From NCBI RefSeq assembly GCF_003382365.1, contig NZ_QTSU01000002.1, positions 372,001 to 436,000 on the forward strand: DNA of 64,000 nucleotides, given 5' to 3'. The translations under genes and the position numbers were made by a program. The notes below the pieces were generated by a model. The model made no database searches and was not told the origin of the DNA. It saw nothing but the letters and a program-made list of their open reading frames with translations. Origin of the DNA: Lysobacter silvisoli (GTDB lineage Bacteria > Pseudomonadota > Gammaproteobacteria > Xanthomonadales > Xanthomonadaceae). Shown one piece after another: positions 1 through 64,000 of the stretch; positions within the stretch are counted from its first letter, which is position 1, and each line of letters begins with the position of its first letter.

Positions 1-2
1 AG

Positions 3-362
3 CGCGTGGCCCTGCACCTGCCCTGCACCCAACGCAACGTGGTCGGCTCGGTGCCGGCGCTGCGCCGCCTGCTCGCGCGCGTGCCGGAGCTGGAGGTGGT
101 GGAACTGCGCGCGGGCCAGGGTTGCTGCGGCGCGGCCGGCACCCAGATGCTCACCGACGCCGCGCGCGCGGCCGACTTCCGCGCGCCGCTGCTGCGCGAG
201 TTCGCCGCCAGCGGCGCCACCCGCCTGCTCAGCGCCAACATCGGCTGCCGTTTGCACCTGGGCGCGGCGCTGACCGCGCCGGTGCAGCACCCGCTGCAAT
301 TCCTGGCCGAACTGGCGCAGCCCGCCGCGGCTACACCGGCGGCTAACGGCGCGACGACGTAA
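3..362 (+). CDS. glcF: Glycolate oxidase iron-sulfur subunit-like protein (C-terminal part)
   Basis: Only the last 119 codons are inside the window; the start lies upstream of base 1. The visible part is a CCG (cysteine-rich) domain: it carries a GCCGAAG motif and a C-terminal SANIGC...H motif, as in GlcF and heterodisulfide-reductase-like electron-transfer subunits, where these cysteines bind an Fe-S cluster. GlcF passes electrons from glycolate oxidation to the quinone pool. The Fe4S4 ferredoxin-like N-terminus cannot be checked, so another CCG-domain family such as LutA-like proteins is possible, though the SANIGC ending favours GlcF. Confidence 0.75.
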   Translation, partial: RVALHLPCTQRNVVGSVPALRRLLARVPELEVVELRAGQGCCGAAGTQMLTDAARAADFRAPLLREFAASGATRLLSANIGCRLHLGAALTAPVQHPLQFLAELAQPAAATPAANGATT

Positions 363-371
363 ACTGCGCGC

Positions 372-1016
372 ATGACCACGACCCGTGCGTTGACCCCGCT
401 GGACCGCTTGCTCGACGACGCGCAGCGCGCCCTGGACACCGTGTTCGGCCGCCCTTACGCCGAACGCCCCAATCCCGCCGCCGACACCGCCCAGATCGAA
501 CTGGACGACGCCGAACGCCGGCATTCGGCCGGGCTGATGCGCATCAACCACGTCGGCGAGGTGTGCGCGCAGGCGCTGTACTGCGGCCAGGCCGCGGTGG
601 CGCGCGATGCCGCCACCCGCGCCCACCTGCTGGAAGCCGCGCAGGAAGAAACCGACCACCTGGCCTGGTGCGCGCAGCGCCTGGACGAACTGGACAGCCG
701 CCCCAGCCTGCTCAACCCGCTGTGGTACGCCGGCAGCTACGCCATAGGCGCGCTGGCCGGGCTGCGCGGCGACGGTTGGAACCTGGGCTTCGTGGTCGAG
801 ACCGAACACCAGGTGGAAGCGCACATCGACGAGCACCTGGAATCGCTGCCGCCGGCCGACGCGCGCAGCCGCGCGATCCTGCGCACCATGAAGGACGACG
901 AGGCCCGCCACGCCGCCAACGCCGAAGCGGCCGGCGCGCGCGTGCTGCCGCCGCCGGTACCCAGCCTGATGGCAGCGGCGTCGAAGCTGATGAAGGCGGT
1001 CGCTTACCGGGTGTAA
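372..1016 (+). CDS. coq7: Demethoxyubiquinone hydroxylase (Coq7)
   Basis: Diiron monooxygenase of aerobic ubiquinone synthesis; it hydroxylates 2-polyprenyl-3-methyl-6-methoxy-1,4-benzoquinol at the inner membrane. The 214-residue length is normal for bacterial Coq7. The carboxylate-histidine ligands of the two ferritin-like repeats are visible: Glu63 (HVGEV), an ExxH at about 93-96 (ETDH), Glu145/149 in the third helix and an ExxH at 177-180 (EARH). It starts at an ATG 9 bp after the upstream stop. A strong bidirectional terminator follows before the convergent speD. Many gammaproteobacteria use UbiF instead, so Coq7 fits the Xanthomonadaceae. Confidence 0.95.
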
Positions 1017-1072
1017 GCCGGTCTGCGGAAGCCGCGCGCCCTGCGGAAGCTGCGGGGGCGACGACGGCCACT

Positions 1073-1210
1073 GTGGGAGCGGATTGTCCGATCGCGGCTC
1101 ACGCCGCTCACACGCAGAGCAAAAACCGTTGCCTTGGGGTAGGAGCGGCGTGAGCCGCGACCACGTCGTGGCCGAAGTGGCGCGGTCGCGGCTCACGCCG
1201 CTCCTACCCC
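1073..1210. repeat. REP-like palindromic repeats, one fragment and one full inverted pair
   Basis: A full REPIN-like unit spans 1136-1210: GGGGTAGGAGCGGCGTGAGC-type sequence, a short unrelated spacer, then its inverted copy. Each half holds its own small hairpin (GCGGC-GTGA-GCCGC). A degenerate piece lies at 1073-1110. The same element recurs at about 3460, 14561, 14667, 18569 and 57394. It fills much of the coq7-speD intergenic region. Confidence 0.85.
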
Positions 1211-1235
1211 GAAGCGGTTGCGCCGGCGCCGCAAC

Positions 1236-1265
1236 GAAAAAGGCCGGCTTGCGCCGGCCTTTTCG
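1236..1265. terminator. Bidirectional rho-independent terminator between coq7 and speD
   Basis: A perfect stem AGGCCGGC / GCCGGCCT with a TTGC loop is flanked by an A-run on the left and a T-run on the right. It can therefore terminate both coq7 (plus) and the convergent speD (minus). Confidence 0.9.
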
Positions 1266-1280
1266 CTAACGAGCTTGCGC

Positions 1281-2075
1281 TCAGTCGGCCAGATTGCGGC
1301 CGTGGTACAGCTCTTCGATCTCCCGCTTCAAGCGCGCTTCGATCTTCATGCGCTCCTTGAACGACAGGTTCTTGGCCTTCTCCTCGAACAGATAGGTGTC
1401 GAGGTCGAATTCCTTCAGGTGCATCTTGGTGTGGAAGATGTTTTCCTGGTAGACGTTGACGTCGAGCATCTCGTAGCGCGACTTCACGTTCTTGGCCAGG
1501 TAGTCCTGGATCGAATTGATCTTGTGGTCGATGTAGTGCTTGCGGCCCTTCACGTCGCGGGTGAAGCCGCGCACGCGGTAGTCCATGATGACGATGTCGG
1601 ACTCGAAGCTTTCGATCAGGTAGTTCAAGGCCTTCAGCGGCGAGATCACGCCGCAGGTGGCCACGTCGATGTCGGCGCGGAACGTCGCGATGCCGTTGTC
1701 CGGGTGAGTCTCCGGATACGTGTGCACGGTGATGTGCGACTTGTCCATGTGCGCGACCACGGCGTCGGAGATCAGCTCCTTGCCCGCATCCTTCTTGTCG
1801 ATCACCGGCTCTTCCGAGATCAGGATCGTCACCGACGCGCCCTGCGGATCGTAGTCCTGGCGCGCGATGTTGAGGATGTTGGCGCCGATGATCTCCGCCA
1901 CATCCGTGAGGATCTGGGTCAGGCGGTCGGCGTTGTAGGCCTCGTCGATGTACTCGATGTAGCGCTGTCGCTCGTCTTCGGACGTGGCGAAGCAAACATC
2001 GTAGATGTTGAACGAGAGGGCCTTGGTGAGGTTGTTGAAACCCTGCAACCGCAGGCGCGGCAACGGCTTGACCAC
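1281..2075 (-). CDS. speD: S-adenosylmethionine decarboxylase proenzyme
   Basis: Makes decarboxylated S-adenosylmethionine, the aminopropyl donor for spermidine. At 264 residues it matches the long E. coli-type SpeD rather than the short Bacillus/Thermotoga class. The self-cleavage site is visible as Lys112-Ser113 in the [11 protein letters not shown] motif; the serine becomes the pyruvoyl cofactor. The likely catalytic cysteine is in the ATCGVISPL segment. It is transcribed away from clp, a gene order I associate with Xanthomonadaceae. It supports polyamine supply, relevant because the siderophore locus at 25-34 kb probably uses a polyamine acceptor. Confidence 0.97.
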
Positions 2076-2282
2076 GGTAGGGGAATCCCGGTCGGACGGC
2101 GAGGGCCGGCATTATGAGGCAAACGGCCCCGGGGGGAAACGCGGCCCGGTCCGCGAGGGCCGTCACATTACTGTAAGGACTGCCCGAAACGGGCCGGGGT
2201 GACGTAGAGTGCCGCAGGGTGACGCGATTTGCCCAATCCCCCGGTTCGTCCTAAGCTCACCCGATAACCCAAGCACACTCCC

Positions 2283-2972
2283 ATGTCCGCCAACCCGGTA
2301 GCCCCCTTGACTGCCCTGCGCCGAACCAACAGCCCGTTGCTGCCGGATGGCGCAACCATCGAACGCTTCCTGGCGCACTGCCACCGTCGCCGCTACCCCT
2401 CGCGGACCGACGTGTTCCGCCCGGGCGACCCCGCCAGCACCCTGTACTACGTGGTGTCCGGCTCGGTCAGCATCATCACCGAGGAAGAGGACGGCCGTGA
2501 GCTGGTCCTGGGCTATTTCGGCCCGGGCGAGTTCGTCGGCGAACTCGGCCTGTTCATCGAAAGCGACCACCGCGAGGTGATCCTGCGCACGCGCAGCACC
2601 TGCGAGCTGGCCGAAATCGGCCACGAGCGCCTCTACGACCTGCTGCTGACCCGGCTGTCGCTGGACGCGCCCAAGCTGCTGTACGCGATCGGCGCGCAGA
2701 TCTCGCGCCGCCTGCTCGACACCAGCCGCAAGGCCGGCCGCCTGGCCTTCCTGGACGTGACCGACCGCATCGTCCGCGCCCTGCACGACCTGGCCCGCGA
2801 GCCGGAGGCCATGAGCCACCCGCAGGGCACCCAGCTGCGCGTGTCGCGCCAGGAGCTTTCGCGCCTGGTCGGCTGCTCGCGCGAAATGGCCGGCCGCGTG
2901 CTCAAGAAGCTGCAGGCCGACGGCAAGCTGCACGCCCGCGGCAAGACCGTCGTCCTGTACGGCACCCGCTGA
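2283..2972 (+). CDS. clp: CRP/FNR-family global regulator Clp
   Basis: Cytosolic transcription factor of the CAP-like protein family. An N-terminal cyclic-nucleotide-binding beta-roll covers about residues 25-140 (GYFGPGEFVGELGLF) and a C-terminal winged helix-turn-helix about 165-225 (SRQELSRLVGCSREMAGRVLKKL). Length is the usual 229-230. In Xanthomonas, Clp binds DNA without ligand and is released by cyclic di-GMP; it controls extracellular enzymes, exopolysaccharide and, in Lysobacter, antibiotic production. The near-identity of the recognition helix with CRP (CSREMAGRVLK) supports CRP-type target sites. The plus-strand GNAT gene follows after 14 bp and may be cotranscribed. Confidence 0.96.
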   Translation: MSANPVAPLTALRRTNSPLLPDGATIERFLAHCHRRRYPSRTDVFRPGDPASTLYYVVSGSVSIITEEEDGRELVLGYFGPGEFVGELGLFIESDHREVILRTRSTCELAEIGHERLYDLLLTRLSLDAPKLLYAIGAQISRRLLDTSRKAGRLAFLDVTDRIVRALHDLAREPEAMSHPQGTQLRVSRQELSRLVGCSREMAGRVLKKLQADGKLHARGKTVVLYGTR

Positions 2973-2986
2973 GCCCCGCGCCAGCG

Positions 2987-3448
2987 ATGGGCCGCGCCGC
3001 GACCTCCGCCGAGACCGCCCCCCGGGTGCGGCCGGCGGAGCTCGGCGATGCCCATGACGTGGCCCGCCTGCTCGGCGACCTGGGCTACCCCTGCAACCGC
3101 GACGAAGCCGCCGAGCGCATCGCCGTGGTCCGCCACGACCCGCGCCAGCACCTGCTGCTGGCCGAGATCGACGGCGACGCCTGCGGCCTGGTCTCGCTGT
3201 ACACCCTCTACTCCGTGGTCCACGGCACCGAGCTGGCGCGCATCACCGCGCTGGTGGTGTCGCCGGCCTGCCAGCGCCAGGGCATCGGCCGGCGCCTGCT
3301 GCGCGAAGTCGAGCTGATCTCGCGCCGCTCCGGGGTCTCGCGCATCGAAGTGACCAGCAATCAGCAGCGCGAGCAGGCGCACGCGTTCTATCGCGACTGC
3401 GGGTACAGCGATGGCTCGCAGCGGTTTGTGAAGGCGTTAGGCGACTAG
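2987..3448 (+). CDS. GNAT-family N-acetyltransferase
   Basis: A 153-residue single-domain GNAT protein. The acetyl-CoA binding motif A is visible as VVSPACQRQGIGRRLL (Q/R-x-x-G-x-G/R), followed by the C-terminal motif with NQQREQAHAFYRDCGY. Substrate is unknown; small GNATs of this type often acetylate amino acids, polyamines or antibiotics. The ATG at 2987 follows the clp stop by 14 bp, suggesting cotranscription with clp. Confidence 0.85.
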   Translation: MGRAATSAETAPRVRPAELGDAHDVARLLGDLGYPCNRDEAAERIAVVRHDPRQHLLLAEIDGDACGLVSLYTLYSVVHGTELARITALVVSPACQRQGIGRRLLREVELISRRSGVSRIEVTSNQQREQAHAFYRDCGYSDGSQRFVKALGD

Positions 3449-3459
3449 CGAACGCCGCC

Positions 3460-3538
3460 TTGGGGTAGGAGCGGCGTGAGCCGCGACCGTCCACTTCGGG
3501 GTAGAACGTGGTCGCGGCTTACGCCGCTCCTACCCCAA
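3460..3538. repeat. REP-like inverted pair
   Basis: TTGGGGTAGGAGCGGCGTGA... and its inverted copy flank a spacer of about 30 bp. Same family as at 1136-1210. It lies between convergent genes (GNAT plus, HAD minus) and could act as a transcriptional end structure. Confidence 0.85.
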
Positions 3539-3556
3539 AGCCAGCAACAGCGCCGC

Positions 3557-4294
3557 TCAGGCCGCCGACGCCACCGGGTCGCCGCCGCGCCCCGGGCAAC
3601 CCCAATTCAGGATCGGCGTGCCGGGCGGCAGCACGCGCCGGAACAGGGGGATGCGGCGGGCCTTGGGGTTGACCACCACCGGCCGGCGCGCGGCCTTGAG
3701 CAGCGGCAGATCGGCGCTGCTGTCGGAATAGGCGACCTCCACCGGCGCGGTGTAGCCGGCCTGGCGCAGCATGGTCATCTTCATTTCCGAGTGGCAGTGG
3801 CGCAGCGCGCCGACCGCGCCCAGGCGCGGGCCGACCAGGGTGCCGACCACCGGCACGTCCTCATGGGCGACGAAGGCCAGGATCGCGCGCGCCAGCTCCG
3901 GCGGGGCGCCGGTGGCGATCACCACCCGGTCGCCGCGCTCGCGGTGGTGGTGCAGCACGTCCAGCGCCACCGGCAGCAGGCGATGGCGGATCTCGTCGGT
4001 ATGCGCAGCCACGTAGCGGTCGATGGCCGCGTCGAACTCGCGCCGCCCGCCCATGCCGATCGACCCCACCCAGACGAAGCCGGAAATGCCCACGCGCCGG
4101 GTCGGCAGGAACGCGATCAGCGGGCCGAACACCGGCGCGATCAGCAACGCCAGCAGGGGCCGCCACCACGAACGCTTGATCAGCCAGGCGAACAGGTGGC
4201 TGCCGGAATCGCCGTCGTAGAGGGTGTGGTCGAAGTCGAACACCACCAGCGGCGCGTCGTCGCGCGCGGGCGGGAAGCGTCCCGCCGCGCTCAT
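3557..4294 (-). CDS. HAD-superfamily (subfamily IB) phosphatase
   Basis: A 245-residue haloacid-dehalogenase-fold hydrolase. Motif I is DFDHT (nucleophile Asp19, acid Asp21), motif II a Thr in VVIATGAP, motif [13 protein letters not shown], which binds Mg2+. A hydrophobic stretch in the cap (residues about 38-62, [17 protein letters not shown]) suggests membrane association, as in phosphatidylglycerophosphatase-type or SerB-like HAD-IB proteins. The start codon overlaps the trpC stop by ATGA, so it is the last gene of the trp/cyanophycin run. Substrate is not determinable; it is not an obvious trp enzyme. Confidence 0.8.
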
Positions 4295-5082
4295 GCCGCG
4301 AACAACCGCTGCAGCGCCGCGCCGGGATCGGGCTCACGCATGAAGCTTTCGCCGATCAGGAAGGTCTCGATGCCGGCGCCGCGCATCTTGGCCACGTCGG
4401 CACCGGTGGCGATACCGCTCTCGGTGACCAGGGTGCGGTCGCGCGGCACCGCCTCGCGCAGGGCGATGCTGGTGTCCAGCGAGACCTCGAAGGTGCGCAG
4501 GTTGCGGTTGTTGACCCCGATCAACTCGCAGTCGGTCTGCAGCGCGCGTTCGAGCTCGTCGATATCGTGCACTTCCACCAGCACGTCCATACCCAGCTCC
4601 ATCGCCAAGCCGGCCATCTCGATCATCGGGCCGTCTTCCAGCGCGGCCACGATCAGCAAGATGGCATCGGCGCCGATCACCCGCGCCTCGTACACCTGGT
4701 AGGGGTCGATGGTGAAGTCCTTGCGCAGCACCGGCAGCTGGCAGGCCGAGCGCGCCTCGCCCAGGTACAGGTTGCTGCCCTGGAAGAAGTCCACGTCGGT
4801 CAGCACCGACAGGCAGGCCGCGCCGCCGGCCTCGTAACTGCGCGCGATCTCGGCCGGACGGAAGTCGGCGCGGATCAGGCCCTTGGACGGGCTGGCCTTC
4901 TTGACCTCGGCGATCACCGCAGGCGCGCCGGCGGCGTGCTTGCGCTTGATCGCATCGACGAAACCGCGCGCCGGCGCCTGCCCGGCCGCGCGCGCGCGCA
5001 GGTCGTCCAGCGAACGCACGCGGCTGCGCTGTTCGATCTCCTCCACCTTGCGGGCGAGGATCGTGCGCAGGACATCGGTCAT
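4291..5082 (-). CDS. trpC: Indole-3-glycerol phosphate synthase
   Basis: Converts carboxyphenylaminodeoxyribulose 5-phosphate to indole-3-glycerol phosphate, the fourth step from chorismate to tryptophan. The 263-residue TIM barrel begins [16 protein letters not shown] and has the diagnostic KKASPSKG (catalytic Lys), [16 protein letters not shown] and VNNRNL motifs; the C-terminal phosphate site is ESGI...[12 protein letters not shown]. It is monofunctional, with no TrpF fusion. The ATG overlaps the stop of the upstream Mur ligase by 4 bp, so its translation is probably coupled to a cyanophycin-type gene rather than to trpD, about 7 kb upstream. Confidence 0.97.
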
Positions 5083-6887
5083 TCCTTCATCTCCACATCG
5101 CCCGTCAGGGGCCGGCCGGGGCGCCATTGTCCCAGTTGCAGCCGATCGAGCAAGACGACGACCGCATCGCGGGCCTGGCTGTTGTGGACGGGCAGTACAA
5201 GGACGTCGCCGGGCCCGGCCCAACGCAGCAGGCGGGTGGCGGCTTCGACCTCGTCCAGACAGACCTCCAAAGCGCTCTCGGCCAGCCCGCGTCGGCGCAG
5301 TTCGTCGCCCAGGATCGCGGCGACCTCGCCCGCGGCGCGGCCGCGCATATAGCCCTCCAGGTCCTTGAGCACGACCCGGTCCGGGCCGAATCCGGCCGCG
5401 ACCGCCGCCAGTTCGCGGATATCGCGGTCCTCGCGGTTGCCGGCCTGGCCCAGCAACAGGCCGAGCCGGCGCCCGGGCCGGGCAGCCACCTCCAGCAGCT
5501 TGCCCAGGCCGTCGGGGTTGTGGGCGTAGTCCAGGTAGACCTCGCTGTCGCCGTAGACCCAGCGCTGCAGGCGCCCGGGGTTGTCGGCCGCAGCGTTGCC
5601 GAAACCCGCCAGCACCTGGGCGATGCGCTCGGGCGCGACACCCAGCGCGGCCGCGGCCAGGGCCGCGCCGCTGAGGTTGGCCTGGTTGTAGCGCGCGCGG
5701 CCGCCCAGGGTCAGCGGCATCGCGGCGACTTCGCCCAGGTCGTGGTCGCGGCCTTGGTAGTGCAGGCGCAGGCGGCCGTCGCGCGCGGCGCAGGTGGCGC
5801 CGCCTTGCTCGCGGTGCGCCTGCAGGCGCGGGTGCGACGCGTCGAGCGCGAACCAGCCGATCGGGTGCGGCAGATCCGCGCCGTGCCGCACCAGCAGCTC
5901 GTCTTCGGCATTGAGCACCAGCAGGCCATCCTCGGCCAGGCCGCGCGCGACGGTGAGCTTCACCTGAGCCAGGTCGTCGAGATTGTGGATGCCGTACTCG
6001 CCGAAGTGATCGGGGCTGATGTTGGTAACCAGGGCCACACGCGCGGCTTGTGGCGTGAGACCGCGGCGCAGCAAACCGCCGCGAGCGGTTTCCAGGATCG
6101 CCGCTTCGACATCGGGACGACGCAATAGCGTGCGTGCACCGACCGGGCCGGAATAGTCGCCGCCGTCGATGCATTCGCCACCGACGTAGAGCCCGTCGGT
6201 GCTGCTGTGCGCGGTATGCCAGCCCTGCGCGCGCGCCATCGCCGAGAGCACGCGCACACTAGTGGTCTTGCCGTTGGAGCCAGTAACGATGGCCTTGGGG
6301 ATAGCGTGCAGTTGCGGCCAAGGCACTTCGCCGGCATCTGGGAGTTGTTCGAGCGGCCAGGTTCGGCTGCCGATGCCCTCGCCAATCGACACGGCTTCGT
6401 CGTCGATGTAGGCAGGCAATCCATGCGATTGAGCCAGATCCCACAAGAGAAAGAGATCGGGCGACATTTCGGCAAACAGTAGAGCGCGTAGCGTATGCAA
6501 TGCGATGCCGCGGCTCCACGGCGGCGCGTAGCCCGGCGCAAACGGCGGCAATGCCTCCTGGTCGCGCAAGCCAACCGCGGAAGACCACGCCCACTCGTTG
6601 ATCTCGGTGGCCGCATAGAGCTGATCGGGCAATGCCGCGATCGCCAGCGAGGCCCCGGTGGCATGCTCACGGACCACCACGCGGTCGAAGCGCGAGCCTG
6701 CGAACACGCCGACGGCGGCGATGTTCTCGCGCCAGCGCATCAGCGCGCCAGCGGCGGCCCGGCCGCGCGTCTCCAGCACCACGCCGGGCGAGTCGAAATA
6801 CAGATTCGCCCCGGTCAGCCGGCGCGAATCCTCGAACGGGAACTCGTACTCCGGCAGCGCGGCCGCTGGCTTGGACTCCGCCGTCAC
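5079..6887 (-). CDS. CphA-like Mur ligase lacking the ATP-grasp domain
   Basis: A 602-residue Mur-ligase-family protein. Residues about 1-190 form an N-terminal region with no recognisable ATP-grasp motifs. A Mur ligase module follows, with P-loop GSNGKTT at 203-209, the GGLLRRGL and [13 protein letters not shown] segments typical of cyanophycin synthetase, and a C-terminal domain with DYAHNPDGL. It resembles the C-terminal half of the adjacent CphA (the TARGGLLR stretch is shared), so it is probably a diverged paralogue. It starts at a GTG directly after the cphA TGA stop. The role is unknown: possibly amino-acid addition to cyanophycin or to a related aspartyl peptide. Confidence 0.8.
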
Positions 6888-9677
6888 TCAGTCGCTCTCT
6901 TCGCGTTCGAAGCGCAGGCCGCGTTCGTCGCGGACCACGCCTTCCATGGCCGCGACCACCGCCTCGTCCAGGGTCTGCTCCAGCGGCGGCAGCTCGATGC
7001 GCGCCGTCGCCGCGGCCACGCCGCCCTCGGGCTGGAAGTGGATGATCTGCTTCCACGAGCGCGCCAGCGCGTCGGCGAACACCAGCAGCAGGTCGCCGGC
7101 CTGGGCCATGCGCAGCGCCGTATCGATCGCGGTCTGCTCGTCGGGGATGATGCTGATCGCCGCGCGGTCGACGCCGCGCGCCTGCAGCGCCTTGGCGATG
7201 ATGCGCGGCACCTCGTCGCCGTCGCGGCCGCGCAGGCTGTCGTCGCGGCGGCAGACGTAGTGGTCGAACTTGCCGGCCACGGCCTCGGCGATGGCGTGCA
7301 GGTCCTCGTCGCGGCGGTCGCCGGGGCCGGCCAGCACCACCAGGCGGCGTCCGCCCACGTCCAGGCGCTGGGCCAGGTCGGCCATCACCCCGACCGCGTG
7401 CGCGTTGTGGCCGTAGTCCATGAGCACCTTGAACGGATGCTCGTTGTAGACGTTCATGCGCCCGGGCGCCTGGAAGAACGTGGTGTCGAAGGTACGCAGG
7501 CCGTGGCGGATCGCGTCGAGCTTGATGCCCATCGAGAACGCCATCGCCGCGGCCACCATCGCGTTCTGCACGTTGTGCAGCGCGCGTCCTTCCATGGTCG
7601 CGGGGATCAGGTGCGTCCACAGCAGCGGAATGTGGCTGCCCTTGTCGTACAGCGTGATCATGTGGCCGTTGACGCCGGCCTCCAGCGCGCAGGCGCGGCC
7701 GCCGGCGCGGATGTGCTCGCGCACCAGCGCATGGGCCGGGTTCATGGTGACGTAGCAGATCACCTTGGCGTCGGTGTAGGCCGACATCTTCAGCACGTTG
7801 GGATCGTCGGCGTTGAGCACCGCGCAATCCTTGGCGATCTCCACCACCACGCGCTTGACCTCGGCCAGCTGCTCCAAGGTATCGATGCCCTTCAGGCCCA
7901 GGTGGTCGGACTGGATGTTGATGACCGCGCCGACGTTGACCTCGGACACGCCCATGCCGGCGCGCAGCAGACCGCCGCGCGCGGTTTCCAGCACGGCCAG
8001 GTCGATCTGCGGATCGGACAGCACCATGCGCGCCGACACCGGACCGGTCATGTCGCCCTCGACCGTGCGCTGGCCGTCGATGTAGACGCCGTCGGTGGTG
8101 GTGAGGCCCGGCGTGTAGCCGGCCATCTTGGCGATGTGCGCGAGCATGCGCGCGGTGGTGGTCTTGCCGTTGGTGCCGGTGACCGCGGCGATCGGCACCC
8201 GCGCCGGTGTGCCGGGCGAGAACAGCATGTCGATTACCGGGCCGGCGGCGTCGCGCGGCGTGCCCTCGCTGGGCGCCACGTGCATGCGGAAGCCCGGCGC
8301 GGCGTTGATCTCGCAGATGCCGCCGCCGGCGTTCTTGTAGCTCTCGGCGATGTTGGGCGAGATGAAGTCGACGCCGCCCACGTCCAGGCCGATCGCGCGC
8401 ACCGCGCGCACCGCCATGTCGCGGTTGTCGGGATGGATGATGTCGGTGACGTCGGTGGCGGTGCCGCCGGTGGAGAGGTTGGCGGTGGAGCGCAGGTAGA
8501 CGACCTCGTCGTCGGCCGGCACCGATTCGGCGGTGTAGCCCGCGCGCTCCATCATCAGCACGGCCTGGGCGTCGAGTTCCAGTCGCGTAAGCACCTTTTC
8601 GTGGCCGACGCCGCGGCGCGGGTCCTGGTTCACCGCCTCGACCAGCTCGGCGATGCTGCGCTTGCCGTCGCCCACCACATGGCCGGGCGTGCGCCGGGTG
8701 GCGGCGATCAGCTCGCCGTTGACCACCAGCAGGCGATGGTCGTCGCCGCCGACGTAGGTTTCCACGATCACCGAGCGCGAATGCTCGCGCGCGGCCTCGA
8801 AACCGGCGCGGATCTCGTCCTCGCCGGAAATGTTGATGGTGATGCCGCGGCCGTGGTTGCCGTTATAGGGCTTGGTCACCACCGCCCCGCCCAGCCGGCG
8901 CGCCGCGCGCACCGCGCCGGCGGCGTCGGTCACCAGTTCCTGGCGTGGCACCGGCAGGCCCAGCGAGGCCAGGATCTTGTTGGTCTCTTCCTTGTCGCTG
9001 GCCAGTTCCACCGCGATGTGCGGGGTGCGGCCGGTGACCGTGGCCTGGATGCGCTGCTGGTACTTGCCGTGGCCGAACTGGATCAGCGACTGGGTGTTCA
9101 GGCGCAGCCACGGAATCCCGCGCGCCTCGGCGGCGCGCACCAGCGAGGCGGTCGACGGGCCCAGCGCGCGGCGCTGGGCGTAGCGGATGAAGTCGTCGCG
9201 CGCCGATTCCCACTCCCAGTCCTCGGGCACGCTGCCGGCCGGACGCAGGGCGGCCGGCAGCAGCGAACACAGCAGCTTCAGTCCGAGCTCGCCGGCGGCG
9301 ATGCCCTCCTCGCGCTGCGCGTACTCGTAGACCACCGAGTACACGCCGGGCCGGTTGTCGCCGATGCTGCGGGTCTTGCCGAAGGTGACGTTCTCGCCGG
9401 CCACGTTCTGCAGTTCGATCGCGACGTGTTCGAGCACGTGGCCCAGCCAGGTGCCCTCGTCCTCGCGCAGGCGGCGGACGAAGCCGCCGGGCGCGCGGTA
9501 GGAGCAGCCGTGTTCGGCCAGCCCCGGCAGCGCCGCCAGCAGGCCGTCGACGAAGGCCGGCCCCAGGCGCGCGGTCGGCCACTGCTCCAGCGCCTGCAGG
9601 TCCAGTTCCAGCCGTATGACCGGAAAATGCGCATACAGCGAAGGGCCGACGTAGACGGTGCGTTCGAGTATGCGCAT
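6888..9677 (-). CDS. cphA: Cyanophycin synthetase
   Basis: ATP-dependent polymerase that builds multi-L-arginyl-poly-L-aspartate, a cytoplasmic nitrogen-storage granule. The 929 residues show the canonical order: N domain (1-160), ATP-grasp (about 220-475; TKPYNGNHGRG, CEINAAPGFRMH) adding aspartate, and Mur ligase (about 490-929; P-loop GTNGKTT at 501-507) adding arginine. An HxxEH sequence at residues 80-84 of the N domain resembles the metallopeptidase-like site reported to generate primers in some CphA1 enzymes. Start ATG at 9677 has a GAGGTT ribosome site and lies 12 bp after cphB. Confidence 0.96.
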   Translation of the reverse strand: MRILERTVYVGPSLYAHFPVIRLELDLQALEQWPTARLGPAFVDGLLAALPGLAEHGCSYRAPGGFVRRLREDEGTWLGHVLEHVAIELQNVAGENVTFGKTRSIGDNRPGVYSVVYEYAQREEGIAAGELGLKLLCSLLPAALRPAGSVPEDWEWESARDDFIRYAQRRALGPSTASLVRAAEARGIPWLRLNTQSLIQFGHGKYQQRIQATVTGRTPHIAVELASDKEETNKILASLGLPVPRQELVTDAAGAVRAARRLGGAVVTKPYNGNHGRGITINISGEDEIRAGFEAAREHSRSVIVETYVGGDDHRLLVVNGELIAATRRTPGHVVGDGKRSIAELVEAVNQDPRRGVGHEKVLTRLELDAQAVLMMERAGYTAESVPADDEVVYLRSTANLSTGGTATDVTDIIHPDNRDMAVRAVRAIGLDVGGVDFISPNIAESYKNAGGGICEINAAPGFRMHVAPSEGTPRDAAGPVIDMLFSPGTPARVPIAAVTGTNGKTTTARMLAHIAKMAGYTPGLTTTDGVYIDGQRTVEGDMTGPVSARMVLSDPQIDLAVLETARGGLLRAGMGVSEVNVGAVINIQSDHLGLKGIDTLEQLAEVKRVVVEIAKDCAVLNADDPNVLKMSAYTDAKVICYVTMNPAHALVREHIRAGGRACALEAGVNGHMITLYDKGSHIPLLWTHLIPATMEGRALHNVQNAMVAAAMAFSMGIKLDAIRHGLRTFDTTFFQAPGRMNVYNEHPFKVLMDYGHNAHAVGVMADLAQRLDVGGRRLVVLAGPGDRRDEDLHAIAEAVAGKFDHYVCRRDDSLRGRDGDEVPRIIAKALQARGVDRAAISIIPDEQTAIDTALRMAQAGDLLLVFADALARSWKQIIHFQPEGGVAAATARIELPPLEQTLDEAVVAAMEGVVRDERGLRFEREESD

Positions 9678-9689
9678 GTGAACCTCACT

Positions 9690-10532
9690 TCATGTCTTGG
9701 GGGGTGCCAGCGAACCGGCGGATGCCTTGCGGGTATTGAGATTGAAGGTGGCGCCCTTGGTGAGAATATGCACGCCCAGGCCGAGCAGGCACACCGGCTC
9801 GTTTTCGCCGACCAGGTGCATCGACGAGAACTGCAGGTCGTCGGCGTCGACCACGGTCACCGAGCCGCTGCCCTCGACCTCGATCGTGTTGTCGGGCGAG
9901 ATGAAGGCGGCGGTATCCTCGTCCAGCCCGATGCCGACCGCGAACGGGTTGTAGGCCAGCGAGGCCACCAGCCGGCCGAGACGGTCGCGCTGGCGGAAAT
10001 GCTGGTCGATCACCACGCGGTTGGTCAGACCCAGGCCGGGCGCCAGCCGCACGCTGTCGGCGCGCGGCGACGCGCCTTCCACACCGTAAGCGATCATGTG
10101 CTCGCTGAGAATACTGGCGCCGGCGCTGGTGCCGCCCACGGTCACGCCCTGGGCGTTGCGCGCGCGGATCGCTTGCGCCACCGGCGTGCCACCTAGCATG
10201 GTCGAGATGCGCAACTGGTTGCCGCCGGTGAAGAAGATGCCGCTGGCGCGCTCCAGGCGCTGCACCCGGCCCGGCTCGTGGCAGTCGCGGCGGGTGTCGA
10301 AGTCCATCACCTCGACCTGGGCCGCGCCCAGCTCCAGGAACAGCTTCTCGTAACGGTCGCCGGTATCGGCCAGGCGGCTGGCGGTGGGGATCACCACCAG
10401 GTCGGCGGAGGAGCCGCCGCTGAGCTTGAGGAAACGCCGCAGGATGGCGGTGTCGTGCTCTTTGTCTTCCGCTCCGCCGATCGGAACGATCCAACCCCGT
10501 TGCTCGCCGTCGGGGATTCTGCTGGGTGCCAT
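9690..10532 (-). CDS. cphB: Cyanophycinase
   Basis: Serine peptidase of family S51 that releases beta-Asp-Arg dipeptides from cyanophycin. The nucleophile elbow GGTSAGAS holds the catalytic Ser, and the upstream FFTGGNQLR loop and the DQHFRQRDRLGRL segment are characteristic of CphB; 280 residues is typical. No signal peptide is visible, so this is the intracellular form. It precedes cphA by 12 bp and follows iadA by 36 bp in the same run, giving an adjacent synthesis-degradation pair. Confidence 0.95.
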   Translation of the reverse strand: MAPSRIPDGEQRGWIVPIGGAEDKEHDTAILRRFLKLSGGSSADLVVIPTASRLADTGDRYEKLFLELGAAQVEVMDFDTRRDCHEPGRVQRLERASGIFFTGGNQLRISTMLGGTPVAQAIRARNAQGVTVGGTSAGASILSEHMIAYGVEGASPRADSVRLAPGLGLTNRVVIDQHFRQRDRLGRLVASLAYNPFAVGIGLDEDTAAFISPDNTIEVEGSGSVTVVDADDLQFSSMHLVGENEPVCLLGLGVHILTKGATFNLNTRKASAGSLAPPKT

Positions 10533-10568
10533 CTAATGCTCGCTTCTACGTAAACTGGATCGGGCTAA

Positions 10569-11801
10569 TCAGTGCTGGGGCGGTATCGGTGCGCTTGCAC
10601 CGGTCGGCCGCGCCGGGGTTTCGAACTGCCCATGGCGCACGATCGCGCCATCGCGCAGGTGGGCGACGCCGCCGATGAACACATCATGCGCCGCGCCGCG
10701 TTCGTCCAGGGTCACCAGATCGGCATCGGCGCCGACCCCGATGCGGCCCTTGCCGTCCAGGCGCAGCAATTGCGCGGGGTTGAGGGTGTAGGCCGGCAGC
10801 GCACGCTCCAGCGCGACGCCGCGCGCCAGCACGGCGTTCAGGCTGTCCAGCAGCGCGCCGGATTCGCCCACGTCCATGCCGCACACGCGCCCATCCGCGT
10901 CGAAACACGGCAGACAGCCGCCGGCGTCGGAACTCACCGTCACCCGCTCCGGCGGCGCGCCGCTGTCGAGGTAGCGCTGCAGCGCCTCGTCGGCGCTCCA
11001 GGCATCCTCGCCCTCCTCCACCGGAAACGCGGTGAGGTCGATCCAGCAGCCGCGGCGCGCCAGCTCCAGCGCCTCCTCGAACAGGGCCTTGCGCCGGTTG
11101 ACGTGGGTGGGATTGAACACGCGCGCCGGCAGTTCGCTGCGCTCCAGCGCCTGGCGCACCAGTTCCAGGCCGCGCGCGCCGTCGCCCAGATGCAGATGCA
11201 CGATGCCGGCCTTGCCGCTCATCAGTCCGGCCACGTGCGCTTCCGAGGCCAGCCGCAGCAGTTCGTCCAGGGTCGGCTGGCTGGAACGGTGATCGCTGAT
11301 CGCGACCTCGCCGGCGCCGATCAAGGGTTCGATGAAGACCACGTCGCCGCGCACGCTGCCGGTCAGGGTGGCCGGCGGCAGATGGTAGCCACCGCAATAG
11401 CCCCAGGCGTTCAGACCCTCCTCGCGCAGCGCGTAGACGGCCGCGACCAGCTCGCGCGTGCTGCGCGCCAGATCGTCGGTGCCGAGCAGGCCGACCACGC
11501 TGGTCACGCCGGCGCGGGTGTAGCGCGACAGCGTCGGCGCCGGCACGCGCGTGCGGAAGCCGGCTTCGCCACCGCCGCCGGTGACGTGGACGTGGCCGTC
11601 GATCAGGCCCGGAATCAGGCGCCGGCCCTGCAGGTCGATGCTGTCGGCCAGCACCGCCTGGGGCAGCTCGGGCGCCTGCGCGCCCATCCACAGGATCTTG
11701 CCGCCGCCCAGCAGCAGGTGCTGGCGGCCCAGCGGCCGCGGCGCGTACACCTCGGCGTTGCGCAGCAGACGCAGTCCGGCGTGCGACGCGGTCTCACTCA
11801 T
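10569..11801 (-). CDS. iadA: Isoaspartyl dipeptidase (beta-aspartyl peptidase)
   Basis: Amidohydrolase-fold metalloenzyme that cleaves beta-aspartyl dipeptides; here it would split the beta-Asp-Arg released by cyanophycinase. Visible features are the metal-binding HVHVTGGGGE near residue 65, the FNPTHVNR segment (metal His), and the active-site Asp in SSDAGG. The start is the ATG at 11801 (MSETASHAG), giving 410 residues; a longer upstream reading would overlap the preceding gene. It overlaps that gene's end by 8 bp. Neighbours make a cyanophycin role much more likely than protein-damage repair. Confidence 0.92.
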   Translation of the reverse strand: MSETASHAGLRLLRNAEVYAPRPLGRQHLLLGGGKILWMGAQAPELPQAVLADSIDLQGRRLIPGLIDGHVHVTGGGGEAGFRTRVPAPTLSRYTRAGVTSVVGLLGTDDLARSTRELVAAVYALREEGLNAWGYCGGYHLPPATLTGSVRGDVVFIEPLIGAGEVAISDHRSSQPTLDELLRLASEAHVAGLMSGKAGIVHLHLGDGARGLELVRQALERSELPARVFNPTHVNRRKALFEEALELARRGCWIDLTAFPVEEGEDAWSADEALQRYLDSGAPPERVTVSSDAGGCLPCFDADGRVCGMDVGESGALLDSLNAVLARGVALERALPAYTLNPAQLLRLDGKGRIGVGADADLVTLDERGAAHDVFIGGVAHLRDGAIVRHGQFETPARPTGASAPIPPQH

Positions 11802-12144
11802 CCTGCGGTCCCCTGGCCCAGCCGTAAGCGCGCTCGACCTTGGCCACGCGCAGTTCGTAGCGACCATACCAGTGTTTGCGGCCGCGTTCGCGGGTGGCGG
11901 CGTGTTCGAGATTGCGCTTCCAGGCCACGATCGAGGCCTCGTCGGCCCAATAGCTGACGGTGATGCCGAAGCCGTCGGCGCCGCGCGTGGACTCGACGCC
12001 GAGATAGCCCGGCTGCTGCGCGGCCAGCTCGACCATGCGCTCTGCGGCCTCGCCGTAGCCGGCGTCGTCCTGGCCGGTGCGTTGCGAACTGAAGATCACC
12101 GCGTAGTACGGCGGGGCAGGCAGTTCGGTGAAGGGGTCGCTCAT
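11794..12144 (-). CDS. Antibiotic biosynthesis monooxygenase-like (ABM) domain protein
   Basis: A 116-residue protein with the dimeric alpha/beta-barrel ABM signature: PYYAVIFSSQRT, then ERMVELAAQQPGYLGVES, GITVSYW and SIVAWKRNLEH. Such proteins are small cofactor-free oxygenases or heme/quinone-binding proteins; substrate unknown. The ATG at 12144 is 43 bp after the trpD stop, and its end overlaps iadA. It marks the junction where the cyanophycin genes enter the trp operon. Confidence 0.85.
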   Translation of the reverse strand: MSDPFTELPAPPYYAVIFSSQRTGQDDAGYGEAAERMVELAAQQPGYLGVESTRGADGFGITVSYWADEASIVAWKRNLEHAATRERGRKHWYGRYELRVAKVERAYGWARGPQDE

Positions 12145-12187
12145 GGTCGGGCTCGCTGGCGAACGCTGGCGAAGAGAGGCGCGAGAA

Positions 12188-13219
12188 TCAGGACGCCAGC
12201 TGCCGGGTCGCGGCAACGAACTCGTCCAGCTTGGCGCGCGCGGCGCCGGAGGCCAGCGCGGCGCGCGCGAGCGCGATGCCCTCGGCGATGCTGTCGGCGG
12301 CGGCCGCCGCGTACAGCGCCGCGCCGGCGTTGAGGGCGACGATCTCGCGTGGCAGGCCGTCGTGGTTTTCCAGCGCCTGCAGCACCATCGCCTTGGACTC
12401 GACCGCATCATTCACGCGCAGATTGCGGCTGGCGGCCATGGCGATGCCGTAGTCCTCCGGGTGCACCTCGTACTCGCGCACCACGCCGTCGCGCAGCTCG
12501 CCGACCAGGGTGCCCGCGCCCAGCGACAGTTCGTCCATGCCGTCGCGTCCCCACACCACCAGCGCGCGCTTGGCGCCCAGTTCCTGCAGCACGCGCACCT
12601 GGATGCCGACCAGGTCGGGATGGAACACGCCCATCAGGATGCTGGGCGCATTGGCCGGATTGGTCAGCGGGCCGAGGATGTTGAACAGCGTGCGCACGCC
12701 CATCTCGCGCCGCACCGGCGCCACCACCTTCATCGCCGGGTGATGCACGGGCGCGAACATGAAGCCGATGCCGGTGCGCTCGATGCACCGCGCCACCTGC
12801 TCGGGCTGCAGCTCGATCGCCGCACCCAGCGCTTCGAGCACGTCGGCGCTGCCGGACTTGGACGAGACGCTGCGGTTGCCGTGCTTGGCCACCTTGGCCC
12901 CGGCCGCGGCGACCACGAACATGCTGGCGGTGGAGATGTTGAAGGTGTGCGCGCCGTCGCCGCCGGTGCCGACGATGTCGACCAGGCCGCTGCGGTCGGC
13001 CAACTGCACCGGCCGCGCGAATTCGCGCATCACCGTCGCCGCGCCGGCGATCTCGCCCACGGTTTCCTTCTTCACCCGCAGACCGGTGAGGATGGCCGCG
13101 GTCATGGTGTCGGAGACTTCGCCGCGCATGATCATGCGCATCAGCTCGACCATCTCGTCGTGGAAGATCTCGCGGTGCTCGATGGTGCGCTGCAGGGCTT
13201 CTTGGGGGGTGATGGGCAT
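12188..13219 (-). CDS. trpD: Anthranilate phosphoribosyltransferase
   Basis: Second step of tryptophan synthesis: anthranilate plus PRPP to phosphoribosyl anthranilate. The 343-residue protein has the glycine-rich PRPP loop [14 protein letters not shown], the [15 protein letters not shown] loop, and the GRDGMDELS motif with Asp/Glu metal ligands. It is monofunctional; glutaminase TrpG is a separate gene two positions upstream. The ATG at 13219 is 12 bp past the stop of the small secreted protein gene. Confidence 0.97.
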
Positions 13220-13231
13220 GGCGCGGTCCGG

Positions 13232-13576
13232 TCAGAGCGAGGCGTGTTCGAGAATTTCCTGTCCCATCAGCACACAGTCCTTGCCGTCGCGCCAGTACTC
13301 CAGGCGCATGCGGTACTGCCCCTTGTAGACGTAGCCCCAGACCTCGAGCACGTCGAAACGCTGTTGCTTGTTGGCCGGGTTGACGATCGACGGCAGCGGC
13401 TTGGCCGGGCCGGAGACCTTGGCGCGGTCGTCGCCGTCGGTGTGGAATTCCAGCAGCTTCTGCGCCTGGATCAGCGCGTCGGCGGCGCAGGCGTGGCTGG
13501 ACGGCTTGGTCGCCGCCGGGGCGGCGAAGGCCGCGGCGGTCAGGACGAACGCGAGGGCGAGCTGGGGGCGGGTCAC
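13232..13576 (-). CDS. Small secreted protein of unknown function within the trp operon
   Basis: Unrecognised 114-residue protein with a clear signal peptide (MTRPQLALAFVLTAAAFAAPAA) and two cysteines in the mature part (HACAAD and KDCVLM) that could form a disulfide. The mature segment contains KPLPSIVNPANKQQRFDVLEVWGYVYKGQYRMRL-type beta-strand sequence (key pattern YVYKGQYRMR). The GTG at 13576 is chosen; a TTG at 13582 overlapping the trpG stop is an alternative. It sits between trpG and trpD. Periplasmic location is predicted; no function can be assigned. Confidence 0.75.
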   Translation of the reverse strand: MTRPQLALAFVLTAAAFAAPAATKPSSHACAADALIQAQKLLEFHTDGDDRAKVSGPAKPLPSIVNPANKQQRFDVLEVWGYVYKGQYRMRLEYWRDGKDCVLMGQEILEHASL

Positions 13577-13578
13577 GG

Positions 13579-14157
13579 TCAACGCTCCAGGAAGTTCTTG
13601 AGCAGGGCGTGGCCGTGCTCGGTGAGGATGGATTCGGGGTGGAACTGCACGCCTTCCACCGGATGCTCGCGGTGGCGCAGGCCCATGATCTCGTCGAAGC
13701 CGCCGTCCTCGTTCTCGGTCCAGGCGGTTACGTCCAGGCAGTCGGGCAGGGTGTCGCGCGCGACCACCAGCGAGTGGTAGCGCGTGGCCTCGTAGCGGTC
13801 CGGCAGGCCGGCGAACACGCCGCGGCCTTCATGGCGGATGCGCGAGGTCTTGCCGTGCATGATGGTCTTGGCCCGCACCACGTCGCCGCCGTAGGCCTGG
13901 CCCAGGCTCTGATGGCCCAGGCACACGCCCAGAATCGGCACGCGCGCGCCGAGTTCGCGGATCACCTGCAACGACACGCCGGCTTCGTTGGGCGTGCACG
14001 GCCCCGGCGAGATCACGATGCGCTCGGGCTGCAGCGCCTCGATCTGCGCCACCGACAGGTCGTCGTTGCGGATCACCTTCACTTCCGCCCCCAAGGCTTG
14101 CAGGTACTGCACGAGGTTGTAGGTGAAGCTGTCGTAGTTATCGATCATCAGCAGCAT
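13579..14157 (-). CDS. trpG: Anthranilate synthase glutaminase component
   Basis: Class I glutamine amidotransferase that supplies ammonia to TrpE for anthranilate synthesis. About 192 residues from [11 protein letters not shown]; the nucleophile is in GVCLGHQ (about Cys79) and the catalytic His-Glu in FHPES near the C-terminus. The [10 protein letters not shown] oxyanion loop matches TrpG/PabA; PabA activity is possible, since trpE lies separately upstream. A weak ribosome site precedes the ATG. A putative Trp leader peptide lies about 205 bp upstream. Confidence 0.95.
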
Positions 14158-14361
14158 GAGGGGGCCACTCGTTCGGGTCGCGCGATGCGCGGTCGGGGGG
14201 AAGACGGAAGCGGGCGCGCAGCCATGGAACCGCACGGGGGACGGCCGGCGCTGGGGCGCCATTGTGCTATGCGCGGCGGGCGCAGGCATCCGCGCACGCG
14301 GGCACGGGGCCTGCGCGGCGTGACGGCGTCGGGGAAATGCGATGGGCGGGGGTCGCGGCCT

Positions 14362-14502
14362 TCAGGCGCGGGCGACGGACATCGGCTGGGGGTCAAGCGG
14401 GGATTCCTCGATGGACGGACAGGGGCGGTCGGACGCGCAGCGCCACCATCGCCAAGCCTGGCCGGCTTTACAGGAATCGAGTCGGATCGCGGAGGAACCC
14501 AT
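14362..14502 (-). CDS. Putative tryptophan leader peptide upstream of trpG
   Basis: A 46-codon frame starting ATG GGT TCC TCC encodes a peptide with the run AWRWWRC: three Trp codons in four positions, at codons 17, 19 and 20. The DNA over the Trp run (TTGGCGATGGTGGCGCT, 17 nt) is identical to that in the frame ahead of trpE. A 7-bp inverted repeat (GATTCCT at codons 9-11 and AGGAATC further down) brackets the Trp codons. Leader peptides rich in the regulated amino acid are the hallmark of attenuation. The reading is inferred; expression is not shown. I see no obvious U-rich terminator before trpG. Confidence 0.7.
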   Translation of the reverse strand: MGSSAIRLDSCKAGQAWRWWRCASDRPCPSIEESPLDPQPMSVARA

Positions 14503-14517
14503 GGCCCTACTGTAACC
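14503..14517 (-). promoter_or_regulatory. Candidate -10 box for the trpG leader (possibly leaderless start)
   Basis: On the minus strand the sequence GGTTACAGTAGGGCC abuts the leader ATG. TACAGT resembles the -10 hexamer TATAAT and is 6 nt from the ATG, which would place transcription start at or beside the A of the start codon. The same TTACAGT box precedes the trpE leader. No good -35 hexamer is seen, so this is a candidate only. Confidence 0.4.
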
Positions 14518-14560
14518 GCTGCGGCGCGGCGCGGCGAGCGGCTGGGGCCACTGCCCCGCT

Positions 14561-14838
14561 TTGGGGTAGGAGCGGCGTAAGCCGCGACCGCGTCAGTGGG
14601 GGCCGTCGCGAGTTCGGGGCCTGATCGCGGCTTACGCCGCTCCCACAGGAGGCGCACCTGCTGGGCCCGGGGTAGGAGCGGCGCGAGCCGCGACCGCGTA
14701 TCGGCCGATCACGGCGCGAGCTTCGTTCGGTGCCGGGGCTGGCGTCGTAGTCGCCATGGCGCGGTCGCGGCTTGCGCCGCTCCTACCCTAAGCGATCGCC
14801 GCTCTGCTTCCTGTAGAAGCGGCGTGAGCGGCGATCGC
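14561..14838. repeat. Cluster of REP-like palindromes
   Basis: Two complete inverted pairs lie at 14561-14646 and 14667-14788, plus a single half copy at about 14811-14838 (GAAGCGGCGTGAGCGGCGAT). They fill the space between the histidine kinase gene and the trpG leader. The second pair has a longer internal spacer (about 70 bp). No gene is seen here. Confidence 0.8.
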
Positions 14839-14868
14839 GTATTGGGCGGTAGGCCACGGCTGCGGGAG

Positions 14869-16215
14869 CTAGGCCGCCGGCAGCACCACCCGCACGCGCA
14901 GGCCCGGTCCGTTGTCGCCCAGGCTGATCCGGCCGCCGTGGCGCTGCACGATCGCGCGCACCAGGCTCAGGCCCAGGCCGGTGCCTGGCGAGCCGCGGTG
15001 CGCCTCCATGCGCTGGAAGCGGTCGAACATGCGCTCGCGCTCGGCCTCGGGGATGCCGGGGCCGCGGTCGTCGACCTGCAGCAGCACCCCGGTGCTCTCG
15101 CCGTGCACGCGCAACTGCACCGCGCTGTCGGCGGGTGCGTACTTGAGCGCGTTGTCTAGCAGGTTCACCAGCAGCTGGAACAACTGGTCGGCGTCGCCCT
15201 GCACCCAGCCCGGCGCCAGTTCGGTCAGCAGCACGATGCCGCGCTCGGCGGCGCTGGGGGTGTAGAGATCGGCGGCGTCGCGCGCGAGCGCGGCCAGGTC
15301 CAGGCGCGGCGCCTGGATGGCCGGCGCCTGCGCCTCGATCCGCGCCAGCCTCAGCAATGCGCCGAAGGACTGCAACAGCTGGTCGGTCTCGGCGATCGCC
15401 GCGTCCAGCTCGGCGTCGCGGCTCTGGCCGCTGGGCCGCTCGCGCAGTTCCTCCAGACGGTTGCGCAGCCGGGTCAGCGGCGTGCGCAGATCGTGGGCGA
15501 TGTGGTCGGTGGCGTGGCGCACCCCGCCCAGCAGGTCTTCGATGCGGTCGAGCATGCCGTTGAAGCGGCGCGCCAGGCGGTCGAAGGCGTCGTCGCTGCC
15601 GTCCAGCGGCACCCGCAGCGCGAGTTCGCCCTCGCCCACGCGCGCGGCGGTGTCGTCCAGGTGGCGCAGGCGCCGCGACACCCAGCGCGAGGTCAGCCAG
15701 CCGATCGCCGCGCCCAGCGTGGCCGCCACCAGCAGCGCCGCCAGCGCGGTGCGCAGCATCAGCGCCAGGAAACGGTCCTGCGAGCGCAGGCGCACGCCGG
15801 TGAGCAGGGTTTCGCCGCCCGGCAGGTGCAGCAGCTGCGCGACCACGCGCAGGCGCTCGTCGCCCTGGTGCTGGGCGAAGGCGATCCAATGCGGGCTGCG
15901 GCCGCCGCGCGGCAAGGCATCTTCGTAATGGCCGGCCAGCGTCCGGCCCTGCGCGTCGAACAAGGCATAGACGGCGTCGGTATCGTCCTGCGCGCCGCGC
16001 TCGCGCAGTTCATCGGCCAGCGCCGCGCGCCCGCCTTCGCGATACAGCTCGACCAGGCCGGCGGCATCGGCGCGCACCACTTCGCGCGCGTCGCCGTCCA
16101 GCAGCGCCGACACCGCGTAGTGCACGCCCACGCCCAACAGCACGAAGGCCAGCAGGAACGAGGCGGTGACCGCCAGCGCCAGGCGCGCGCTGGCGGAGCG
16201 CGGCGCCGGGCTCAT
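14869..16215 (-). CDS. Two-component sensor histidine kinase
   Basis: Inner-membrane sensor of 448 residues. TM1 is at about 12-34, followed by a periplasmic domain of about 110 residues, TM2 at about 150-172 (LRTALAALLVAATLGAAIGWL), HAMP, a HisKA dimerisation domain with the phospho-acceptor His in DHIAHDLRTPLTRL, and HATPase with N box LVNLLDNALKYAP, G1 DDRGPGIP and G2 GTGLGLSL. It matches the QseC/EnvZ-like class. The ATG at 16215 overlaps the regulator stop by ATGA. The signal is unknown. Confidence 0.93.
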   Translation of the reverse strand: MSPAPRSASARLALAVTASFLLAFVLLGVGVHYAVSALLDGDAREVVRADAAGLVELYREGGRAALADELRERGAQDDTDAVYALFDAQGRTLAGHYEDALPRGGRSPHWIAFAQHQGDERLRVVAQLLHLPGGETLLTGVRLRSQDRFLALMLRTALAALLVAATLGAAIGWLTSRWVSRRLRHLDDTAARVGEGELALRVPLDGSDDAFDRLARRFNGMLDRIEDLLGGVRHATDHIAHDLRTPLTRLRNRLEELRERPSGQSRDAELDAAIAETDQLLQSFGALLRLARIEAQAPAIQAPRLDLAALARDAADLYTPSAAERGIVLLTELAPGWVQGDADQLFQLLVNLLDNALKYAPADSAVQLRVHGESTGVLLQVDDRGPGIPEAERERMFDRFQRMEAHRGSPGTGLGLSLVRAIVQRHGGRISLGDNGPGLRVRVVLPAA

Positions 16216-16886
16216 GCGCCCAGCCGGTAGCCGGCGCCGCGCACGGTGTGCAGCAGGGGCTTGGGATAGCCCTGATCGATCTTCTGCCGCAGCCGGCTGA
16301 TGTGCACGTCGATCACGTTGGTCTGCGGATCGAAGTGGTAGTCCCACACCGCCTCCAGCAGCATGGTGCGGGTGACCACGCGCTCGGCTTGGCGCATCAG
16401 GTACTCGAGCAGGCGGAACTCGCGCGGCTGCAGCTCGATGCGCTTGCCGCTGCGGCGCGCCTCGCGGCTGAGCAGGTCCAGCTCCAGGTCGGCCACGCGC
16501 AGGCGCGTGGGCTCGCTGCCGCCCGCGCTGCCGCGGCGGGCGATGCTGTCCAGGCGCGCGCTGAGTTCGGCGTAGGCGAAGGGTTTGACCAGGTAGTCGT
16601 CGGCGCCGGCGCGCAGGCCTTCGACGCGGTGATCGACCTCGCCCAGCGCGGTCAGCAGCAGCACCGGCGTGCGGTTGCCGGCGCCGCGCAGGGTCTGCAG
16701 CAGGGTCAGGCCGTCCAGCCCGGGCAGCATGCGGTCCAGGACCAGGGCGTCGTAGGGCTCGGTGGTGGCCAGGAACAGGCCGTCCTTGCCGTTGTCGGCC
16801 TGGTCCACGGCATGGCCGTCTTCGCGCAGCCCCTTGGCGATGAAGCCCGCGGTATGGAGATCGTCTTCGATCAGCAGGACGCGCAT
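16212..16886 (-). CDS. OmpR-family response regulator
   Basis: A 224-residue DNA-binding regulator. The receiver domain (1-115) has acidic pair EDD at about 7-9, phospho-acceptor Asp at about 51 in LVLDRMLPG, Thr in LLLTA and Lys in VKPFAY. The C-terminal winged helix (about 125-224) has the ELQPREFRLLEYLM and RTMLLEAVWDYHFDPQTNVIDVHISRLR signatures. It pairs with the overlapping kinase. The ATG at 16886 was chosen by alignment with the MRVLLIEDD start. It lies downstream of a small secreted Lys-rich protein that could be a target. Confidence 0.94.
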   Translation of the reverse strand: MRVLLIEDDLHTAGFIAKGLREDGHAVDQADNGKDGLFLATTEPYDALVLDRMLPGLDGLTLLQTLRGAGNRTPVLLLTALGEVDHRVEGLRAGADDYLVKPFAYAELSARLDSIARRGSAGGSEPTRLRVADLELDLLSREARRSGKRIELQPREFRLLEYLMRQAERVVTRTMLLEAVWDYHFDPQTNVIDVHISRLRQKIDQGYPKPLLHTVRGAGYRLGA

Positions 16887-16903
16887 GCCGACTCCCGGTG
16901 TCG

Positions 16904-16938
16904 CAAAAGAATACCCCGCCGGGAGGAAGCCGGCGGGG
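16904..16938 (-). terminator. Probable terminator after the Lys/Ala-rich protein gene
   Basis: On the minus strand CCCCGCCGG and CCGGCGGGG form a perfect 9-bp stem with a 7-nt loop, followed by TATTCTTTTG. It lies between the small protein gene and the response regulator and may insulate them. Confidence 0.6.
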
Positions 16939-17000
16939 CAGCCACCTGGGGTCGTAGGTGGGCTTCGGGGACGCAATCGAACCAGGGATCGTGCGGGGGA

Positions 17001-17180
17001 TCAGCTCTTCTTGGCTTCGGCGGCCTTGGCCTCGGCCTTCTTCGCCTTGTGGGTCTTCTGCTTCACGGCGGCGGTCTTGGCCGGGGCGGCGGCGCCGGGG
17101 GCCGGGGCCGGGGCAGCGGCGAAAGCCGAGCCGGCGACGGCGGTCAGGGCGAGCGCGAACAGGGCATTGCGGACGTTCAT
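17001..17180 (-). CDS. Tiny Ala/Lys-rich secreted protein
   Basis: A 59-residue protein: a signal peptide (MNVRNALFALALTAVAGSAFA) followed by a 38-residue mature peptide made almost entirely of Ala, Pro, Lys and Glu (KTHKAKKAEAKAAEAKKS end). The composition recalls acid-shock protein Asr, which is periplasmic, basic and protects against acid, but there is no diagnostic motif. The ATG at 17180 has GGAGCCCC upstream. It neighbours an OmpR/kinase pair, a typical setting for stress-induced small proteins. Confidence 0.7.
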   Translation of the reverse strand: MNVRNALFALALTAVAGSAFAAAPAPAPGAAAPAKTAAVKQKTHKAKKAEAKAAEAKKS

Positions 17181-17386
17181 GGTGGGGCTCCTGGACACGG
17201 ATGGGACGGACGGTGGGTAGATGAAATTAGAGATGCGCAAATCGCGGAGGGAATCTCGGTCTGCCGGTGGGGTGGGCCCACCGCAGGGACAGATTGCGCG
17301 CGGCGTCTTGCCGGGGAGCTTTCCGGCACATGAACTATCGGTAATGTTGGGTGGGCGCGTGGAACGCAACGCCTGCGCTTTGCTCG

Positions 17387-17642
17387 TCATTCCCGCGAAG
17401 GCGGGAATCCAGCGACCGCGGCGTCTGCCTGGATGAAGCCCTGGATTCCCGCGTTCGCGGGAATGACGGGGCGGGGCGGCTGTCTGGATGAAGCCCTGGA
17501 TTCCCGCGTTCGCGGGAATGACGGGGCGGAGCGGCTGCCTGGATGAAGCCCTGGATTCCCGCGTTCGCGGGAATGACGGGGCGGGGTGTCTGCCTGGGTG
17601 GAGCTCTGGATTCCCGCGTTCGCGGGAATGACGGGGCGGGGT
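17387..17642. repeat. 55-bp tandem repeat with an internal ATTCCCGCG palindrome
   Basis: Four units start at about 17441, 17496, 17551 and 17606, an exact period of 55 bp, preceded by a half-palindrome at 17387-17411. Each holds ATTCCCGCGTTCGCGGGAAT, a perfect hairpin, then TGACGGGGCGG and a GTCTGGATGAAGCCCTGG link. The last unit has several changes. The same link and palindrome appear in diverged form at 34258-34418. It occupies the 495-bp gap between the small Lys-rich protein and the SIMPL gene; I see no coding sequence there. Confidence 0.9.
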
Positions 17643-17676
17643 GTCGCGAGATGTCGCGTACACCGTTCCAATCGGC

Positions 17677-18447
17677 CTAGTCGGCCAGCAGGAACACGGT
17701 GTAGATCTTGTCGTCGAAATCGACGTAGCCGTTCTGGAACGAGGGCGCGGCCGCGTTGTACTGAAGGCGGCTGCCGGTGACCTCGATGCGGTCCAGCGTC
17801 CGGTTATCGCCGTTCCAGGCATACATCGCCGGCCAGCTGCCCTCGCGCACGCCGTATTGGAACTGCGGCGCCACGTCGGACACGCTGTAGACGCCGGCCA
17901 GCTTGGCGCCGTAGGCCTGGGCGATGACCTCGGCCTTCTCGCGCGAGGACGCGATGCTCTTCTGCCGCAGCTGGCGGCGCAGTTCGGCCTCGCTGGATAG
18001 CTCGGTGCTCACATTGGAGATCGACAGCTCCTTGGACGTGGTCACGCTGCCCAGGAACCGCTCCAGCGCCTGCTTGTCGTCGAAGCGCGCGGTCAGGTTG
18101 CGGCGCACGCCGGTGCCGACGAACACTTCCTGCCGCTCCTGATTGTCGTAGCGGCGGCGCGTGTCGATTTGCAGCGAGGTGGCGACGATCTCGCGGTCGG
18201 CCACGCCTGCGGCCTTGAGCTTGGCGATAGTCGCGCCGAGTTGGCTTTCGACCCGGGCGCGCGCGGCGGCGGGATCGGCGTCCACCGCCTCGAACTGGAT
18301 CGCCAGCTTGTAGCGGTCGGGCACCGCGCGCGCTTGCGCGTCGCCGTAGACCAGGATGTGGCGCGTGGGCGGCAGCGCGTTGACCTGCGCCTGCGCGGCG
18401 TGGGACAGCAGGGCCAGGGCCAGCAGGGCGGATAGGCGTAGCGTCAT
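17677..18447 (-). CDS. SIMPL-domain (DUF541) periplasmic protein
   Basis: A 256-residue exported protein. The signal peptide is MTLRLSALLALALLSHAAQA; the SIMPL (DUF541) domain fills the rest, with ILVYGDAQARAVPDRYKLAIQFE, ESQLGATIAKLKAAGV and a C-terminal ITVEVT-like strand (DRIEVTGSRLQY). SIMPL proteins form oligomeric periplasmic or outer-membrane assemblies and have been linked to oxidative stress; the exact role is unknown. The ATG at 18447 gives a standard signal peptide. Confidence 0.85.
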   Translation of the reverse strand: MTLRLSALLALALLSHAAQAQVNALPPTRHILVYGDAQARAVPDRYKLAIQFEAVDADPAAARARVESQLGATIAKLKAAGVADREIVATSLQIDTRRRYDNQERQEVFVGTGVRRNLTARFDDKQALERFLGSVTTSKELSISNVSTELSSEAELRRQLRQKSIASSREKAEVIAQAYGAKLAGVYSVSDVAPQFQYGVREGSWPAMYAWNGDNRTLDRIEVTGSRLQYNAAAPSFQNGYVDFDDKIYTVFLLAD

Positions 18448-18568
18448 GCGGTCGTCTCCTCGAGGACGGAATGGGGCCAGGTAGGCGCGCCCTGCCCCCG
18501 CAGGACGCACGGTGTTGGCAACGCATGATGCGTCGCGACGGGGTTAAGTCCGCCGCGCCAGGCTCTGC

Positions 18569-18660
18569 TTTGGGGTAGGAGCGGCGTGAGCCGCGACCGC
18601 GCCAATGAAAGCCCTGCGCGAGTTCGGAGCAGGTCGCGGCTCACGCCGCTCCTACCCCAG
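18569..18660. repeat. REP-like inverted pair
   Basis: Two inverted copies of the GGGGTAGGAGCGGCGTGAGC element flank a spacer of about 45 bp. It sits immediately after the trpE stop codon (10 bp away). Confidence 0.85.
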
Positions 18661-18669
18661 AGCGAGGGC

Positions 18670-20160
18670 TCAGAGCCCGCGCGCGGCCTCGGCCACGGCG
18701 CGGAACAGCGCGCGGCCCTTGTTCATCGTCTCTTCCCATTCCTTCTCGGGGTCGGAGTCGTAGACGATGCCGGCGCCGGCCTGGATGTACAGGCGGCCGT
18801 CCTGGATCACCGCGGTGCGGATGGCGATGGCGGTGTCGGCGTCGCCGTGCCAGCCGATGTAGCCCACCGCGCCGGAATAGACGTTGCGCTTGATCGGTTC
18901 CAGCTCGCGGATCACTTCCAGCGCGCGGATCTTGGGCGCGCCGCTGACCGTGCCGGCCGGGAAAGTCGCGCGCAGCACCTCGGCGTAGCTCAGATCCGGC
19001 TTGAGCTTGCCGGTGACCTCGCTGACGATGTGCATGACATGGCTGTAGCGTTCGATCACGAACTGCTCGCCCACTTCCACCGTGCCCGCCTGGGCCACGC
19101 GGCCCACGTCGTTGCGGCCCAGGTCGATCAGCATGAGGTGCTCGGCGCGCTCCTTGGGATCGGCGAGCAGCTCGGCTTCCAGCGCCACGTCCTCTTCCAC
19201 GGTCTTGCCGCGCGGGCGGGTGCCGGCGATCGGGCGCACGGTCACCTCGCCGTCCTGCAACCGCACCAGGATCTCGGGCGAGGAGCCCACCACCTGGGTC
19301 TCGCCCACGTCGAGGAAGTACATATAGGGCGAGGGATTCAACGCGCGCAGCGCGCGGTACACGTCCACCGGCCGCGCCTTGAACGGCACGCTCAGGCGCT
19401 GCGACAGCACCACCTGGAAGATGTCGCCGGCGCGGATCAGCTCCTTGGAGCGTTCCACCGCGGCGATGAAGCCCTCGCGGGTGAAACCGGAGACGAAGTC
19501 GCCCTCCTCCAGCCCGGCCGGGTCCAGCGTCTCCGGATAACCGGCGCCGGCATGGCGCAGGCGGTGGCTGAGCTGATCCAGGCGGCGGTTGGCGCGCGCG
19601 TAGGCCTGCGGCTCGCTGGGGTCGGCGTGCACGATCAGGTACAGCCGGCCCTTGAGGTTGTCGAACACCGCCACTTCCTCGCTGAGCATCAGCAGGATGT
19701 CGGGGGTGCCCAGTTCGTCGGGCTTGAGGCTGCCGTCGCGTTGCGGGCCGGCCAGGCGCGGTTCGATGTACTGCACGCATTCGAAGCCGAACCAGCCGAC
19801 CAGGCCGCCGGTGAAACCGGGCAGGCCTTCGATCTGCGGCACGCAGTGCTCGGCGCGCAGGCGCTCGACTTCGGCGAAGGGATCGTCGACCACGCGGCTG
19901 TCGACCAGTTCGCCCACTTCGGTAACGAACAAGGTGTTGCCGGCGAAGGCGTACACGCGCTTGGCCGGCAGGCCGATGATCGAATAGCGGCCGAAGCGTT
20001 CGCCGCCCTCGACCGATTCGAACAGGTAGGTGTGCGGGCCGTCGGCGAGCTTGAGGTAGACCGACAGCGGCGTGTCGAGGTCGGACAACACCTCGCGCAC
20101 GACGGGGATGCGGGTGTAGCCGTTAGCGGCCTGTTGCTGGAAGAGTTCGGACGAGATCAC
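18670..20160 (-). CDS. trpE: Anthranilate synthase component I
   Basis: Converts chorismate to anthranilate with ammonia from TrpG; first committed step to tryptophan. It has 496 residues. The N-terminal regulatory site contains [18 protein letters not shown], matching the LLES-type Trp feedback-binding region; the chorismate-binding domain has [38 protein letters not shown] and the terminal [17 protein letters not shown]. It starts at GTG 20160 with Shine-Dalgarno GAAGGAA 8 nt upstream. The start lies inside the 3' end of an upstream Trp-rich frame, and the Shine-Dalgarno can pair with an element in that frame. Confidence 0.97.
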
Positions 20161-20266
20161 GCAGCGATTCCTTCGGAGACGGGTGGGCAGGGGCGACGGT
20201 GGTCAAGCGCCACCATCGCCAACCCACGTCGGCGCGGAAGGAATGCGGGTTCGCCCAGAAGCTCAT
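20123..20266 (-). CDS. Putative tryptophan leader peptide overlapping trpE
   Basis: A 47-codon frame from ATG 20266 encodes a peptide starting [10 protein letters not shown] and containing GWRWWR: Trp at codons 4, 16, 18 and 19. It shares the 17-nt Trp-run sequence with the frame upstream of trpG. It runs past the trpE start and ends at 20123 in another frame, overlapping trpE by 38 bp. The Trp codons lie in a hairpin GGCGATGGTG / CACCGTCGCC with one G-U pair. The abundance of Trp codons immediately ahead of trpE is the hallmark of attenuation; no experimental support is available here. Confidence 0.75.
20167..20244 (-). promoter_or_regulatory. Candidate anti-Shine-Dalgarno pairing element of trpE
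   Basis: ATTCCTTC in leader codons 8-11 (plus-strand 20237-20244) is the exact reverse complement of GAAGGAAT (20167-20174), which is the trpE Shine-Dalgarno. The arms bracket the Trp codons. A ribosome stalled on the Trp run would cover or disrupt the upstream arm and free the trpE ribosome site. This is a structural inference; the trpG leader has an equivalent 7-bp pair. Confidence 0.5.
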
Positions 20267-20281
20267 GGGCGCCACTGTAAC
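20267..20281 (-). promoter_or_regulatory. Candidate -10 box for the trpE leader
   Basis: Minus-strand sequence TTACAGTGGCGCCC precedes the leader ATG; TACAGT is 7 nt from it, so the transcript could start at the ATG. The same box precedes the trpG leader. A recognisable -35 is absent. Confidence 0.4.
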
Positions 20282-20315
20282 GGCTTCGCGCGCGCGGCGC
20301 GACGGGGGCACGCGC

Positions 20316-21263
20316 CTACGCCGGCGTATCGGCGCGGCCGCGCAGTAGCGGGCAGTCGGCCGGCAGGTGCATGCGCACGCGCGCGGGCACGCAATCGATG
20401 CGGAAGCGTTGCGCCTGCACCGGCTCCCCGTCCAGGTTGAGGCTCAGCGGCTGCGGCGCCTCGATCTCCAGCCACGGCGAACGCGCGCGCACCGCCACGC
20501 GTTCCAGCGCCGCGTGCTGGCCCTGGGTGACCAGCGTGGCGACGGTGGCGCCGACTTCGCCGCTCAGTTCCGGAACCACGGTCACGTCGAGCAGGCCGTC
20601 GTCGATCAGCGCTTCCGGGCACAGCGGCTGGCCGCCGCCGGCCTGGCGGCCGTTGCCCACGCCCAGGGCGATGAAACCGCCGTCCCAGGCGAAATCCTCG
20701 CCGCGCAGGCGCGCCTGCACCGCTTCGATCCGGCCCAGCTTGGCGATGCCGGTGACCAGGTAGGCCAGGCCGCCGAGCATCTTCTTCAGGCCCTCATCGG
20801 TCTCCACCGTGACCTGGGTGCCGAAGCCGCCGCTGGCCAGGTTGGCGGCCCAGTGCACGCCGTCGGGCGCCTGCAGCTTGAGCAGGTCGATCGGCACCGC
20901 GGGCCGGGTGTGGATCAGGGCCAGGGCCTCGGCGGGCGTGTCGGGCAGGCCGGCCGCGCCGGCGAAGTCGTTGGCCGTGCCCAGCGGCACCAGGCCCAGG
21001 GTGGGCAGCGCGTCGGCCGGCTCGTCGCGGTGCGCCAGGGTGGTGGCGACCTCGCTGAGGGTGCCGTCGCCGCCGGCGGCGACGATGGTGCAGGCGCCGT
21101 CGGCGATGGCCTCGGCTACGTAGCGCTCGGCGTCGCCGGCTTCCCAGGTCACCCGCACGTCCAGGGCGATGCCGCGCTCGCGCAGGGTGCGCACCGCTTC
21201 GCGCAACGCATCGTCGCCGGCGGACTTGCCGTTGAGGATCAGGCGCCAGTGCGGCTGCGGCAT
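20316..21263 (-). CDS. yegS: YegS-like lipid kinase
   Basis: A 315-residue member of the diacylglycerol-kinase catalytic-domain family. Visible motifs are the glycine-rich nucleotide loop [11 protein letters not shown] at about 62-72, the [14 protein letters not shown] stretch, and the C-terminal lipid-binding sandwich ending in SLNLDGEPV. YegS phosphorylates lipids such as phosphatidylglycerol in vitro, with Mg2+ or Ca2+; the in vivo substrate is unsettled. The ATG at 21263 gives the standard [14 protein letters not shown] start. It is transcribed toward the trpE leader. Confidence 0.92.
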
Positions 21264-21498
21264 GCGTAAACCCCCTGTGTATGGAGCGGCGAGGCTAGCA
21301 GCGCCGCGCTAAGCGGCGGTGAACGCGGCGCCACGGCCCTGTCATCACCGCGTCATTGGTCACGCGCAGAGTAAGAGGCCATATCAGGGACGACGGGCGG
21401 AGGCTGGATTGCCTCCAATTATTCAGAGGCGGTGCCCGCGGCGCCGCTTTCGGACACGGTGTACGGATGCACCGTGTCCTTAAGGAGCTACACGGCAG

Positions 21499-21972
21499 TC
21501 AGCGGAGGACGGCGTCAGCCAGGACGACGCCGTCCTCGTCGGCGCACAGCCAGTCGCCGGGCCGTACCGTCACCCCGCCGATCTCCAGGGCCACGTCGCG
21601 CAGGCCCTGGTCGCGGCGTTCGGTCTTGCGCGGGCAGGTGCCCAAAGCCTTGACGCCCAACTCCATCGCGCCGATCGCAGCGCTGTCGCGGATCGCGCCG
21701 ACCACGACCACGCCGGCCCAGCCGTTCTCCACCGCCTTGGCCGCGAGCAGGTCGCCGAGCATGGCCCGGCGCAGCGAGCCGCCGCCGTCGACCACCAGCA
21801 CCCGGCCGGCGCCGGCTTCATGCACCGCTTCGCGCACGCGCGAATTGTCCTCGTGCGCCTGCACCGTGCTGACCGTGCCGGCGAAGGCCGCGCGCCCGCC
21901 GTAATCGCGCAGCGGCAGTTCGAGCACGCGCACCGCCTCACCGTGCAGGTCGCACAGGTCGCAGGTGTTCAC
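21499..21972 (-). CDS. rraA: RraA-family protein (regulator of RNase E activity)
   Basis: A 157-residue RraA-fold trimer-forming protein: N-terminal TCDLCDLHG, then [48 protein letters not shown] and the end [14 protein letters not shown]. coli RraA binds RNase E and inhibits it; related proteins are hydroxymethyl-oxoglutarate aldolases, and the G-x-x-R-D motif needed for that metal-dependent activity is present (GAIRD), so moonlighting cannot be excluded. It starts at GTG 21972, overlapping the rpe stop (GTGA). Confidence 0.9.
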
Positions 21973-22643
21973 CCGCGCGCGCCCTGCACCGCCGCCTTCA
22001 TCCGACCGATCACGTCGGCATAGTCGCCGGCGTTGAAGATCGCCGAACCGGCGACGAAGGTGTCGGCGCCGGCGGCGGCGATTTCGGCGATGTTGTCGGC
22101 CTTGACCCCGCCGTCGATCTCCAGACGGATCGCCTTGCCGCTGCGGTCGATGCGCTCGCGCACGCGGCGCAGCTTGTCCAGCGCCGAGGGAATGAAGCTC
22201 TGGCCGCCGAAGCCCGGGTTGACCGACATCAGCAGCACCAAGTCCAGGTCCTCCAACACCCAGTCCAGCACCTCGATCGGCGTGGCCGGGTTCAACACCA
22301 GGCCGGCCTGGCAGCCGTGCGACTTGATCAACTGCACGGTGCGGTGGACGTGGGCGCTGGCCTCGGGGTGGAAGCTGATCACACTGGCGCCGGCCTTGGC
22401 GAAGTCGGGCACGATCCGGTCCACCGGCTGGACCATCAGGTGCACGTCGATCGGCGCGGTCACGCCGTGCTTGCGCAACGCCTCGCAGACCATCGGCCCG
22501 ATGGTCAGATTGGGCACGTAATGGTTGTCCATGACGTCGAAATGCACCCAGTCGGCGCCGGCCGCGAGCACGGCGTCGACCTCCTCGCCGAGCTTGGCGA
22601 AGTTCGCCGAGAGGATGGACGGGGCGATCACGGTGGGCTGCAT
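21969..22643 (-). CDS. rpe: Ribulose-phosphate 3-epimerase
   Basis: Interconverts ribulose 5-phosphate and xylulose 5-phosphate in the pentose phosphate and Calvin-type pathways. The 224-residue TIM barrel has the metal and catalytic residues in [30 protein letters not shown] and EIDGGV, and the phosphate loop GFGGQSF. It is the first gene of a pair with rraA, sharing a 4-bp overlap. Confidence 0.97.
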
Positions 22644-22712
22644 GGGCGGGGCTCGGGCGGACAGGCCGCCATTGTCGCCTCCGCGCCGGGCCCGGGGCCA
22701 GCGCGGCGCGGC

Positions 22713-23054
22713 TCAGCGGCGCTGGCGCAGGGTCTTGATCCGGTCGTAGGCGCCGTTGATTTCGCGCGCCCGGTCCTCGGCCTGCTGGCGCAGTTCGGGC
22801 GCGGCGCCGGCCATGCGGTCGGGGTGGTACTGCGAGATCAGCCGGCGGTAGGCCTGGTCGACCTCGGCGTCGCTGGCCTCGGCGGTCAGGCCGAGCTTGG
22901 CGTAGGGGTCGTCGCGGGCCAGGCGGAACCAGTCGCTGTCGAAGGCGTGGCCGATCAGCAGGCCCAGCAGGGCGCCCAGGAAGGGGTTGCCGCGCATAAG
23001 CGCGGCGCCGGCGAAGAAGCCCAACAGCTTGCCGTACCAGCGTTTGTTCGCCAT
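22713..23054 (-). CDS. Membrane-anchored J-domain protein
   Basis: A 113-residue protein: a short N-terminal glycine-rich hydrophobic segment ([11 protein letters not shown]...[14 protein letters not shown]), like the DjlA transmembrane dimerisation helix, then a J domain with the invariant HPD at YHPDRM. DjlA's central TerB-like domain is missing, so this is a minimal DjlA/DjlB-like co-chaperone that would recruit DnaK to the inner membrane. The ATG at 23054 is chosen because the upstream frame overlaps the purC promoter region. Confidence 0.82.
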
Positions 23055-23235
23055 GCCTGCGCCGTCCGCCGCAACCGCCGCGGCGGTGCCCGCGACCCAG
23101 GCGGCCAGTTTACCTGCACCGATACCGGCACGATTACCTGCACACGACGCCCGGCCGGCGTACACTGCCCGGCCCCGTCGCGCCCGCGCACGCGGCGCAC
23201 GGGGGTTTCCGCCCGCCGCCATTGGGGACCCCACG

Positions 23236-24174
23236 TTGTCGACGCACCTGCGCTCCGCCCTTTCCGCCTCCGATCTGCCCGGCCTGCCGCTGCGCCACCG
23301 CGGCAAGGTCCGCGACGTGTTCGACCTGCCCGCCGATCGCCTGCCTGCCGGCACGCCCGCCGGCGACTACCTGTTGATCGTGGCCACCGACCGCCTCAGC
23401 GCCTTCGACGTGGTGCTGCCCGACCCGATTCCGGGCAAGGGCGAGATGCTCTGCCAGATCAGCAACTTCTGGTTCGGCAAGACCGCGCACATCGTCGCCA
23501 ACCACCTCACCGGCATCGACGTGGCCGCGGTGCTGCCTTCGGGCACCGACCCGGCGCTCTACGCCCAGCGCGCGGTGGTGACCAAGCGGCTCAAGCCGGT
23601 GCCGATCGAATGCATCGCGCGCGGCTACGTGATCGGCAGCGGCTGGAAGGATTACCAGCGCACCGGCCGCATCAGCGGCATCGCCCTGCCCGACGGCCTG
23701 CGCCAGGCCGAGCAGCTGGCCGAACCCATATTCACCCCCTCGACCAAGGCCGCCGTCGGCGACCACGACGAGAACATCGACTTCGACACCGCCGTGCGCA
23801 CCGTCGGCGCCGAGCTGGCCGAGGCCGTACGCGACGCCACCTTGCGCCTGTACCGCTACGCCGCCGATTACGCGGCGCAGCGCGGCATCCTGCTGGCCGA
23901 CACCAAGTTCGAGTTCGGCACCGACGCCGACGGCCGCCTGTACGTGATGGACGAGATGCTCACGCCCGACTCCTCGCGCTACTGGCCGGCCGACGAATAC
24001 CAAGTCGGCACCAGCCCGCCCAGCTACGACAAGCAGTACGTGCGCGACTACCTGGAAGCGCTGGGCTGGGACAAGACCCCGCCCGGCCCGCCGCTGCCGG
24101 CCGACGTGATCGAGCGCACCCGCGCCAAGTACGCCGAGGCGCTGCAGAAGCTGGCAGGCATTTCGGTCGACTGA
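23236..24174 (+). CDS. purC: Phosphoribosylaminoimidazole-succinocarboxamide synthase
   Basis: ATP-dependent ligation of aspartate to CAIR in purine biosynthesis. The 312-residue SAICAR synthase has the [12 protein letters not shown] start motif, [34 protein letters not shown] and [13 protein letters not shown]. The start is TTG at 23236 (MSTHLRSAL reading), since there is no ATG or GTG nearer the conserved region. It belongs to the longer, roughly 300-residue eukaryote-like PurC class common in Xanthomonadaceae rather than the 237-residue E. coli form. Confidence 0.95.
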
Positions 24175-24257
24175 TCCGGCCGCCGCAGCGGCCGTAGGAT
24201 GCGGTGAGTCCTAGGCGAACCGCATCGCCCGCCCGCGCCCGCACACAGGAGCCCGCC

Positions 24258-24593
24258 ATGCCCAAGGGCCTGCTCTACCTCGCCGCGGCCATCCTGGCCG
24301 AGGTCGTCGCCACCAGCGCGCTCAAGTCCTCCGAGGGCTTCACCCGCCTGGGGCCCTCGCTGATCGTCGCAGCCGGCTATGCGACCGCGTTCTATTTCCT
24401 GTCCCTGGTGCTCAAGACCGTGCCGGTGGGCGTGGCCTACGCGCTGTGGTCGGGCGTGGGCATCGTGCTGATCGCCCTGATCGGCTGGCTGGTGCTGAAA
24501 CAGCCCCTGGACGCGCCGGCCATCGCCGGCATCGCCCTGATCGTGGCCGGCGTGGCGGTAATCCAGCTATTCTCCCGTACTGGGGCGCATTGA
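24258..24593 (+). CDS. Small multidrug resistance (SMR) family transporter
   Basis: An inner-membrane proton-coupled efflux protein of 111 residues with four transmembrane helices. The essential membrane Glu is at position 15 ([15 protein letters not shown], equal to EmrE Glu14), and the [10 protein letters not shown] signature of helix 3 is present. Closest type is EmrE/QacE (quaternary ammonium export) rather than SugE, judged by sequence pattern only. The start has a CAGGAG ribosome site. Confidence 0.92.
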
Positions 24594-24639
24594 ACGGCGC
24601 CCGCCCTTGCGTCACGCCTGACCAGCCCGGGAGCCCGTC

Positions 24640-25146
24640 ATGAGCACTGTCGCCGAATCCTCGCAGCACACGGGCCAGCGCCCGATCGACCGCTATTTCG
24701 CCGGCTATTCCAGCGACCACCAGAACCACGGCAACCAGCTGATCCACGTGATCTGCGTGCCGGCGATCGCCTGGAGCGTGATCGCGCTGCTTTGGTGCAT
24801 CCCCTCGCCCGGCACCTGGTTCCGCCCCGGGCTGTGGGCCGGCCTGGCCATGTTCGCGGCCTGGATGTTCTATTACCGAGCCTCGCGCAAGCTCGGCCTG
24901 GGCATGCTGGTGATGTTCGTGCTGTCCAGTTGGCTGACCTACTGGCTGTACGCGGTGCTGGGCCCGACCGGGCTGCTGTACCTGGGCATCGGCGTGTTCG
25001 TAGTCGCCTGGATCGGCCAGTTCATCGGCCACAGCAAGCTGTTCGAAGGCAAGCGCCCGAGCTTCTTCACCGACCTGCGCTATCTGCTGATCGGCCCGGT
25101 CTGGGTGCTGGCCAAGCTGTATCGCAAGTTGGGGTGGTCGTACTGA
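24640..25146 (+). CDS. Mpo1-like (DUF962) membrane protein
   Basis: A 168-residue multi-pass membrane protein with the DUF962/YGL010w signature: YSSDHQNHGNQLIHVICVPAIAWSV at the start and IGHSKLFEGKRPSFFTDLRYLLIGPVW at the end, with His residues that bind iron. The yeast relative Mpo1 is an Fe(II) dioxygenase in alpha-oxidation of 2-hydroxy fatty acids; Xanthomonadaceae contain hydroxy fatty acids, making a lipid role plausible but unproven. It follows the SMR gene by 46 bp. Confidence 0.85.
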   Translation: MSTVAESSQHTGQRPIDRYFAGYSSDHQNHGNQLIHVICVPAIAWSVIALLWCIPSPGTWFRPGLWAGLAMFAAWMFYYRASRKLGLGMLVMFVLSSWLTYWLYAVLGPTGLLYLGIGVFVVAWIGQFIGHSKLFEGKRPSFFTDLRYLLIGPVWVLAKLYRKLGWSY

Positions 25147-25212
25147 GGAGTTAGCGGTTAGGGGTTAGCAGATAGCGAGAGCGCACCGCTCTTGCTACCT
25201 GCTAACTCCTCT
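25144..25212. repeat. Long imperfect palindrome, possible bidirectional terminator
   Basis: AGGAGTTAGC at 25146 is mirrored by GCTAACTCCT about 50 bp later, with an inner pair GTTAGCAGATAGCGAGAGCG / CGCTCTTGCTACCTGCTAAC. It sits between convergent genes (Mpo1-like and entA). There is no T-run, so termination is uncertain. Confidence 0.6.
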
Positions 25213-25225
25213 TCGCTATCTTCTA

Positions 25226-26029
25226 TCACGCATCCAGCGTAGCGCCGCCGTCCACGCGCAAATCGTGCAGCGTGATATGGCGCGCGCGCTCGGAGAGCAG
25301 GAAGCACACGGCTTCGGCCACATCCTCGGCCGCGGCGATGCGGCCCAGCGGAATGCCTAGACGAAAGCGCGCGGCATCGCCGCCGAGGATCGCGTTGCGC
25401 GCGGCCTCGTCGGCCGCGAACGCGCGCTGCATCGGGGTGTCGGTGGAACCGGGCGAGACCAGGTTGCAGCGCACGCCGTGCGGCGCCAGTTCCAGCGCCA
25501 GGCAGCGCAGGTACTGGCTGGCCGCGGCTTTGGACGCGGCGTAGGCGGCCATGCCGATGCGCGGCGCGGAGGCGGCGTTGGAGCCGACCACCACGATGCT
25601 GCCGCGCCTGCGCCGCGCCATGGCCGGCGCCAGCGCCTGGGCGATGCCGACCAGCGCGCGCGCGTTCACCGCCATGCAGGCGTCCCAATCGGCCAGCGCA
25701 TCGGCGCCGTCGAGCAGTGCGCCTGTACGCAGTACGCCGGCCACGTGCGCCAGGTGCTCGATAGCTCCGCCGTCCTGCTCGACTTCGGCAATGGCGGCGC
25801 GCGTGGCCGCGGCATCGGCCAGATCGACCGTCCAGGCCTGGGCCCGAACGCCGGCGGCTTGCAGTTGCGCGAGCGTGTGCGACAGCGCGTCGCCGTCGCG
25901 ATCGAACAAGGCCAGGCGCGCGCCGGACGCACCCAGGCGCAGCGCGGTGGCCGCGCCGATGCCCTGGGCCGCGCCGGTCACCAGTATCAGGCGGCCGTCG
26001 AATTCGGACAGCGGCGGCGATGCGCTCAT
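25226..26029 (-). CDS. entA: 2,3-dihydro-2,3-dihydroxybenzoate dehydrogenase
   Basis: NAD-dependent short-chain dehydrogenase that aromatises dihydrodihydroxybenzoate to 2,3-dihydroxybenzoate, the catechol of the siderophore. It has 267 residues; cofactor motif [10 protein letters not shown] at about 17-26, catalytic Ser in VVGSNAA and YAASK (Tyr/Lys). The [20 protein letters not shown] stretch and the STDTPMQ end are typical of EntA/DhbA. The ATG at 26029 overlaps the upstream reductase stop. It is the last of six coupled genes. Confidence 0.93.
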
Positions 26030-26841
26030 GCGGCGGCCTCGTCGCTGTCGGCGAAGGCGTCCATCAGGCGGTGGCGCTCGTCGTGATACGCGTCCTCGTC
26101 GCTGCCGCGGCGCCAGTACGGCACGGCGTACATCGCCGAACGCGGCACGCCGCGCTGGCCGACCAGGAAGTTGCGCGCGGCCACCACCACCCCGCTCTCG
26201 CCGGCCAGCGTCGCCGACACTTCGCCCGGCGGCCAGGGCAGCGCGCGCAAGGCCGCGAGCAGGCGCCCCGGTGCGTCGCTCAGCCATTGCACGCGCATGC
26301 GCTCGCGCGGCGGCAGTGGCTGGATCTCGTCGGCATGCGGCACTTCCATCAGCACGTCGCCCAGCGCCTGCGCCGGCAGCTTGCGCATGACCGCATGCAC
26401 CAGCGCGTAGCTGCTCGGGTCGCCGATGAGCAGGTAGCGCGCGGCCTGCGGCCGGTACAGCGGCGGGCCGCCGGGGCCGATCAGGCCGATGGCGTCGCCC
26501 GGCTGCGCCGCCTGCGCCCAGGCCGACGCGCAGCCGCCGTGCGCATGCACCACCAGGTCCACGTCCAACGTCTGCGCCGATGCGTCGTGCGCGGCGACGG
26601 TGTAGGTGCGCACCTGCGGCCGCGCCGCGCCGGCGGGCCAGCGCGGGCCTTGCGCGGTCAGCTCCGGCAGCGCCGGCGCCGCGCCGGGCGCGGATGGAAA
26701 CAGCAGCTTGATGTGCGCGCCTTCGCTACCCGGCGGAAAGCCGGCCAGCGCCGCGCCGCCCAGGGTGACGCGGCGCATGCGTGGCGTGCGCGCCTGGTTG
26801 CGCAGCACCTGCAGCAGGCGCGGCGCGGGTCGCGCGCTCAT
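26026..26841 (-). CDS. Siderophore-interacting protein (ferric-siderophore reductase, ViuB type)
   Basis: A 271-residue flavin-dependent reductase-like protein that probably releases iron from imported ferric-catecholate in the cytosol. The FAD-binding domain contains VRTYTVA (the R-x-Y-S/T pattern), GPGGPP and, further on, [16 protein letters not shown]; the C-terminus holds the GES...[10 protein letters not shown] segment and YWRRG...YHDE typical of SIPs. It sits in the biosynthetic operon, as ViuB does near vibriobactin genes. Overlaps the condensation gene's stop by ATGA. Confidence 0.92.
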
Positions 26842-28148
26842 GCCGCCTCCATCGCCGCGTCCACCGGCAGTTCGGCCACCGCCTGGGTGGGGTCGGCCAT
26901 GGCCGCCTCCACCACCTGCAGCAAGCCCGCGTGCAGCGCGCGCAAGCGCGGCGCGGCATAGGCGTCGGGATTGGCCTCGATGTCGAAGCGGATACCGTCG
27001 GCCAGCGGCGAGACGGTGATGTCCAGGTCTTCCACCGAACCCACCGAGACCGGATGCGCGCGGCTGACCAGCCCGGCGAAGCCGAAGGCGCGATCGAACG
27101 GCATCAGGTTGACCACCGGCCCGTATAGCTGCGCGTGGGTGCCGGCGATGCCGGCGTCGTGGCGCAGGTCTTCGTAGTTGTAGCGCAGGTGCGGGCGTAG
27201 CGCGCGCAACTCCGCGGCCACCGCGGCGGCCAGTTCGGCGAAGGACGCCTGCGGCTCCACGGCGATGCGCAGCGGGACCACGTTCATGCCCATGCACGGC
27301 ACCGCCAAGGCCTTGGAACCCAGGCGGTTCATCGCCAGCAGGCCCAGCGTGACCTCGCCCGCGCCGCTGGCGCGGTGCATCCAGGCGGCGATGCCGGCCA
27401 GCAGCCAGGCCACCCAGTCCACGCCGCAGGCGCGCGCTGCCACCTGCCAGCGCGCGTAGTCGGCCAGCGGCAGGCGCTGCCGGCAGGAACGCGCGCTGGG
27501 CGCCGGCGGCCGCGGCGGCGCCAGCGTGACCGGCGCCGCCGCGGCCGCCACGCGCTCGCGCCAGAACGCGCGATCGCGTTCGCGCTGCGGCGAATCGCGG
27601 TAGGCCGCGTCTTCGGCCACCACCGGCTGCAGCGACCAGTCGCGCGGCTCCGGCGCGGCCACGCCCGCGCACTGCGCCGAATACAGCTGCGCCACGCGCT
27701 TGATCAGCAGCAGGTAGGCGTAGCCATCCAGGGCGACGTGATGCGCGCGCAGGTACCACAGATGCAGGCCCGGCCCCAGGCGGATCAGCGCGGTGGCGAA
27801 CAAGGGCCCTGCGGCCAGGTCGGCACGCGCCTGCAGATCCTGCTGCATCCATCCGTAGGCGAGCAGGCGGCCCTGCGCGCCCAGCGAGAAATCCAGCCGC
27901 TGCACCGGCACCTCGCGGCGCGGGTCCAGGCGTTGCGCTACGCGTCCGTCCTCCTCGCGATAGCGCATGTGCAAGGCATCGCAAGCGCCCAACGCAGTGG
28001 CGATGGCGCGCAACAGCGCATCGGTGTCGAGTTCACCGCGCAGCTCGACGGCCTCTGCGGTCCACAGCGAGGGGCTGTCGGGATCCAACTGCTGGGCCGC
28101 CCACATGCCGTACTGCGGCGCGGTCAGCGCCAGGGCCTGGCGGCTCAT
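26838..28148 (-). CDS. Free-standing condensation-domain amide synthase (VibH-like)
   Basis: A 436-residue single NRPS condensation domain with no adenylation or carrier domain. The catalytic motif HHVALDG lies at about 136-142 (HHxxxDG intact). Other core motifs (LWYLRAHH, NRLGSKALAVPCMGMNVVPLR) agree with condensation domains that join an aryl-carrier-bound catechol to an acceptor. VibH of vibriobactin is the described relative: it couples dihydroxybenzoyl-VibB to the free amine norspermidine. With no amino-acid-activating module here, a diamine or polyamine acceptor is likely; its identity is inferred. Overlaps both neighbours by ATGA. Confidence 0.9.
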   Translation of the reverse strand: MSRQALALTAPQYGMWAAQQLDPDSPSLWTAEAVELRGELDTDALLRAIATALGACDALHMRYREEDGRVAQRLDPRREVPVQRLDFSLGAQGRLLAYGWMQQDLQARADLAAGPLFATALIRLGPGLHLWYLRAHHVALDGYAYLLLIKRVAQLYSAQCAGVAAPEPRDWSLQPVVAEDAAYRDSPQRERDRAFWRERVAAAAAPVTLAPPRPPAPSARSCRQRLPLADYARWQVAARACGVDWVAWLLAGIAAWMHRASGAGEVTLGLLAMNRLGSKALAVPCMGMNVVPLRIAVEPQASFAELAAAVAAELRALRPHLRYNYEDLRHDAGIAGTHAQLYGPVVNLMPFDRAFGFAGLVSRAHPVSVGSVEDLDITVSPLADGIRFDIEANPDAYAAPRLRALHAGLLQVVEAAMADPTQAVAELPVDAAMEAA

Positions 28149-29023
28149 GCCGCCCTCCGCGACTCGATCAGCTGCCACCACTGCGCCAGGTTCTCGCGCT
28201 CGGCCAGTTCGACGAAGCCCAGCTGGGTGCCGTCGGCGGTCCAGCGTTCCAGCAAGGCCATCAGGCGGATCGAATCCAGACCGGCCTCGAACGGATTGTC
28301 TTGCTCGGCCAGCGCCGCCAGCGGCAGCTCCAGCACCTGCGCCAGTTCGGTGCGCAGCGCCAACAGATTCAGCGGCGGGCGTCCGCCCGTGGCCAGAGCT
28401 TGGACGCAAGCGCCCGTCGGCAGCACCACGCCGCAGCGCCCGGCCACGTAGTCCATCGCCTGGCGATGCTCCTGCAGCGAGAAGTCGGCTACCGCATCGC
28501 CGACCAGGAAGGCCTGGATGTCCTGCATGAAGGCATCGCAGACCGTGGCCTGCACGCCGATATGCGCGTACACGCCGCAAACGATGAGCTGGTCGCGGCC
28601 CAGCGCCTCCATGCGCGCGCGCAGGTCGCTGGAAACGAAGGCGCTGTAGCGCCACTTGTCCAGCACCGTGTCGAAGGGGCGCGGCGCCAAGGCCTCGGCG
28701 ATGGCGGCGCGTTCGGGCCTGGCGGTGACGCCCGGCCCCCACCAGGGCTGCAGCAGGCCGCGCTGCTGCGGGCTCTGCACCGGCGGCTGCGCGGTGTAGA
28801 CCACGGGCACGCCGGCGGCATCGCAGGCGTCGCGCACGCGCCGCACGTTCGCAACCAACTCAGGCAGCGGCGCCTGCGTGCGGTCGTAGAAATCCAGGAA
28901 GTAGTCCTGCAGGTCGTGCAGCAGCAACACGGCGCGCGCGGGATCGGGGCGCCAGTCCACCCGCGCCGGCGGCAAGGCCTCGGCGGGCGGCATGGGATAG
29001 GGGGCGATGCGGGGGATGGTCAT
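28145..29023 (-). CDS. entB: Isochorismatase with C-terminal aryl carrier domain (EntB/VibB-like)
   Basis: A bifunctional protein of 292 residues. The N-terminal isochorismatase domain (1-205) has LLHDLQDYF (Asp37), DKWRYSAF (Lys123) and CGVYAHIG, and makes 2,3-dihydro-2,3-dihydroxybenzoate from isochorismate. The C-terminal aryl carrier domain (about 215-292) has the phosphopantetheine Ser251 in AGLDSIRLM. It carries the activated 2,3-dihydroxybenzoyl group for transfer by the VibH-like enzyme. The ATG at 29023 overlaps the ligase stop. A phosphopantetheinyl transferase gene is not in the window. Confidence 0.94.
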
Positions 29024-30675
29024 GCGGAGGCTCCAGGCGTAGGGGGAACGGTCCCGGTAAGAGGACCCAAGGCGCGCGCTTGCAACGCGCGCTTGTCGAC
29101 CTTGCCCACCGCGGTGCGTGGCAGGCGGTCGAGGAATTCGATGCGGTCGGGCAGTTTGTAGGCGGCGATGCCGCGTTCGCGCAGAAAGCGCTGCAGCTCG
29201 CGCGCACTGGGCGCGGCGGTCTCGCGCGCCACCACCCAGGCGCAGGCCTTCTCGCCCAGCCAGCGGTCCGGCATGGCCACGAGGGCGGCATCGAACACGC
29301 CCGGATGCGCGAGCAGATGGCTTTCCACCTCGGCCGCGGCGATCTTCTCGCCGCCGCGGTTGATCTGGTCCTTGGCCCGCCCCACCACCTGCAGATGCCC
29401 GCCGGGCAGGCGCCGCACGCGGTCGCCGGTGCGGTAGTAGCCGTCGGCGGTGAAGGCCTGGGTGTTGTGCGCGGGCGCGCGGTAGTAGCCGCGGATGGTG
29501 TAGGGCCCGCGCGTGAGCAGATGGCCGACCTCGCCCGGCGCCACGTCGCGATCCTCGTCGTCGACCACGCGGATCTCGTCGGCCGCGCTGATAGGCCGGC
29601 CCTGGCTGATGTAGGCCAGCTCCTCGGCGTCTTCGTTGCGTGTGTAGTTCACCAAGCCTTCGGCCATGCCGAACACCTGTTGCAGGCGGCAGCCGAACGC
29701 GTCCGGAATGCGCCGCGCCACGTCCTCGGCCAGGTGGGCGCCGCCCACCTGCAGCACGCGCAGGCTGGACAGGTCGTAGCGCGCGCGCTGGCGCGATTCC
29801 AGCCAGGCCAGCGCCAACGCAGGCACCAGCGCGGTCAGCGTCGCGCGTTCGCGCTCGATCAGGGCGAAGCAGGCCGCGGGCTCGGCGCTGCGCGCGAGCA
29901 CCACGCAGCCGCCGGCATGGAACACGCCCAAGGCGCCGGGCGAACTCATCGGAAAGTTGTGCGCAGCCGGCAAGGCGCATAGGTACACCGACTCCGGCCC
30001 CAGGCCGCAGATCCGCGCGCTCTCGCGCACGCTGTACAGATAGTCGTCGTGGCTGCGCGGGATCAGCTTGGGCACGCCGGTGCTGCCACCGGACAACTGC
30101 AGGAACGCGACCTCGCTCGCGTCCGGCGGCGGCGGCAGCGATCCGTCGCCGTAGAGCGAGGCGAACGGCCGCAGTTCCTGGGCGTCGCCGACCACGACGA
30201 TCTCGCGCAGACAGGGCTGCGCGGCAGCGACGTCGCGCAGCAGCGCGCGGTGGTCGCAGCCGGCCTCCATATCGGCGACGATCGCCGCGCGGGCCTGGGT
30301 GTGCTCGACGAAGTAAGCCAGCTCCGCGCGCCGGTGCGCGGGCAGCGCGAACACCGGCAGCGCGCCGATGCGCAACAGCGCCAGCACCGCGAGGTAGAAC
30401 TCGGCCACGTTCGGCAGCTGCACCAGCACGCGATCGCGCGGGCCCAGGCCCAGCGCGCGCAGCCCCACCGCGACGCGCTCGGCGTCGCGCGCCAGTTCCG
30501 CATAGCGCCAGCGCCGCTCGCCGCAGACCAGGGCGGTGCGCTGCGGATGGCGCGCGGCGGATGCGGCGAAATCCGCGTACAGGTCGACGCCGGTCCAGTA
30601 GCCGAGCGCGCGGTAGCGCTGCGCGAACTCGGACGGCCAGGGCACGAATCCCGGTAACGCCTCGTCCACGCTCAT
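29020..30675 (-). CDS. entE: 2,3-dihydroxybenzoate-AMP ligase
   Basis: Stand-alone adenylation enzyme of 551 residues; it activates 2,3-dihydroxybenzoate with ATP and loads it onto the aryl carrier protein. Motifs: A3-type [73 protein letters not shown], and C-terminal catalytic Lys in RTAVGKVDK. The aryl-acid-specific Asn (AHNFP) and length fit EntE/DhbE/VibE. The ATG at 30675 overlaps the entC stop. Confidence 0.95.
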
Positions 30676-31901
30676 GCCGCGGACTCCGGAACGTCCAGCA
30701 CCTGGGCCAGGCCCATGGCGTTGAGCATGGTGCGCAGCTTGGCGCTGGTTTCGTCCAATTCCGCCTGCGGCTGCGAGCCGCGTACCACGCCCGCGCCGGC
30801 GTAGGCGGTGACCGCATCGGCTTCGACCAGGGCGCAGCGGATCGTCACCGCCCACTCGCCATCGCCCTCCGGATCGCTCCAGCCGACCAGGCCGGTGAAC
30901 AAGCCGCGGTCGTAGCCTTCCAGCTCGCGGATCGCGGCTTGCGCCGCCACCGTGGGATAGCCGCAGACTGCGGGCGTGGGGTGCAACGCCAATGCCAGCT
31001 GCAGCGAGCTGGCCGCCGGGTCCAGCAGCTCGCCTTCCACGCGCGTGGACAAATGCCACATGGTCGGCGTGGACAGCAGGCTGGGCGCGGCCGGCACCTG
31101 CAGCTTGCGGCAATGCGGCGCCAACGCGGCGGCCACCGCATCCACCACCAGCGCGTGCTCGTGCCGGTCCTTGGCCGAACTCAGCAGACCTTGCGCGCGC
31201 TGCGCGTCTTCGGCCGGATCGGCCACGCGCGGGATCGAACCGGCCAGCGGATTGGACAGCACCTGCGCGCCGCGCTTACGCAGCAGCAGTTCGGGACTGG
31301 AGCCGACCAGGCTCGCGCTGTCCCCGTTCCGGGTCAGATCGATGGCGTAGGTGTAACCGTCGGGATGCCGCGACAGCAGGCGCTCCAGCAACCAGGGCAC
31401 CGACACCCGCGCCTGCATGCGCAGGCTGCGCGACAGCACCACCTTGGCCACGCGTCCGGCGTCGATGCGCTGCAGCGCCGCACTCACGCTGTCGCGATAG
31501 CCCTGCGCCGTGGGCTGGGGCAGCACCCCGTCGCAGTGGGGCAAGGGCACCGGCAGGCTGCGGCGTTCGCCGCCGTGACGCGCCTGCCCCGCTGCGAACA
31601 CCGCCTGGCGCGGAATCCACAAGCGCGCCGGCGCATCGGCCGCGAACGGCACGGCGCCGAGCAGCGGCAGCCGCCCGATCTTGCGCGCGGTGCGCTGCAG
31701 CGCCTCGCGCGCGGTCTCGGCCAGACCGTCGCAAGCGCTGGCGTCGACCGTCTCCAGCACGCCGCGCGCATGCAGTTGCACCTGCGACGAAGAAAACAGG
31801 GTGTCGTGACGGCGGTAGGCTCGCAGCAGCGACGTCGCGCGCGGCGGACTGGGCGTAAGGGAATCGTAGGGCACGCTTAGCGTGCCTGGAATGGCGTTCA
31901 T
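30672..31901 (-). CDS. entC: Isochorismate synthase
   Basis: First step of catecholate synthesis, from chorismate. The 409-residue protein has the chorismate-binding core [47 protein letters not shown] and [18 protein letters not shown]. The GSIPR (rather than GTxxRG) and HPTPAVCG patterns are those of EntC/DhbC/MenF-type enzymes rather than TrpE. The ATG at 31901 is preferred over an in-frame TTG nine bases upstream. It is the first gene of the siderophore operon; its promoter must lie in 31902-32194. Confidence 0.94.
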
Positions 31902-32012
31902 CGGTCTCAACCTGCGAGCTTGTGGAAACGAAAGCTGGCAGGCGATAACGCCGGCTGGCAGTGTGCGCGTCCCTGTAGCGCACTGCGAGCGGCGATTCTA
32001 CGAGCGGCGACG

Positions 32013-32090
32013 TTGCGATTGCAACGCGCCGCCGTCGCAGTTCGCGCAGACGATCGGTTGCGCGGTTATCGGACGCCGTCGATAATGCGC
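32013..32090. promoter_or_regulatory. Inverted repeats in the siderophore divergent promoter region
   Basis: The 293-bp gap between entC and the receptor contains two dyads: GTTGCGATTGCAAC near 32014 and TTATCGGACGCCGTCGATAA near 32064. Neither matches the 19-bp Fur consensus well, though TTATC/GATAA fragments are Fur-like. Iron control is expected from the function, but the operator cannot be assigned. Confidence 0.35.
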
Positions 32091-32194
32091 GCAGCACCAG
32101 CCAGACTCCGGCCCTCGCGCCGAACACGTCCAGCAAGACGCCGCACGCCGCAACGAGCGCGCTGCCACCGTCTTCCACTCAAGGACGTCAACCC

Positions 32195-34252
32195 ATGTCT
32201 TATCCCGATCGCCCGTTCGCAGCGGGCGCCGCCGCGCTGCGCCCCGTTATCGCCGCCGCGCCGCTGACGCGCGCGCTCCGTCTTGCCTTGTTCGCCCTGA
32301 CTCTGGCGCCGGCCGTCGCCGCTGCGCAGACCGCCGGGGCGCAAGCCACGGACCTGGACGAAGTGGTGGTGATCGCCGAACGCGAACCCGGCAACTTCGC
32401 CATCGACCGCGCCGAGATCGACCTGACCCAGGCCGGCGACGTCGCCGACCTGCTGTCCAACCAGTCCGGCGTAGCCGTGGGCGGCGGCGCGCCGGTGGCG
32501 CAGAAGATCTACGTGCGCGGCTTCGAAGACACCCTGCTCAACGTCACCATTGACAACGCGCCGCAGCCGGCCGAGCTGTATCACCACCAGACGCGCGTGC
32601 AGATCGAACCCGAGTTCGTGAAGTCGATCGAACTGGATGCCGGCGCCGGCGCGGCCACCGCCGGTCCCGGCGCCCTGACCGGCGCGCTGCGCGTGACCAC
32701 GCGCGACGCCTTCGACATGCTCGCCCTCTACGGCGACCCGCAGCGCGACGCTGGCGTGCTGGTCAAGGGCGCGGGCGGCTTCAACGGCGAGAACAGCTAC
32801 AAGGCCGTGGTCTCCGCGTTCGGCCGCTGGTCCGACCGTTTCGGCGCCATGGCCACCTACGTACTGCAGGACGGCGGCGACTACGACACCGGCGATGGGC
32901 GCCGGGTGACGCCCACCGCTTACCGCCACGAACGCGGCCAGGCGCGCTTCACCGGTCATTTCGGCGATCACACGGCCGACTTGTCGCTGGAACACCTGTC
33001 GGACACGGGCACCTACTACGAGCGCCCGCACATGATCAATTTCGCCGGCCGCTTCATCCTGTCCGACCATGAGATGACGCGCGAGACGGCCAGCTACAAC
33101 CACCGCTACGATCCGGCCAGCGAGGCCGTGGACGTGCAGGCCACGCTGTTCCGCACCGTCAGCGACTACCAGAACCGCCGCAACACCACCGGCCAGCTGT
33201 ACGGCCGCGGCGAACAGACCAGCTACGGCTTGGACCTGCGCAACACCGCGCGCTGGTCGGCGCTGGAACTGGTCTATGGCGTGGACTACCGCCGCGACGA
33301 GCTCGACGCGCGCCAGCAGGCGGTGCCGCGCCCGTTCTGGGCCAGCACGGTGCAGACGGTGAGCGTCCTGGGCGCTTACGGCCAGGCGACCTGGACGCCG
33401 TCGGAACAATGGCGCGTGTCGGCCGGCGCGCGCTGGGACGACTACCGCCATCGGGTCGCATCCGGCCCGGGCGCGGGCGCGGCCAATTCGCAGGCGCGCT
33501 TCAGCCCCAACGCCTCGATCCAATGGCAGCCCACCGAGCACCTGACCTTGCGCGCGGCCTACGCCGACGCCTTCCGCGGCGTGACCATCCGCGAAGCCTT
33601 CTTCAGCGCGCTCTACGTGCACCACGGCGACCTGGAAGGCGAAAGCGCCGACAACGCCGAGATCGGCGTGGCCTGGGAGCGCGACGGCTGGTTCGCGCGC
33701 GCCACCGGCTTCCGCCAGCACATCGACGATTACATCAATGCCGTCTACACCGGCGACGTCGGCGCCGAATGGGGCCGCTGGGCCAATGTCGGGCGCGCCG
33801 AGGTCGAAGGCTACGAGGCCGAGGCCGGGCGTCGCTGGGATGCCTACGAATTGGCGCTGGGCGTGTGGAATTCTGACACCCGCTTCAACGACCGTCCGCT
33901 CAACGACGCTGACCTGGGCCTGGGCACCTCGATCGGCCGCACCTGGACCGCGCGCTTCGACTGGCGGGCCTCGCCGCGCGCCCGCTACGGCTTGCGCGCG
34001 CGCCATGTCGAGGCGGAGGACAACAACATCACCCCGACCGCGCCGCCCAAGCCCGGTTACACCGTGGCCGACGTGATGGGCGAGTGGTCGCTGGATGCGG
34101 CCCGCCGGCTCAAGCTGGGCGCGGCGGTGAGCAACTTGTTCGATCGCAGCTATTACGACCACGGCACTTATGGGTATCACTCCAGCGGCACGTACATCGG
34201 CTTCCCTGCGCAGGGACGGGAGCTGAGGGTGTCGCTGAGCTATCTGTTCTGA
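32195..34252 (+). CDS. TonB-dependent siderophore receptor
   Basis: A 685-residue outer-membrane receptor. A long signal peptide ends at AAAQ (about 45), followed by a TonB-box-like DEVVVIAE at about 54-61, a plug domain (QKIYVRGFEDTLLNVTIDNA, VKSIELDAGAGAATAGPGAL) and a 22-strand barrel ending in the outer-membrane terminal Phe (LSYLF). It is divergent from the biosynthetic operon, as expected for uptake of the product. It may import the cluster's own ferric siderophore; the substrate is inferred from position. Confidence 0.93.
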   Translation: MSYPDRPFAAGAAALRPVIAAAPLTRALRLALFALTLAPAVAAAQTAGAQATDLDEVVVIAEREPGNFAIDRAEIDLTQAGDVADLLSNQSGVAVGGGAPVAQKIYVRGFEDTLLNVTIDNAPQPAELYHHQTRVQIEPEFVKSIELDAGAGAATAGPGALTGALRVTTRDAFDMLALYGDPQRDAGVLVKGAGGFNGENSYKAVVSAFGRWSDRFGAMATYVLQDGGDYDTGDGRRVTPTAYRHERGQARFTGHFGDHTADLSLEHLSDTGTYYERPHMINFAGRFILSDHEMTRETASYNHRYDPASEAVDVQATLFRTVSDYQNRRNTTGQLYGRGEQTSYGLDLRNTARWSALELVYGVDYRRDELDARQQAVPRPFWASTVQTVSVLGAYGQATWTPSEQWRVSAGARWDDYRHRVASGPGAGAANSQARFSPNASIQWQPTEHLTLRAAYADAFRGVTIREAFFSALYVHHGDLEGESADNAEIGVAWERDGWFARATGFRQHIDDYINAVYTGDVGAEWGRWANVGRAEVEGYEAEAGRRWDAYELALGVWNSDTRFNDRPLNDADLGLGTSIGRTWTARFDWRASPRARYGLRARHVEAEDNNITPTAPPKPGYTVADVMGEWSLDAARRLKLGAAVSNLFDRSYYDHGTYGYHSSGTYIGFPAQGRELRVSLSYLF

Positions 34253-34257
34253 GCCCA

Positions 34258-34418
34258 TGCCTGGATGAAGCCCTGGGTTCCCGCCTTCGCGGGAACGACG
34301 GAGGCTTGGAATCGCGGCGCGGCCCCGAAACCGTCATCCCCGCGAAAGCGGGGATCCAGGACCTTCAGCGTCATGCCTGGGTGAAGCCCTAGGTTCCCGC
34401 CTTCGAAGGACCGACGGA
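34258..34418. repeat. Dispersed palindromic repeats (TTCCCGCCTTCGCGGGAA type)
   Basis: Contains GCCTGGATGAAGCCCTGGGT linked to TTCCCGCCTTCGCGGGAA, an inverted GTCATCCCCGCGAAAGCGGG unit, and a third decayed copy ending at 34418. It is related to the 55-bp tandem repeat at 17387-17642. No gene is seen in the 249-bp gap between the receptor and the EamA transporter. Confidence 0.8.
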
Positions 34419-34501
34419 ATAACGCCGTAAGCCAACCAACGGAAACCCCACGTTCCGCCACCGCAACAGGCGCATGACGCCGGATCGGCGACACTAGCGC
34501 C

Positions 34502-35392
34502 ATGCTGCCCGTCCGCGACATCGTCCTGCTCCTGCTCATCGTCCTGTCCTGGGCGATCAACTTCCTGACCTCCGCCTACGCGCTGCGCGAGATCCCGCCG
34601 TTCCTGTTCACCGGACTGCGCTTCGCCGCGCTGGCGCTGCCGCTGGCGTTCCTGGTCAAGCGGCCCACGCCCGGGCAGTGGCCGCGGCTGATCGCGGTGT
34701 GCCTGTGCATCGGCGTGCTGCATTTCGGCCTGAGCTTCACCGCGCTGAAGCTGGCCGGCGACCTGTCCTCGCCGGCCATCGTGATGCAGAGCTACGTGCC
34801 CATGACCGCGCTGCTGGCCTGGTGGGTGCTGGGCGAGCGCTTCGCCTGGCGCACCGGCGCGGCGATCGCGGTGAGTTTCGCCGGCGTGCTGGTGCTGGGC
34901 TTCGATCCGCTGGTGCTCGACAAGCCCATGTCGCTGCTGCTGATGCTGATCTCGGCCGCGTTCCTGGCGCTGGGCACGGTGCTGATGAAGGGCCTGCGCG
35001 GGCTCGACGTGTACAGCCAGCAAGGCTGGACCGCCTTGTTCAGCGTGCTGCCGCTGCTGGCGATCAGCCTGGTGCTGGAACCCGGCGGCATCGCCGCGCT
35101 GGATTCGGTGAGCTGGGTGGCGTGGTTCGGCGTGGGCTACGCCGCGTTCGTGTCTTCGCTGCTGGGCCACGGCCTGTACTACGTGCTGGTGCAGCGCCAT
35201 CCGGTGGCCCAGGTCACGCCCTGGCTGCTGCTGGTGCCGGTGCTGGCCATGGGCCTGGGCGTCGCGTTCTGGGGCGACCGGCCCGGCCCGCGCCTGTTGC
35301 TGGGCGGCGCGATGGTGCTGGGCGGCGTGCTCATCATCGCCCTGCGCGCGCTGGCCAAATCGCGCGCGCCGGCGGCCGTGGAAACGCTTTAG
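34502..35392 (+). CDS. EamA-family (DMT) transporter
   Basis: A 296-residue inner-membrane protein with ten predicted helices in two EamA repeats (about 10-137 and 147-288); the first repeat holds SWAINFLTSAYALREIPPFLFTGLRF and the second the ALGTVLMKG and VGYAAFVSSLLGHGLYY segments. The family includes exporters of amino acids and metabolites such as YdcZ/RhtA-like proteins; substrate is unknown. It lies 250 bp from the siderophore receptor, so siderophore export is conceivable but unsupported. Confidence 0.88.
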   Translation: MLPVRDIVLLLLIVLSWAINFLTSAYALREIPPFLFTGLRFAALALPLAFLVKRPTPGQWPRLIAVCLCIGVLHFGLSFTALKLAGDLSSPAIVMQSYVPMTALLAWWVLGERFAWRTGAAIAVSFAGVLVLGFDPLVLDKPMSLLLMLISAAFLALGTVLMKGLRGLDVYSQQGWTALFSVLPLLAISLVLEPGGIAALDSVSWVAWFGVGYAAFVSSLLGHGLYYVLVQRHPVAQVTPWLLLVPVLAMGLGVAFWGDRPGPRLLLGGAMVLGGVLIIALRALAKSRAPAAVETL

Positions 35393-35472
35393 CGCGCGCC
35401 CTGTCCGCCCGCGCGGCGGACTTGCGTTGATCGTCTGTGCAGGCCGCCCCTGGCCGGAAAGGACGCAACGCC

Positions 35473-36258
35473 ATGACGACACGCACTCCCTCCGCGGCTC
35501 TAGTGGCCGTGCTTTGCGCCGGCGTTCTGATCGCCGGCTGCCGGCTCGACCGCAGCCCGCTTTACGGCATGGGCCGGGTGACGCCGCTGCAGTACTGTCC
35601 CGGCGACACCGTCACCGCGTCCTACGACCTGCTGATGGAGGAGACCTGCCCCGCCGACGTCGACTGCGCCGCGCACTTCCCCACCATGGTCATCACCAGC
35701 GCGCCGGAAGCCTTCCCGCCGCGCACGGTGCGCGCCTACACCGACAGCTTCACCTTCAACCCCACGGCCGACAACGTCGCCGTCACCTTCGACATCGATC
35801 GCGACGCGGTGACCATCCCGACCTCGCGCTTCGACGGCAGCACCCGCATCTTCGTCCAGCGCACCAACCTGCGCGACTACACCCACAACAACAGCCGCAT
35901 CACCGGCACCGTCGACAGCGAACTGCTGCACGAGGGCGTATGCGCGGGCAACACGCCGGTGAACCTGCCGGCCGACCTGCCCGGACCGCCGCGCCTGTCG
36001 CCCAACATGCGTCTGGTCGAGTTGTGCAACACCAACGGCGTGCCGGTCGTGGTGGAGGCGTCCGGCACCTCCGGCACCTTCAGCGCCAACCTGCTGCCGG
36101 GCCGCTGCCTGGTGCCCGGCGCGGACGGCGTCCCAGCCGACCTCGCCAACGCACGCACCATCGGCGCCAACGCGCCCGACCTGGCCGCGCGCTGCTCGGC
36201 GACCATGCAGCAGCCGCCGCGGCCGCTGCGCACGGTCGCGCGCATGGCCTGCCGCTGA
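35473..36258 (+). CDS. Hypothetical lipoprotein
   Basis: No recognised family. 261 residues with a lipoprotein signal peptide (lipobox LIAGC, Cys at about 23). The mature chain has several Cys residues, including a TCPADVDCAAHFP cluster, which suggests disulfides, and a mostly beta-strand composition. The next gene, a LolA-like protein, follows after 45 bp in the same direction, so they may be cotranscribed. The ATG at 35473 is chosen because the upstream frame lacks a signal peptide. Confidence 0.75.
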   Translation: MTTRTPSAALVAVLCAGVLIAGCRLDRSPLYGMGRVTPLQYCPGDTVTASYDLLMEETCPADVDCAAHFPTMVITSAPEAFPPRTVRAYTDSFTFNPTADNVAVTFDIDRDAVTIPTSRFDGSTRIFVQRTNLRDYTHNNSRITGTVDSELLHEGVCAGNTPVNLPADLPGPPRLSPNMRLVELCNTNGVPVVVEASGTSGTFSANLLPGRCLVPGADGVPADLANARTIGANAPDLAARCSATMQQPPRPLRTVARMACR

Positions 36259-36303
36259 CGCCGCGCGCGTCGCCCCCTTCTTCGCATCGGACGGACCCTC
36301 GCC

Positions 36304-36927
36304 ATGAAACTCTCTCTGCGCCTGGCCGCCTTGGGCCTGGCTTGCCTCGCACCGCTGGCCCTGCACGCCGCCAGTTCGGCCACCGCCCTGCTCCAGGCCA
36401 TGGACAAGACCGGCTACAGCGCGCGCATCGTCGCCCGCATCAGCCAGTACGCGCCGCCGGCCAAGGGCAAGGTGCAGCACACGCTCACCTCCAACGACGC
36501 GGTCGAGCTGCTGCTCGAACGTCCCGACCGTTTCCGCATGGTGCTGCGTCCCGGCGCCAAGAACGAACTCACCTTCGTCGCCCAGGGCGGCATCACCCGC
36601 TGGCGCGACAAGGCCACCGGCGTCACCGGCAAGGCGCTCACCACCGATGCGGTGGACGCGCTGGCGCTGATCGCGCTGGGCACGGCCGGCGAGCTGCAGC
36701 GCTACGCCAGCCTGAAGGAAGTCGACCCGGGCAAGAACTCGCCGCTGCGCGGCGTGCGCCTGGACCCGCGCGTGTTCGGCAGCGACGTGCAGCACGCCAC
36801 CGCCTGGTTCGGCTACGACAAGCCGGTGGGCTACGGGTTCGAGCTCAGCGACGGCCGCCGCATCTACCTGGCCATCGCCGGCTACCAGGCCAACGTGCAG
36901 ACCAAGCCCGGCGACTTCGAGCTGTAG
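36304..36927 (+). CDS. LolA-like periplasmic protein
   Basis: A 207-residue exported protein: signal peptide MKLSLRLAALGLACLAPLALHA, then a chain with LolA/LppX-like features (GYSARIVARISQY, ELLLERPDRFRMVL, ITRWRDKATG). The pattern of a hydrophobic beta half-barrel that binds lipids is known from LolA and the DUF2092 family. The LolA interaction with LolC is not inferable. It pairs with the upstream lipoprotein. Convergent with the epimerase, 3 bp apart. Confidence 0.65.
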   Translation: MKLSLRLAALGLACLAPLALHAASSATALLQAMDKTGYSARIVARISQYAPPAKGKVQHTLTSNDAVELLLERPDRFRMVLRPGAKNELTFVAQGGITRWRDKATGVTGKALTTDAVDALALIALGTAGELQRYASLKEVDPGKNSPLRGVRLDPRVFGSDVQHATAWFGYDKPVGYGFELSDGRRIYLAIAGYQANVQTKPGDFEL

Positions 36928-36930
36928 GCC

Positions 36931-37791
36931 TCAGCGGCTGTCGAACATCGCGCGCTCCGGCCGGAACGGCCGCGGCGCGTAACCGAAGTCCGCGCGCGCG
37001 GGCGCGTCGTCGAACACCAGGTCGTTGCGCATGCGCCGCACCGCGGCCACGCCCAGGCCGGTGGCATGGCCGCCGGCCTGGGCCGCCAGCAGCGCCAGGT
37101 TGAACAAGGGCGACGGCAGCTCGATCAGCTTCGGCGGCGGCTCCAGCACCGCCAGCACGCGCGCGATCATGTCGCGATAGCTCAAGGTTTCGCCGCCCGG
37201 CAGCGCATAGCTGCGGCCGTGGCTGACCGGCGCGCTCACGCAGGCGAAGGCGGCGGCGGCCAGGTCGTCCACGTGCACGGGCTGACGCAGGCCGGTGGCG
37301 TTGCGCGGCAGCACGAAACGGCCCCAGCGCTGCGCCATCTCGGCGATGCGCGACAAGGTGGCGTCGCGGCCGGCGCCATAGACCAGGGTCGGCCGCAACA
37401 CGGTGACGGCGGCGTCGCGCTCGGCGGCTTCGGCGTACAGCAGCGCTTCGGCCTCGCGCAGGCGCGTGGCCACGTCGCGCTCCTCAGGATCGGAGGAGCC
37501 GCGCTTGGTGTCCACGCTGGTCGAGCCGAATGCGACGATCCGCGATGCCGGCAGGCGCGAGCGCGCATACCAGTTCGCGAAACCGTCCAAGGGGCCGCAA
37601 CTGAAGATCGCCTCCACGCGCGCAGGCAGCTCGGGCAATTGGGCGAAATCGCCGCGCAGCCAGTGCAGACCCGGCGCGTCGTTCTGCTCCTCGCGCGAGA
37701 CCGCGGTGATCCACCAGCCATCGCGGCGCAAGCGGCCCAGCAGGGGCTGGCCGATCTGGCCGCTGGCCCCGAACACCAAGGCATGCCGCAT
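36931..37791 (-). CDS. NAD(P)-dependent sugar epimerase-like protein
   Basis: A 286-residue extended short-chain dehydrogenase-like protein. The N-terminal Rossmann motif is GASGQIGQPLL (8-18); the usual YxxxK catalytic pair is not obvious, so it is more NmrA/complex-I-subunit-like than a typical UDP-sugar epimerase. Middle segment LRPTLVYGAGRD is conserved in the family. Substrate is unknown. The start overlaps the nhaA stop by 1 bp (TGATG), so translation is probably coupled to nhaA. Confidence 0.8.
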   Translation of the reverse strand: MRHALVFGASGQIGQPLLGRLRRDGWWITAVSREEQNDAPGLHWLRGDFAQLPELPARVEAIFSCGPLDGFANWYARSRLPASRIVAFGSTSVDTKRGSSDPEERDVATRLREAEALLYAEAAERDAAVTVLRPTLVYGAGRDATLSRIAEMAQRWGRFVLPRNATGLRQPVHVDDLAAAAFACVSAPVSHGRSYALPGGETLSYRDMIARVLAVLEPPPKLIELPSPLFNLALLAAQAGGHATGLGVAAVRRMRNDLVFDDAPARADFGYAPRPFRPERAMFDSR

Positions 37792-39026
37792 CAGCCGCGT
37801 CCTGCCGTCGGCGCAGGCAGCACCGCACGCAACCACACATAGCCCAGCACCGCCGAAATCAGCGACGCGGCCAGCACGCCCAGCACCGCCTCGTCGTAAC
37901 GCATCGGGTCCTGATAGGCCAGCGAGGCGATGAACAAACTCATGGTGAAGCCGATACCGCACATCAGGCCCAGGCCCAGCATCGCGCGCAGGTCCAGGCC
38001 CGGCGGCAGCTTTACCCAACCCAGCGCACGCAGCAGCAGCGCCACGCCGACGATGCCGATCGGCTTGCCCAGCACCAGGCCCAGCACGATGCCCACCGGC
38101 AACGGCGTGAGCATGTCTCCCAGGGTCAGGCCGCCCAGCACCAGGCCGGCGTTGGCGAAGGCGAACAGCGGCAGGATCGCGTAGGCCACCCAGGGGTGCA
38201 GCGCGTGCTCCAGCGTTTCCAGCGGGGAATGAGCGTCGGCGGCGGCCGCGCCCTTGCCGGTATGCGGAATCATCAGTCCCGTCGCCACGCCGGCCAGGGT
38301 CGCGTGCACGCCGGACTTGAGCACGCACACCCACAGCACCACGCCCAGCAGCAGGTACGGCGCCAGCGCGGTCACGCCGCGGCGGTTGAGCAGCCACATG
38401 CCGGCCAAGGCCACCGCCGCCCAGATCAGCGCGGTGGCCGACAGGCCATGCGAATAGAACAGGGCGATGATCAGGATCGCGATCAGGTCGTCGATCACCG
38501 CGATGGTGGACAGCAGCAGCTTCATCGCCGCCGGCACGCGCGAGCCCAGCAGCGCCAGCACGCCCAGGGCGAAGGCGATGTCGGTGGCGGTGGGCACGGC
38601 CCAGCCGCGCATGGCCTCGGCGTCGCCGCGGTTCATCGCATAGAACAACAGCGCCGGCACCGCCACGCCGGCCGTGGCGCAGACCAGCGGCAGGATCAGC
38701 TGGTCGCGGCCGGCAAGCTGGCCGCTGAGCATCTCGCGCTTGATCTCCAGCGCCACCAGCAGGAAGAAGATGGCCATCAGGCCGTCGTTGATCCACAACA
38801 GCGCCGGCTTGGCGATGTCCAGCGCGCCCACGCGCACCTGCACCGGCATCTGCCGGAAGCCCTCGTAGGCCTCGTGCAAGGGCGAGTTGGCCGCGATCAG
38901 CGCCAGCACCGCGGCGCCGATCAGGATCAGGCCGCCCGCGGCCTCCAGGCGGAAGAACTCGCTGAGCCGGCGCAGCGCACGCGTGGACAGCGGGCGCTGG
39001 GGCGTCGAAGGAACGGGAGCGCTCAT
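37791..39026 (-). CDS. nhaA: Na+/H+ antiporter NhaA
   Basis: Inner-membrane sodium-proton exchanger for pH and salt homeostasis. It has 411 residues and about 12 helices; the ion-binding pair is in STIAVIDDLIAILIIALFYS (equivalent of E. coli Asp163/Asp164) and the conserved TDIAFALGVLALLG and GLxIGKPxGI-type segments are present (GKPIGIVG). It shares a transcript with the downstream epimerase. Confidence 0.96.
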   Translation of the reverse strand: MSAPVPSTPQRPLSTRALRRLSEFFRLEAAGGLILIGAAVLALIAANSPLHEAYEGFRQMPVQVRVGALDIAKPALLWINDGLMAIFFLLVALEIKREMLSGQLAGRDQLILPLVCATAGVAVPALLFYAMNRGDAEAMRGWAVPTATDIAFALGVLALLGSRVPAAMKLLLSTIAVIDDLIAILIIALFYSHGLSATALIWAAVALAGMWLLNRRGVTALAPYLLLGVVLWVCVLKSGVHATLAGVATGLMIPHTGKGAAAADAHSPLETLEHALHPWVAYAILPLFAFANAGLVLGGLTLGDMLTPLPVGIVLGLVLGKPIGIVGVALLLRALGWVKLPPGLDLRAMLGLGLMCGIGFTMSLFIASLAYQDPMRYDEAVLGVLAASLISAVLGYVWLRAVLPAPTAGRG

Positions 39027-39075
39027 GCGACCAGTATATCGGCGCGCGCCGTGAGCACGGCGCGCCCGAGGGGCC

Positions 39076-40029
39076 TCAGCGCGTCAGCAGCGCCAGCTCG
39101 AAGCCGATCCAGGCCAGCAGCGCCACCAGCAGCACCGCGCCTTCGCCGCGGCTGACCCGCAGGTCGCCGCGCAGCATCGGGTACAGCATCAGCGCGAAGG
39201 CGATCGCCGCCGGCAGTTCGAAGCGCACGAACGAGGCCGGCAGCGCCACCGCGTTCCAGGCCGCCATGCCGCCGACCACGATCAGCAGGTTGAACAGGCT
39301 GGAGCCGATCACGTGGCCGACCACGATGTCGCCCTGGCGGCGGCGCGCGGCGAGCACCGCCGCGGCGGCCTCGGGCAGCGCGGTGCCGATGGCTACCGGC
39401 AGCAAGCCGGTCAGCAGCGGGGTCAGGCCCAGCGCGGCGCCGAAGCGCGGCGCGGCGCCGACCACGAACTTGGAGCCGTAGTACAGCAGCACCGCGGCGA
39501 TGGCGAAGCGCAGCAGGTTCAGCCACAGGTCGGTGCGGGTGCGCGCGAACGCGGCGATCGCGTCCTGCAGCTCCGGCGCCTCGCGGCGGGCGCGCGCGGC
39601 GGCGTAGGCCACTACCGCGACGAAGGCGATCACCAGGCCCGCGCCCTCGGCGCGGCTGAGCACGCCGTCCAGGCCCAGCACGATCACCGCCGCGGTGCCC
39701 AGGATCAGCACCAGCAGCAGCGGCGCCAGCGAGCGCCAGCGCACCAGCAGCGGCGCGGCCATCGCCGCCAGGCCCAGGGTCAGGCCGAAGTTGATCACGT
39801 TGCTGCCCACCGCGTTGCCCAGCGCCAGGCTCTGCTCGCCGCGCAGCACCGCGTGCAGATTGACCGCCAGTTCCGGCAGCGAGGTGCCGAAGGCCACCAG
39901 CACCAGGCCGGTGGCGAAGGGCGACAGGCCGAAGCGCTGAGCCAGCCCGGAGGCGCCCTTGAGGATGGAGTCGCCGCCCAGCGCCAGCAGCAGCAGACCC
40001 AGCACGAACAAGCCCACGGCTTCGAGCAT
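39076..40029 (-). CDS. Calcium/sodium antiporter (YrbG-like)
   Basis: A 317-residue membrane protein of the CaCA superfamily with the two inverted alpha repeats: FGTSLPELAVNLHA...GNAVGSNVINFGL near 48-80 and IGTALPEAAAAVLAA...GHVIGSSLFNLLIV near 213-250. The conserved Glu of each repeat coordinates Ca2+. Substrate may be Ca2+ or another cation; K+ forms exist. It is transcribed away from the repeats at 40127. Confidence 0.92.
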   Translation of the reverse strand: MLEAVGLFVLGLLLLALGGDSILKGASGLAQRFGLSPFATGLVLVAFGTSLPELAVNLHAVLRGEQSLALGNAVGSNVINFGLTLGLAAMAAPLLVRWRSLAPLLLVLILGTAAVIVLGLDGVLSRAEGAGLVIAFVAVVAYAAARARREAPELQDAIAAFARTRTDLWLNLLRFAIAAVLLYYGSKFVVGAAPRFGAALGLTPLLTGLLPVAIGTALPEAAAAVLAARRRQGDIVVGHVIGSSLFNLLIVVGGMAAWNAVALPASFVRFELPAAIAFALMLYPMLRGDLRVSRGEGAVLLVALLAWIGFELALLTR

Positions 40030-40126
40030 GGCTATTCCCCTAGCGATCGACGCCCGATTCTATGCCGAGCGCGGGCCTGCGCGTCCAGCCCGAGGTGCGG
40101 AGCGGCTCTGTGCCGCCCTCCACGCC

Positions 40127-40234
40127 CCGTCATTCCGGCGAAAGCCGGAACCCCTGTTGATCTTCGCGGCTGATGGCCGCGGGAGCCGAAAGCAACGTCA
40201 AAATGGGTTCCGGCTTTCGCCGGAATGACGGGGG
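40127..40234. repeat. Dispersed palindromic repeat pair (GTCATTCCGGCGAAAGCCGG type)
   Basis: GTCATTCCGGCGAAAGCCGG is mirrored by CCGGCTTTCGCCGGAATGAC about 60 bp away, forming a doublet of hairpins. It is distinct in core sequence from the TTCCCGCG type but shares the ATGACGG flank. It lies between convergent ends of a lipoprotein gene and the exchanger promoter. Confidence 0.8.
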
Positions 40235-40297
40235 TAAGCCCGAGCAATGAGGAAGAGGCTTGTCTGCCGATTCGCCCCCAAGCCCGCGCACCTACGC

Positions 40298-40951
40298 TTA
40301 GGAACAACCCTCGACGTAATCCGCCTGCGGCAGCAGACCCACCCGCCAGGCCGTGACCTTGCCGGCCGCGTCCAGCTCGAACACCAGCTTGGACGGCGCC
40401 ACGCCGCTGGCGGCGATGGACAGCACTTTGCCGCCCTCGACGTACTTGTGCGGCGTTTCCTCCAGCCCGTCGCGGTACAGCGCGCGCAGCGCCGCCTCGT
40501 CCATGCCGACCTTGCCGCCGCCGGGTGCGGCCTCATTCGCGGTGCCCACGTCGTAGCGCACGAACTTGCCGGCCTCGATCATCAGGGCGAAATCGCGCGG
40601 CAGCTTGGCGCTCTTGGGCCACAGGTAGTAGCAGGCGGCCGGATCGTCGCTGGGCTTGCCGTTGAGCTCGCCGCCCCAGGCCTGCTTGGCCTCGTCGGTG
40701 CTCATGCCCAGGCGCAGGTCGCCGTAGCCGTCCATGCGGGTCATCGCACCGGCCACCGGTTGCAGCGGCGCGGGCGCGGTGGCCGGCGGCACGTCTTCGG
40801 GCGGCTGGTCGGCCGGCGGCGACGACGCCGGCGGCGGGTCGGCGGCGGTGGGGCCGGCGGGCGCTGGCGCGCGCTCGCCGCAGGCCGCCAGGGCCAACAG
40901 CACGGGGAACGTCAGTAGCCACGGTCGCATCGCATTGCGCATCGTCGTCAT
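40298..40951 (-). CDS. Hypothetical lipoprotein with proline-rich linker
   Basis: A 217-residue lipoprotein (lipobox LAAC at about 24) followed by a Pro/Ala linker of some 40 residues and a globular part with GDLRLGMSTDEAKQAWGG, a pattern common in small outer-membrane or periplasmic proteins of Xanthomonadaceae. Function unknown. ATGs at codons 4 and 8 are alternative starts; all give the same lipoprotein. Confidence 0.75.
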   Translation of the reverse strand: MTTMRNAMRPWLLTFPVLLALAACGERAPAPAGPTAADPPPASSPPADQPPEDVPPATAPAPLQPVAGAMTRMDGYGDLRLGMSTDEAKQAWGGELNGKPSDDPAACYYLWPKSAKLPRDFALMIEAGKFVRYDVGTANEAAPGGGKVGMDEAALRALYRDGLEETPHKYVEGGKVLSIAASGVAPSKLVFELDAAGKVTAWRVGLLPQADYVEGCS

Positions 40952-41023
40952 CCGGCGGTAGACAGGACGCGCGCAGCCTAGCGGCCGCGCGTGAACGGCG
41001 CGCGAAGCGCCGCGGCGGTTCGT

Positions 41024-42382
41024 TCAGGCCGACGGCGGCGAGAAATGCTTGCGCAGTCCGGCCCAACAAGCCTGATAGCCGCGCTGGCGGTGCGCCGCGT
41101 CGAAGGCCTGCGCGGTCGGGCGGATCACCGCGCGGGTTTCGAACATGAAGGCCATGGTGTCGGCGATCACGTGCGCCTGGCTCAAGTCCGCGTGCGAAGC
41201 CTTCTCGAAGGTCTCCGCGTCCGGGCCGTGACCGGTCATGCAGTTGTGCAGCGAGGCGCCGCCCGGCACGAAGCCCTCGGCCTTGGCGTCGTAGGCGCCA
41301 TGGATCAAGCCCATGAACTCGCTGGCCACGTTGCGGTGGAACCACGGCGGGCGGAAGGTGTGCTGCGCCACCAGCCAGCGCGGCGGGAAGATCACGAAGT
41401 CCATGTTGGCCGTGCCGGGCGTGTCGCTGGGCGAGGTCAGCACGGTGAAGATCGACGGATCGGGATGGTCGAAGCTGATCGAGCCGATGGTGTTGAAGCG
41501 GCGCAGGTCGTACTTGTACGGCGCGTAGTTGCCGTGCCAACCCACCACGTCCAGCGGCGAATGGCCGATGTCGGCGCGCCACAGGTGGCCCTGGAACTTG
41601 GCGATCAGTTCGAACTCGCCTTCCACGTCCTCGTAGCTCGCATTCGGGGTCAGGAAGTCGCGCGGATTGGCCAGGCCGTTGGCGCCGATCGGACCCAGGT
41701 CCGGCAGGCGCATCAGCGCGCCGAAGTTCTCGCACACATAGCCGCGCGATGCGCCGTCGGGCAGCTCCACGCGGAAGCGCACGCCGCGCGGGATCACCGC
41801 GATCTCCTGCGGCTCCACGTCCAGCACGCCCAGCTCGGTGGCCAGGCGCAGGCGGCCCAGCTGCGGCACGATCAGCAGCTCGCCGTCGGCGTCGTAGAAG
41901 TAGCGCCCGTCCATCGAACGATTGGCTGCATACAGATGCACGCCCACGCCGTGCTGCGCGGCGGGCGAGCCGTTGCCGGCCATGGTGTACAGGCCGTCGA
42001 CGAAGTCCACCGGCGTTTCCGGCAACGGCAACGGATCCCAGCGCAGCTGGTCGGGCGACACCGCACCACGCTCGAACTCGCTGTGCAGGCGCGGCTGCGC
42101 ATACGGCGCGAACGCGCCGTGCATCGCCGCGGGACGGATGCGGTACAGCCAGCTGCGCCGGTTCTCCGCGCGCGGCGCGGTGAAGGCGGTACCGCTGAGC
42201 TGCTCGGCATACAACCCGAACGCCGCCCGCTGCGGCGAGTTCTGCCCCTCGGGCAGCACCCCCGCATAGACCTGCGTGGCGAATTCGTTGCCGAAGCCGC
42301 TCATGTAGCCGCGCGCGTCCGCGCGCTGGGCTTGCTGCTCGGGCATCGGAATCACGTTGTCGCGGTCGTTGGCGGTGTTCAT
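41024..42382 (-). CDS. hmgA: Homogentisate 1,2-dioxygenase
   Basis: Cleaves homogentisate to maleylacetoacetate in phenylalanine and tyrosine breakdown; Fe(II) enzyme. The 452-residue protein has the iron ligands in [15 protein letters not shown] (His and Glu) and [12 protein letters not shown] (His). It lies downstream of hpd, 72 bp away, in the natural pathway order. Loss of this gene is known to give brown pyomelanin. Confidence 0.96.
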
Positions 42383-42399
42383 TCGATTGCGCTCGGTAG

Positions 42400-42438
42400 C
42401 CCCTCGCCCGCTTGCGGGAGAGGGGTTGGGGTGAGGGT
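42400..42438. repeat. Palindromic repeat between hpd and hmgA
   Basis: CCCCTCGCCCGCTTGCGGGAGAGGGG followed by TTGGGGTGAGGG; the inner CCCGC-TTGC-GGG hairpin resembles a common dispersed proteobacterial repeat. It sits within the otherwise tight hpd-hmgA pair and might affect downstream mRNA. Confidence 0.6.
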
Positions 42439-42454
42439 GCGTCTGCGCGAAACC

Positions 42455-43549
42455 TTACAGCACGCCGCGGCGCATCTGGTCGCGCTCGATGCTCTCGAAC
42501 AGCGCCTGGAAGTTGCCCTCGCCGAAGCCTTCGTTGCCCTTGCGCTGGATGATCTCGAAGAAGATCGGGCCGATCGCGTTCTGGGTGAAGATCTGCAGCA
42601 GCTTGCGCTGATGGGTTTCCGGATCGGCATCGATCAGGATCTTGTTCCTGGCCAGGCGCGCCACATCCTCGCCATGGTTGGGAACGCGCTGGTCGATCAC
42701 CTCGAAATAGGTCTCCGGCGTGTCCAGGAATTCGACGCCCTGCGCGCGCATCGCCTCGACCGTGTCGTAGATGTTGTCGGTGAAGCAGGCGATGTGCTGG
42801 ATGCCTTCGCCGTTGTAGGCGTCCAGGTACTCGTTGATCTGCGACTTCGGGTCGCTGGACTCGTTCAGCGGAATGCGCACGATGCCGTCCGGCGCGGTCA
42901 TCGCCTTCGACACCAGGCCGGTCTTGGCGCCCTTGATGTCGAAGTAGCGGATCTCGCGGAAGTTGAACAGCCGCTCGTAGTAGTCCGACCACTTCTGCAT
43001 GTTGCCGAAGTAGAGGTTGTGGGTGAGGTGGTCGATGAAGGTCAGACCGAAGCCCGTCGGGTTGGGCTCGGCGCCCTCGATGGCCACGTAGTCGTCCGCG
43101 TACACCGAGCCGGCGGCGCCGTAGCGGTCCACCAGGTACAGCATGCAGTCGCCGATGCCCTTGACCACCGGCGCATCCACGGCCTTGCTGCCGGCCTTCT
43201 CGGTCACCGCTTCGCCGCCGTTGCCGACCACGGTGTCGAACACGGTGGCGGCCGGCTGCTTGAAGCGGATGGCGAAGCCGCAGGCGCTGGGCCCGTGCTT
43301 GGCCGCGAACTCGGCGGCGAAGCTGTCCGGGTCCTCGTTGACCAGGAAGTTCACCCCGCCCTGACGGTAGACCGTGATCGGGCGCTGCTTGTGGCGCAGC
43401 ACGGCGGTGAAGCCGAGCTTGCGGAAATAGTCGTGCAGCATCCCGCCCCGACCGGCCGGGGCGGCGAATTCGACGAACTCGAAGCCGTCGATGCCCAGCG
43501 GATTTTCGAAGGTGGTGACCTGCATGCCGAGGTTGGGCTGCGCATTCAT
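42455..43549 (-). CDS. hpd: 4-hydroxyphenylpyruvate dioxygenase
   Basis: Converts 4-hydroxyphenylpyruvate to homogentisate. The 364-residue VOC-fold enzyme has Fe ligands in FIDHLTHNLYFG (His), GIQHIACFTDN (His) and PIFFEIIQRKG (Glu). The ATG at 43549 (MNAQPNLGMQV) is chosen; a longer GTG/ATG reading would start within the operator region. Divergent from a MarR regulator with a palindromic site between them. Confidence 0.95.
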   Translation of the reverse strand: MNAQPNLGMQVTTFENPLGIDGFEFVEFAAPAGRGGMLHDYFRKLGFTAVLRHKQRPITVYRQGGVNFLVNEDPDSFAAEFAAKHGPSACGFAIRFKQPAATVFDTVVGNGGEAVTEKAGSKAVDAPVVKGIGDCMLYLVDRYGAAGSVYADDYVAIEGAEPNPTGFGLTFIDHLTHNLYFGNMQKWSDYYERLFNFREIRYFDIKGAKTGLVSKAMTAPDGIVRIPLNESSDPKSQINEYLDAYNGEGIQHIACFTDNIYDTVEAMRAQGVEFLDTPETYFEVIDQRVPNHGEDVARLARNKILIDADPETHQRKLLQIFTQNAIGPIFFEIIQRKGNEGFGEGNFQALFESIERDQMRRGVL

Positions 43550-43609
43550 GGCATTGTTCCCGGGTAGCGGCCGCACCGGCGACGGACGGCCTGTTGCGAA
43601 ACCCTTATA

Positions 43610-43623
43610 GTTTCATATGAAAC
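43610..43623. promoter_or_regulatory. Perfect 14-bp palindrome, probable MarR-regulator operator
   Basis: GTTTCATATGAAAC is a perfect dyad located between the hpd start (43549) and the divergent marR start (43649), at about 61 and 26 bp respectively. AT-rich palindromes of this size are typical MarR/HmgR-type operators. A ligand such as homogentisate is expected from Pseudomonas HmgR, which is of a different family, so the ligand is an inference. Confidence 0.7.
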
Positions 43624-43648
43624 CAATGCCGGCAAGGTACACCGCAAC

Positions 43649-44125
43649 ATGAACAAGCCCCGCCACGCCGAACTCGACCTCGAGCATTTCCTGCCCTACC
43701 GCCTGTCGGTGCTGTCCAACCGGGTCTCCGGGGCGATCGCGCGGGTCTATTCGGAGCGCTTCGCCCTAAGCATCACCGAATGGCGGGTCATGGCGGTGCT
43801 CGGCCGCTACCCCGGTCTGTCGGCCAACGAGGTCGCCCAGCGCACCGCCATGGACAAGGTCGCGGTCAGCCGCGCCGTGGCCCGCCTGACCGAAGCCGGC
43901 CGGCTGGAGCGCGAGACCCACGACGACGACCGCCGCCGCTCGGTGCTGCAGCTCTCGCCCGACGGCTACAAGATCTACGACGAGGTCGCGCCGCTGGCCC
44001 TGGCCTTCGAGCGCCGCCTGCTCGACGGGATCGACGCCACCGAGCGCGGCCTGCTGTTCCGCCTGCTCGACCGCCTGGACGAGCTGGAGATCCGCGCCGA
44101 GGCGGAGCTACCGGCTGCGAAGTAG
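43649..44125 (+). CDS. MarR-family transcriptional regulator (tyrosine catabolism)
   Basis: A 158-residue winged-helix regulator: FALSITEWRVMAVLGRYPGLSANEVAQRTAMDKVAVSRAVARLTEAGRLERETHDDDRRR carries the HTH and the wing DDRRR. The RTAMDKVAVSRAV recognition helix and the DLEHFLPYRLSVLSNRVS start match regulators found beside hmgA/hpd in Xanthomonadaceae. Divergent from hpd with a perfect palindrome between, it most likely represses hpd-hmgA and itself. Confidence 0.9.
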   Translation: MNKPRHAELDLEHFLPYRLSVLSNRVSGAIARVYSERFALSITEWRVMAVLGRYPGLSANEVAQRTAMDKVAVSRAVARLTEAGRLERETHDDDRRRSVLQLSPDGYKIYDEVAPLALAFERRLLDGIDATERGLLFRLLDRLDELEIRAEAELPAAK

Positions 44126-44150
44126 CCGAACCCAGCCACGGCCTTTACGC

Positions 44151-44322
44151 CGTCATTCCGGCGGAAGCCCTACCCCGTCACTCCGGCGTAAGCCGGAACC
44201 CATTTTGACTTTGCGCTCGGCACGGATTCGCGCAGGCATGCAAAAGCAACCGCAACATGGGTTCCGGCTTACGCCGGAATGACGGGAGGATGCCGGGTTC
44301 CGGCTTGCTCCGGAATAGCGGG
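44151..44322. repeat. Dispersed palindromic repeat cluster (GTCATTCCGGC type)
   Basis: Three or four copies of the CCGGAATGAC / GTCATTCCGG hairpin, the second of which (44176-44200) mirrors that at 44260-44285. Same family as 40127-40234. It fills the marR-DUF6265 intergenic region. A separate short series of GGTTTCAACC/GGTTCAACC fragments follows at 44346-44370. Confidence 0.8.
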
Positions 44323-44370
44323 GAGGACTCAGCGCTCTTACGGGGTTTCAACCCTTACTAGGTTCAACCT

Positions 44371-44838
44371 TTACGGGGTGGGTGCACCCTTACAGCGCGC
44401 GTACTCGAACGGAATCCGCATCTCCTTGCCGTCGCGCCCCGGTCCCGCGATCTCCGCGCGCAGCCGTTCCCCTTCGCGCCGGTACTCGATGCGCCGCGGA
44501 AAGTCGTGCGCCGAGTTCTCGAACCGCACCCAGCCTTCGCCACCCGTCGTGCGCTTGAACGCCGTGGCCGCACGCCCGCCCGGCTGCGCCAGGTAGGTCG
44601 CCACCCCGTCCACCGGCTCGATGCGCAGGAACTCGAAACCGCTGACCCGCCCGCCGCGCAGGGTGCGCGAGACGCCGTAGCTGCGCCCGTCGGCGAACGG
44701 CAGCCAGCTCTCCTCGATGCGCTCCTCCCCCGCCTGGCTGCACCACTGCCCGGCCAGCCAATCCAAACCGTCGCCGGCGCAGGCGCCAGCCGACCACAGA
44801 CACAGACCCAGCCCCACTCCGGTCGCAATGCACTTCAT
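44371..44838 (-). CDS. DUF6265-like secreted protein
   Basis: A 155-residue exported protein. A signal peptide (MKCIATGVGLGLCLWSAGACAG) leads to LDWLAGQWCSQAGEERIEESWLPFADG and FENSAHDFPRRIEYRREG, features of the DUF6265 beta-barrel family. Function unknown; members are often lipocalin-like. The ATG at 44838 is chosen because the upstream ATG would lengthen the signal peptide. It is divergent from the AraC regulator. Confidence 0.7.
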   Translation of the reverse strand: MKCIATGVGLGLCLWSAGACAGDGLDWLAGQWCSQAGEERIEESWLPFADGRSYGVSRTLRGGRVSGFEFLRIEPVDGVATYLAQPGGRAATAFKRTTGGEGWVRFENSAHDFPRRIEYRREGERLRAEIAGPGRDGKEMRIPFEYARCKGAPTP

Positions 44839-44933
44839 GGCAATCCCCTGCTGATGGATGACGGACGCCACGCTAGCGGCGCCCCGCCGCCGCCGGCTTG
44901 TAAAAACGCGCAGGGCCGCGCTTTGATGGTGTC

Positions 44934-45767
44934 ATGGACTACGCCGAGCACCCCGCCCCGCCCGAACTGCGTCGCCAGGTGCAGTGCGTCTGGGTGCTGC
45001 GCGACCCGGCCCCGGATGCCGGCATCCAGACCGTCTACGCCGACGGCCGCTGCGAACTGATCGCGCACTTCGGCGCGCCCATGCGCCTGCACCGCGGCGA
45101 CGGCCGGATCGAGACCCAGGCCGCTCTACTGTTCGCCGGCCAGCAGCTGGGGCCGATCCGGCTGCAAGCCACCGGCCCCGTGCATTGCCTGGGCGTGCGA
45201 CTGACCCCGGCCGCCTCCGGCCTGGTCGCCGGCGCGCGGCTGCCGGCGCTGCGCGACGCGATTCCCGACCTGGGCGAGATCGACCCCGCGTTCGCGCGCG
45301 CCTTCGCCGAAGCGGCGCATGGCTTCGTCCGCGAAGACCGAGCTGCGCCGCTATGGCAACTGCTCGCGACGCGCGCCACCGCGCCCGACCGCGCCATCGA
45401 ACACGCGGTCGACCTGCTCGACCGCCAGGACGGCGACCTGCGCATCGCCGACCTCGCCGCCGCCGTCGGCCTGAGCCTGCGCAGCCTGCAATCGCGCTTC
45501 CTCGCCGCCGTGGGCATGAGCGCCAAGGAATACGCCCGCGTGCGCCGCCTGCAGGGCCTGCTGCGCGTCCTGGACGAAGAACGCGCCGCCATCGCCGACG
45601 CCGCCGCCCGCCTGGGCTACACCGACCAGGCCCACGCCACCCACGACCTCGGCCGCTGGACCGGCACCACGCCCGCGCGGCTGGTAAGCGCCTTGCGCGG
45701 CGATCGCGAGGGCGTAGATGCGCTGCGCCTGGCGGCCGCGTTCGTGCGCGGGCACGCGCGCGCCTGA
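44934..45767 (+). CDS. AraC-family transcriptional regulator
   Basis: A 277-residue regulator: N-terminal ligand-sensing region (DUF6597-like, ADGRCELIAHFG...HCLGVRLTPAA) and C-terminal AraC DNA-binding domain with two helix-turn-helices (IADLAAAVGLSLRSLQSRFLAAVGMSAKEYARVRRLQ and ADAAARLGYTDQAHATHDLGRWTG). Target and ligand unknown; the divergent DUF6265 gene is a candidate. Confidence 0.9.
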   Translation: MDYAEHPAPPELRRQVQCVWVLRDPAPDAGIQTVYADGRCELIAHFGAPMRLHRGDGRIETQAALLFAGQQLGPIRLQATGPVHCLGVRLTPAASGLVAGARLPALRDAIPDLGEIDPAFARAFAEAAHGFVREDRAAPLWQLLATRATAPDRAIEHAVDLLDRQDGDLRIADLAAAVGLSLRSLQSRFLAAVGMSAKEYARVRRLQGLLRVLDEERAAIADAAARLGYTDQAHATHDLGRWTGTTPARLVSALRGDREGVDALRLAAAFVRGHARA

Positions 45768-45898
45768 AGCAGACGCCTTATCCGTCCCACTTGCGCAGGG
45801 TGATGTGCATCCACAGGGACCAGGCTTGGCCGCCGTCGATTTCTCGTGACGCGCCTCGGTAAGGCCGCGCGCGTGCAGCGAATGGATGCGCCGCGCCG

Positions 45899-46753
45899 TT
45901 AGGGCCTGTCGCCCGGCTTGTCGCCGCGGAACGCGCTGAACAACCAGCCCACTCCCGCCAGCACCAAAATGGGAGCGAACAACCAACCGCCCGGATTGCT
46001 TCGATACTCGGGCTGCCTTTCGATGAAGGTGTTGTAGACCAGCCAGACCAGGATGGCGATGCCGGCAACGACGCAACACAGACCCAGCAGGGCTTGCGGC
46101 ACACCCATAACGATGCCCAGCATCCACCGCAGCCGGCCACCGGAGCCATCGTTGCGCAGCGCCTGCCCCAGGTCCAGCCAGTACAAGACCGCCAGCGGCA
46201 ATGCGATCAGGAACGGCACGAAGAAATACCCGCTCAATCGGACCAACAGCAGCGACACCGGCAATGCTGCCAGGGCCAAGATCAGCTTGATCAGTATCCG
46301 CTTCGACGATCTTGAAGCCAGCGCGTCGCGCTGCCGCTCCTGCTCCGTCGCCGCCAGCGAGCAGTCCTCGCTGAAATCCGGCCCATCCCCAGCGACCGCT
46401 TGGGCTTGCTCGAACGACAGATCCAGTTCGGGCAGACCAGGAATGGCCTCCACCGCCCTTTGCAGCACCGGCGACATGGCCGACTCGGGCTTCTCGACCC
46501 GCACGTAGCAGGCCTCGCTCTGGGACCAGTCGTAGGCATACAAGCCTGCGCGGGCATAGCTCTGCCACACCGCTGCGGAGCCCCAGTCCCTGATCTCGAT
46601 GAGCTCGCCCACCACTTCGTGCGCGACGGCCGATTGCCTCGCTGAAGCGGGAATCGGCCCGTCGCCGGCGGTGGAGAACAAGCCCAGCCGGCCTTCGCGG
46701 TCGCGCGCGAACCAGTCGAACTCGTTGGCATCCGTTTCACGGTGTTCTTCCAT
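45899..46753 (-). CDS. Hypothetical membrane protein with DWFARDREG motif
   Basis: No family I can name with certainty. 284 residues: a soluble N-terminal half opening with FDWFARDREGRLGLFSTAGDGPIP, then four hydrophobic segments (about 170-280). The opening pattern (DxFAxDxxGxxAxFxTxG) recurs in small hypothetical proteins near polymorphic-toxin immunity genes, which I note without asserting that role. The ATG at 46753 is preceded by CAGGAG, 12 nt upstream; another ATG five bases upstream is out of frame. A lipoprotein gene lies 53 bp upstream in the same direction. Confidence 0.65.
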   Translation of the reverse strand: MEEHRETDANEFDWFARDREGRLGLFSTAGDGPIPASARQSAVAHEVVGELIEIRDWGSAAVWQSYARAGLYAYDWSQSEACYVRVEKPESAMSPVLQRAVEAIPGLPELDLSFEQAQAVAGDGPDFSEDCSLAATEQERQRDALASRSSKRILIKLILALAALPVSLLLVRLSGYFFVPFLIALPLAVLYWLDLGQALRNDGSGGRLRWMLGIVMGVPQALLGLCCVVAGIAILVWLVYNTFIERQPEYRSNPGGWLFAPILVLAGVGWLFSAFRGDKPGDRP

Positions 46754-46806
46754 GGCATGCAACTCCTGAGGATCTCTCGCCGCCTTGCGCAAGCAACATT
46801 TCACCG

Positions 46807-47223
46807 CTAGTCGCGCTCTTTCATGTCATCCGTTCTAATTCGCTCGCGAATCACCGGCTGAGAGCCATCGCAATGCAATTCATAGGCGCGCCCCGTCTCG
46901 AATCGTGCTTTCACCATCGGCAGCCAATGCGAGACGTTGACACCATCGTACTGAGGACAACGAAATTGAATCCAATGCTCGCCGGGGTGCAACCTGACGC
47001 CGCCTTCTTCGGTGAACAAGTAGCCCGGCAGCCCGACCAAGTTCGACTGAAAGGCCGAGATCGGCCGGCCATCGGGATCGTAGAAGAAGAGCTCAGCGGA
47101 TTGCGCTCGCCACTGCAAGGCAAAGTCGTTGGGAGGGGCTTCCCCTCGGAAAGCAGCACAGCCCGTCGCCGCGAACAAGGCGCATGCAATCCAAAGCAGA
47201 TGTTTTCCGACGTATGCACGCAC
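46807..47223 (-). CDS. Small lipoprotein of unknown function
   Basis: A 138-residue lipoprotein (lipobox ATGC at about 22). The mature region carries LFFYDPDGRPI and HPGEHWIQFRCPQ; a cysteine near the C-terminus (ELHCDG) might pair with the one in RCPQ. It starts at GTG 47223. It appears to lead a two-gene unit with the membrane protein downstream. No known function. Confidence 0.7.
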   Translation of the reverse strand: MRAYVGKHLLWIACALFAATGCAAFRGEAPPNDFALQWRAQSAELFFYDPDGRPISAFQSNLVGLPGYLFTEEGGVRLHPGEHWIQFRCPQYDGVNVSHWLPMVKARFETGRAYELHCDGSQPVIRERIRTDDMKERD

Positions 47224-47257
47224 CGCTTACCCCCGATGCCCGTCTATGGGCAGGACC

Positions 47258-47905
47258 CTACAGCGCCAAATACCGCTCGGCGAAGAAGCTGGCCATGAAG
47301 CCCAGCATCTGCTCCTCGCTCAGGCTCTGACTGTCGCGCTTCAACTCCGCGTAGGCCTTCTTGAACTCGTCGGTCTGCTTGAACGCCTCGAACTTACGCG
47401 CACGATATTGCTTGAACTCCTCGCCGCTCATCGACAGCTGCTCGATCACGCGGCCGGACGAGACCCGCAGCACCTGATAGTGGTCGTAGGTGGAGCCATA
47501 GCCCATGTGCACGTAGTGAATCATCTTCCCATCGGGCACGATCAACGCACCGGTGTACCAGTCGGCGACGATCTGGGTCTTGCCCGGGAACAGGTCGGCC
47601 AGGATGCTCTTGCGGGCCATCTCCTCGTCCTTGGCCTCGACCATGATGGTCACGTCCTTCAGCAGCAGCTGTCCATCGGCGACCGCCCAGCGGGCAACGT
47701 AGCCGCGCCAGTTGGCCGACGAAATCAGTCCCTCCTTCGGAGGCGTCCAGCCTTTGGCCTGCAGATGCGCATCCAGGGGATTGGTGTTGAGCGCATGCTC
47801 CTTGCCGTCGATGAGCAACACGTCCGGAATCTGGGCGGTGGCCAGGGCCAAGGACGGCACGACGAGTGCGCAGAGCAGAGCCAGGGTATGGATCAGACGG
47901 TACAT
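47258..47905 (-). CDS. Secreted protein of unknown function
   Basis: A 215-residue exported protein: signal peptide MYRLIHTLALLCALVVPSLALA, then IPDVLLIDGKEHALNTNPLDAHL and KDVTIMVEAKDEEMARKSILADLFPG; the C-terminal half is rich in Lys and Glu helices (EEFKQYRARKFEAFKQ) and may form a coiled coil. It is next to two small zinc-binding proteins. Family unrecognised. Confidence 0.7.
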   Translation of the reverse strand: MYRLIHTLALLCALVVPSLALATAQIPDVLLIDGKEHALNTNPLDAHLQAKGWTPPKEGLISSANWRGYVARWAVADGQLLLKDVTIMVEAKDEEMARKSILADLFPGKTQIVADWYTGALIVPDGKMIHYVHMGYGSTYDHYQVLRVSSGRVIEQLSMSGEEFKQYRARKFEAFKQTDEFKKAYAELKRDSQSLSEEQMLGFMASFFAERYLAL

Positions 47906-47967
47906 GGGACCCCCAAAAGAAGTGACGACAGGCGCAAGTCCAAAACGGCTCACCCAACGGTCCGGGG

Positions 47968-48231
47968 TTAGCTTCCCGCCTGCACGATCCGCGTTTGTTC
48001 CGGCGCCTCGCTCTCCTGGGGATCGGGATAGTGATACCAGCTCGAATGCGGGGAAAACTCCCCGCAGCGCAAACAGGCGGTGTTGCGCCACTGATGGCCG
48101 CAGCCGGGGCAGACCCCGCGCGTCCAGAAGGTGTTCCATTGCGTGCCGCAGCCGTTGCGGGTGCACTCCCAACGATCGGCACCGCCGGGCCACCAGGCGC
48201 AGCAGGGGCAGTAGATTTCCGGTTCCGACAT
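47968..48231 (-). CDS. Zinc-ribbon protein
   Basis: An 87-residue protein with six to eight Cys in CxxC pairs: CPCC, CTRNGC, CPGCG and CLRCG, an arrangement typical of double zinc ribbons. Multiple Trp residues (CAWWPGG, WNTFWTRG, HQWRN) are unusual. No enzyme domain. Possibly a structural or regulatory factor; partner unknown. It follows the DUF2007-like gene by 12 bp. Confidence 0.75.
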   Translation of the reverse strand: MSEPEIYCPCCAWWPGGADRWECTRNGCGTQWNTFWTRGVCPGCGHQWRNTACLRCGEFSPHSSWYHYPDPQESEAPEQTRIVQAGS

Positions 48232-48243
48232 CGCCGCCCGCCC

Positions 48244-48411
48244 TCAGTCGCCGTACCACCAGCGGTGACCGCAGGCGCCGCAGCTCAGGCGCGAGGCGCC
48301 GGTCGGGAACGTGGCGCGGGCCACGCTGGCAGGAATGCCCTCGGCTTCCAGGCGGGCGCGCAGGATGTGCGCTTCCCAGGGGTCGAAGTAACGGCCTACG
48401 GTCAAGAGCAT
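48244..48411 (-). CDS. Small DUF2007-like protein with zinc-binding tail
   Basis: A 55-residue protein. MLLTVGRYFDPWEAHILRARLEAEGIPASVA matches the start of the DUF2007 signal-transduction (PII-like) family, but the usual C-terminal half is replaced by CGACGHRWWYGD, a two-cysteine motif. With the adjacent zinc-ribbon protein it forms a Cys-rich pair. The ATG at 48411 is chosen over an upstream GTG/ATG because the family starts there. Confidence 0.65.
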   Translation of the reverse strand: MLLTVGRYFDPWEAHILRARLEAEGIPASVARATFPTGASRLSCGACGHRWWYGD

Positions 48412-48486
48412 GGCTGACGGCCAAACAGGGCTAAACAACGGATGCGCAGAGCCTACCCGAATCCGGGCCGCCGGCCCGACTGGCGA

Positions 48487-49125
48487 TCACCGGTTCGGCG
48501 CAGCGCAGGCGCGATGGCCCGGAATGTTGCGCCCCAGGTGGATATCGCGGGTCACGTACCACACGCCGTCTTTCCTGGCCGGCGTGGACACGCCGTCGCC
48601 GCCGCGCTCGCGCACCAGGCTGTCGCGCTGCTTGCGCGTGAGCTTGGGATCGTCGGCGAACATGATGTCGTCGAGGTAGTAGGTCGAGCAACCCGGCTCG
48701 ATCACGTGCATATGGATGTGCTCGGGCACGTCCTCGCCCGGATAGCTGCCGGGGCGGATGGTGTCGAAGGCGTAGCGACCGGCGGCGTCGCTGCGCACCC
48801 AGGCGCGCAGCGTGCCCTGCCGGCGCGTCTCCGGGTCGCGCACCGACGGCGATTGCGGATACACGCCCTGGCTGTTGGTCTGGTAGGCATAGACCACCAC
48901 GCCGGCACGCGGCCGTCCTGCGGCATCCAGGACCCGCCCGACCACCACCATGGGCGCGCCGGGTTCGGACTTGGGCGCGATGCGCGCCCGCGAGCTGAGC
49001 TGCGCCGGCAGACCGTCAAAGACGGCCTCGCAGCCTTCGCAAGGCAAACCGATGACCGGCTCCCTGGCCTGCCCTGACGCTGCGGCACACGCCAACAGCA
49101 AGCCGAGCAACAGCACGATGCGCAT
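48487..49125 (-). CDS. Secreted intradiol ring-cleavage dioxygenase-like protein
   Basis: A 212-residue exported protein with the protocatechuate 3,4-dioxygenase beta-sandwich fold. Signal peptide to about 20 (MRIVLLLGLLLACAAASGQA). Candidate Fe(III) ligands are Tyr in VYAYQTN, Tyr in GSYPGEDVPEHIHMHV, and the two His of HIHMH. Known relatives that carry a signal peptide are uncharacterised. It is not near aromatic-degradation genes. The ATG at 49125 gives a clean signal peptide. Confidence 0.82.
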   Translation of the reverse strand: MRIVLLLGLLLACAAASGQAREPVIGLPCEGCEAVFDGLPAQLSSRARIAPKSEPGAPMVVVGRVLDAAGRPRAGVVVYAYQTNSQGVYPQSPSVRDPETRRQGTLRAWVRSDAAGRYAFDTIRPGSYPGEDVPEHIHMHVIEPGCSTYYLDDIMFADDPKLTRKQRDSLVRERGGDGVSTPARKDGVWYVTRDIHLGRNIPGHRACAAPNR

Positions 49126-49287
49126 GAGCCCTCCCGTAGGCAATGCGGACTAGACCTCGCTCAGTACGTGAAACTCCACCGATACCGCCGTGACCGAAAT
49201 CAAACCGCGCGCCAGGTATAGATGACTGACCCCGGCGCGCTCATCGGTTATCCACTGCACTACGGTTGCGCGGCCTTCATATCGTCC

Positions 49288-50766
49288 TCACTTCACCCCA
49301 TGCATCAACTTATTGATGAACGGCGCGAACAGCAGGAACGCCGCGCCCATGCCGAAGCCGGCATATGCGATGTGCGTATAGGTAACCGAGTACTGCGCCA
49401 ACCCGCCCAGGTCGCCGCCGGACGCCACCGCCGCGACCAGACCGGCCACGTAGTTGCCGATGGCCGAGCACAGGAACCAGGCGCCCATGGCCATGCCGGT
49501 GTCCTTGGGTGCGGCCAGCTTGGACACCATCGACAGGCCGATCGGCGACAGGCACAACTCGCCCATGGTGTTGAACAGATAGGCCAGGATCAGCAGCTCC
49601 CAGGGAATGCGGCCGTTGCCGTCGGCCATGGTCGCGATGCCGGCCACCAGCACGGTGAAGCCGATCGCCACCAGCACCAGCGCCAGCGCGAACTTGCGCG
49701 GCACAGAGGGATTCCAGTTGCGCGCGTCCAGGCGCGGCCAGGCCCAGGCGAACAGCGGCGCCAGCAGGATGATGAACACCGAGTTCGCCGACTGGAACAG
49801 GGTGAAGTCGAACGGCGCGTCGACGTGGTCCTTGGCGAAGAAGTTCAGCGAGGTGCCGGCCTGCTCGAACATGCCCCAGAACAGGATCTTGGCCAGGAAC
49901 AGCAGCAGCATGGCGATGTAGCGGTGCATCTGGATCTTGTCGCCGCTGCGCAGGCTGCCGCCGACGAAGTAGATGGTCAGGCCGATCATCATCGCCAGCA
50001 GGATGTAGCCCACGATCTGGGTGCGGCTGAGCATCAGGTACACCACCGGCACCGACAGCGCGCAGCCCAGCAGCACCTTGAACAGGCGCGAGGCGTTGCG
50101 CTCGGGCGCCGGCGATTCGCCGATGCGGCCGAGCTGGCCGCGCATCCAGTGGAACATCATCAGGCCGAAGATCATGCCCACGCCGGCCGCGCAGAAGCCC
50201 CAGCGGTAGCCGTAGTACTTGCCGATGATGGTGCCGCACACCAGCGGCGCGAGCGCGCCGCCGACGTTGATGCCCATGTAGAAGATGGTGAAGCCCGAAT
50301 CGCGGCGCGGGTCGTTGGGCGGATACAGCCGCCCGACCATGGCCGAGATGTTGGGCTTGAACAGGCCGTTGCCGACCACGATCACCGCCAGGCCCACCAG
50401 GAACCAGTTCAACTGCGGGATCATCAGCAGGAACAGGCCCACGGCCATGATCACGCCGCCGAGCATGATCGAGGGGCGGTAACCCAGGTAGCGGTCGGCG
50501 ACGAAGCCGCCGAACAGGCCGGTGGCGTAGATCAGCGCGGTGTAGGCGCCGTAGGTCAGGCTGGCCTGCGCGCGCGCCTCGCCTTCCGGCAGCAGGCTGA
50601 AGAAAGTGCTGGCCACGTACACGGCCAGCAGCGCGCGCATGCCGTAGTAGGCGAAGCGTTCCCACAGTTCGGCGCCGAACAGCATCCACAGCGCGCGCGG
50701 GTGGCCGACGAGTTCGCCGGGCGGCGGCGGAATGAATTCGGGTTCGACGTGTTTGCTGGTGCTCAT
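49288..50766 (-). CDS. POT-family proton-dependent oligopeptide transporter 1
   Basis: A 492-residue MFS peptide transporter with the ELWERFAYYGMRALLAVY (ExxERFxYY) motif in TM1, the family signature FGGFVADRYLGYR and the FTIFYMGINVGGALAPL stretch in TM5. It imports di- and tripeptides with protons. Adjacent paralogue POT2 is about 100 bp upstream, suggesting tandem duplication and division of substrates. Confidence 0.94.
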   Translation of the reverse strand: MSTSKHVEPEFIPPPPGELVGHPRALWMLFGAELWERFAYYGMRALLAVYVASTFFSLLPEGEARAQASLTYGAYTALIYATGLFGGFVADRYLGYRPSIMLGGVIMAVGLFLLMIPQLNWFLVGLAVIVVGNGLFKPNISAMVGRLYPPNDPRRDSGFTIFYMGINVGGALAPLVCGTIIGKYYGYRWGFCAAGVGMIFGLMMFHWMRGQLGRIGESPAPERNASRLFKVLLGCALSVPVVYLMLSRTQIVGYILLAMMIGLTIYFVGGSLRSGDKIQMHRYIAMLLLFLAKILFWGMFEQAGTSLNFFAKDHVDAPFDFTLFQSANSVFIILLAPLFAWAWPRLDARNWNPSVPRKFALALVLVAIGFTVLVAGIATMADGNGRIPWELLILAYLFNTMGELCLSPIGLSMVSKLAAPKDTGMAMGAWFLCSAIGNYVAGLVAAVASGGDLGGLAQYSVTYTHIAYAGFGMGAAFLLFAPFINKLMHGVK

Positions 50767-50866
50767 GCGGGTACGCTCTATGAATTCGGGACGTCAGATG
50801 CGGCGACGCCACGGCCGGGGTGACCGACCGTGGCGCGCGCTTTGAAAACCGATGGCGGCGGCGCCT

Positions 50867-52402
50867 TTATTTGACGCCGTGCATCAGCCGGTTGATCAGC
50901 GGTGCGATCAGGAACAGCAGCACCCCCGCGCCGGCCAGGATGTAGAAGCCGGTGGTGTAGGCAGCCAGGGCCGAGGCCGTGGTCATGCCGGTCTCGCCGC
51001 TGGCCTGGCCGGCGAAGATGCCGGCGAGGTTGTTGCCGATCGCGATCGACAGGAACCACGCACCCATGGCGAAACCGGTCAGGCGCACCGGCGCCAGCTT
51101 GGTCACCATCGACAGGCCGATCGGCGACAGGCACAGCTCGCCCACCGACTGGATCCAGTACACCGCGAACAGCGTCCAGAACGGAATCTTGCCGGTGTCC
51201 GGCGCGATCAGGTTGATCAGCGCGAACATCAGCAGCAGGAACGCAAGGCCGTTGAAGATCAGGCCCAGGCCGAACTTGCGCGGGATCGAAGGATTGGCCC
51301 GACCCATGCGGATCCAGATCCAGGCGATGATCGGGGCCAGGGTGATGATGGCCACCGAGTTCACGCTCTGGAACCACGACACCGGGAACGAGGGCTCGCC
51401 GGCCAGGGCCATGAACAAGCCTTCGAAGCCGATGTTGCGATCGACGATGTTGTCGGCGAGGAAGTTGAAGGAACTGCCGGCCTGCTCGAAGAAGCACCAG
51501 AAGAACACGTTGAAGGTCAGGATGATCAGCATCGCGATCACCTTGTCGCGCGAGACCTTGCCCTCGCGGACGCCCTCGACCACCAGCATGATCGCCGGCA
51601 CGATCAACAGCGCGATCAGGATGTACTGCAGCACCATCGCATTGATGGTCAGCAGGAAGTAGAACACCGGGATCGCGATCAACGCCGCGCCCGCCAGCAC
51701 CAGCACGCTGCGGGTCAGGCCGGTCTTGTCCGGCGGCGGCAGGCCGATGCCCTTGAGCTGGGAACGGCCGAACCAGAACCAGATCAGGCTCAGCACCATG
51801 CCGATGCCCGAGGCGATGAACACCACCTTGTAGGCCGGGGTGCCGTTGACGCCGAACACCTTCTGCGCCAGGTACTGGGTCAGCAGCGGGGCCAGGAACG
51901 CGCCCAGGTTGATGCCCATGTAGAAGATGGTGAAGCCCGAGTCGCGGCGCTCGTCGCCCTGCAGGTAGAGCTTGCCGACCATGGTCGAGATGATCGGCTT
52001 GAACAGGCCGTTGCCGACGATGATCGTGGCCAGGCCCAGCTTGAACATCTGCTCGGTCGGCGAGGCCAGCAGGAACAGGCCGGTGGCCATGATCAAGGCA
52101 CCGAGCAAAATCGAACGCTGATAACCGATCAGCTTGTCGGCGATGTAGCCGCCGAAGATGGCCGAGGCGTAGACCAGGGCCAGGTAGGCGCCGTAGAGCT
52201 CGCTGGCGGGCTTCTGGAAGCCGGCGTCGCCGCCGTGGAACTGCGCCACGATGTAGAGCACCATCGCCCAGCGGATGCCGTAGAACGCGAAGCGCTCCCA
52301 GAATTCCGACATGAACAGCATCCACAGAGGCTTGGGATGCCCCAGGACCTGCTTGAATTCCGGAATGGGTGCGTGACCCTCGGTGCTTGCGGCTCCGCTC
52401 AT
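50867..52402 (-). CDS. POT-family proton-dependent oligopeptide transporter 2
   Basis: A 511-residue paralogue of the neighbour, with EFWERFAFYGIRWAMVLY, FGGYIADKLIGYQ and FYMGINLGAFLAPL. The central loops differ more than the helices. It is the upstream member of the tandem pair. A 221-bp gap to the NUDIX gene upstream presumably holds the promoter. Confidence 0.94.
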   Translation of the reverse strand: MSGAASTEGHAPIPEFKQVLGHPKPLWMLFMSEFWERFAFYGIRWAMVLYIVAQFHGGDAGFQKPASELYGAYLALVYASAIFGGYIADKLIGYQRSILLGALIMATGLFLLASPTEQMFKLGLATIIVGNGLFKPIISTMVGKLYLQGDERRDSGFTIFYMGINLGAFLAPLLTQYLAQKVFGVNGTPAYKVVFIASGIGMVLSLIWFWFGRSQLKGIGLPPPDKTGLTRSVLVLAGAALIAIPVFYFLLTINAMVLQYILIALLIVPAIMLVVEGVREGKVSRDKVIAMLIILTFNVFFWCFFEQAGSSFNFLADNIVDRNIGFEGLFMALAGEPSFPVSWFQSVNSVAIITLAPIIAWIWIRMGRANPSIPRKFGLGLIFNGLAFLLLMFALINLIAPDTGKIPFWTLFAVYWIQSVGELCLSPIGLSMVTKLAPVRLTGFAMGAWFLSIAIGNNLAGIFAGQASGETGMTTASALAAYTTGFYILAGAGVLLFLIAPLINRLMHGVK

Positions 52403-52623
52403 GCGGTGTCCCCCGTGTGTCGAAACTGAATGGAATTGCCCACGCCGACGGCACGGGATCGGGGAGATTTACCGACTGCTGCCGGTGGCGTCAAACCTTT
52501 GTGAAGACGGCGGGGTATTGCTGCAATGCAGCAGCACGCTTCTTGTGCCGTCCGTTTTGGCCTGAACGGGGCGCGGATTTGCCGAATCCCGCCGCTGGCC
52601 ATGCCCGAGCTAGCCGGCTGCGC

Positions 52624-53040
52624 TCAACCGGCGCCGATCGCCAGCGCTCGCGCCAGCGCCGCGGCGAAACCCGGATGCGCCGGCCCCAGGTGGGCCACGG
52701 CTTCGTCCAGCGCGCACCAGCGCAGTTCGTCGTGCTCGTCCGGCCGGGCGTTGCGCGGCTCGCCGCGCCAGGCGGTGACCGCGTACAGCTGCAGCCGCCA
52801 GGGTTCCGGCTCAGTGCCTTCCGGGCAGTCCAGCGCCTGCCAGCGCGTCGGCACCACGTCCAGTTCTTCGCCCAGCTCGCGCGCCAGCGCCTGTTCGCAG
52901 CTTTCGCCGGCTTCGACATGGCCGCCGATCACGTCCCAGGACCCGGCCAGGAATTCGCGTTGCGGACAACGCCGCCCCAATAGGACGCGGCCCTCGCGCA
53001 CGAGCAGCGCGCCCACGCACTCGTGCAGGCGCGCGCTCAC
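52624..53040 (-). CDS. NUDIX hydrolase
   Basis: A 138-residue nucleotide-pyrophosphatase-type hydrolase. The NUDIX box is visible at about 40-62: [23 protein letters not shown], matching GX5EX7REUXEEXGU except for Asp in place of the last Gly. Substrate unknown (ADP-ribose, (d)NTP, etc.). It starts at GTG 53040, overlapping the kynA stop (GTGA), so it is translationally coupled to tryptophan dioxygenase. Confidence 0.88.
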
Positions 53041-53912
53041 GCCGGCGGCGCGGTGCCGCCCGGGCCGATGCTGGTGCGCACTTCGAACAGCTCGGGGAAG
53101 AAGGTCAGCTCCAGCGCCTGTTTCAAAAAGCCCACGCCGCTGGAACCGCCGGTGCCGCGCTTGAAGCCGATGATGCGCAGCACCGTGCGCATGTGGCGGA
53201 AGCGCCACAGCTGGAACTGCGTTTCCACGTCCACCAGGTCCTCGCATAGCGCGTACTCGCGCCAATAGCGGTCGGTGTTTTCGTAGATGCGCTCGAACAC
53301 CGGCTGCAGCGCGGCATCGGCCACGTGCGGCTCGCGCCAGTCGCGCTGCAAGTGCACGGCCGGGATGTCGTGGCCGAAGCGCGACAGGTACATCAGGAAT
53401 TCGTCGTACAGGCTGGGCGCGGCGAGCACGCGCTCCAGCTCGGTCTGCGCGGCCGGATCGTGCGCAAACACGCGCAGCATGCCGGCGTTCTTGTTGCCCA
53501 GCATGAATTCGATGGTGCGGTACTGCAGCGACTGGAAGCCCGACGACGGGCCCAGGGTGTCGCGGAATCCCATGTATTCCGACGGCGTCAGCGTCTCCAG
53601 CACCGACCATTGCTCGGTGAGCTGGCGGAACACCTGCTTGCAGCGCGCCAGCACCTTCTGGCACTGCCAGACCTGGTCGCGGCGCAGGTGCTCCAGCGCG
53701 GCGCTGAGCTCGTGGATGACCAGCTTCATCCACAGCTCCGAGACCTGGTGCTGAACGATGAACAGCATTTCGTCGTGGTGCGGCGGATCGGAGCGGCCGT
53801 GCTGCGCCGACAACAGCCGGTCCAGTTGCAGGTAGCCGGCATAGGTGATCCGGCCCTGCAGATCGGTGTGGATACCGGTCTCCAGTTCGCGCTGGTTCTT
53901 CTCGACGGTCAT
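53037..53912 (-). CDS. kynA: Tryptophan 2,3-dioxygenase
   Basis: Heme enzyme opening the indole ring of L-tryptophan to N-formylkynurenine, the first step of the kynurenine pathway. It has 291 residues; the heme-ligand His is in [15 protein letters not shown] and the distal active-site His in [17 protein letters not shown]. The other kynurenine genes are outside the window. Divergent from the secreted nuclease gene, with a near-perfect inverted repeat between. Confidence 0.96.
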
Positions 53913-53975
53913 TAGGGTTCTCTAGCGGGGGCGCCAAGGGTACCGCAGCGCCCGCGGTCCGGACGGTGGACCCCT

Positions 53976-53998
53976 ATGACCGTATGGTATGCGGTCAT
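53976..53998. promoter_or_regulatory. Inverted repeat upstream of kynA and the nuclease
   Basis: ATGACCGTAT and ATGCGGTCAT form 10-bp arms with one mismatch around a 3-bp spacer, at about 64 bp from the kynA start. Size and position suit a dimeric regulator such as an Lrp/AsnC or MarR protein; none is encoded next to it. Confidence 0.5.
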
Positions 53999-54103
53999 GC
54001 CTTTGAAATGCCGTTTTGTGACGATTGAGGCACAATCCTGCCTGCCCGCGTCAGGATGAATTCCTGGGGGACCTTCGGCGGGCGGCATCCAACGGGGAAC
54101 AAC

Positions 54104-57100
54104 ATGGACAAGTTCGTAGGCCGCTGCGCGGCCGTGGCTTTGGCTTTCCTGATCTCAGGCGGCGCCCAGGCGCAGGTCGTGATCAGCCAGGTATACGGCG
54201 GAGGCGGCAATTCCGGCGCCACGCTGAAGAGCGACTTCATCGAATTGCGCAACAACGGCGCCACGCCGGTGGACCTGAGCGGATGGAGCGTGCAGTACGC
54301 ATCCTCCGCAGGCACCACGTGGGCACGCACGCCGCTCACCGGCAGCATTCCCGCCGGCGGCTACTACCTGATCAAGCAGGCCGACGGCGCCGGCGGCACC
54401 GTCGACCTGCCCACGCCCGACGCGACCGGCACCCTGGCCATGGCCGGCACCGCCGGCAAGGTCGCGCTGGTCAACAACAACACCTCGCTGAGCGGCGCCT
54501 GCCCGGTCGGCGGCGCCACCGTGGTCGACTTCGTCGGCTACGGCACCGCCGCCAACTGCTCCGAGACCGCGCCCACCGCGACGCTGACCAACTCCACGGC
54601 GGCGCTGCGCAAGAACGACGGCGCCACCGACACCGGCAACAACAGCGCCGACTTCAGCACCGGTGCGCCGACGCCGCGCAACACCGGCACCACGCCGCCG
54701 CAGCCGCCGGACCCGCCGGTCGCGCTGACCATCGCCCAGATCCAGGGCAGCGGCCTGCTGTCGGCCTACGACGACAAGCTGGTGGTGACCGAAGGCATCG
54801 TCACCGCGCGCAAGTTCAACAACGGCTTCTTCCTGCAGAGCGCCAACGACGACGGCGACCCGAACACCTCCGACGCGGTGTTCGTGTTCACCGGCGCCGC
54901 GCCGCCGGCCAGCGCCGCCGTGGGCAACCGCGTGCGCGTGACCGCCAAGGTCGACGAATTCACTCCGGCCTCGAACCCGAACCAGCTCAGCATCACCGAA
55001 CTGGTTTCGCCGACGGTGGAACTGCTGGAAACCGGCGTGGCCCTGCCCGCCGCGATCGAGCTGACCTCGGCCGAACTCGGCGCCAACGCCACCCCGGGCA
55101 CGCTGGAACGCCTGGAAGCGATGCGCGTGAGCGTGGCCCAGTCCGTGGCGGTCTCCGGTTCGGACGGCAGCATCGACGAGGACGACGCCAACTCGTCCAG
55201 CGACGGCGTGTTCTACGTGCGCCTGCCCGAGGTGGCCGTGCCGTTCCGCGAGCCGGGCATCGGCATCATGGACACCATTCCGATCCCGGCCGGCAAGAAC
55301 CCGCCGCGCTTCGACACCAACCAGGAACGCCTGATGGTGCGCAGCCGCGGCCAGATCGGCGCCGCCGCGCTGTCGGTCGACGGCCAGGCGCAGATCTCCG
55401 GCCTGCTCGGCGTGCTGGACTACTTCGCCGGCACCTGGGCGCTGCTGCCCGACACCGCCACCCCGCCGACCTTCGCCGGCGGCAAGCAGCCCGAAGCGGT
55501 GGCCGACGCCGGTTACGAAGACATCACCATCGGCGGCTTCAACCTGCTGCGCTTCTTCGACGAAATCGCCGAGAGCAACGGCGCGCCGACGCTGAAGCCC
55601 GAAGCGGTGGAGAAGCGCCTGGGCAAGACCTCGGCCGCGATCTGCCAGTACCTGAAGACGCCCGACATCCTGGGCGTGGTCGAAGTCGAGAACGTCAGCA
55701 TCCTGGGCCGCCTGGCCGACCGCATCAACAGCAGCTGCGCCAGCGCTCCGGGCTACGTGCCCTACCTGGTCTCGGGCAACGATCCGGGCGGCATCAACGT
55801 CGGCTTCCTGGTCGCCACCCGCGACAGCGGCGCCCAGCCGCGCGTGGAAGTGGTCGAGGTGGTGCAGTACGGCAAGACCGCCACCTTCGCCAACCCCAAC
55901 GGCAGCACCGCCCTGCTCAACGACCGCCCGCCGCTGCTGCTGCGCGCGATCGTGCACCAGGACAACGGCGCTTCGTACCCGATCACGGTGATCGCCAACC
56001 ACCTGCGCTCGCTCAACGGCATCGACGATGTCGCCCCGGGCGGCAGCGGCTGGGCCACCGAGGGTGCGCGCGTGCGCGCCAAGCGCGGCGCGCAGGCGGC
56101 CTACCTGGCCGGCCTGATCGAGCAACTGCAGCAGACCAACCCGAGCGAGAAGATCGTGCTGGTCGGCGACTTCAACGCGTTCGAGTTCAACGACGGCTAC
56201 ACCGACGTGCTGGGCATCATCAAGGGCGAGGAAGCGCCGGAAGACCAGGTGCTGACCTACGTCGACAGCCCGCTGACCTCGATCTTCGTCGACGGTTCGC
56301 AGCTGATCGCCGACCCGGCGCAGCGCTATTCCTACGTGTTCGAAGGCAACGCGCAGACCCTGGATCACGTGCTGGTCAACGAAGCGCTGGTGATGGACAA
56401 CGTCGGCTTGGCGGTCGACCACGCCCGCATCAACGCCGACTTCGGCGTGTTCCGCTTCGGCGACGCCAGCCAGCCGCTGCGCGTGTCCGACCACGACCCG
56501 GTGCGCCTGACCCTGACCGTGCCGGCCTTCCGCAGCGCCGACCTGGCGGTGACCGCCGCCGCGACCCCGGCCAGCGCCCGCGCCGGCCAAACGGCGACTT
56601 ACACGGCCACCGTGGTCAACCACGGTCCCAGCGAAGCCGATCACGCCGCCGTGGCCTTCGTGTTCGACGCCCTGGTGGCGCCGGTCGCGACCGCGCCGGC
56701 CGGCTGGACCTGCGCCGCGCCGGTGCAGGACGCCGCCACCACCACGGTCTCGTGCACAGTGCCGGCCCTGGCTTCGCAGGCCTCCGCCTCGTTCTCGCTC
56801 AGCGTGACCTTGCCGGTCCTGGCCAGCGGCACCCCGCTGCGCATGGCGGTGGCGGCGCAGTCGCAGACCCGCGATCCGGCCAACGGCGACAACCAGGCCT
56901 CGGCCGAAGTGGTCGTCACCACCCTGGCCGACCTGTCGGTGCAGATCGCCGGCGGCGCGCTGCCGGTGCGCAAGGGCGCCATCGCGACCTTCCTGGTGCC
57001 GGTGACCAACGCCGGCCCGGACGCCGCCGCCCAGCCCAAGCTGGTGCTGACCGGCAACGTCGCGGTGTCCGCCGCGGCCGTGGCCGCGCCGGCCGGCTGG

Positions 57101-57319
57101 ACCTGCGCCCGCACCGCGGTGCCCACCGGCTTCCGCGCCGAGTGCAACCGCAGCAGCCACCTGAACCGCGGTACCCAGTGGTTCGCGCTGGCCGTGGTCG
57201 TGCCGGAACGTCCGGCCGTGGGCAGCGCCCTGGTGTTCGACGCGACCGTCAGCGCGCAGACCCCGGACCCGGTCGTCAGCAACAACAGCGACAGCATCAG
57301 CGTGCAGATCCGTCGCTGA
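54104..57319 (+). CDS. Secreted ExeM/NucH-type extracellular nuclease
   Basis: A 1071-residue exported protein. Signal peptide MDKFVGRCAAVALAFLISGGAQA; lamin-tail domain (about 25-150, SDFIELRNNG); OB-like ExeM N-region (about 175-390); endonuclease/exonuclease/phosphatase domain (about 430-800) with ANHLRS near 630, LVGDFNAFE near 687 and SDHDPVRL near 795; then two DUF11-type repeats (about 810-1060). ExeM/NucH proteins degrade extracellular DNA for nutrition or biofilm escape. The ATG at 54104 has GGGGAAC upstream; an ATG 48 bases earlier would spoil the signal peptide. Probable type II secretion substrate. Confidence 0.9.
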   Translation: MDKFVGRCAAVALAFLISGGAQAQVVISQVYGGGGNSGATLKSDFIELRNNGATPVDLSGWSVQYASSAGTTWARTPLTGSIPAGGYYLIKQADGAGGTVDLPTPDATGTLAMAGTAGKVALVNNNTSLSGACPVGGATVVDFVGYGTAANCSETAPTATLTNSTAALRKNDGATDTGNNSADFSTGAPTPRNTGTTPPQPPDPPVALTIAQIQGSGLLSAYDDKLVVTEGIVTARKFNNGFFLQSANDDGDPNTSDAVFVFTGAAPPASAAVGNRVRVTAKVDEFTPASNPNQLSITELVSPTVELLETGVALPAAIELTSAELGANATPGTLERLEAMRVSVAQSVAVSGSDGSIDEDDANSSSDGVFYVRLPEVAVPFREPGIGIMDTIPIPAGKNPPRFDTNQERLMVRSRGQIGAAALSVDGQAQISGLLGVLDYFAGTWALLPDTATPPTFAGGKQPEAVADAGYEDITIGGFNLLRFFDEIAESNGAPTLKPEAVEKRLGKTSAAICQYLKTPDILGVVEVENVSILGRLADRINSSCASAPGYVPYLVSGNDPGGINVGFLVATRDSGAQPRVEVVEVVQYGKTATFANPNGSTALLNDRPPLLLRAIVHQDNGASYPITVIANHLRSLNGIDDVAPGGSGWATEGARVRAKRGAQAAYLAGLIEQLQQTNPSEKIVLVGDFNAFEFNDGYTDVLGIIKGEEAPEDQVLTYVDSPLTSIFVDGSQLIADPAQRYSYVFEGNAQTLDHVLVNEALVMDNVGLAVDHARINADFGVFRFGDASQPLRVSDHDPVRLTLTVPAFRSADLAVTAAATPASARAGQTATYTATVVNHGPSEADHAAVAFVFDALVAPVATAPAGWTCAAPVQDAATTTVSCTVPALASQASASFSLSVTLPVLASGTPLRMAVAAQSQTRDPANGDNQASAEVVVTTLADLSVQIAGGALPVRKGAIATFLVPVTNAGPDAAAQPKLVLTGNVAVSAAAVAAPAGWTCARTAVPTGFRAECNRSSHLNRGTQWFALAVVVPERPAVGSALVFDATVSAQTPDPVVSNNSDSISVQIRR

Positions 57320-57340
57320 TTCCGGCTGCATAGCAACACG

Positions 57341-57374
57341 CGAAGGGCGCGGCGCAAGCCGCGCCCTTTTCCTT
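57341..57374 (+). terminator. Rho-independent terminator after the nuclease gene
   Basis: AAGGGCGCGGC and GCCGCGCCCTT form a perfect 11-bp stem with a GCAA loop, followed by TTTTCCTTT. Strong GC-rich hairpin 22 bp after the stop. Confidence 0.9.
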
Positions 57375-57393
57375 TGCGCAACCCATCTTTGGC

Positions 57394-57499
57394 TTTGGGG
57401 TAGGAGCGGCGTGAGCCGCGACCCGAACCTGCAAATGCAGCGGCGGTGTCGTCGTAGTTGTGTGGTCGCGGTCGCGGCTCACGCCGCTCCTACCCCAAA
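57394..57499. repeat. REP-like inverted pair
   Basis: TTTGGGGTAGGAGCGGCGTGA and its inverted copy flank about 60 bp. It occupies part of the 445-bp gap between the nuclease and the E1alpha gene. The rest (57500-57764) presumably carries the promoter of the dehydrogenase operon; no clear -10/-35 pair is seen. Confidence 0.85.
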
Positions 57500-57764
57500 G
57501 TGGGGCGCTCCATACGCCTGCGTCCGCCGCCCGCCTAGCCCGTCCGGCGATTTTTTGCATGCCGCAGCGCGCAACGGCGCTTAACACGCCTTTGGGTATC
57601 ATCGGCGCACCACGCAACGGCCGCCGCAAGGGCCGCTGCCGCAGCGCCAGGCCCGCAGCATGCAACCGCGGGCCCAGCCAGTCTGAACGGTCCGCGCGCC
57701 GGCACTGGATCCGGGCGCGACACGGTTCGGGCCTCCCCCCTCCTTAACTAGGGATTGCCCAGCG

Positions 57765-58838
57765 ATGACCGTCGCCGCGAGCTTCGAAATCGAATACCTG
57801 CAATACCTCGGCCCCGACGGCACCCCCGTGGCCGAACTGCCGCCCGCCTTCCGCGACGCAAAGCAGCTACTGCCGCTGTTCAAGCAGATGCTGTTCGTGC
57901 GCGTGTTCGACAGCAAGGCCATCGCCCTGCAGCGCACCGGCAAGCTCGGCACCTACGCCGCCTGCCTGGGCCACGAGGCCACCCACGTCGGCATCGGCGC
58001 CTCGATGCAGCCCGACGACGTGTTCGCGCCCAGCTACCGCGAGTACGGCGCGCAGTTCATGCGCGGCGTGCTGCCGCGCGAAGTGCTGATGTACTGGGGC
58101 GGCGACGAACGCGGCAACGACTTCTCCGGGCCGAAGAAGGACTTCTCCTGGTGCGTGCCGATCTCGACCCAGTGCCTGCACGCCGCCGGCGCCGCGCTCG
58201 CGTTCAAGCTGCGCAAGGAAAAGAACCTGGCCGTGGCCTGCTGCGGCGACGGCGGTTCGTCCAAGACCGACTTCTACGCCGCGCTGAATTCCGCCGGCGC
58301 TTACCAGCTGCCGCTGATCCTGTGCGTGATCAACAACGGCTGGGCGATCTCGGTGCCGCGCTCGGCCCAGACCGGCGCCAAGACCCTGGCCCAGAAGGGC
58401 CTGGCCGGCGGCCTGCACTGCCTGCAGGTGGACGGCAACGACCTGATCGCTGTGCTCGAAGGCATGCGCCGCGCCGCCGAGCGCGCGCGCAACGGCGACG
58501 GCGGCAGCGTGATCGAATTCATGACCTACCGCCTGCACGATCACACCACCGCCGACGACGCCCGCCGCTACCGCGGCGAAGAGGAAGTCAAGGACGCCTG
58601 GACCCGCGACCCGGTGCCGCGCCTGCGCGCCTACCTGACCGCGCAGGGCGTGTGGAACGAGGCCGAGGAACAGGCCTGGGCCGAGGAATGCGCTTCCAAG
58701 GTCGACGTGGAAATCAACGCCTACCTGGAAACCCCGGTGCAGCCGGTGGAAGCCATGTTCGACTACCTCTACGCCGATCCGCCGCCGGACCTGCTCGCCC
58801 AACGCGCCGCCGCGCTCGCCCTGGAGGGCCGCCGATGA
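57765..58838 (+). CDS. 2-oxo acid dehydrogenase E1 component, alpha subunit
   Basis: Thiamine-diphosphate-dependent decarboxylase half of a pyruvate or branched-chain 2-oxo acid dehydrogenase. 357 residues; TPP motif CCGDGGSSKTDFYAALNSAGAYQLPLILCVINNGWAIS (GDG...NN), and TYRLHDHTTADDARRYR, the phosphorylation-loop segment of E1alpha proteins. Sequence features do not separate pyruvate from 2-oxoisovalerate; Lysobacter is rich in iso-branched fatty acids, so the branched-chain form is plausible. ATGA overlap with the beta gene. Confidence 0.93.
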   Translation: MTVAASFEIEYLQYLGPDGTPVAELPPAFRDAKQLLPLFKQMLFVRVFDSKAIALQRTGKLGTYAACLGHEATHVGIGASMQPDDVFAPSYREYGAQFMRGVLPREVLMYWGGDERGNDFSGPKKDFSWCVPISTQCLHAAGAALAFKLRKEKNLAVACCGDGGSSKTDFYAALNSAGAYQLPLILCVINNGWAISVPRSAQTGAKTLAQKGLAGGLHCLQVDGNDLIAVLEGMRRAAERARNGDGGSVIEFMTYRLHDHTTADDARRYRGEEEVKDAWTRDPVPRLRAYLTAQGVWNEAEEQAWAEECASKVDVEINAYLETPVQPVEAMFDYLYADPPPDLLAQRAAALALEGRR

Positions 58839-59866
58839 ACGTCGATACCCAAGCCAAGGTCGACACCGCCAAGGCCGCCGCCGCGCCGGTCGCGATCACC
58901 CTGATCGAAGCCATCACCCAGGCCCTGGCCTACGAAATGCGCGCCGACGAGACCGTGCTGGTGCTGGGCGAGGACGTGGGCGTGAACGGCGGCGTGTTCC
59001 GCGCCACCGCCGGCCTGCAGCAGCAGTTCGGTCCCGAGCGCGTGCTCGACACGCCGCTGGACGAAACCACCATCGCCGGCCTCACCGTCGGCATGGCCGC
59101 GCAGGGCATGAAGCCGGTCGCCGAATCGCAGTTCGACGGCTTCGTCTACCCCATGGTCGACCACATCATCTGCCACGCCGCGCGTTTCCGTTACCGCACG
59201 CGCGGCCGCCTGCACTGCCCGATGGTGCTGCGCGTACCGTGGGGCGGCGGCATCCGCGCGCCCGAGCACCACAGCGAGGCCAACGAAGCCATCTTCACCA
59301 ACGTGCCCGGCCTGCGCGTGGTCATGCCGTCCTCGCCCGCGCGCGCCTACGGCCTGCTGCTGGCCTCGATCCGCGACCCGGATCCGGTCATCTTCATGGA
59401 GCCCAAGCGCATCTACCGCCAGTACAAGGAAGTGGTCGCCGACGACGGCGAGGCGCTGCCGCTGGACGTGTGCTACGTGCTGCGCGACGGCAGCGACGTG
59501 ACCCTGGTCAGCTGGGGCGCGCAGGTCAAGGAAGCGCTGGAAGCGGCCGACAAGCTCGCCGCCGAGGGCATCAGCGCCGAAGTCGTCGACGTGGCCACGC
59601 TGCGCCCGCTGGACTTCGCCACCATCGCCGAATCGGTGAGCAAGACCGGCCGCTGCGTGATCGTGCACGAGGCAGCCAAGACCGCCGGCTTCGGCGCCGA
59701 GATCGCCGCGCGCCTGGCCGAGGAGTCCATGTACGACCTGCGCGCGCCGGTCGAACGCGTGACCGGCTACGACACCCACATCCCGCTGTTCCGCCTGGAA
59801 ATGAAATACCTGCCCAGCGTGGAACGCATCGTCGCCGCGGCCAAGCGCGCGCTGGCGGCGGGCTGA
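58835..59866 (+). CDS. 2-oxo acid dehydrogenase E1 component, beta subunit
   Basis: A 343-residue transketolase-like subunit that completes the TPP site of E1. Motifs: LGEDVGVNGGVFRATAGL with the catalytic Glu in EDVG, GFVYPMVDHIICHAARFRYRTRGR, APEHHSEANEAIFTNVPGLRVVMPSSPARAYGLL, and the C-terminal EAAKTAGFGAEIAARL. It starts at ATG 58835 within the alpha stop. Followed by a 10-bp gap to an SH3-like gene. Confidence 0.94.
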   Translation: MNVDTQAKVDTAKAAAAPVAITLIEAITQALAYEMRADETVLVLGEDVGVNGGVFRATAGLQQQFGPERVLDTPLDETTIAGLTVGMAAQGMKPVAESQFDGFVYPMVDHIICHAARFRYRTRGRLHCPMVLRVPWGGGIRAPEHHSEANEAIFTNVPGLRVVMPSSPARAYGLLLASIRDPDPVIFMEPKRIYRQYKEVVADDGEALPLDVCYVLRDGSDVTLVSWGAQVKEALEAADKLAAEGISAEVVDVATLRPLDFATIAESVSKTGRCVIVHEAAKTAGFGAEIAARLAEESMYDLRAPVERVTGYDTHIPLFRLEMKYLPSVERIVAAAKRALAAG

Positions 59867-59876
59867 GCCCCGGGCG

Positions 59877-60226
59877 ATGCGCCGCGCCCGCGTCGTCGTC
59901 GCCCACCGCGCCCCGGATCGCCCGCCGATCCGGGTCGCGCGCGGCCAGCGCGTGACCCTGGGCGACCGCGATCGCGACTGGCCGCAGTTCGTCTGGACCA
60001 CCCTGGCCGAAGGCCACGGCGGCTGGGTGCCGGCGGCGCTGTTCGACGGCGACCACGGCCCGGCGACCGCGCTCAACGACTACGACACCCGCGAACTGGA
60101 TGCCGAGGCCGACGAGATCGTGACGCTGCAGTACGAACTGGCCGACTGGTGGTGGGCGAGCAACGCGCGCGGCGACGAGGGTTGGATCCCGACGCGCGCG
60201 CTGGATCTCATCGACGAGGACGGACC

Positions 60227-60230
<4 letters not shown>
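59877..60230 (+). CDS. SH3-like domain protein in the dehydrogenase operon
   Basis: A 117-residue protein of predicted beta structure with two SH3-like halves ([23 protein letters not shown]...[42 protein letters not shown]). No signal peptide. Function unknown; SH3-like small proteins of this kind often sit in metabolic operons. It overlaps the cupin start by ATGA. Confidence 0.75.
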
Positions 60231-60607
<377 letters not shown>

Positions 60608-60679
60608 CCCTTTCCGCCGCCGGCGCGTCCGGCGGACACCTTACGATCCGCAACCGCACAACCTAGAGACCGCCGAACC

Positions 60680-62026
60680 ATGACCGACAAGAAGACCTTC
60701 CTGCTCCCCGACCTCGGCGAAGGACTGCCCGACGCGACCATCGTCGAGTGGGCGGTGAAGGTGGGCGACACGGTGCGCCTGGACGACACCCTGGTGTCGA
60801 TGGAAACCGCCAAGGCCGTGGTCGAAGTGCCCTCGCCGGTGTCCGGCAAGGTGCTGAAGCTGGCCGGCGCCGCGGGCGACGTGATCGTCACCGGCACCAT
60901 GCTGGCCGAGTTCGAGATGGACCCGAACCTGCCGCAGCGCGCCGACGGCCAGGACACCGGCCACCACCACGGCGGCGGCCACGCCGCACCGGCCGCAGCA
61001 CCGGCGCCCGCCGCTGCCGCGCCCGAGGCTCCGGCCGAACGCGCCGACAGCGGCACCGTGGTCGGCGCCATGCAGAGCTCCGACGCCGTGCGCAGCGAGC
61101 AGGCCGTGGCCGTCGGCGGGATCAAGGCCATGCCGGCGGTGCGCGCGCTCGCGCGCAAGCTCGGCGTCGACCTGTCGCGCGTGCGCGCGACCGGCGCCGA
61201 GGGCGTGGTCACGATGGACGACGTCAAGCGCGCCGCCGCCGACGGCAGCGCGGCCGTGGGTGCCGCACCGGCGCGCGCCACTGCGGCCGCGCCCGTTGCA
61301 GCCGCAGCGCCGGCCGCCGCGCCGCAGCGCAGCGCGCTGTCCGCCTCCGGCCGCCCCATGCGCACCCAGCCGCCGGGCGTGTCCGTCACCGGCCAGCCCG
61401 AACAGCTCAAGGGCGTGCGCCGCAACATGGCCCGGGTCATGGCCGACTCGCACGCCAAGGTCGTGCCCACCACCCTCACCGACGACGCCGACATCCACGC
61501 CTGGGCGCCGGGCAACGACATCACCGGCCGCCTGGTCCGCGCCATCGTCGCCGCGTGCAAGGCCGTGCCCGCGCTCAACGCCTGGTTCGACGGCGAAGCG
61601 CTGACCCGCACCCTGCACCCGCACGTGGACATCGGCATCGCCGTGGACACCGACGACGGCCTGTTCGTGCCGGCGCTGCGCAACGCCGACGTGCTCGACG
61701 CGCGCGGCGTGCGCGAGGCGGTCAACCGCCTGCGCACCCAGGTCGAGGACCGCAGCATTCCGGCCTCGGAGCTGTCGGGCTACACCATCTCGCTGTCCAA
61801 CTTCGGCATGTTCGCCGGGCGCTACGCCACCCCGGTGATCGTGCCGCCGACCGTGGCCATCATCGCCGCCGGCAAGGGCCGCCATCAGATGACTCCGGTG
61901 ATGGGCGGCTTCGAATCGCACAAGGTCATTCCGCTGTCGCTGACCTTCGACCACCGCGCCTGCACCGGCGGCGAGGCCGCGCGCTTCCTCAAGACCATGC
62001 TGGACGACCTGGCGCGTCCCAACTAG
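60680..62026 (+). CDS. Dihydrolipoamide acyltransferase (E2)
   Basis: Core of the 2-oxo acid dehydrogenase complex; transfers the acyl group from lipoyl-lysine to CoA. The 448 residues read: lipoyl domain 1-80 with Lys45 in METAKAVVEV; Ala/Pro-rich linker (about 95-140); E3/E1-binding domain about 150-190 (PAVRALARKLGVDLSRV); catalytic domain 225-448. The active-site segment is FDHRACTGGEAARF, where the usual H-R-x-x-D-G Asp is Thr (about residue 430), an unusual change. No dihydrolipoamide dehydrogenase is in the window; the E3 partner must be encoded elsewhere. Confidence 0.92.
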   Translation: MTDKKTFLLPDLGEGLPDATIVEWAVKVGDTVRLDDTLVSMETAKAVVEVPSPVSGKVLKLAGAAGDVIVTGTMLAEFEMDPNLPQRADGQDTGHHHGGGHAAPAAAPAPAAAAPEAPAERADSGTVVGAMQSSDAVRSEQAVAVGGIKAMPAVRALARKLGVDLSRVRATGAEGVVTMDDVKRAAADGSAAVGAAPARATAAAPVAAAAPAAAPQRSALSASGRPMRTQPPGVSVTGQPEQLKGVRRNMARVMADSHAKVVPTTLTDDADIHAWAPGNDITGRLVRAIVAACKAVPALNAWFDGEALTRTLHPHVDIGIAVDTDDGLFVPALRNADVLDARGVREAVNRLRTQVEDRSIPASELSGYTISLSNFGMFAGRYATPVIVPPTVAIIAAGKGRHQMTPVMGGFESHKVIPLSLTFDHRACTGGEAARFLKTMLDDLARPN

Positions 62027-62048
62027 AGCGCGCCGAACGCAAAGCCGC

Positions 62049-62426
62049 ATGAGCCTGCACGCGCTCACGCCGATGCTGCGCACGCCGGACCTGGACGGCA
62101 CGGCGGCGTTCTACACCGGCACGCTGGGTTTCGCCCAGCGCGCCGGCAGCGTCGACGAGGGCTGGATCGCGTTGCAGCGCGACGGCGTGGAGCTGATGCT
62201 CAGCGGTTTCAACGCGCACGAAAACGATACGGCGCCGGCCTTCACCGGTTCCTTATACCTGCGCACCGATGATGTCGATGGCTGGTGGCGCACGCTCAAG
62301 GATGCCGCCCGCGTGTGCTATCCCATCGAGGATTTCGCTTACGGCATGCGCGAGTTCGCCGTGTACGACAACAACGGCTACCTGCTGCAGTTCGGCCAGC
62401 CCATCGCCTCCTTCGACGCTCCGTGA
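62049..62426 (+). CDS. VOC-family (glyoxalase/bleomycin-resistance-like) protein 1
   Basis: A 125-residue vicinal-oxygen-chelate fold protein: TPMLRTPDLDGTAAFYTGTLGFA, SGSLYLRTDDVDGWWRTL and EFAVYDNNGYLLQFGQPI. The C-terminal strand has Glu and Gln positions typical of metal-binding members. Substrate unknown. The ATG is 23 bp after the E2 stop. Confidence 0.88.
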   Translation: MSLHALTPMLRTPDLDGTAAFYTGTLGFAQRAGSVDEGWIALQRDGVELMLSGFNAHENDTAPAFTGSLYLRTDDVDGWWRTLKDAARVCYPIEDFAYGMREFAVYDNNGYLLQFGQPIASFDAP

Positions 62427-62436
62427 GGTCCACGCC

Positions 62437-62820
62437 ATGAGTCATCGCAGCCGCTTGGCCGGCTTCATCATCGATTGCCAAACCGGCGAGATCGCCGACG
62501 CCGCGCGCTTCTGGAGCGCGGCCCTGGGCCTGCAGCACGGCGAAACCGACGACGACGAAGGCGCGCTCTACGTCGACCTGCCGGGCCACGGTGCGCACCT
62601 GGCGATCATGGTGCAGAAGGTCGAGCACCCCTCGCGCGTGCACCTGGACATCGAAACCGACGACCTGGACGCCGAAGCCGACCGCCTGGAGAAACTGGGC
62701 GCCAAGCGCATAGCCTTCATCAAGCGCTGGTGGGTGATGGAAGCGCCCACGGGGCACCGCTTCTGCATCGTGCGGATGAAGCATCCGGAGCTGGGGCCGG
62801 CGCCTACGGTGTGGGACTAA
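62437..62820 (+). CDS. VOC-family protein 2
   Basis: A 127-residue glyoxalase-like protein (SRLAGFIIDCQTGEIADAARFWSAALGL; RVHLDIETDDLDAEADRLEKLGAKR; MEAPTGHRFCIVRM). Closest to a VOC subfamily of small uncharacterised proteins often paired in tandem. It follows VOC protein 1 by 10 bp. Followed by an inverted-repeat element, which may end the transcript. Confidence 0.85.
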   Translation: MSHRSRLAGFIIDCQTGEIADAARFWSAALGLQHGETDDDEGALYVDLPGHGAHLAIMVQKVEHPSRVHLDIETDDLDAEADRLEKLGAKRIAFIKRWWVMEAPTGHRFCIVRMKHPELGPAPTVWD

Positions 62821-62845
62821 GGGCGGCCCAGTCGCTGCTGAGAGC

Positions 62846-62987
62846 AAATCCCCCTCAATCCCCCTTTTCCAAAGGGGGAAGACAAGCCAAAGCGGGAACC
62901 GCGAACTCCGCACAGCAGCGCAACACCCCCCTTTTAAGCACCCCTTTTTAAGTTCCCCCCTTTGAAAAAGGGAGGCTAGGGGGATTT
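62846..62987. repeat. Inverted-repeat element (AAATCCCCCT...AGGGGGATTT)
   Basis: An imperfect palindrome of about 140 bp: AAATCCCCCTCAATCCCCCTTTTC... is mirrored by ...AAAGGGAGGCTAGGGGGATTT, enclosing about 70 bp with a CCCCCCTTTTAAGC tract. Resembles MITE-like dispersed repeats widespread in proteobacteria. A GTTGCT/GTTGCC microsatellite follows at 62988-63010. No gene inside. Confidence 0.75.
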
Positions 62988-63031
62988 GCCGTTGCTGTTG
63001 CCGTTGCTGCCACCGCCTCGCCCAACAACCC

Positions 63032-64000
63032 TCACTCCCGCAACATAGTATCGTCCGCCACCACCCGATCCCGCCCCAGGTTCTTGGCCCGATACAAAGC
63101 CTGATCCGCCCGATCGAACACCCGCTCCGGCGTATCGCGCCCGGGCTCGCCCGCCGCCACGCCCACCGACACCGTCAGCGCGAACGGCAGCGACGAGCGC
63201 GCCACCCGCGCGCGGATGCGTTCGGCGATCTCGTACGCCTGCGCCAGCCGCGTGGCCGGCAGCACGATGAGGAATTCCTCGCCGCCGTAGCGCACCGCCA
63301 CGTCGCCCTCGCGCACGCTGCTGGCCACCGCATCGGCCACGGCGCGCAGCGCGCGGTCGCCCAGCAGGTGGCCGTAGCGGTCGTTGACCTGCTTGAAGTG
63401 GTCCACATCCAGCAGCAGCAAGGCATACGGCGCGCTTTCCAGCTCGCGCATGGCCTCGGGGCTCCCACGCAGTTGCGCCAGCGCCGCGCGGTTGAGCAGG
63501 CCGGTCAGCGCATCGTGGCTGGCGCTGTGCTTGAGTTCCTCGTGGCGGCGCTGCAGGTCGGCCTGCGCCGCTTCCAGGCGATGGGCGAAGGCCTCGCGCT
63601 CGTTGAGCAGGCGCCGCTGCTCCAATGCGTAGCGGCGCAGCTCGAGCAGATGCTGGGTCTGCCGCGCCAGCGCTTCCAGGCCGGCGCGCTGCGCCGGGCG
63701 CAGCTCGCGCGGCTGCGCGTCCAGCACGCAGATCGTGCCCAGCGCATGACCGTCGGGGCTGAGCAGCGGCATGCCTGCGTAGAAACGCAGCGGGCGCCCG
63801 CCCAGGCTGACCACGCGGGTGCTGAAGCGCGGATCGTCGGCCACGTCCTGCACCACCAGCATTTGCTCGGGCGTGCGGATGGCGTAGTCGCAGATCGCCA
63901 ACGCGCGCGGCGTTTGCGTCTGATCCAAACCCAAGCGCGCCTTGAACCATTGGCGGTCGCGATCGATCAACGAGATCGCCGCCGCCGGCGCATCGCACAG
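63032..64000 (-). CDS. GAF-GGDEF diguanylate cyclase (N-terminal end outside window)
   Basis: A c-di-GMP synthase, truncated by the window edge: the frame is open to base 64000, reading LCDAPAAAISLIDRDRQWFK at the edge. About 322 residues visible. A GAF domain (VQDVADDPRFST, RFYAGMPLLSPDGHALGTICVLD) is followed by a coiled-coil linker and GGDEF domain: active-site GGEEF (RYGGEEFLIVLP), upstream I-site RxxD five residues before (REGD), and the ALLLLDVDHFKQVNDRYGH metal site. Likely active and product-inhibited. It would raise c-di-GMP, the ligand that Clp responds to in Xanthomonas. Confidence 0.95.
   Translation of the reverse strand: MCDAPAAAISLIDRDRQWFKARLGLDQTQTPRALAICDYAIRTPEQMLVVQDVADDPRFSTRVVSLGGRPLRFYAGMPLLSPDGHALGTICVLDAQPRELRPAQRAGLEALARQTQHLLELRRYALEQRRLLNEREAFAHRLEAAQADLQRRHEELKHSASHDALTGLLNRAALAQLRGSPEAMRELESAPYALLLLDVDHFKQVNDRYGHLLGDRALRAVADAVASSVREGDVAVRYGGEEFLIVLPATRLAQAYEIAERIRARVARSSLPFALTVSVGVAAGEPGRDTPERVFDRADQALYRAKNLGRDRVVADDTMLRE

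Follow-up and report, generated by a model that had tools for sequence, protein, structure and literature searches.

The trp loci and their leader reading frames

In the stretch of the Lysobacter silvisoli genome analyzed here (GCF_003382365.1, contig NZ_QTSU01000002.1, positions 372,001-436,000 of the forward strand; 64,000 nt, referred to as the window), trpE and trpG reside on the minus strand, each downstream of a short reading frame rich in Trp codons. The relevant features are as follows.

20274..20279 (-): -10-like box (TACAGT) 7 nt upstream of the trpE leader ATG; start presumably leaderless
20123..20266 (-): trpE leader ORF, 47 codons, ending ...GR*; stop 38 nt inside trpE
20237..20244 (-): arm ATTCCTTC, complementary to the trpE Shine-Dalgarno sequence
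20210..20221 (-): Trp codons of the trpE leader, TGG-CGA-TGG-TGG
20167..20174 (-): trpE Shine-Dalgarno sequence GAAGGAAT, pairing with the arm
18670..20160 (-): trpE, anthranilate synthase component I, GTG start
14509..14514 (-): -10-like box (TACAGT) 6 nt upstream of the trpG leader ATG
14362..14502 (-): trpG leader ORF MGSSAIRLDSCKAGQAWRWWRC...*, 46 codons
14472..14478 (-): arm GATTCCT, complementary to the relay ORF Shine-Dalgarno sequence
14443..14454 (-): Trp codons of the trpG leader, TGG-CGA-TGG-TGG
14402..14408 (-): relay ORF Shine-Dalgarno sequence AGGAATC, pairing with the arm
14148..14396 (-): relay ORF (ORF2), 82 codons; its TGA overlaps the trpG start
13579..14157 (-): trpG, anthranilate synthase component II, ATG start

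As described in the first-pass annotation, both leader frames (20266..20123 and 14502..14362, minus strand) encode a W-R-W-W run and share an identical 17-mer, located at 20206-20222 and 14439-14455. The gene order trpG-(D)-C given there holds for trpD (12188-13219), which is next after trpG, but not for trpC (4303-5070), which is not adjacent and lies about 7 kb beyond trpD. The exact 17-mer occurs only twice in the 4.54-Mb genome, and with up to two mismatches it has three matches in the window versus 0.07 expected, the third (two mismatches) being located at 55877. Trp clusters by themselves are not rare, as the six frames of the window contain 19 occurrences of W-x-W-W, W-W-x-W or W-W-W, and the weight of the case was therefore placed on conservation.

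Each of the 20 genus genomes examined, that of the window among them, has both leaders and yields exactly two matches to a covariance model; at an E value of 0.01 and with strict filters, no third leader was found in the genus. Throughout the family, the model has matches in 283 of 395 Xanthomonadaceae genomes, while a pattern search identified the trpE leader at 51 of the 70 trpE loci read and the trpG leader at 23 of 59 trpG loci. The trpG leader was found in five genera, and named records of Xanthomonas, Pseudoxanthomonas, Stenotrophomonas, Luteimonas and Vulcaniibacterium also carry the trpE leader. The frame relative to trpE is fixed, with a distance from the Trp codons to the start of 1 mod 3 in 48/48 trpE leaders, a count that leaves out three further trpE leaders without a start found by our rule; in all, four leaders (one trpG, three trpE) were dropped for this reason. 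An order-wide model search gave matches in 62 of 299 genomes, all listed as Xanthomonadaceae, the share of other families among the 299 not being fully listed. Weak second matches (E 6e-4 to 9e-3) were observed in two genomes each of the groups g48 and g17 and were set aside because they are far from the trpE matches of these genomes. A check for loss of the WRWW frame in related species, which the first-pass annotation had named as a finding that would speak against its proposal, did not refute it. The prediction that the leaders ahead of trpE and trpG are homologous, paralogous within the genome and Trp-sensing is well supported by conservation. The trpG leader appears to be a copy of the trpE leader that includes the trpE-like start site, duplication presumably having proceeded in this direction. 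We found no published description of a trp leader in Xanthomonadaceae; subscription journals were mostly outside the search, and a prior description is possible.

A -10-like hexamer is located 6-9 nt before the leader start in 74/74 cases, although the rule for choosing the start itself asked for such a hexamer; in the window, the TACAGT boxes lie 6-7 nt upstream of each leader start. The leader mRNAs are probably leaderless. In Sinorhizobium meliloti, the RNA is leaderless and begins at the trpL ATG (PMC7298713).

Predicted pairing between leader and Shine-Dalgarno sequence

The first-pass annotation had proposed parallel attenuation by charged tRNA-Trp. Twin leaders with Trp codons are indeed present; a classical mechanism, in which stalling at the Trp codons would select an antiterminator over an intrinsic terminator before trpE and trpG, is very improbable. 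A short leader ORF with Trp codons in tandem before a biosynthetic gene, a hairpin at these codons and precedent in other proteobacteria (PMC7298713) would be in line with it. However, a consensus scan of the window revealed no intrinsic terminator with antiterminator between leader and gene; within 13500-20700, a terminator-like site was detected solely at 16912-16940, away from both leaders. Since the trpE leader runs into trpE and ends inside it, there is no room for such a terminator. A search of Rfam with E values up to 5 gave no leader family match at either leader.

Instead, at both window leaders the 5' part of the leader is complementary to the Shine-Dalgarno sequence of the next start, so that this more upstream leader sequence is predicted to pair with the ribosome-binding site of that start. 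Among 31 distinct sets, duplexes between an arm and its own Shine-Dalgarno sequence were stronger than swapped ones (z -6.0, 0/5000), compared with z -1.4 and -1.1 in two control regions; the trpG subset, which is small, scored in one control too (z -2.95). When a ribosome was modeled on 31 leaders with its A site at W+0, +6 or +9, the energy for opening the start site fell by 3.9, 3.4 and 2.7 kcal/mol, respectively, as opposed to 0.3 and 0.05 at +15 and +18. Two codons beyond the last Trp codon the start site is, in silico, almost closed again; in the model, the site becomes accessible upon stalling and is shut once the ribosome has moved past. Shuffling of the arms reduced the difference between W+0 and W+15 from -3.58 to -0.24. 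The switch is rougher for the window leaders themselves, with values of 13.1 (free), 8.8 (W+0), 11.5 (+6) and 11.2 (+9) for trpE and of 10.8 (free), 9.0 (W+0) and 11.0 (W+15) for trpG. In the ribosome-sliding and duplex-swap sets, locus L056 was substituted for L055, the start of which was misplaced by the rule.

Covariation in a fixed register is weak or absent: the paired and swapped fractions were 0.62 and 0.57 for the trpG leaders of group g1, 0.51 and 0.50 for other trpE leaders, 0.33 and 0.37 for other trpG leaders (three rows), and 0.78 in both cases for g1 trpE. RNAalifold on a 43-row MAFFT alignment similarly returned no structure other than a 5-bp hairpin in the Trp codon region, in which no pair had changed on both sides. 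As the arm shifts register, duplex swaps and constrained folding were used in place of alignment folding. Against shuffled sequences, folding of the window trpE leader scored a z of -2.66; for the whole stretch that starts with the window trpG leader and extends to trpG, no gain over shuffles was seen (z -0.23).

The overlap of leader and gene might also be taken to mean that the leaders are translation enhancers, with ribosomes that finish the leader re-starting at trpE and the Trp codons having no sensory role, and leader genes boosting the translation of the gene that follows have been proposed elsewhere (PMC4833913). Such a role predicts neither the matching of arm and Shine-Dalgarno sequence nor the conservation of WRWW at the boundary of the opening window seen in the model. 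Moreover, the leader stop of the window lies 38 nt past the trpE start, a long way for ribosome re-starting, and we regard this reading as highly unlikely.

The proposed relay ORF between leader and trpG

The start predicted to be controlled by the trpG leader is that of ORF2 and not that of trpG, which the first-pass annotation had missed. The ORF2 start codon is TTG in the window genome; the remaining 19 genus genomes have GTG. At 33 of the 38 loci, among them that of the window, ORF2 remains in the same frame, out of frame with trpG, and ends at a TGA over the trpG start. In the others, the ORF2 stop is located 3 nt before trpG (L227), ORF2 and trpG form an in-frame fusion (L228), ORF2 continues in frame into an inserted gene which itself ends 3 nt before trpG (L230), or the stop is shifted 10 nt (L036, genome G015) or 88 nt (L226, genome G145) further into trpG. 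The set does not include L216 (genome G197), the leader of which has RWWR and fails the pattern, or L232, with no trpG in the stretch; L230 was left out of the composition and GATAAT counts.

Parsimony over the 38 loci indicates at least 30 length changes versus 4 frame changes in ORF2 (P 2.3e-9), compared with 9 length and 6 frame changes in a control spacer (P 0.62). In 11 close pairs, substitutions are distributed over the codon positions as 112/121/121 in ORF2 and as 39/22/215 in trpG; GC content by codon position is flat in ORF2 across the genus, and the window ORF2 has no match in Pfam. The absence of stops in ORF2 up to the trpG start, or up to 3 nt before it, in the 38 loci read might be explained by a peptide with a function of its own or by chance, and an open ORF2 by itself is not improbable at such GC content (0.15-0.66 per genus genome). 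However, the even substitutions, the flat GC profile, the missing Pfam match of the window copy and the strongly variable length argue against a functional peptide, and the parsimony result against chance, leaving little probability for either. The frame of ORF2, thus, seems to be under selection while its amino acids are unconstrained, as if it were translated for the sake of translation.

C exceeds G in 37/37 ORF2s, and in 30 of these the skew is beyond the 95th percentile of the background. Rho might, therefore, load on this C-rich, G-poor stretch past the trpG leader unless stalled ribosomes or structure block it, ORF2 being incidental. This leaves unexplained why the frame was kept through at least 30 length changes, why Shine-Dalgarno sequence and start were retained, and why the fusion and stop-before-trpG variants occur; furthermore, ribosomes stalled on the leader would be expected to expose rather than cover the C-rich stretch. 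We consider Rho-dependent attenuation of this kind, acting with no relay, unlikely. As the trpG start region shows no more structure than its counterparts in genomes lacking the leader (p 0.14), there is no support for coupling by unfolding. A GATAAT -10-like box is present in 25 of 37 ORF2s versus 0.06 expected, and many species are therefore likely to have another trpG promoter independent of the leader; the window lacks this hexamer.

Proposed translational attenuation and comparison with known systems

We favor, with reasonable though not strong confidence, the reading that both leaders are translational attenuators, that of trpG acting via ORF2. Its basis is the anatomy, the conservation, the preserved frame, the lack of amino-acid constraint and the switch obtained in silico; stalling, the response to Trp and the coupling or Rho step are the steps proposed. 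Each leader would act on a probably leaderless mRNA. At ample Trp, ribosomes would clear WRWW, the 5' arm would pair with the downstream Shine-Dalgarno sequence, and the next start would be closed; when charged tRNA-Trp is scarce, a ribosome held at WRWW would cover the arm and leave this start open. For the trpE leader this start would be that of trpE itself. Behind the trpG leader, the copied start would open the relay ORF, which extends as far as the trpG start and terminates over it, and translation of this ORF may hand the Trp signal to trpG by delivering ribosomes for re-starting or, alternatively, by shielding the C-rich, G-poor RNA from Rho. The protein product would apparently be unimportant. 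It is somewhat more tentatively suggested that the duplicated attenuator brought its own start codon and, thus, gave rise to a new cistron selected only for translation; the protein that it encodes would drift freely, while Trp starvation would be signaled to trpG across as many as 136 codons.

In the erm leaders, opening of the ribosome-binding site depends on ribosome stalling. Translational attenuation by stalled leader ribosomes has been described for erm genes (PMC5118997) and for toiL-topAI of E. coli, where repression leads on to Rho termination (PMC12121999). These systems share with the trp leaders a short upstream ORF, a ribosome-binding site of the next gene within a stem, and pairing altered by stalling; the signal is an antibiotic there and, as proposed here, amino-acid shortage at Trp codons. 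The trp leaders differ in that the trpE leader overlaps its target gene and one copy would act through a relay ORF; they are probably also leaderless. A Trp-codon leader before trpE is also found in E. coli (trpL) and S. meliloti (trpLE(G)), but these attenuators use a terminator (PMC7298713), and none was seen near the leaders here.

A close parallel to ORF2 is the B12 riboswitch-uPPE2-ppe2 system of Mycobacterium tuberculosis, where the sensor controls an out-of-frame uORF with its stop over the main start, a link termed a relay by the authors (PMC11260477). There the sensor is a B12 aptamer rather than the Trp codons of a leader peptide, and a frame kept with free sequence across many species is a feature of the trpG relay ORF. 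The SAM-II metA riboswitch of S. meliloti similarly has a regulated Shine-Dalgarno sequence acting on a start well downstream; it differs in being a riboswitch, with the start 74 nt downstream, in frame and with no relay ORF (PMC9373788). The LEU element of actinobacterial leuA shares the cognate-codon leader, the stem closing the Shine-Dalgarno sequence and the reported lack of a terminator. In that element it is the Leu codons that base-pair with the Shine-Dalgarno sequence, whereas in the trp leaders a separate arm upstream of the codons does so. Changes of its Leu codons left regulation unaltered, and a protein was proposed (PMC1262725); the element is a warning precedent with regard to Trp-codon sensing.

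If the reading is correct, control by Trp starvation would act on translation and not on terminator choice in a family the trp genes of which are split here, and a reading frame would be under selection without its protein being so. The relay ORFs, in which frame is retained but length and residues vary, would constitute a clean natural series for testing whether bacterial ORFs can be maintained purely for ribosome traffic. Such ORFs would escape gene finding that relies on protein conservation, and more relays may hide in GC-rich genomes.

Twin Trp-rich leaders in the family

Two short Trp-rich reading frames with a WRWW run are located ahead of trpE and trpG, as the first-pass annotation had proposed, and both are conserved in relatives. 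The relevant features of the window are as follows.

20266-20123, minus strand: trpE leader; its stop lies 38 nt inside trpE, confirming the overlap noticed earlier
GTG start at 20160, minus strand: trpE
14502-14362, minus strand: trpG leader, encoding MGSSAIRLDSCKAGQAWRWWRC...; its stop lies 204 nt before trpG
14396-14148, minus strand: ORF2, the proposed relay reading frame leading to trpG
4303-5070: trpC
13235-13582, minus strand: 116-aa ORF between trpG and trpD, no NCBIfam match
17677-18510: SIMPL gene, between trpE and trpG
14568-14790, 18570-18661 and 17380-17650: inverted repeat elements of the GTAGGAGCGGCG...CGCCGCTCCTAC and GATTCCCGCGTTCGCGGGAATGACGG types, recognized by eye; at the latter two, Rfam gave only matches below gathering scores

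The 17-nt stretch described as identical in both leaders indeed occurs in two exact copies in the whole 4.54-Mb genome. TrpE and trpD passed curated cut-offs, and trpG passed that of its subfamily model.

By pattern, the trpE leader was identified in 51 of 70 trpE upstream regions (30 and 40 from two samplings) and the trpG leader in 23 of 59 trpG loci (30 and 29, within sampled stretches); the 19 pattern-negative trpE loci include degenerate leaders, such as that of locus L029. A covariance model trained on 43 leaders matched 283 of 395 family genomes at a threshold of E 0.01, with exactly two matches in each of the 20 genomes of the genus, while in an order-wide sample 62 of 299 genomes were matched, all of them listed under Xanthomonadaceae. 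Outside the genus, 23 genomes have two matches; in 19 of these (genera g38, g45, g64 and g71) the second copy has trpG downstream in the same stretch, and in four (g48, g17) the second match is weak and remote. Among 13 title-checked contigs, nine have trpE within the stretch, directly preceded by the leader in seven. The leader is found before trpE in Xanthomonas codiaei, Pseudoxanthomonas helianthi, Stenotrophomonas sp. RAC2, Luteimonas weifangensis, Vulcaniibacterium thermophilum and one Xanthomonadaceae MAG, and in a short form, WRWR, in Lysobacter xinjiangensis; it is absent before trpE in the title-checked contigs of Rehaibacterium terrae and Luteimonas terricola. In four g38 loci (L213-L216) the trpG leader stops right after the Trp codons (RWWR*) and, unlike that of the window, thus falls short of the relay start.

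Leader arm, predicted Shine-Dalgarno pairing and position of the Trp codons

A TACAGT-like hexamer is located 6-9 nt (mostly 6 or 7) ahead of the leader start codon in 74 of 74 cases, a count that is partly built in, since start codons were picked by a rule requiring such a box. In the window, no well-spaced Shine-Dalgarno was found between hexamer and leader start; an AGGG is present in the trpG leader, but only 2 nt from the ATG. The hexamer position and the absence of a well-spaced Shine-Dalgarno together suggest that the leader mRNA is leaderless.

In the predicted fold of the trpE leader (z -2.66 against shuffles), ATTCCTTC forms a stem with GAAGGAAT at the trpE Shine-Dalgarno, and a hairpin between them contains the Trp codons. 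A pairing of GATTCCT with AGGAATC is predicted in the trpG stretch, but over its full length this stretch is no more stably folded than its shuffles (z -0.23). The leader arm, the 5' part complementary to the Shine-Dalgarno of the next start, prefers its own Shine-Dalgarno region over those of other leaders (mean -14.3 versus -11.9 kcal/mol; 0 of 5000 permutations, 31 distinct leaders). In this arm-swap test the two control regions reached z -1.4 and -1.1; in the trpG subset (8), one of them scored as well (z -2.95). Covariation, counted at one fixed register, was weak or absent. The leader frame is constant relative to trpE, as the first Trp codon lies at a distance of 1 mod 3 from the trpE start in 48 of 48 cases (58 to 91 nt).

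To model a ribosome, a stretch of RNA was blocked and the block stepped along codon by codon, and the cost of opening the next start was compared with free RNA. When the A site holds one of the three Trp codons (W+0, +6 and +9, counted from the first), opening is predicted to be cheaper by 3.9, 3.4 and 2.7 kcal/mol, while at W+12, +15 and +18 the gain falls to 1.0, 0.3 and 0.05 kcal/mol. Two alternative footprints followed a similar course (1.8 and 2.9 at +9, 0.2 and 0.3 at +15), and shuffling the arm reduced the difference between W+0 and W+15 from -3.58 to -0.24. Thus, WRWW would lie at the downstream edge of the range of positions from which a ribosome opens the site. As a modelled ribosome on earlier leader codons also opens the next start, the run would represent the last chance for opening rather than the sole place. 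The window's two leaders alone gave a rougher course in the model, weaker for trpG.

A proposed relay reading frame ahead of trpG

The trpG leader carries a trpE-type site at the same position, a Shine-Dalgarno with GTG (TTG in the window, 239 nt upstream of the trpG start). ORF2 opens here and ends at the TGA within C-TGA-TG of the trpG start. In the 20 genomes of the genus its frame has 0 stops before trpG and the other frames 27 and 42, numbers partly fixed by overlapping starts and stops; as the chance of an open frame is 0.15 to 0.66 per genome, openness was not counted as an argument. The argument for ORF2 is instead that the frame is preserved despite length change. It is common to 33 of 38 loci, namely 19 of the 20 from the genus and 14 of the 18 from elsewhere, and among these 33 the length of ORF2 ranges from 132 to 408 nt. 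The test assumes 2 in 3 odds that any length change shifts the frame, and the trpG tree is partly resolved, with good support on 14 of 34 inner branches.

Length and frame changes on the trpG tree
ORF2, 38 loci: at least 30 length changes, 4 frame changes, P 2.3e-9
ORF2, genus (20) alone: 16 and 1, P 7.7e-7
ORF2, g64: 6 and 1, P 0.018
Control spacer upstream of the trpE leader: 9 and 6, P 0.62

Among the five off-frame loci, ORF2 stops 3 nt ahead of trpG in L227, and 10 and 88 nt past the usual place in L036 and L226. In L230 an inserted SIMPL-like gene continues the frame of ORF2 and itself stops 3 nt short of trpG. In L228 ORF2 and trpG form a single fused frame, and translation from the Trp-controlled start could yield a TrpG extended at its N terminus.

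The ORF2 protein does not appear to be under selection. Eleven close pairs, hand-picked by the author, show 112, 121 and 121 substitutions by codon position in ORF2 and 39, 22 and 215 in trpG; of the 15 gaps in the pairs, 11 are multiples of three (the rest 4, 5, 8 and 79). GC by codon position is flat across the genus, and no Pfam match was obtained for the window ORF2.

The putative relay might act on trpG by re-starting after the overlapping stop, by Rho protection, or by both. C-rich, G-poor untranslated RNA can serve as a rut-type Rho substrate. ORF2 RNA (C 0.45, G 0.29) has more C than G in 37 of 37 cases, in 30 of which the skew exceeds the background's 95th percentile, and its untranslated form is plausibly such a substrate. 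Coupling by unfolding is disfavoured, as loci with a leader show no excess of structure around the trpG start (9.1 kcal/mol, 38 loci) over those without (10.3 kcal/mol, 36 loci; p 0.14). A GATAAT box occurs in 25 of 37 ORF2s, 48-201 nt before the trpG anchor (0.06 expected by chance), and was found neither in the window ORF2 nor in the 400 nt ahead of trpG at the 36 loci without leader. It is a probable internal promoter, which would give leader-independent trpG mRNA.

Relation to known systems

The first-pass annotation had proposed parallel attenuation by charged tRNA-Trp. This interpretation holds in part: the twin leaders exist and are conserved, while a scan of the window showed no terminator, the characteristic of trpL-type transcription attenuators, near either leader; no Rfam leader family matched at the leaders. 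The predicted mechanism of the trpE switch resembles translational attenuation at toiL-topAI (PMC12121999), with Trp codons as the sensor here. The putative relay resembles uPPE2 of M. tuberculosis (PMC11260477). The similar-looking actinobacterial LEU element counts as a warning, as codon changes there were without effect (PMC1262725). Searches of the open-licence literature brought up no description of the leaders or the relay in Xanthomonadaceae. While every functional step is inferred, the best reading of both leaders is as translational switches, the trpG copy apparently acting via a relay ORF that is maintained only for its frame.
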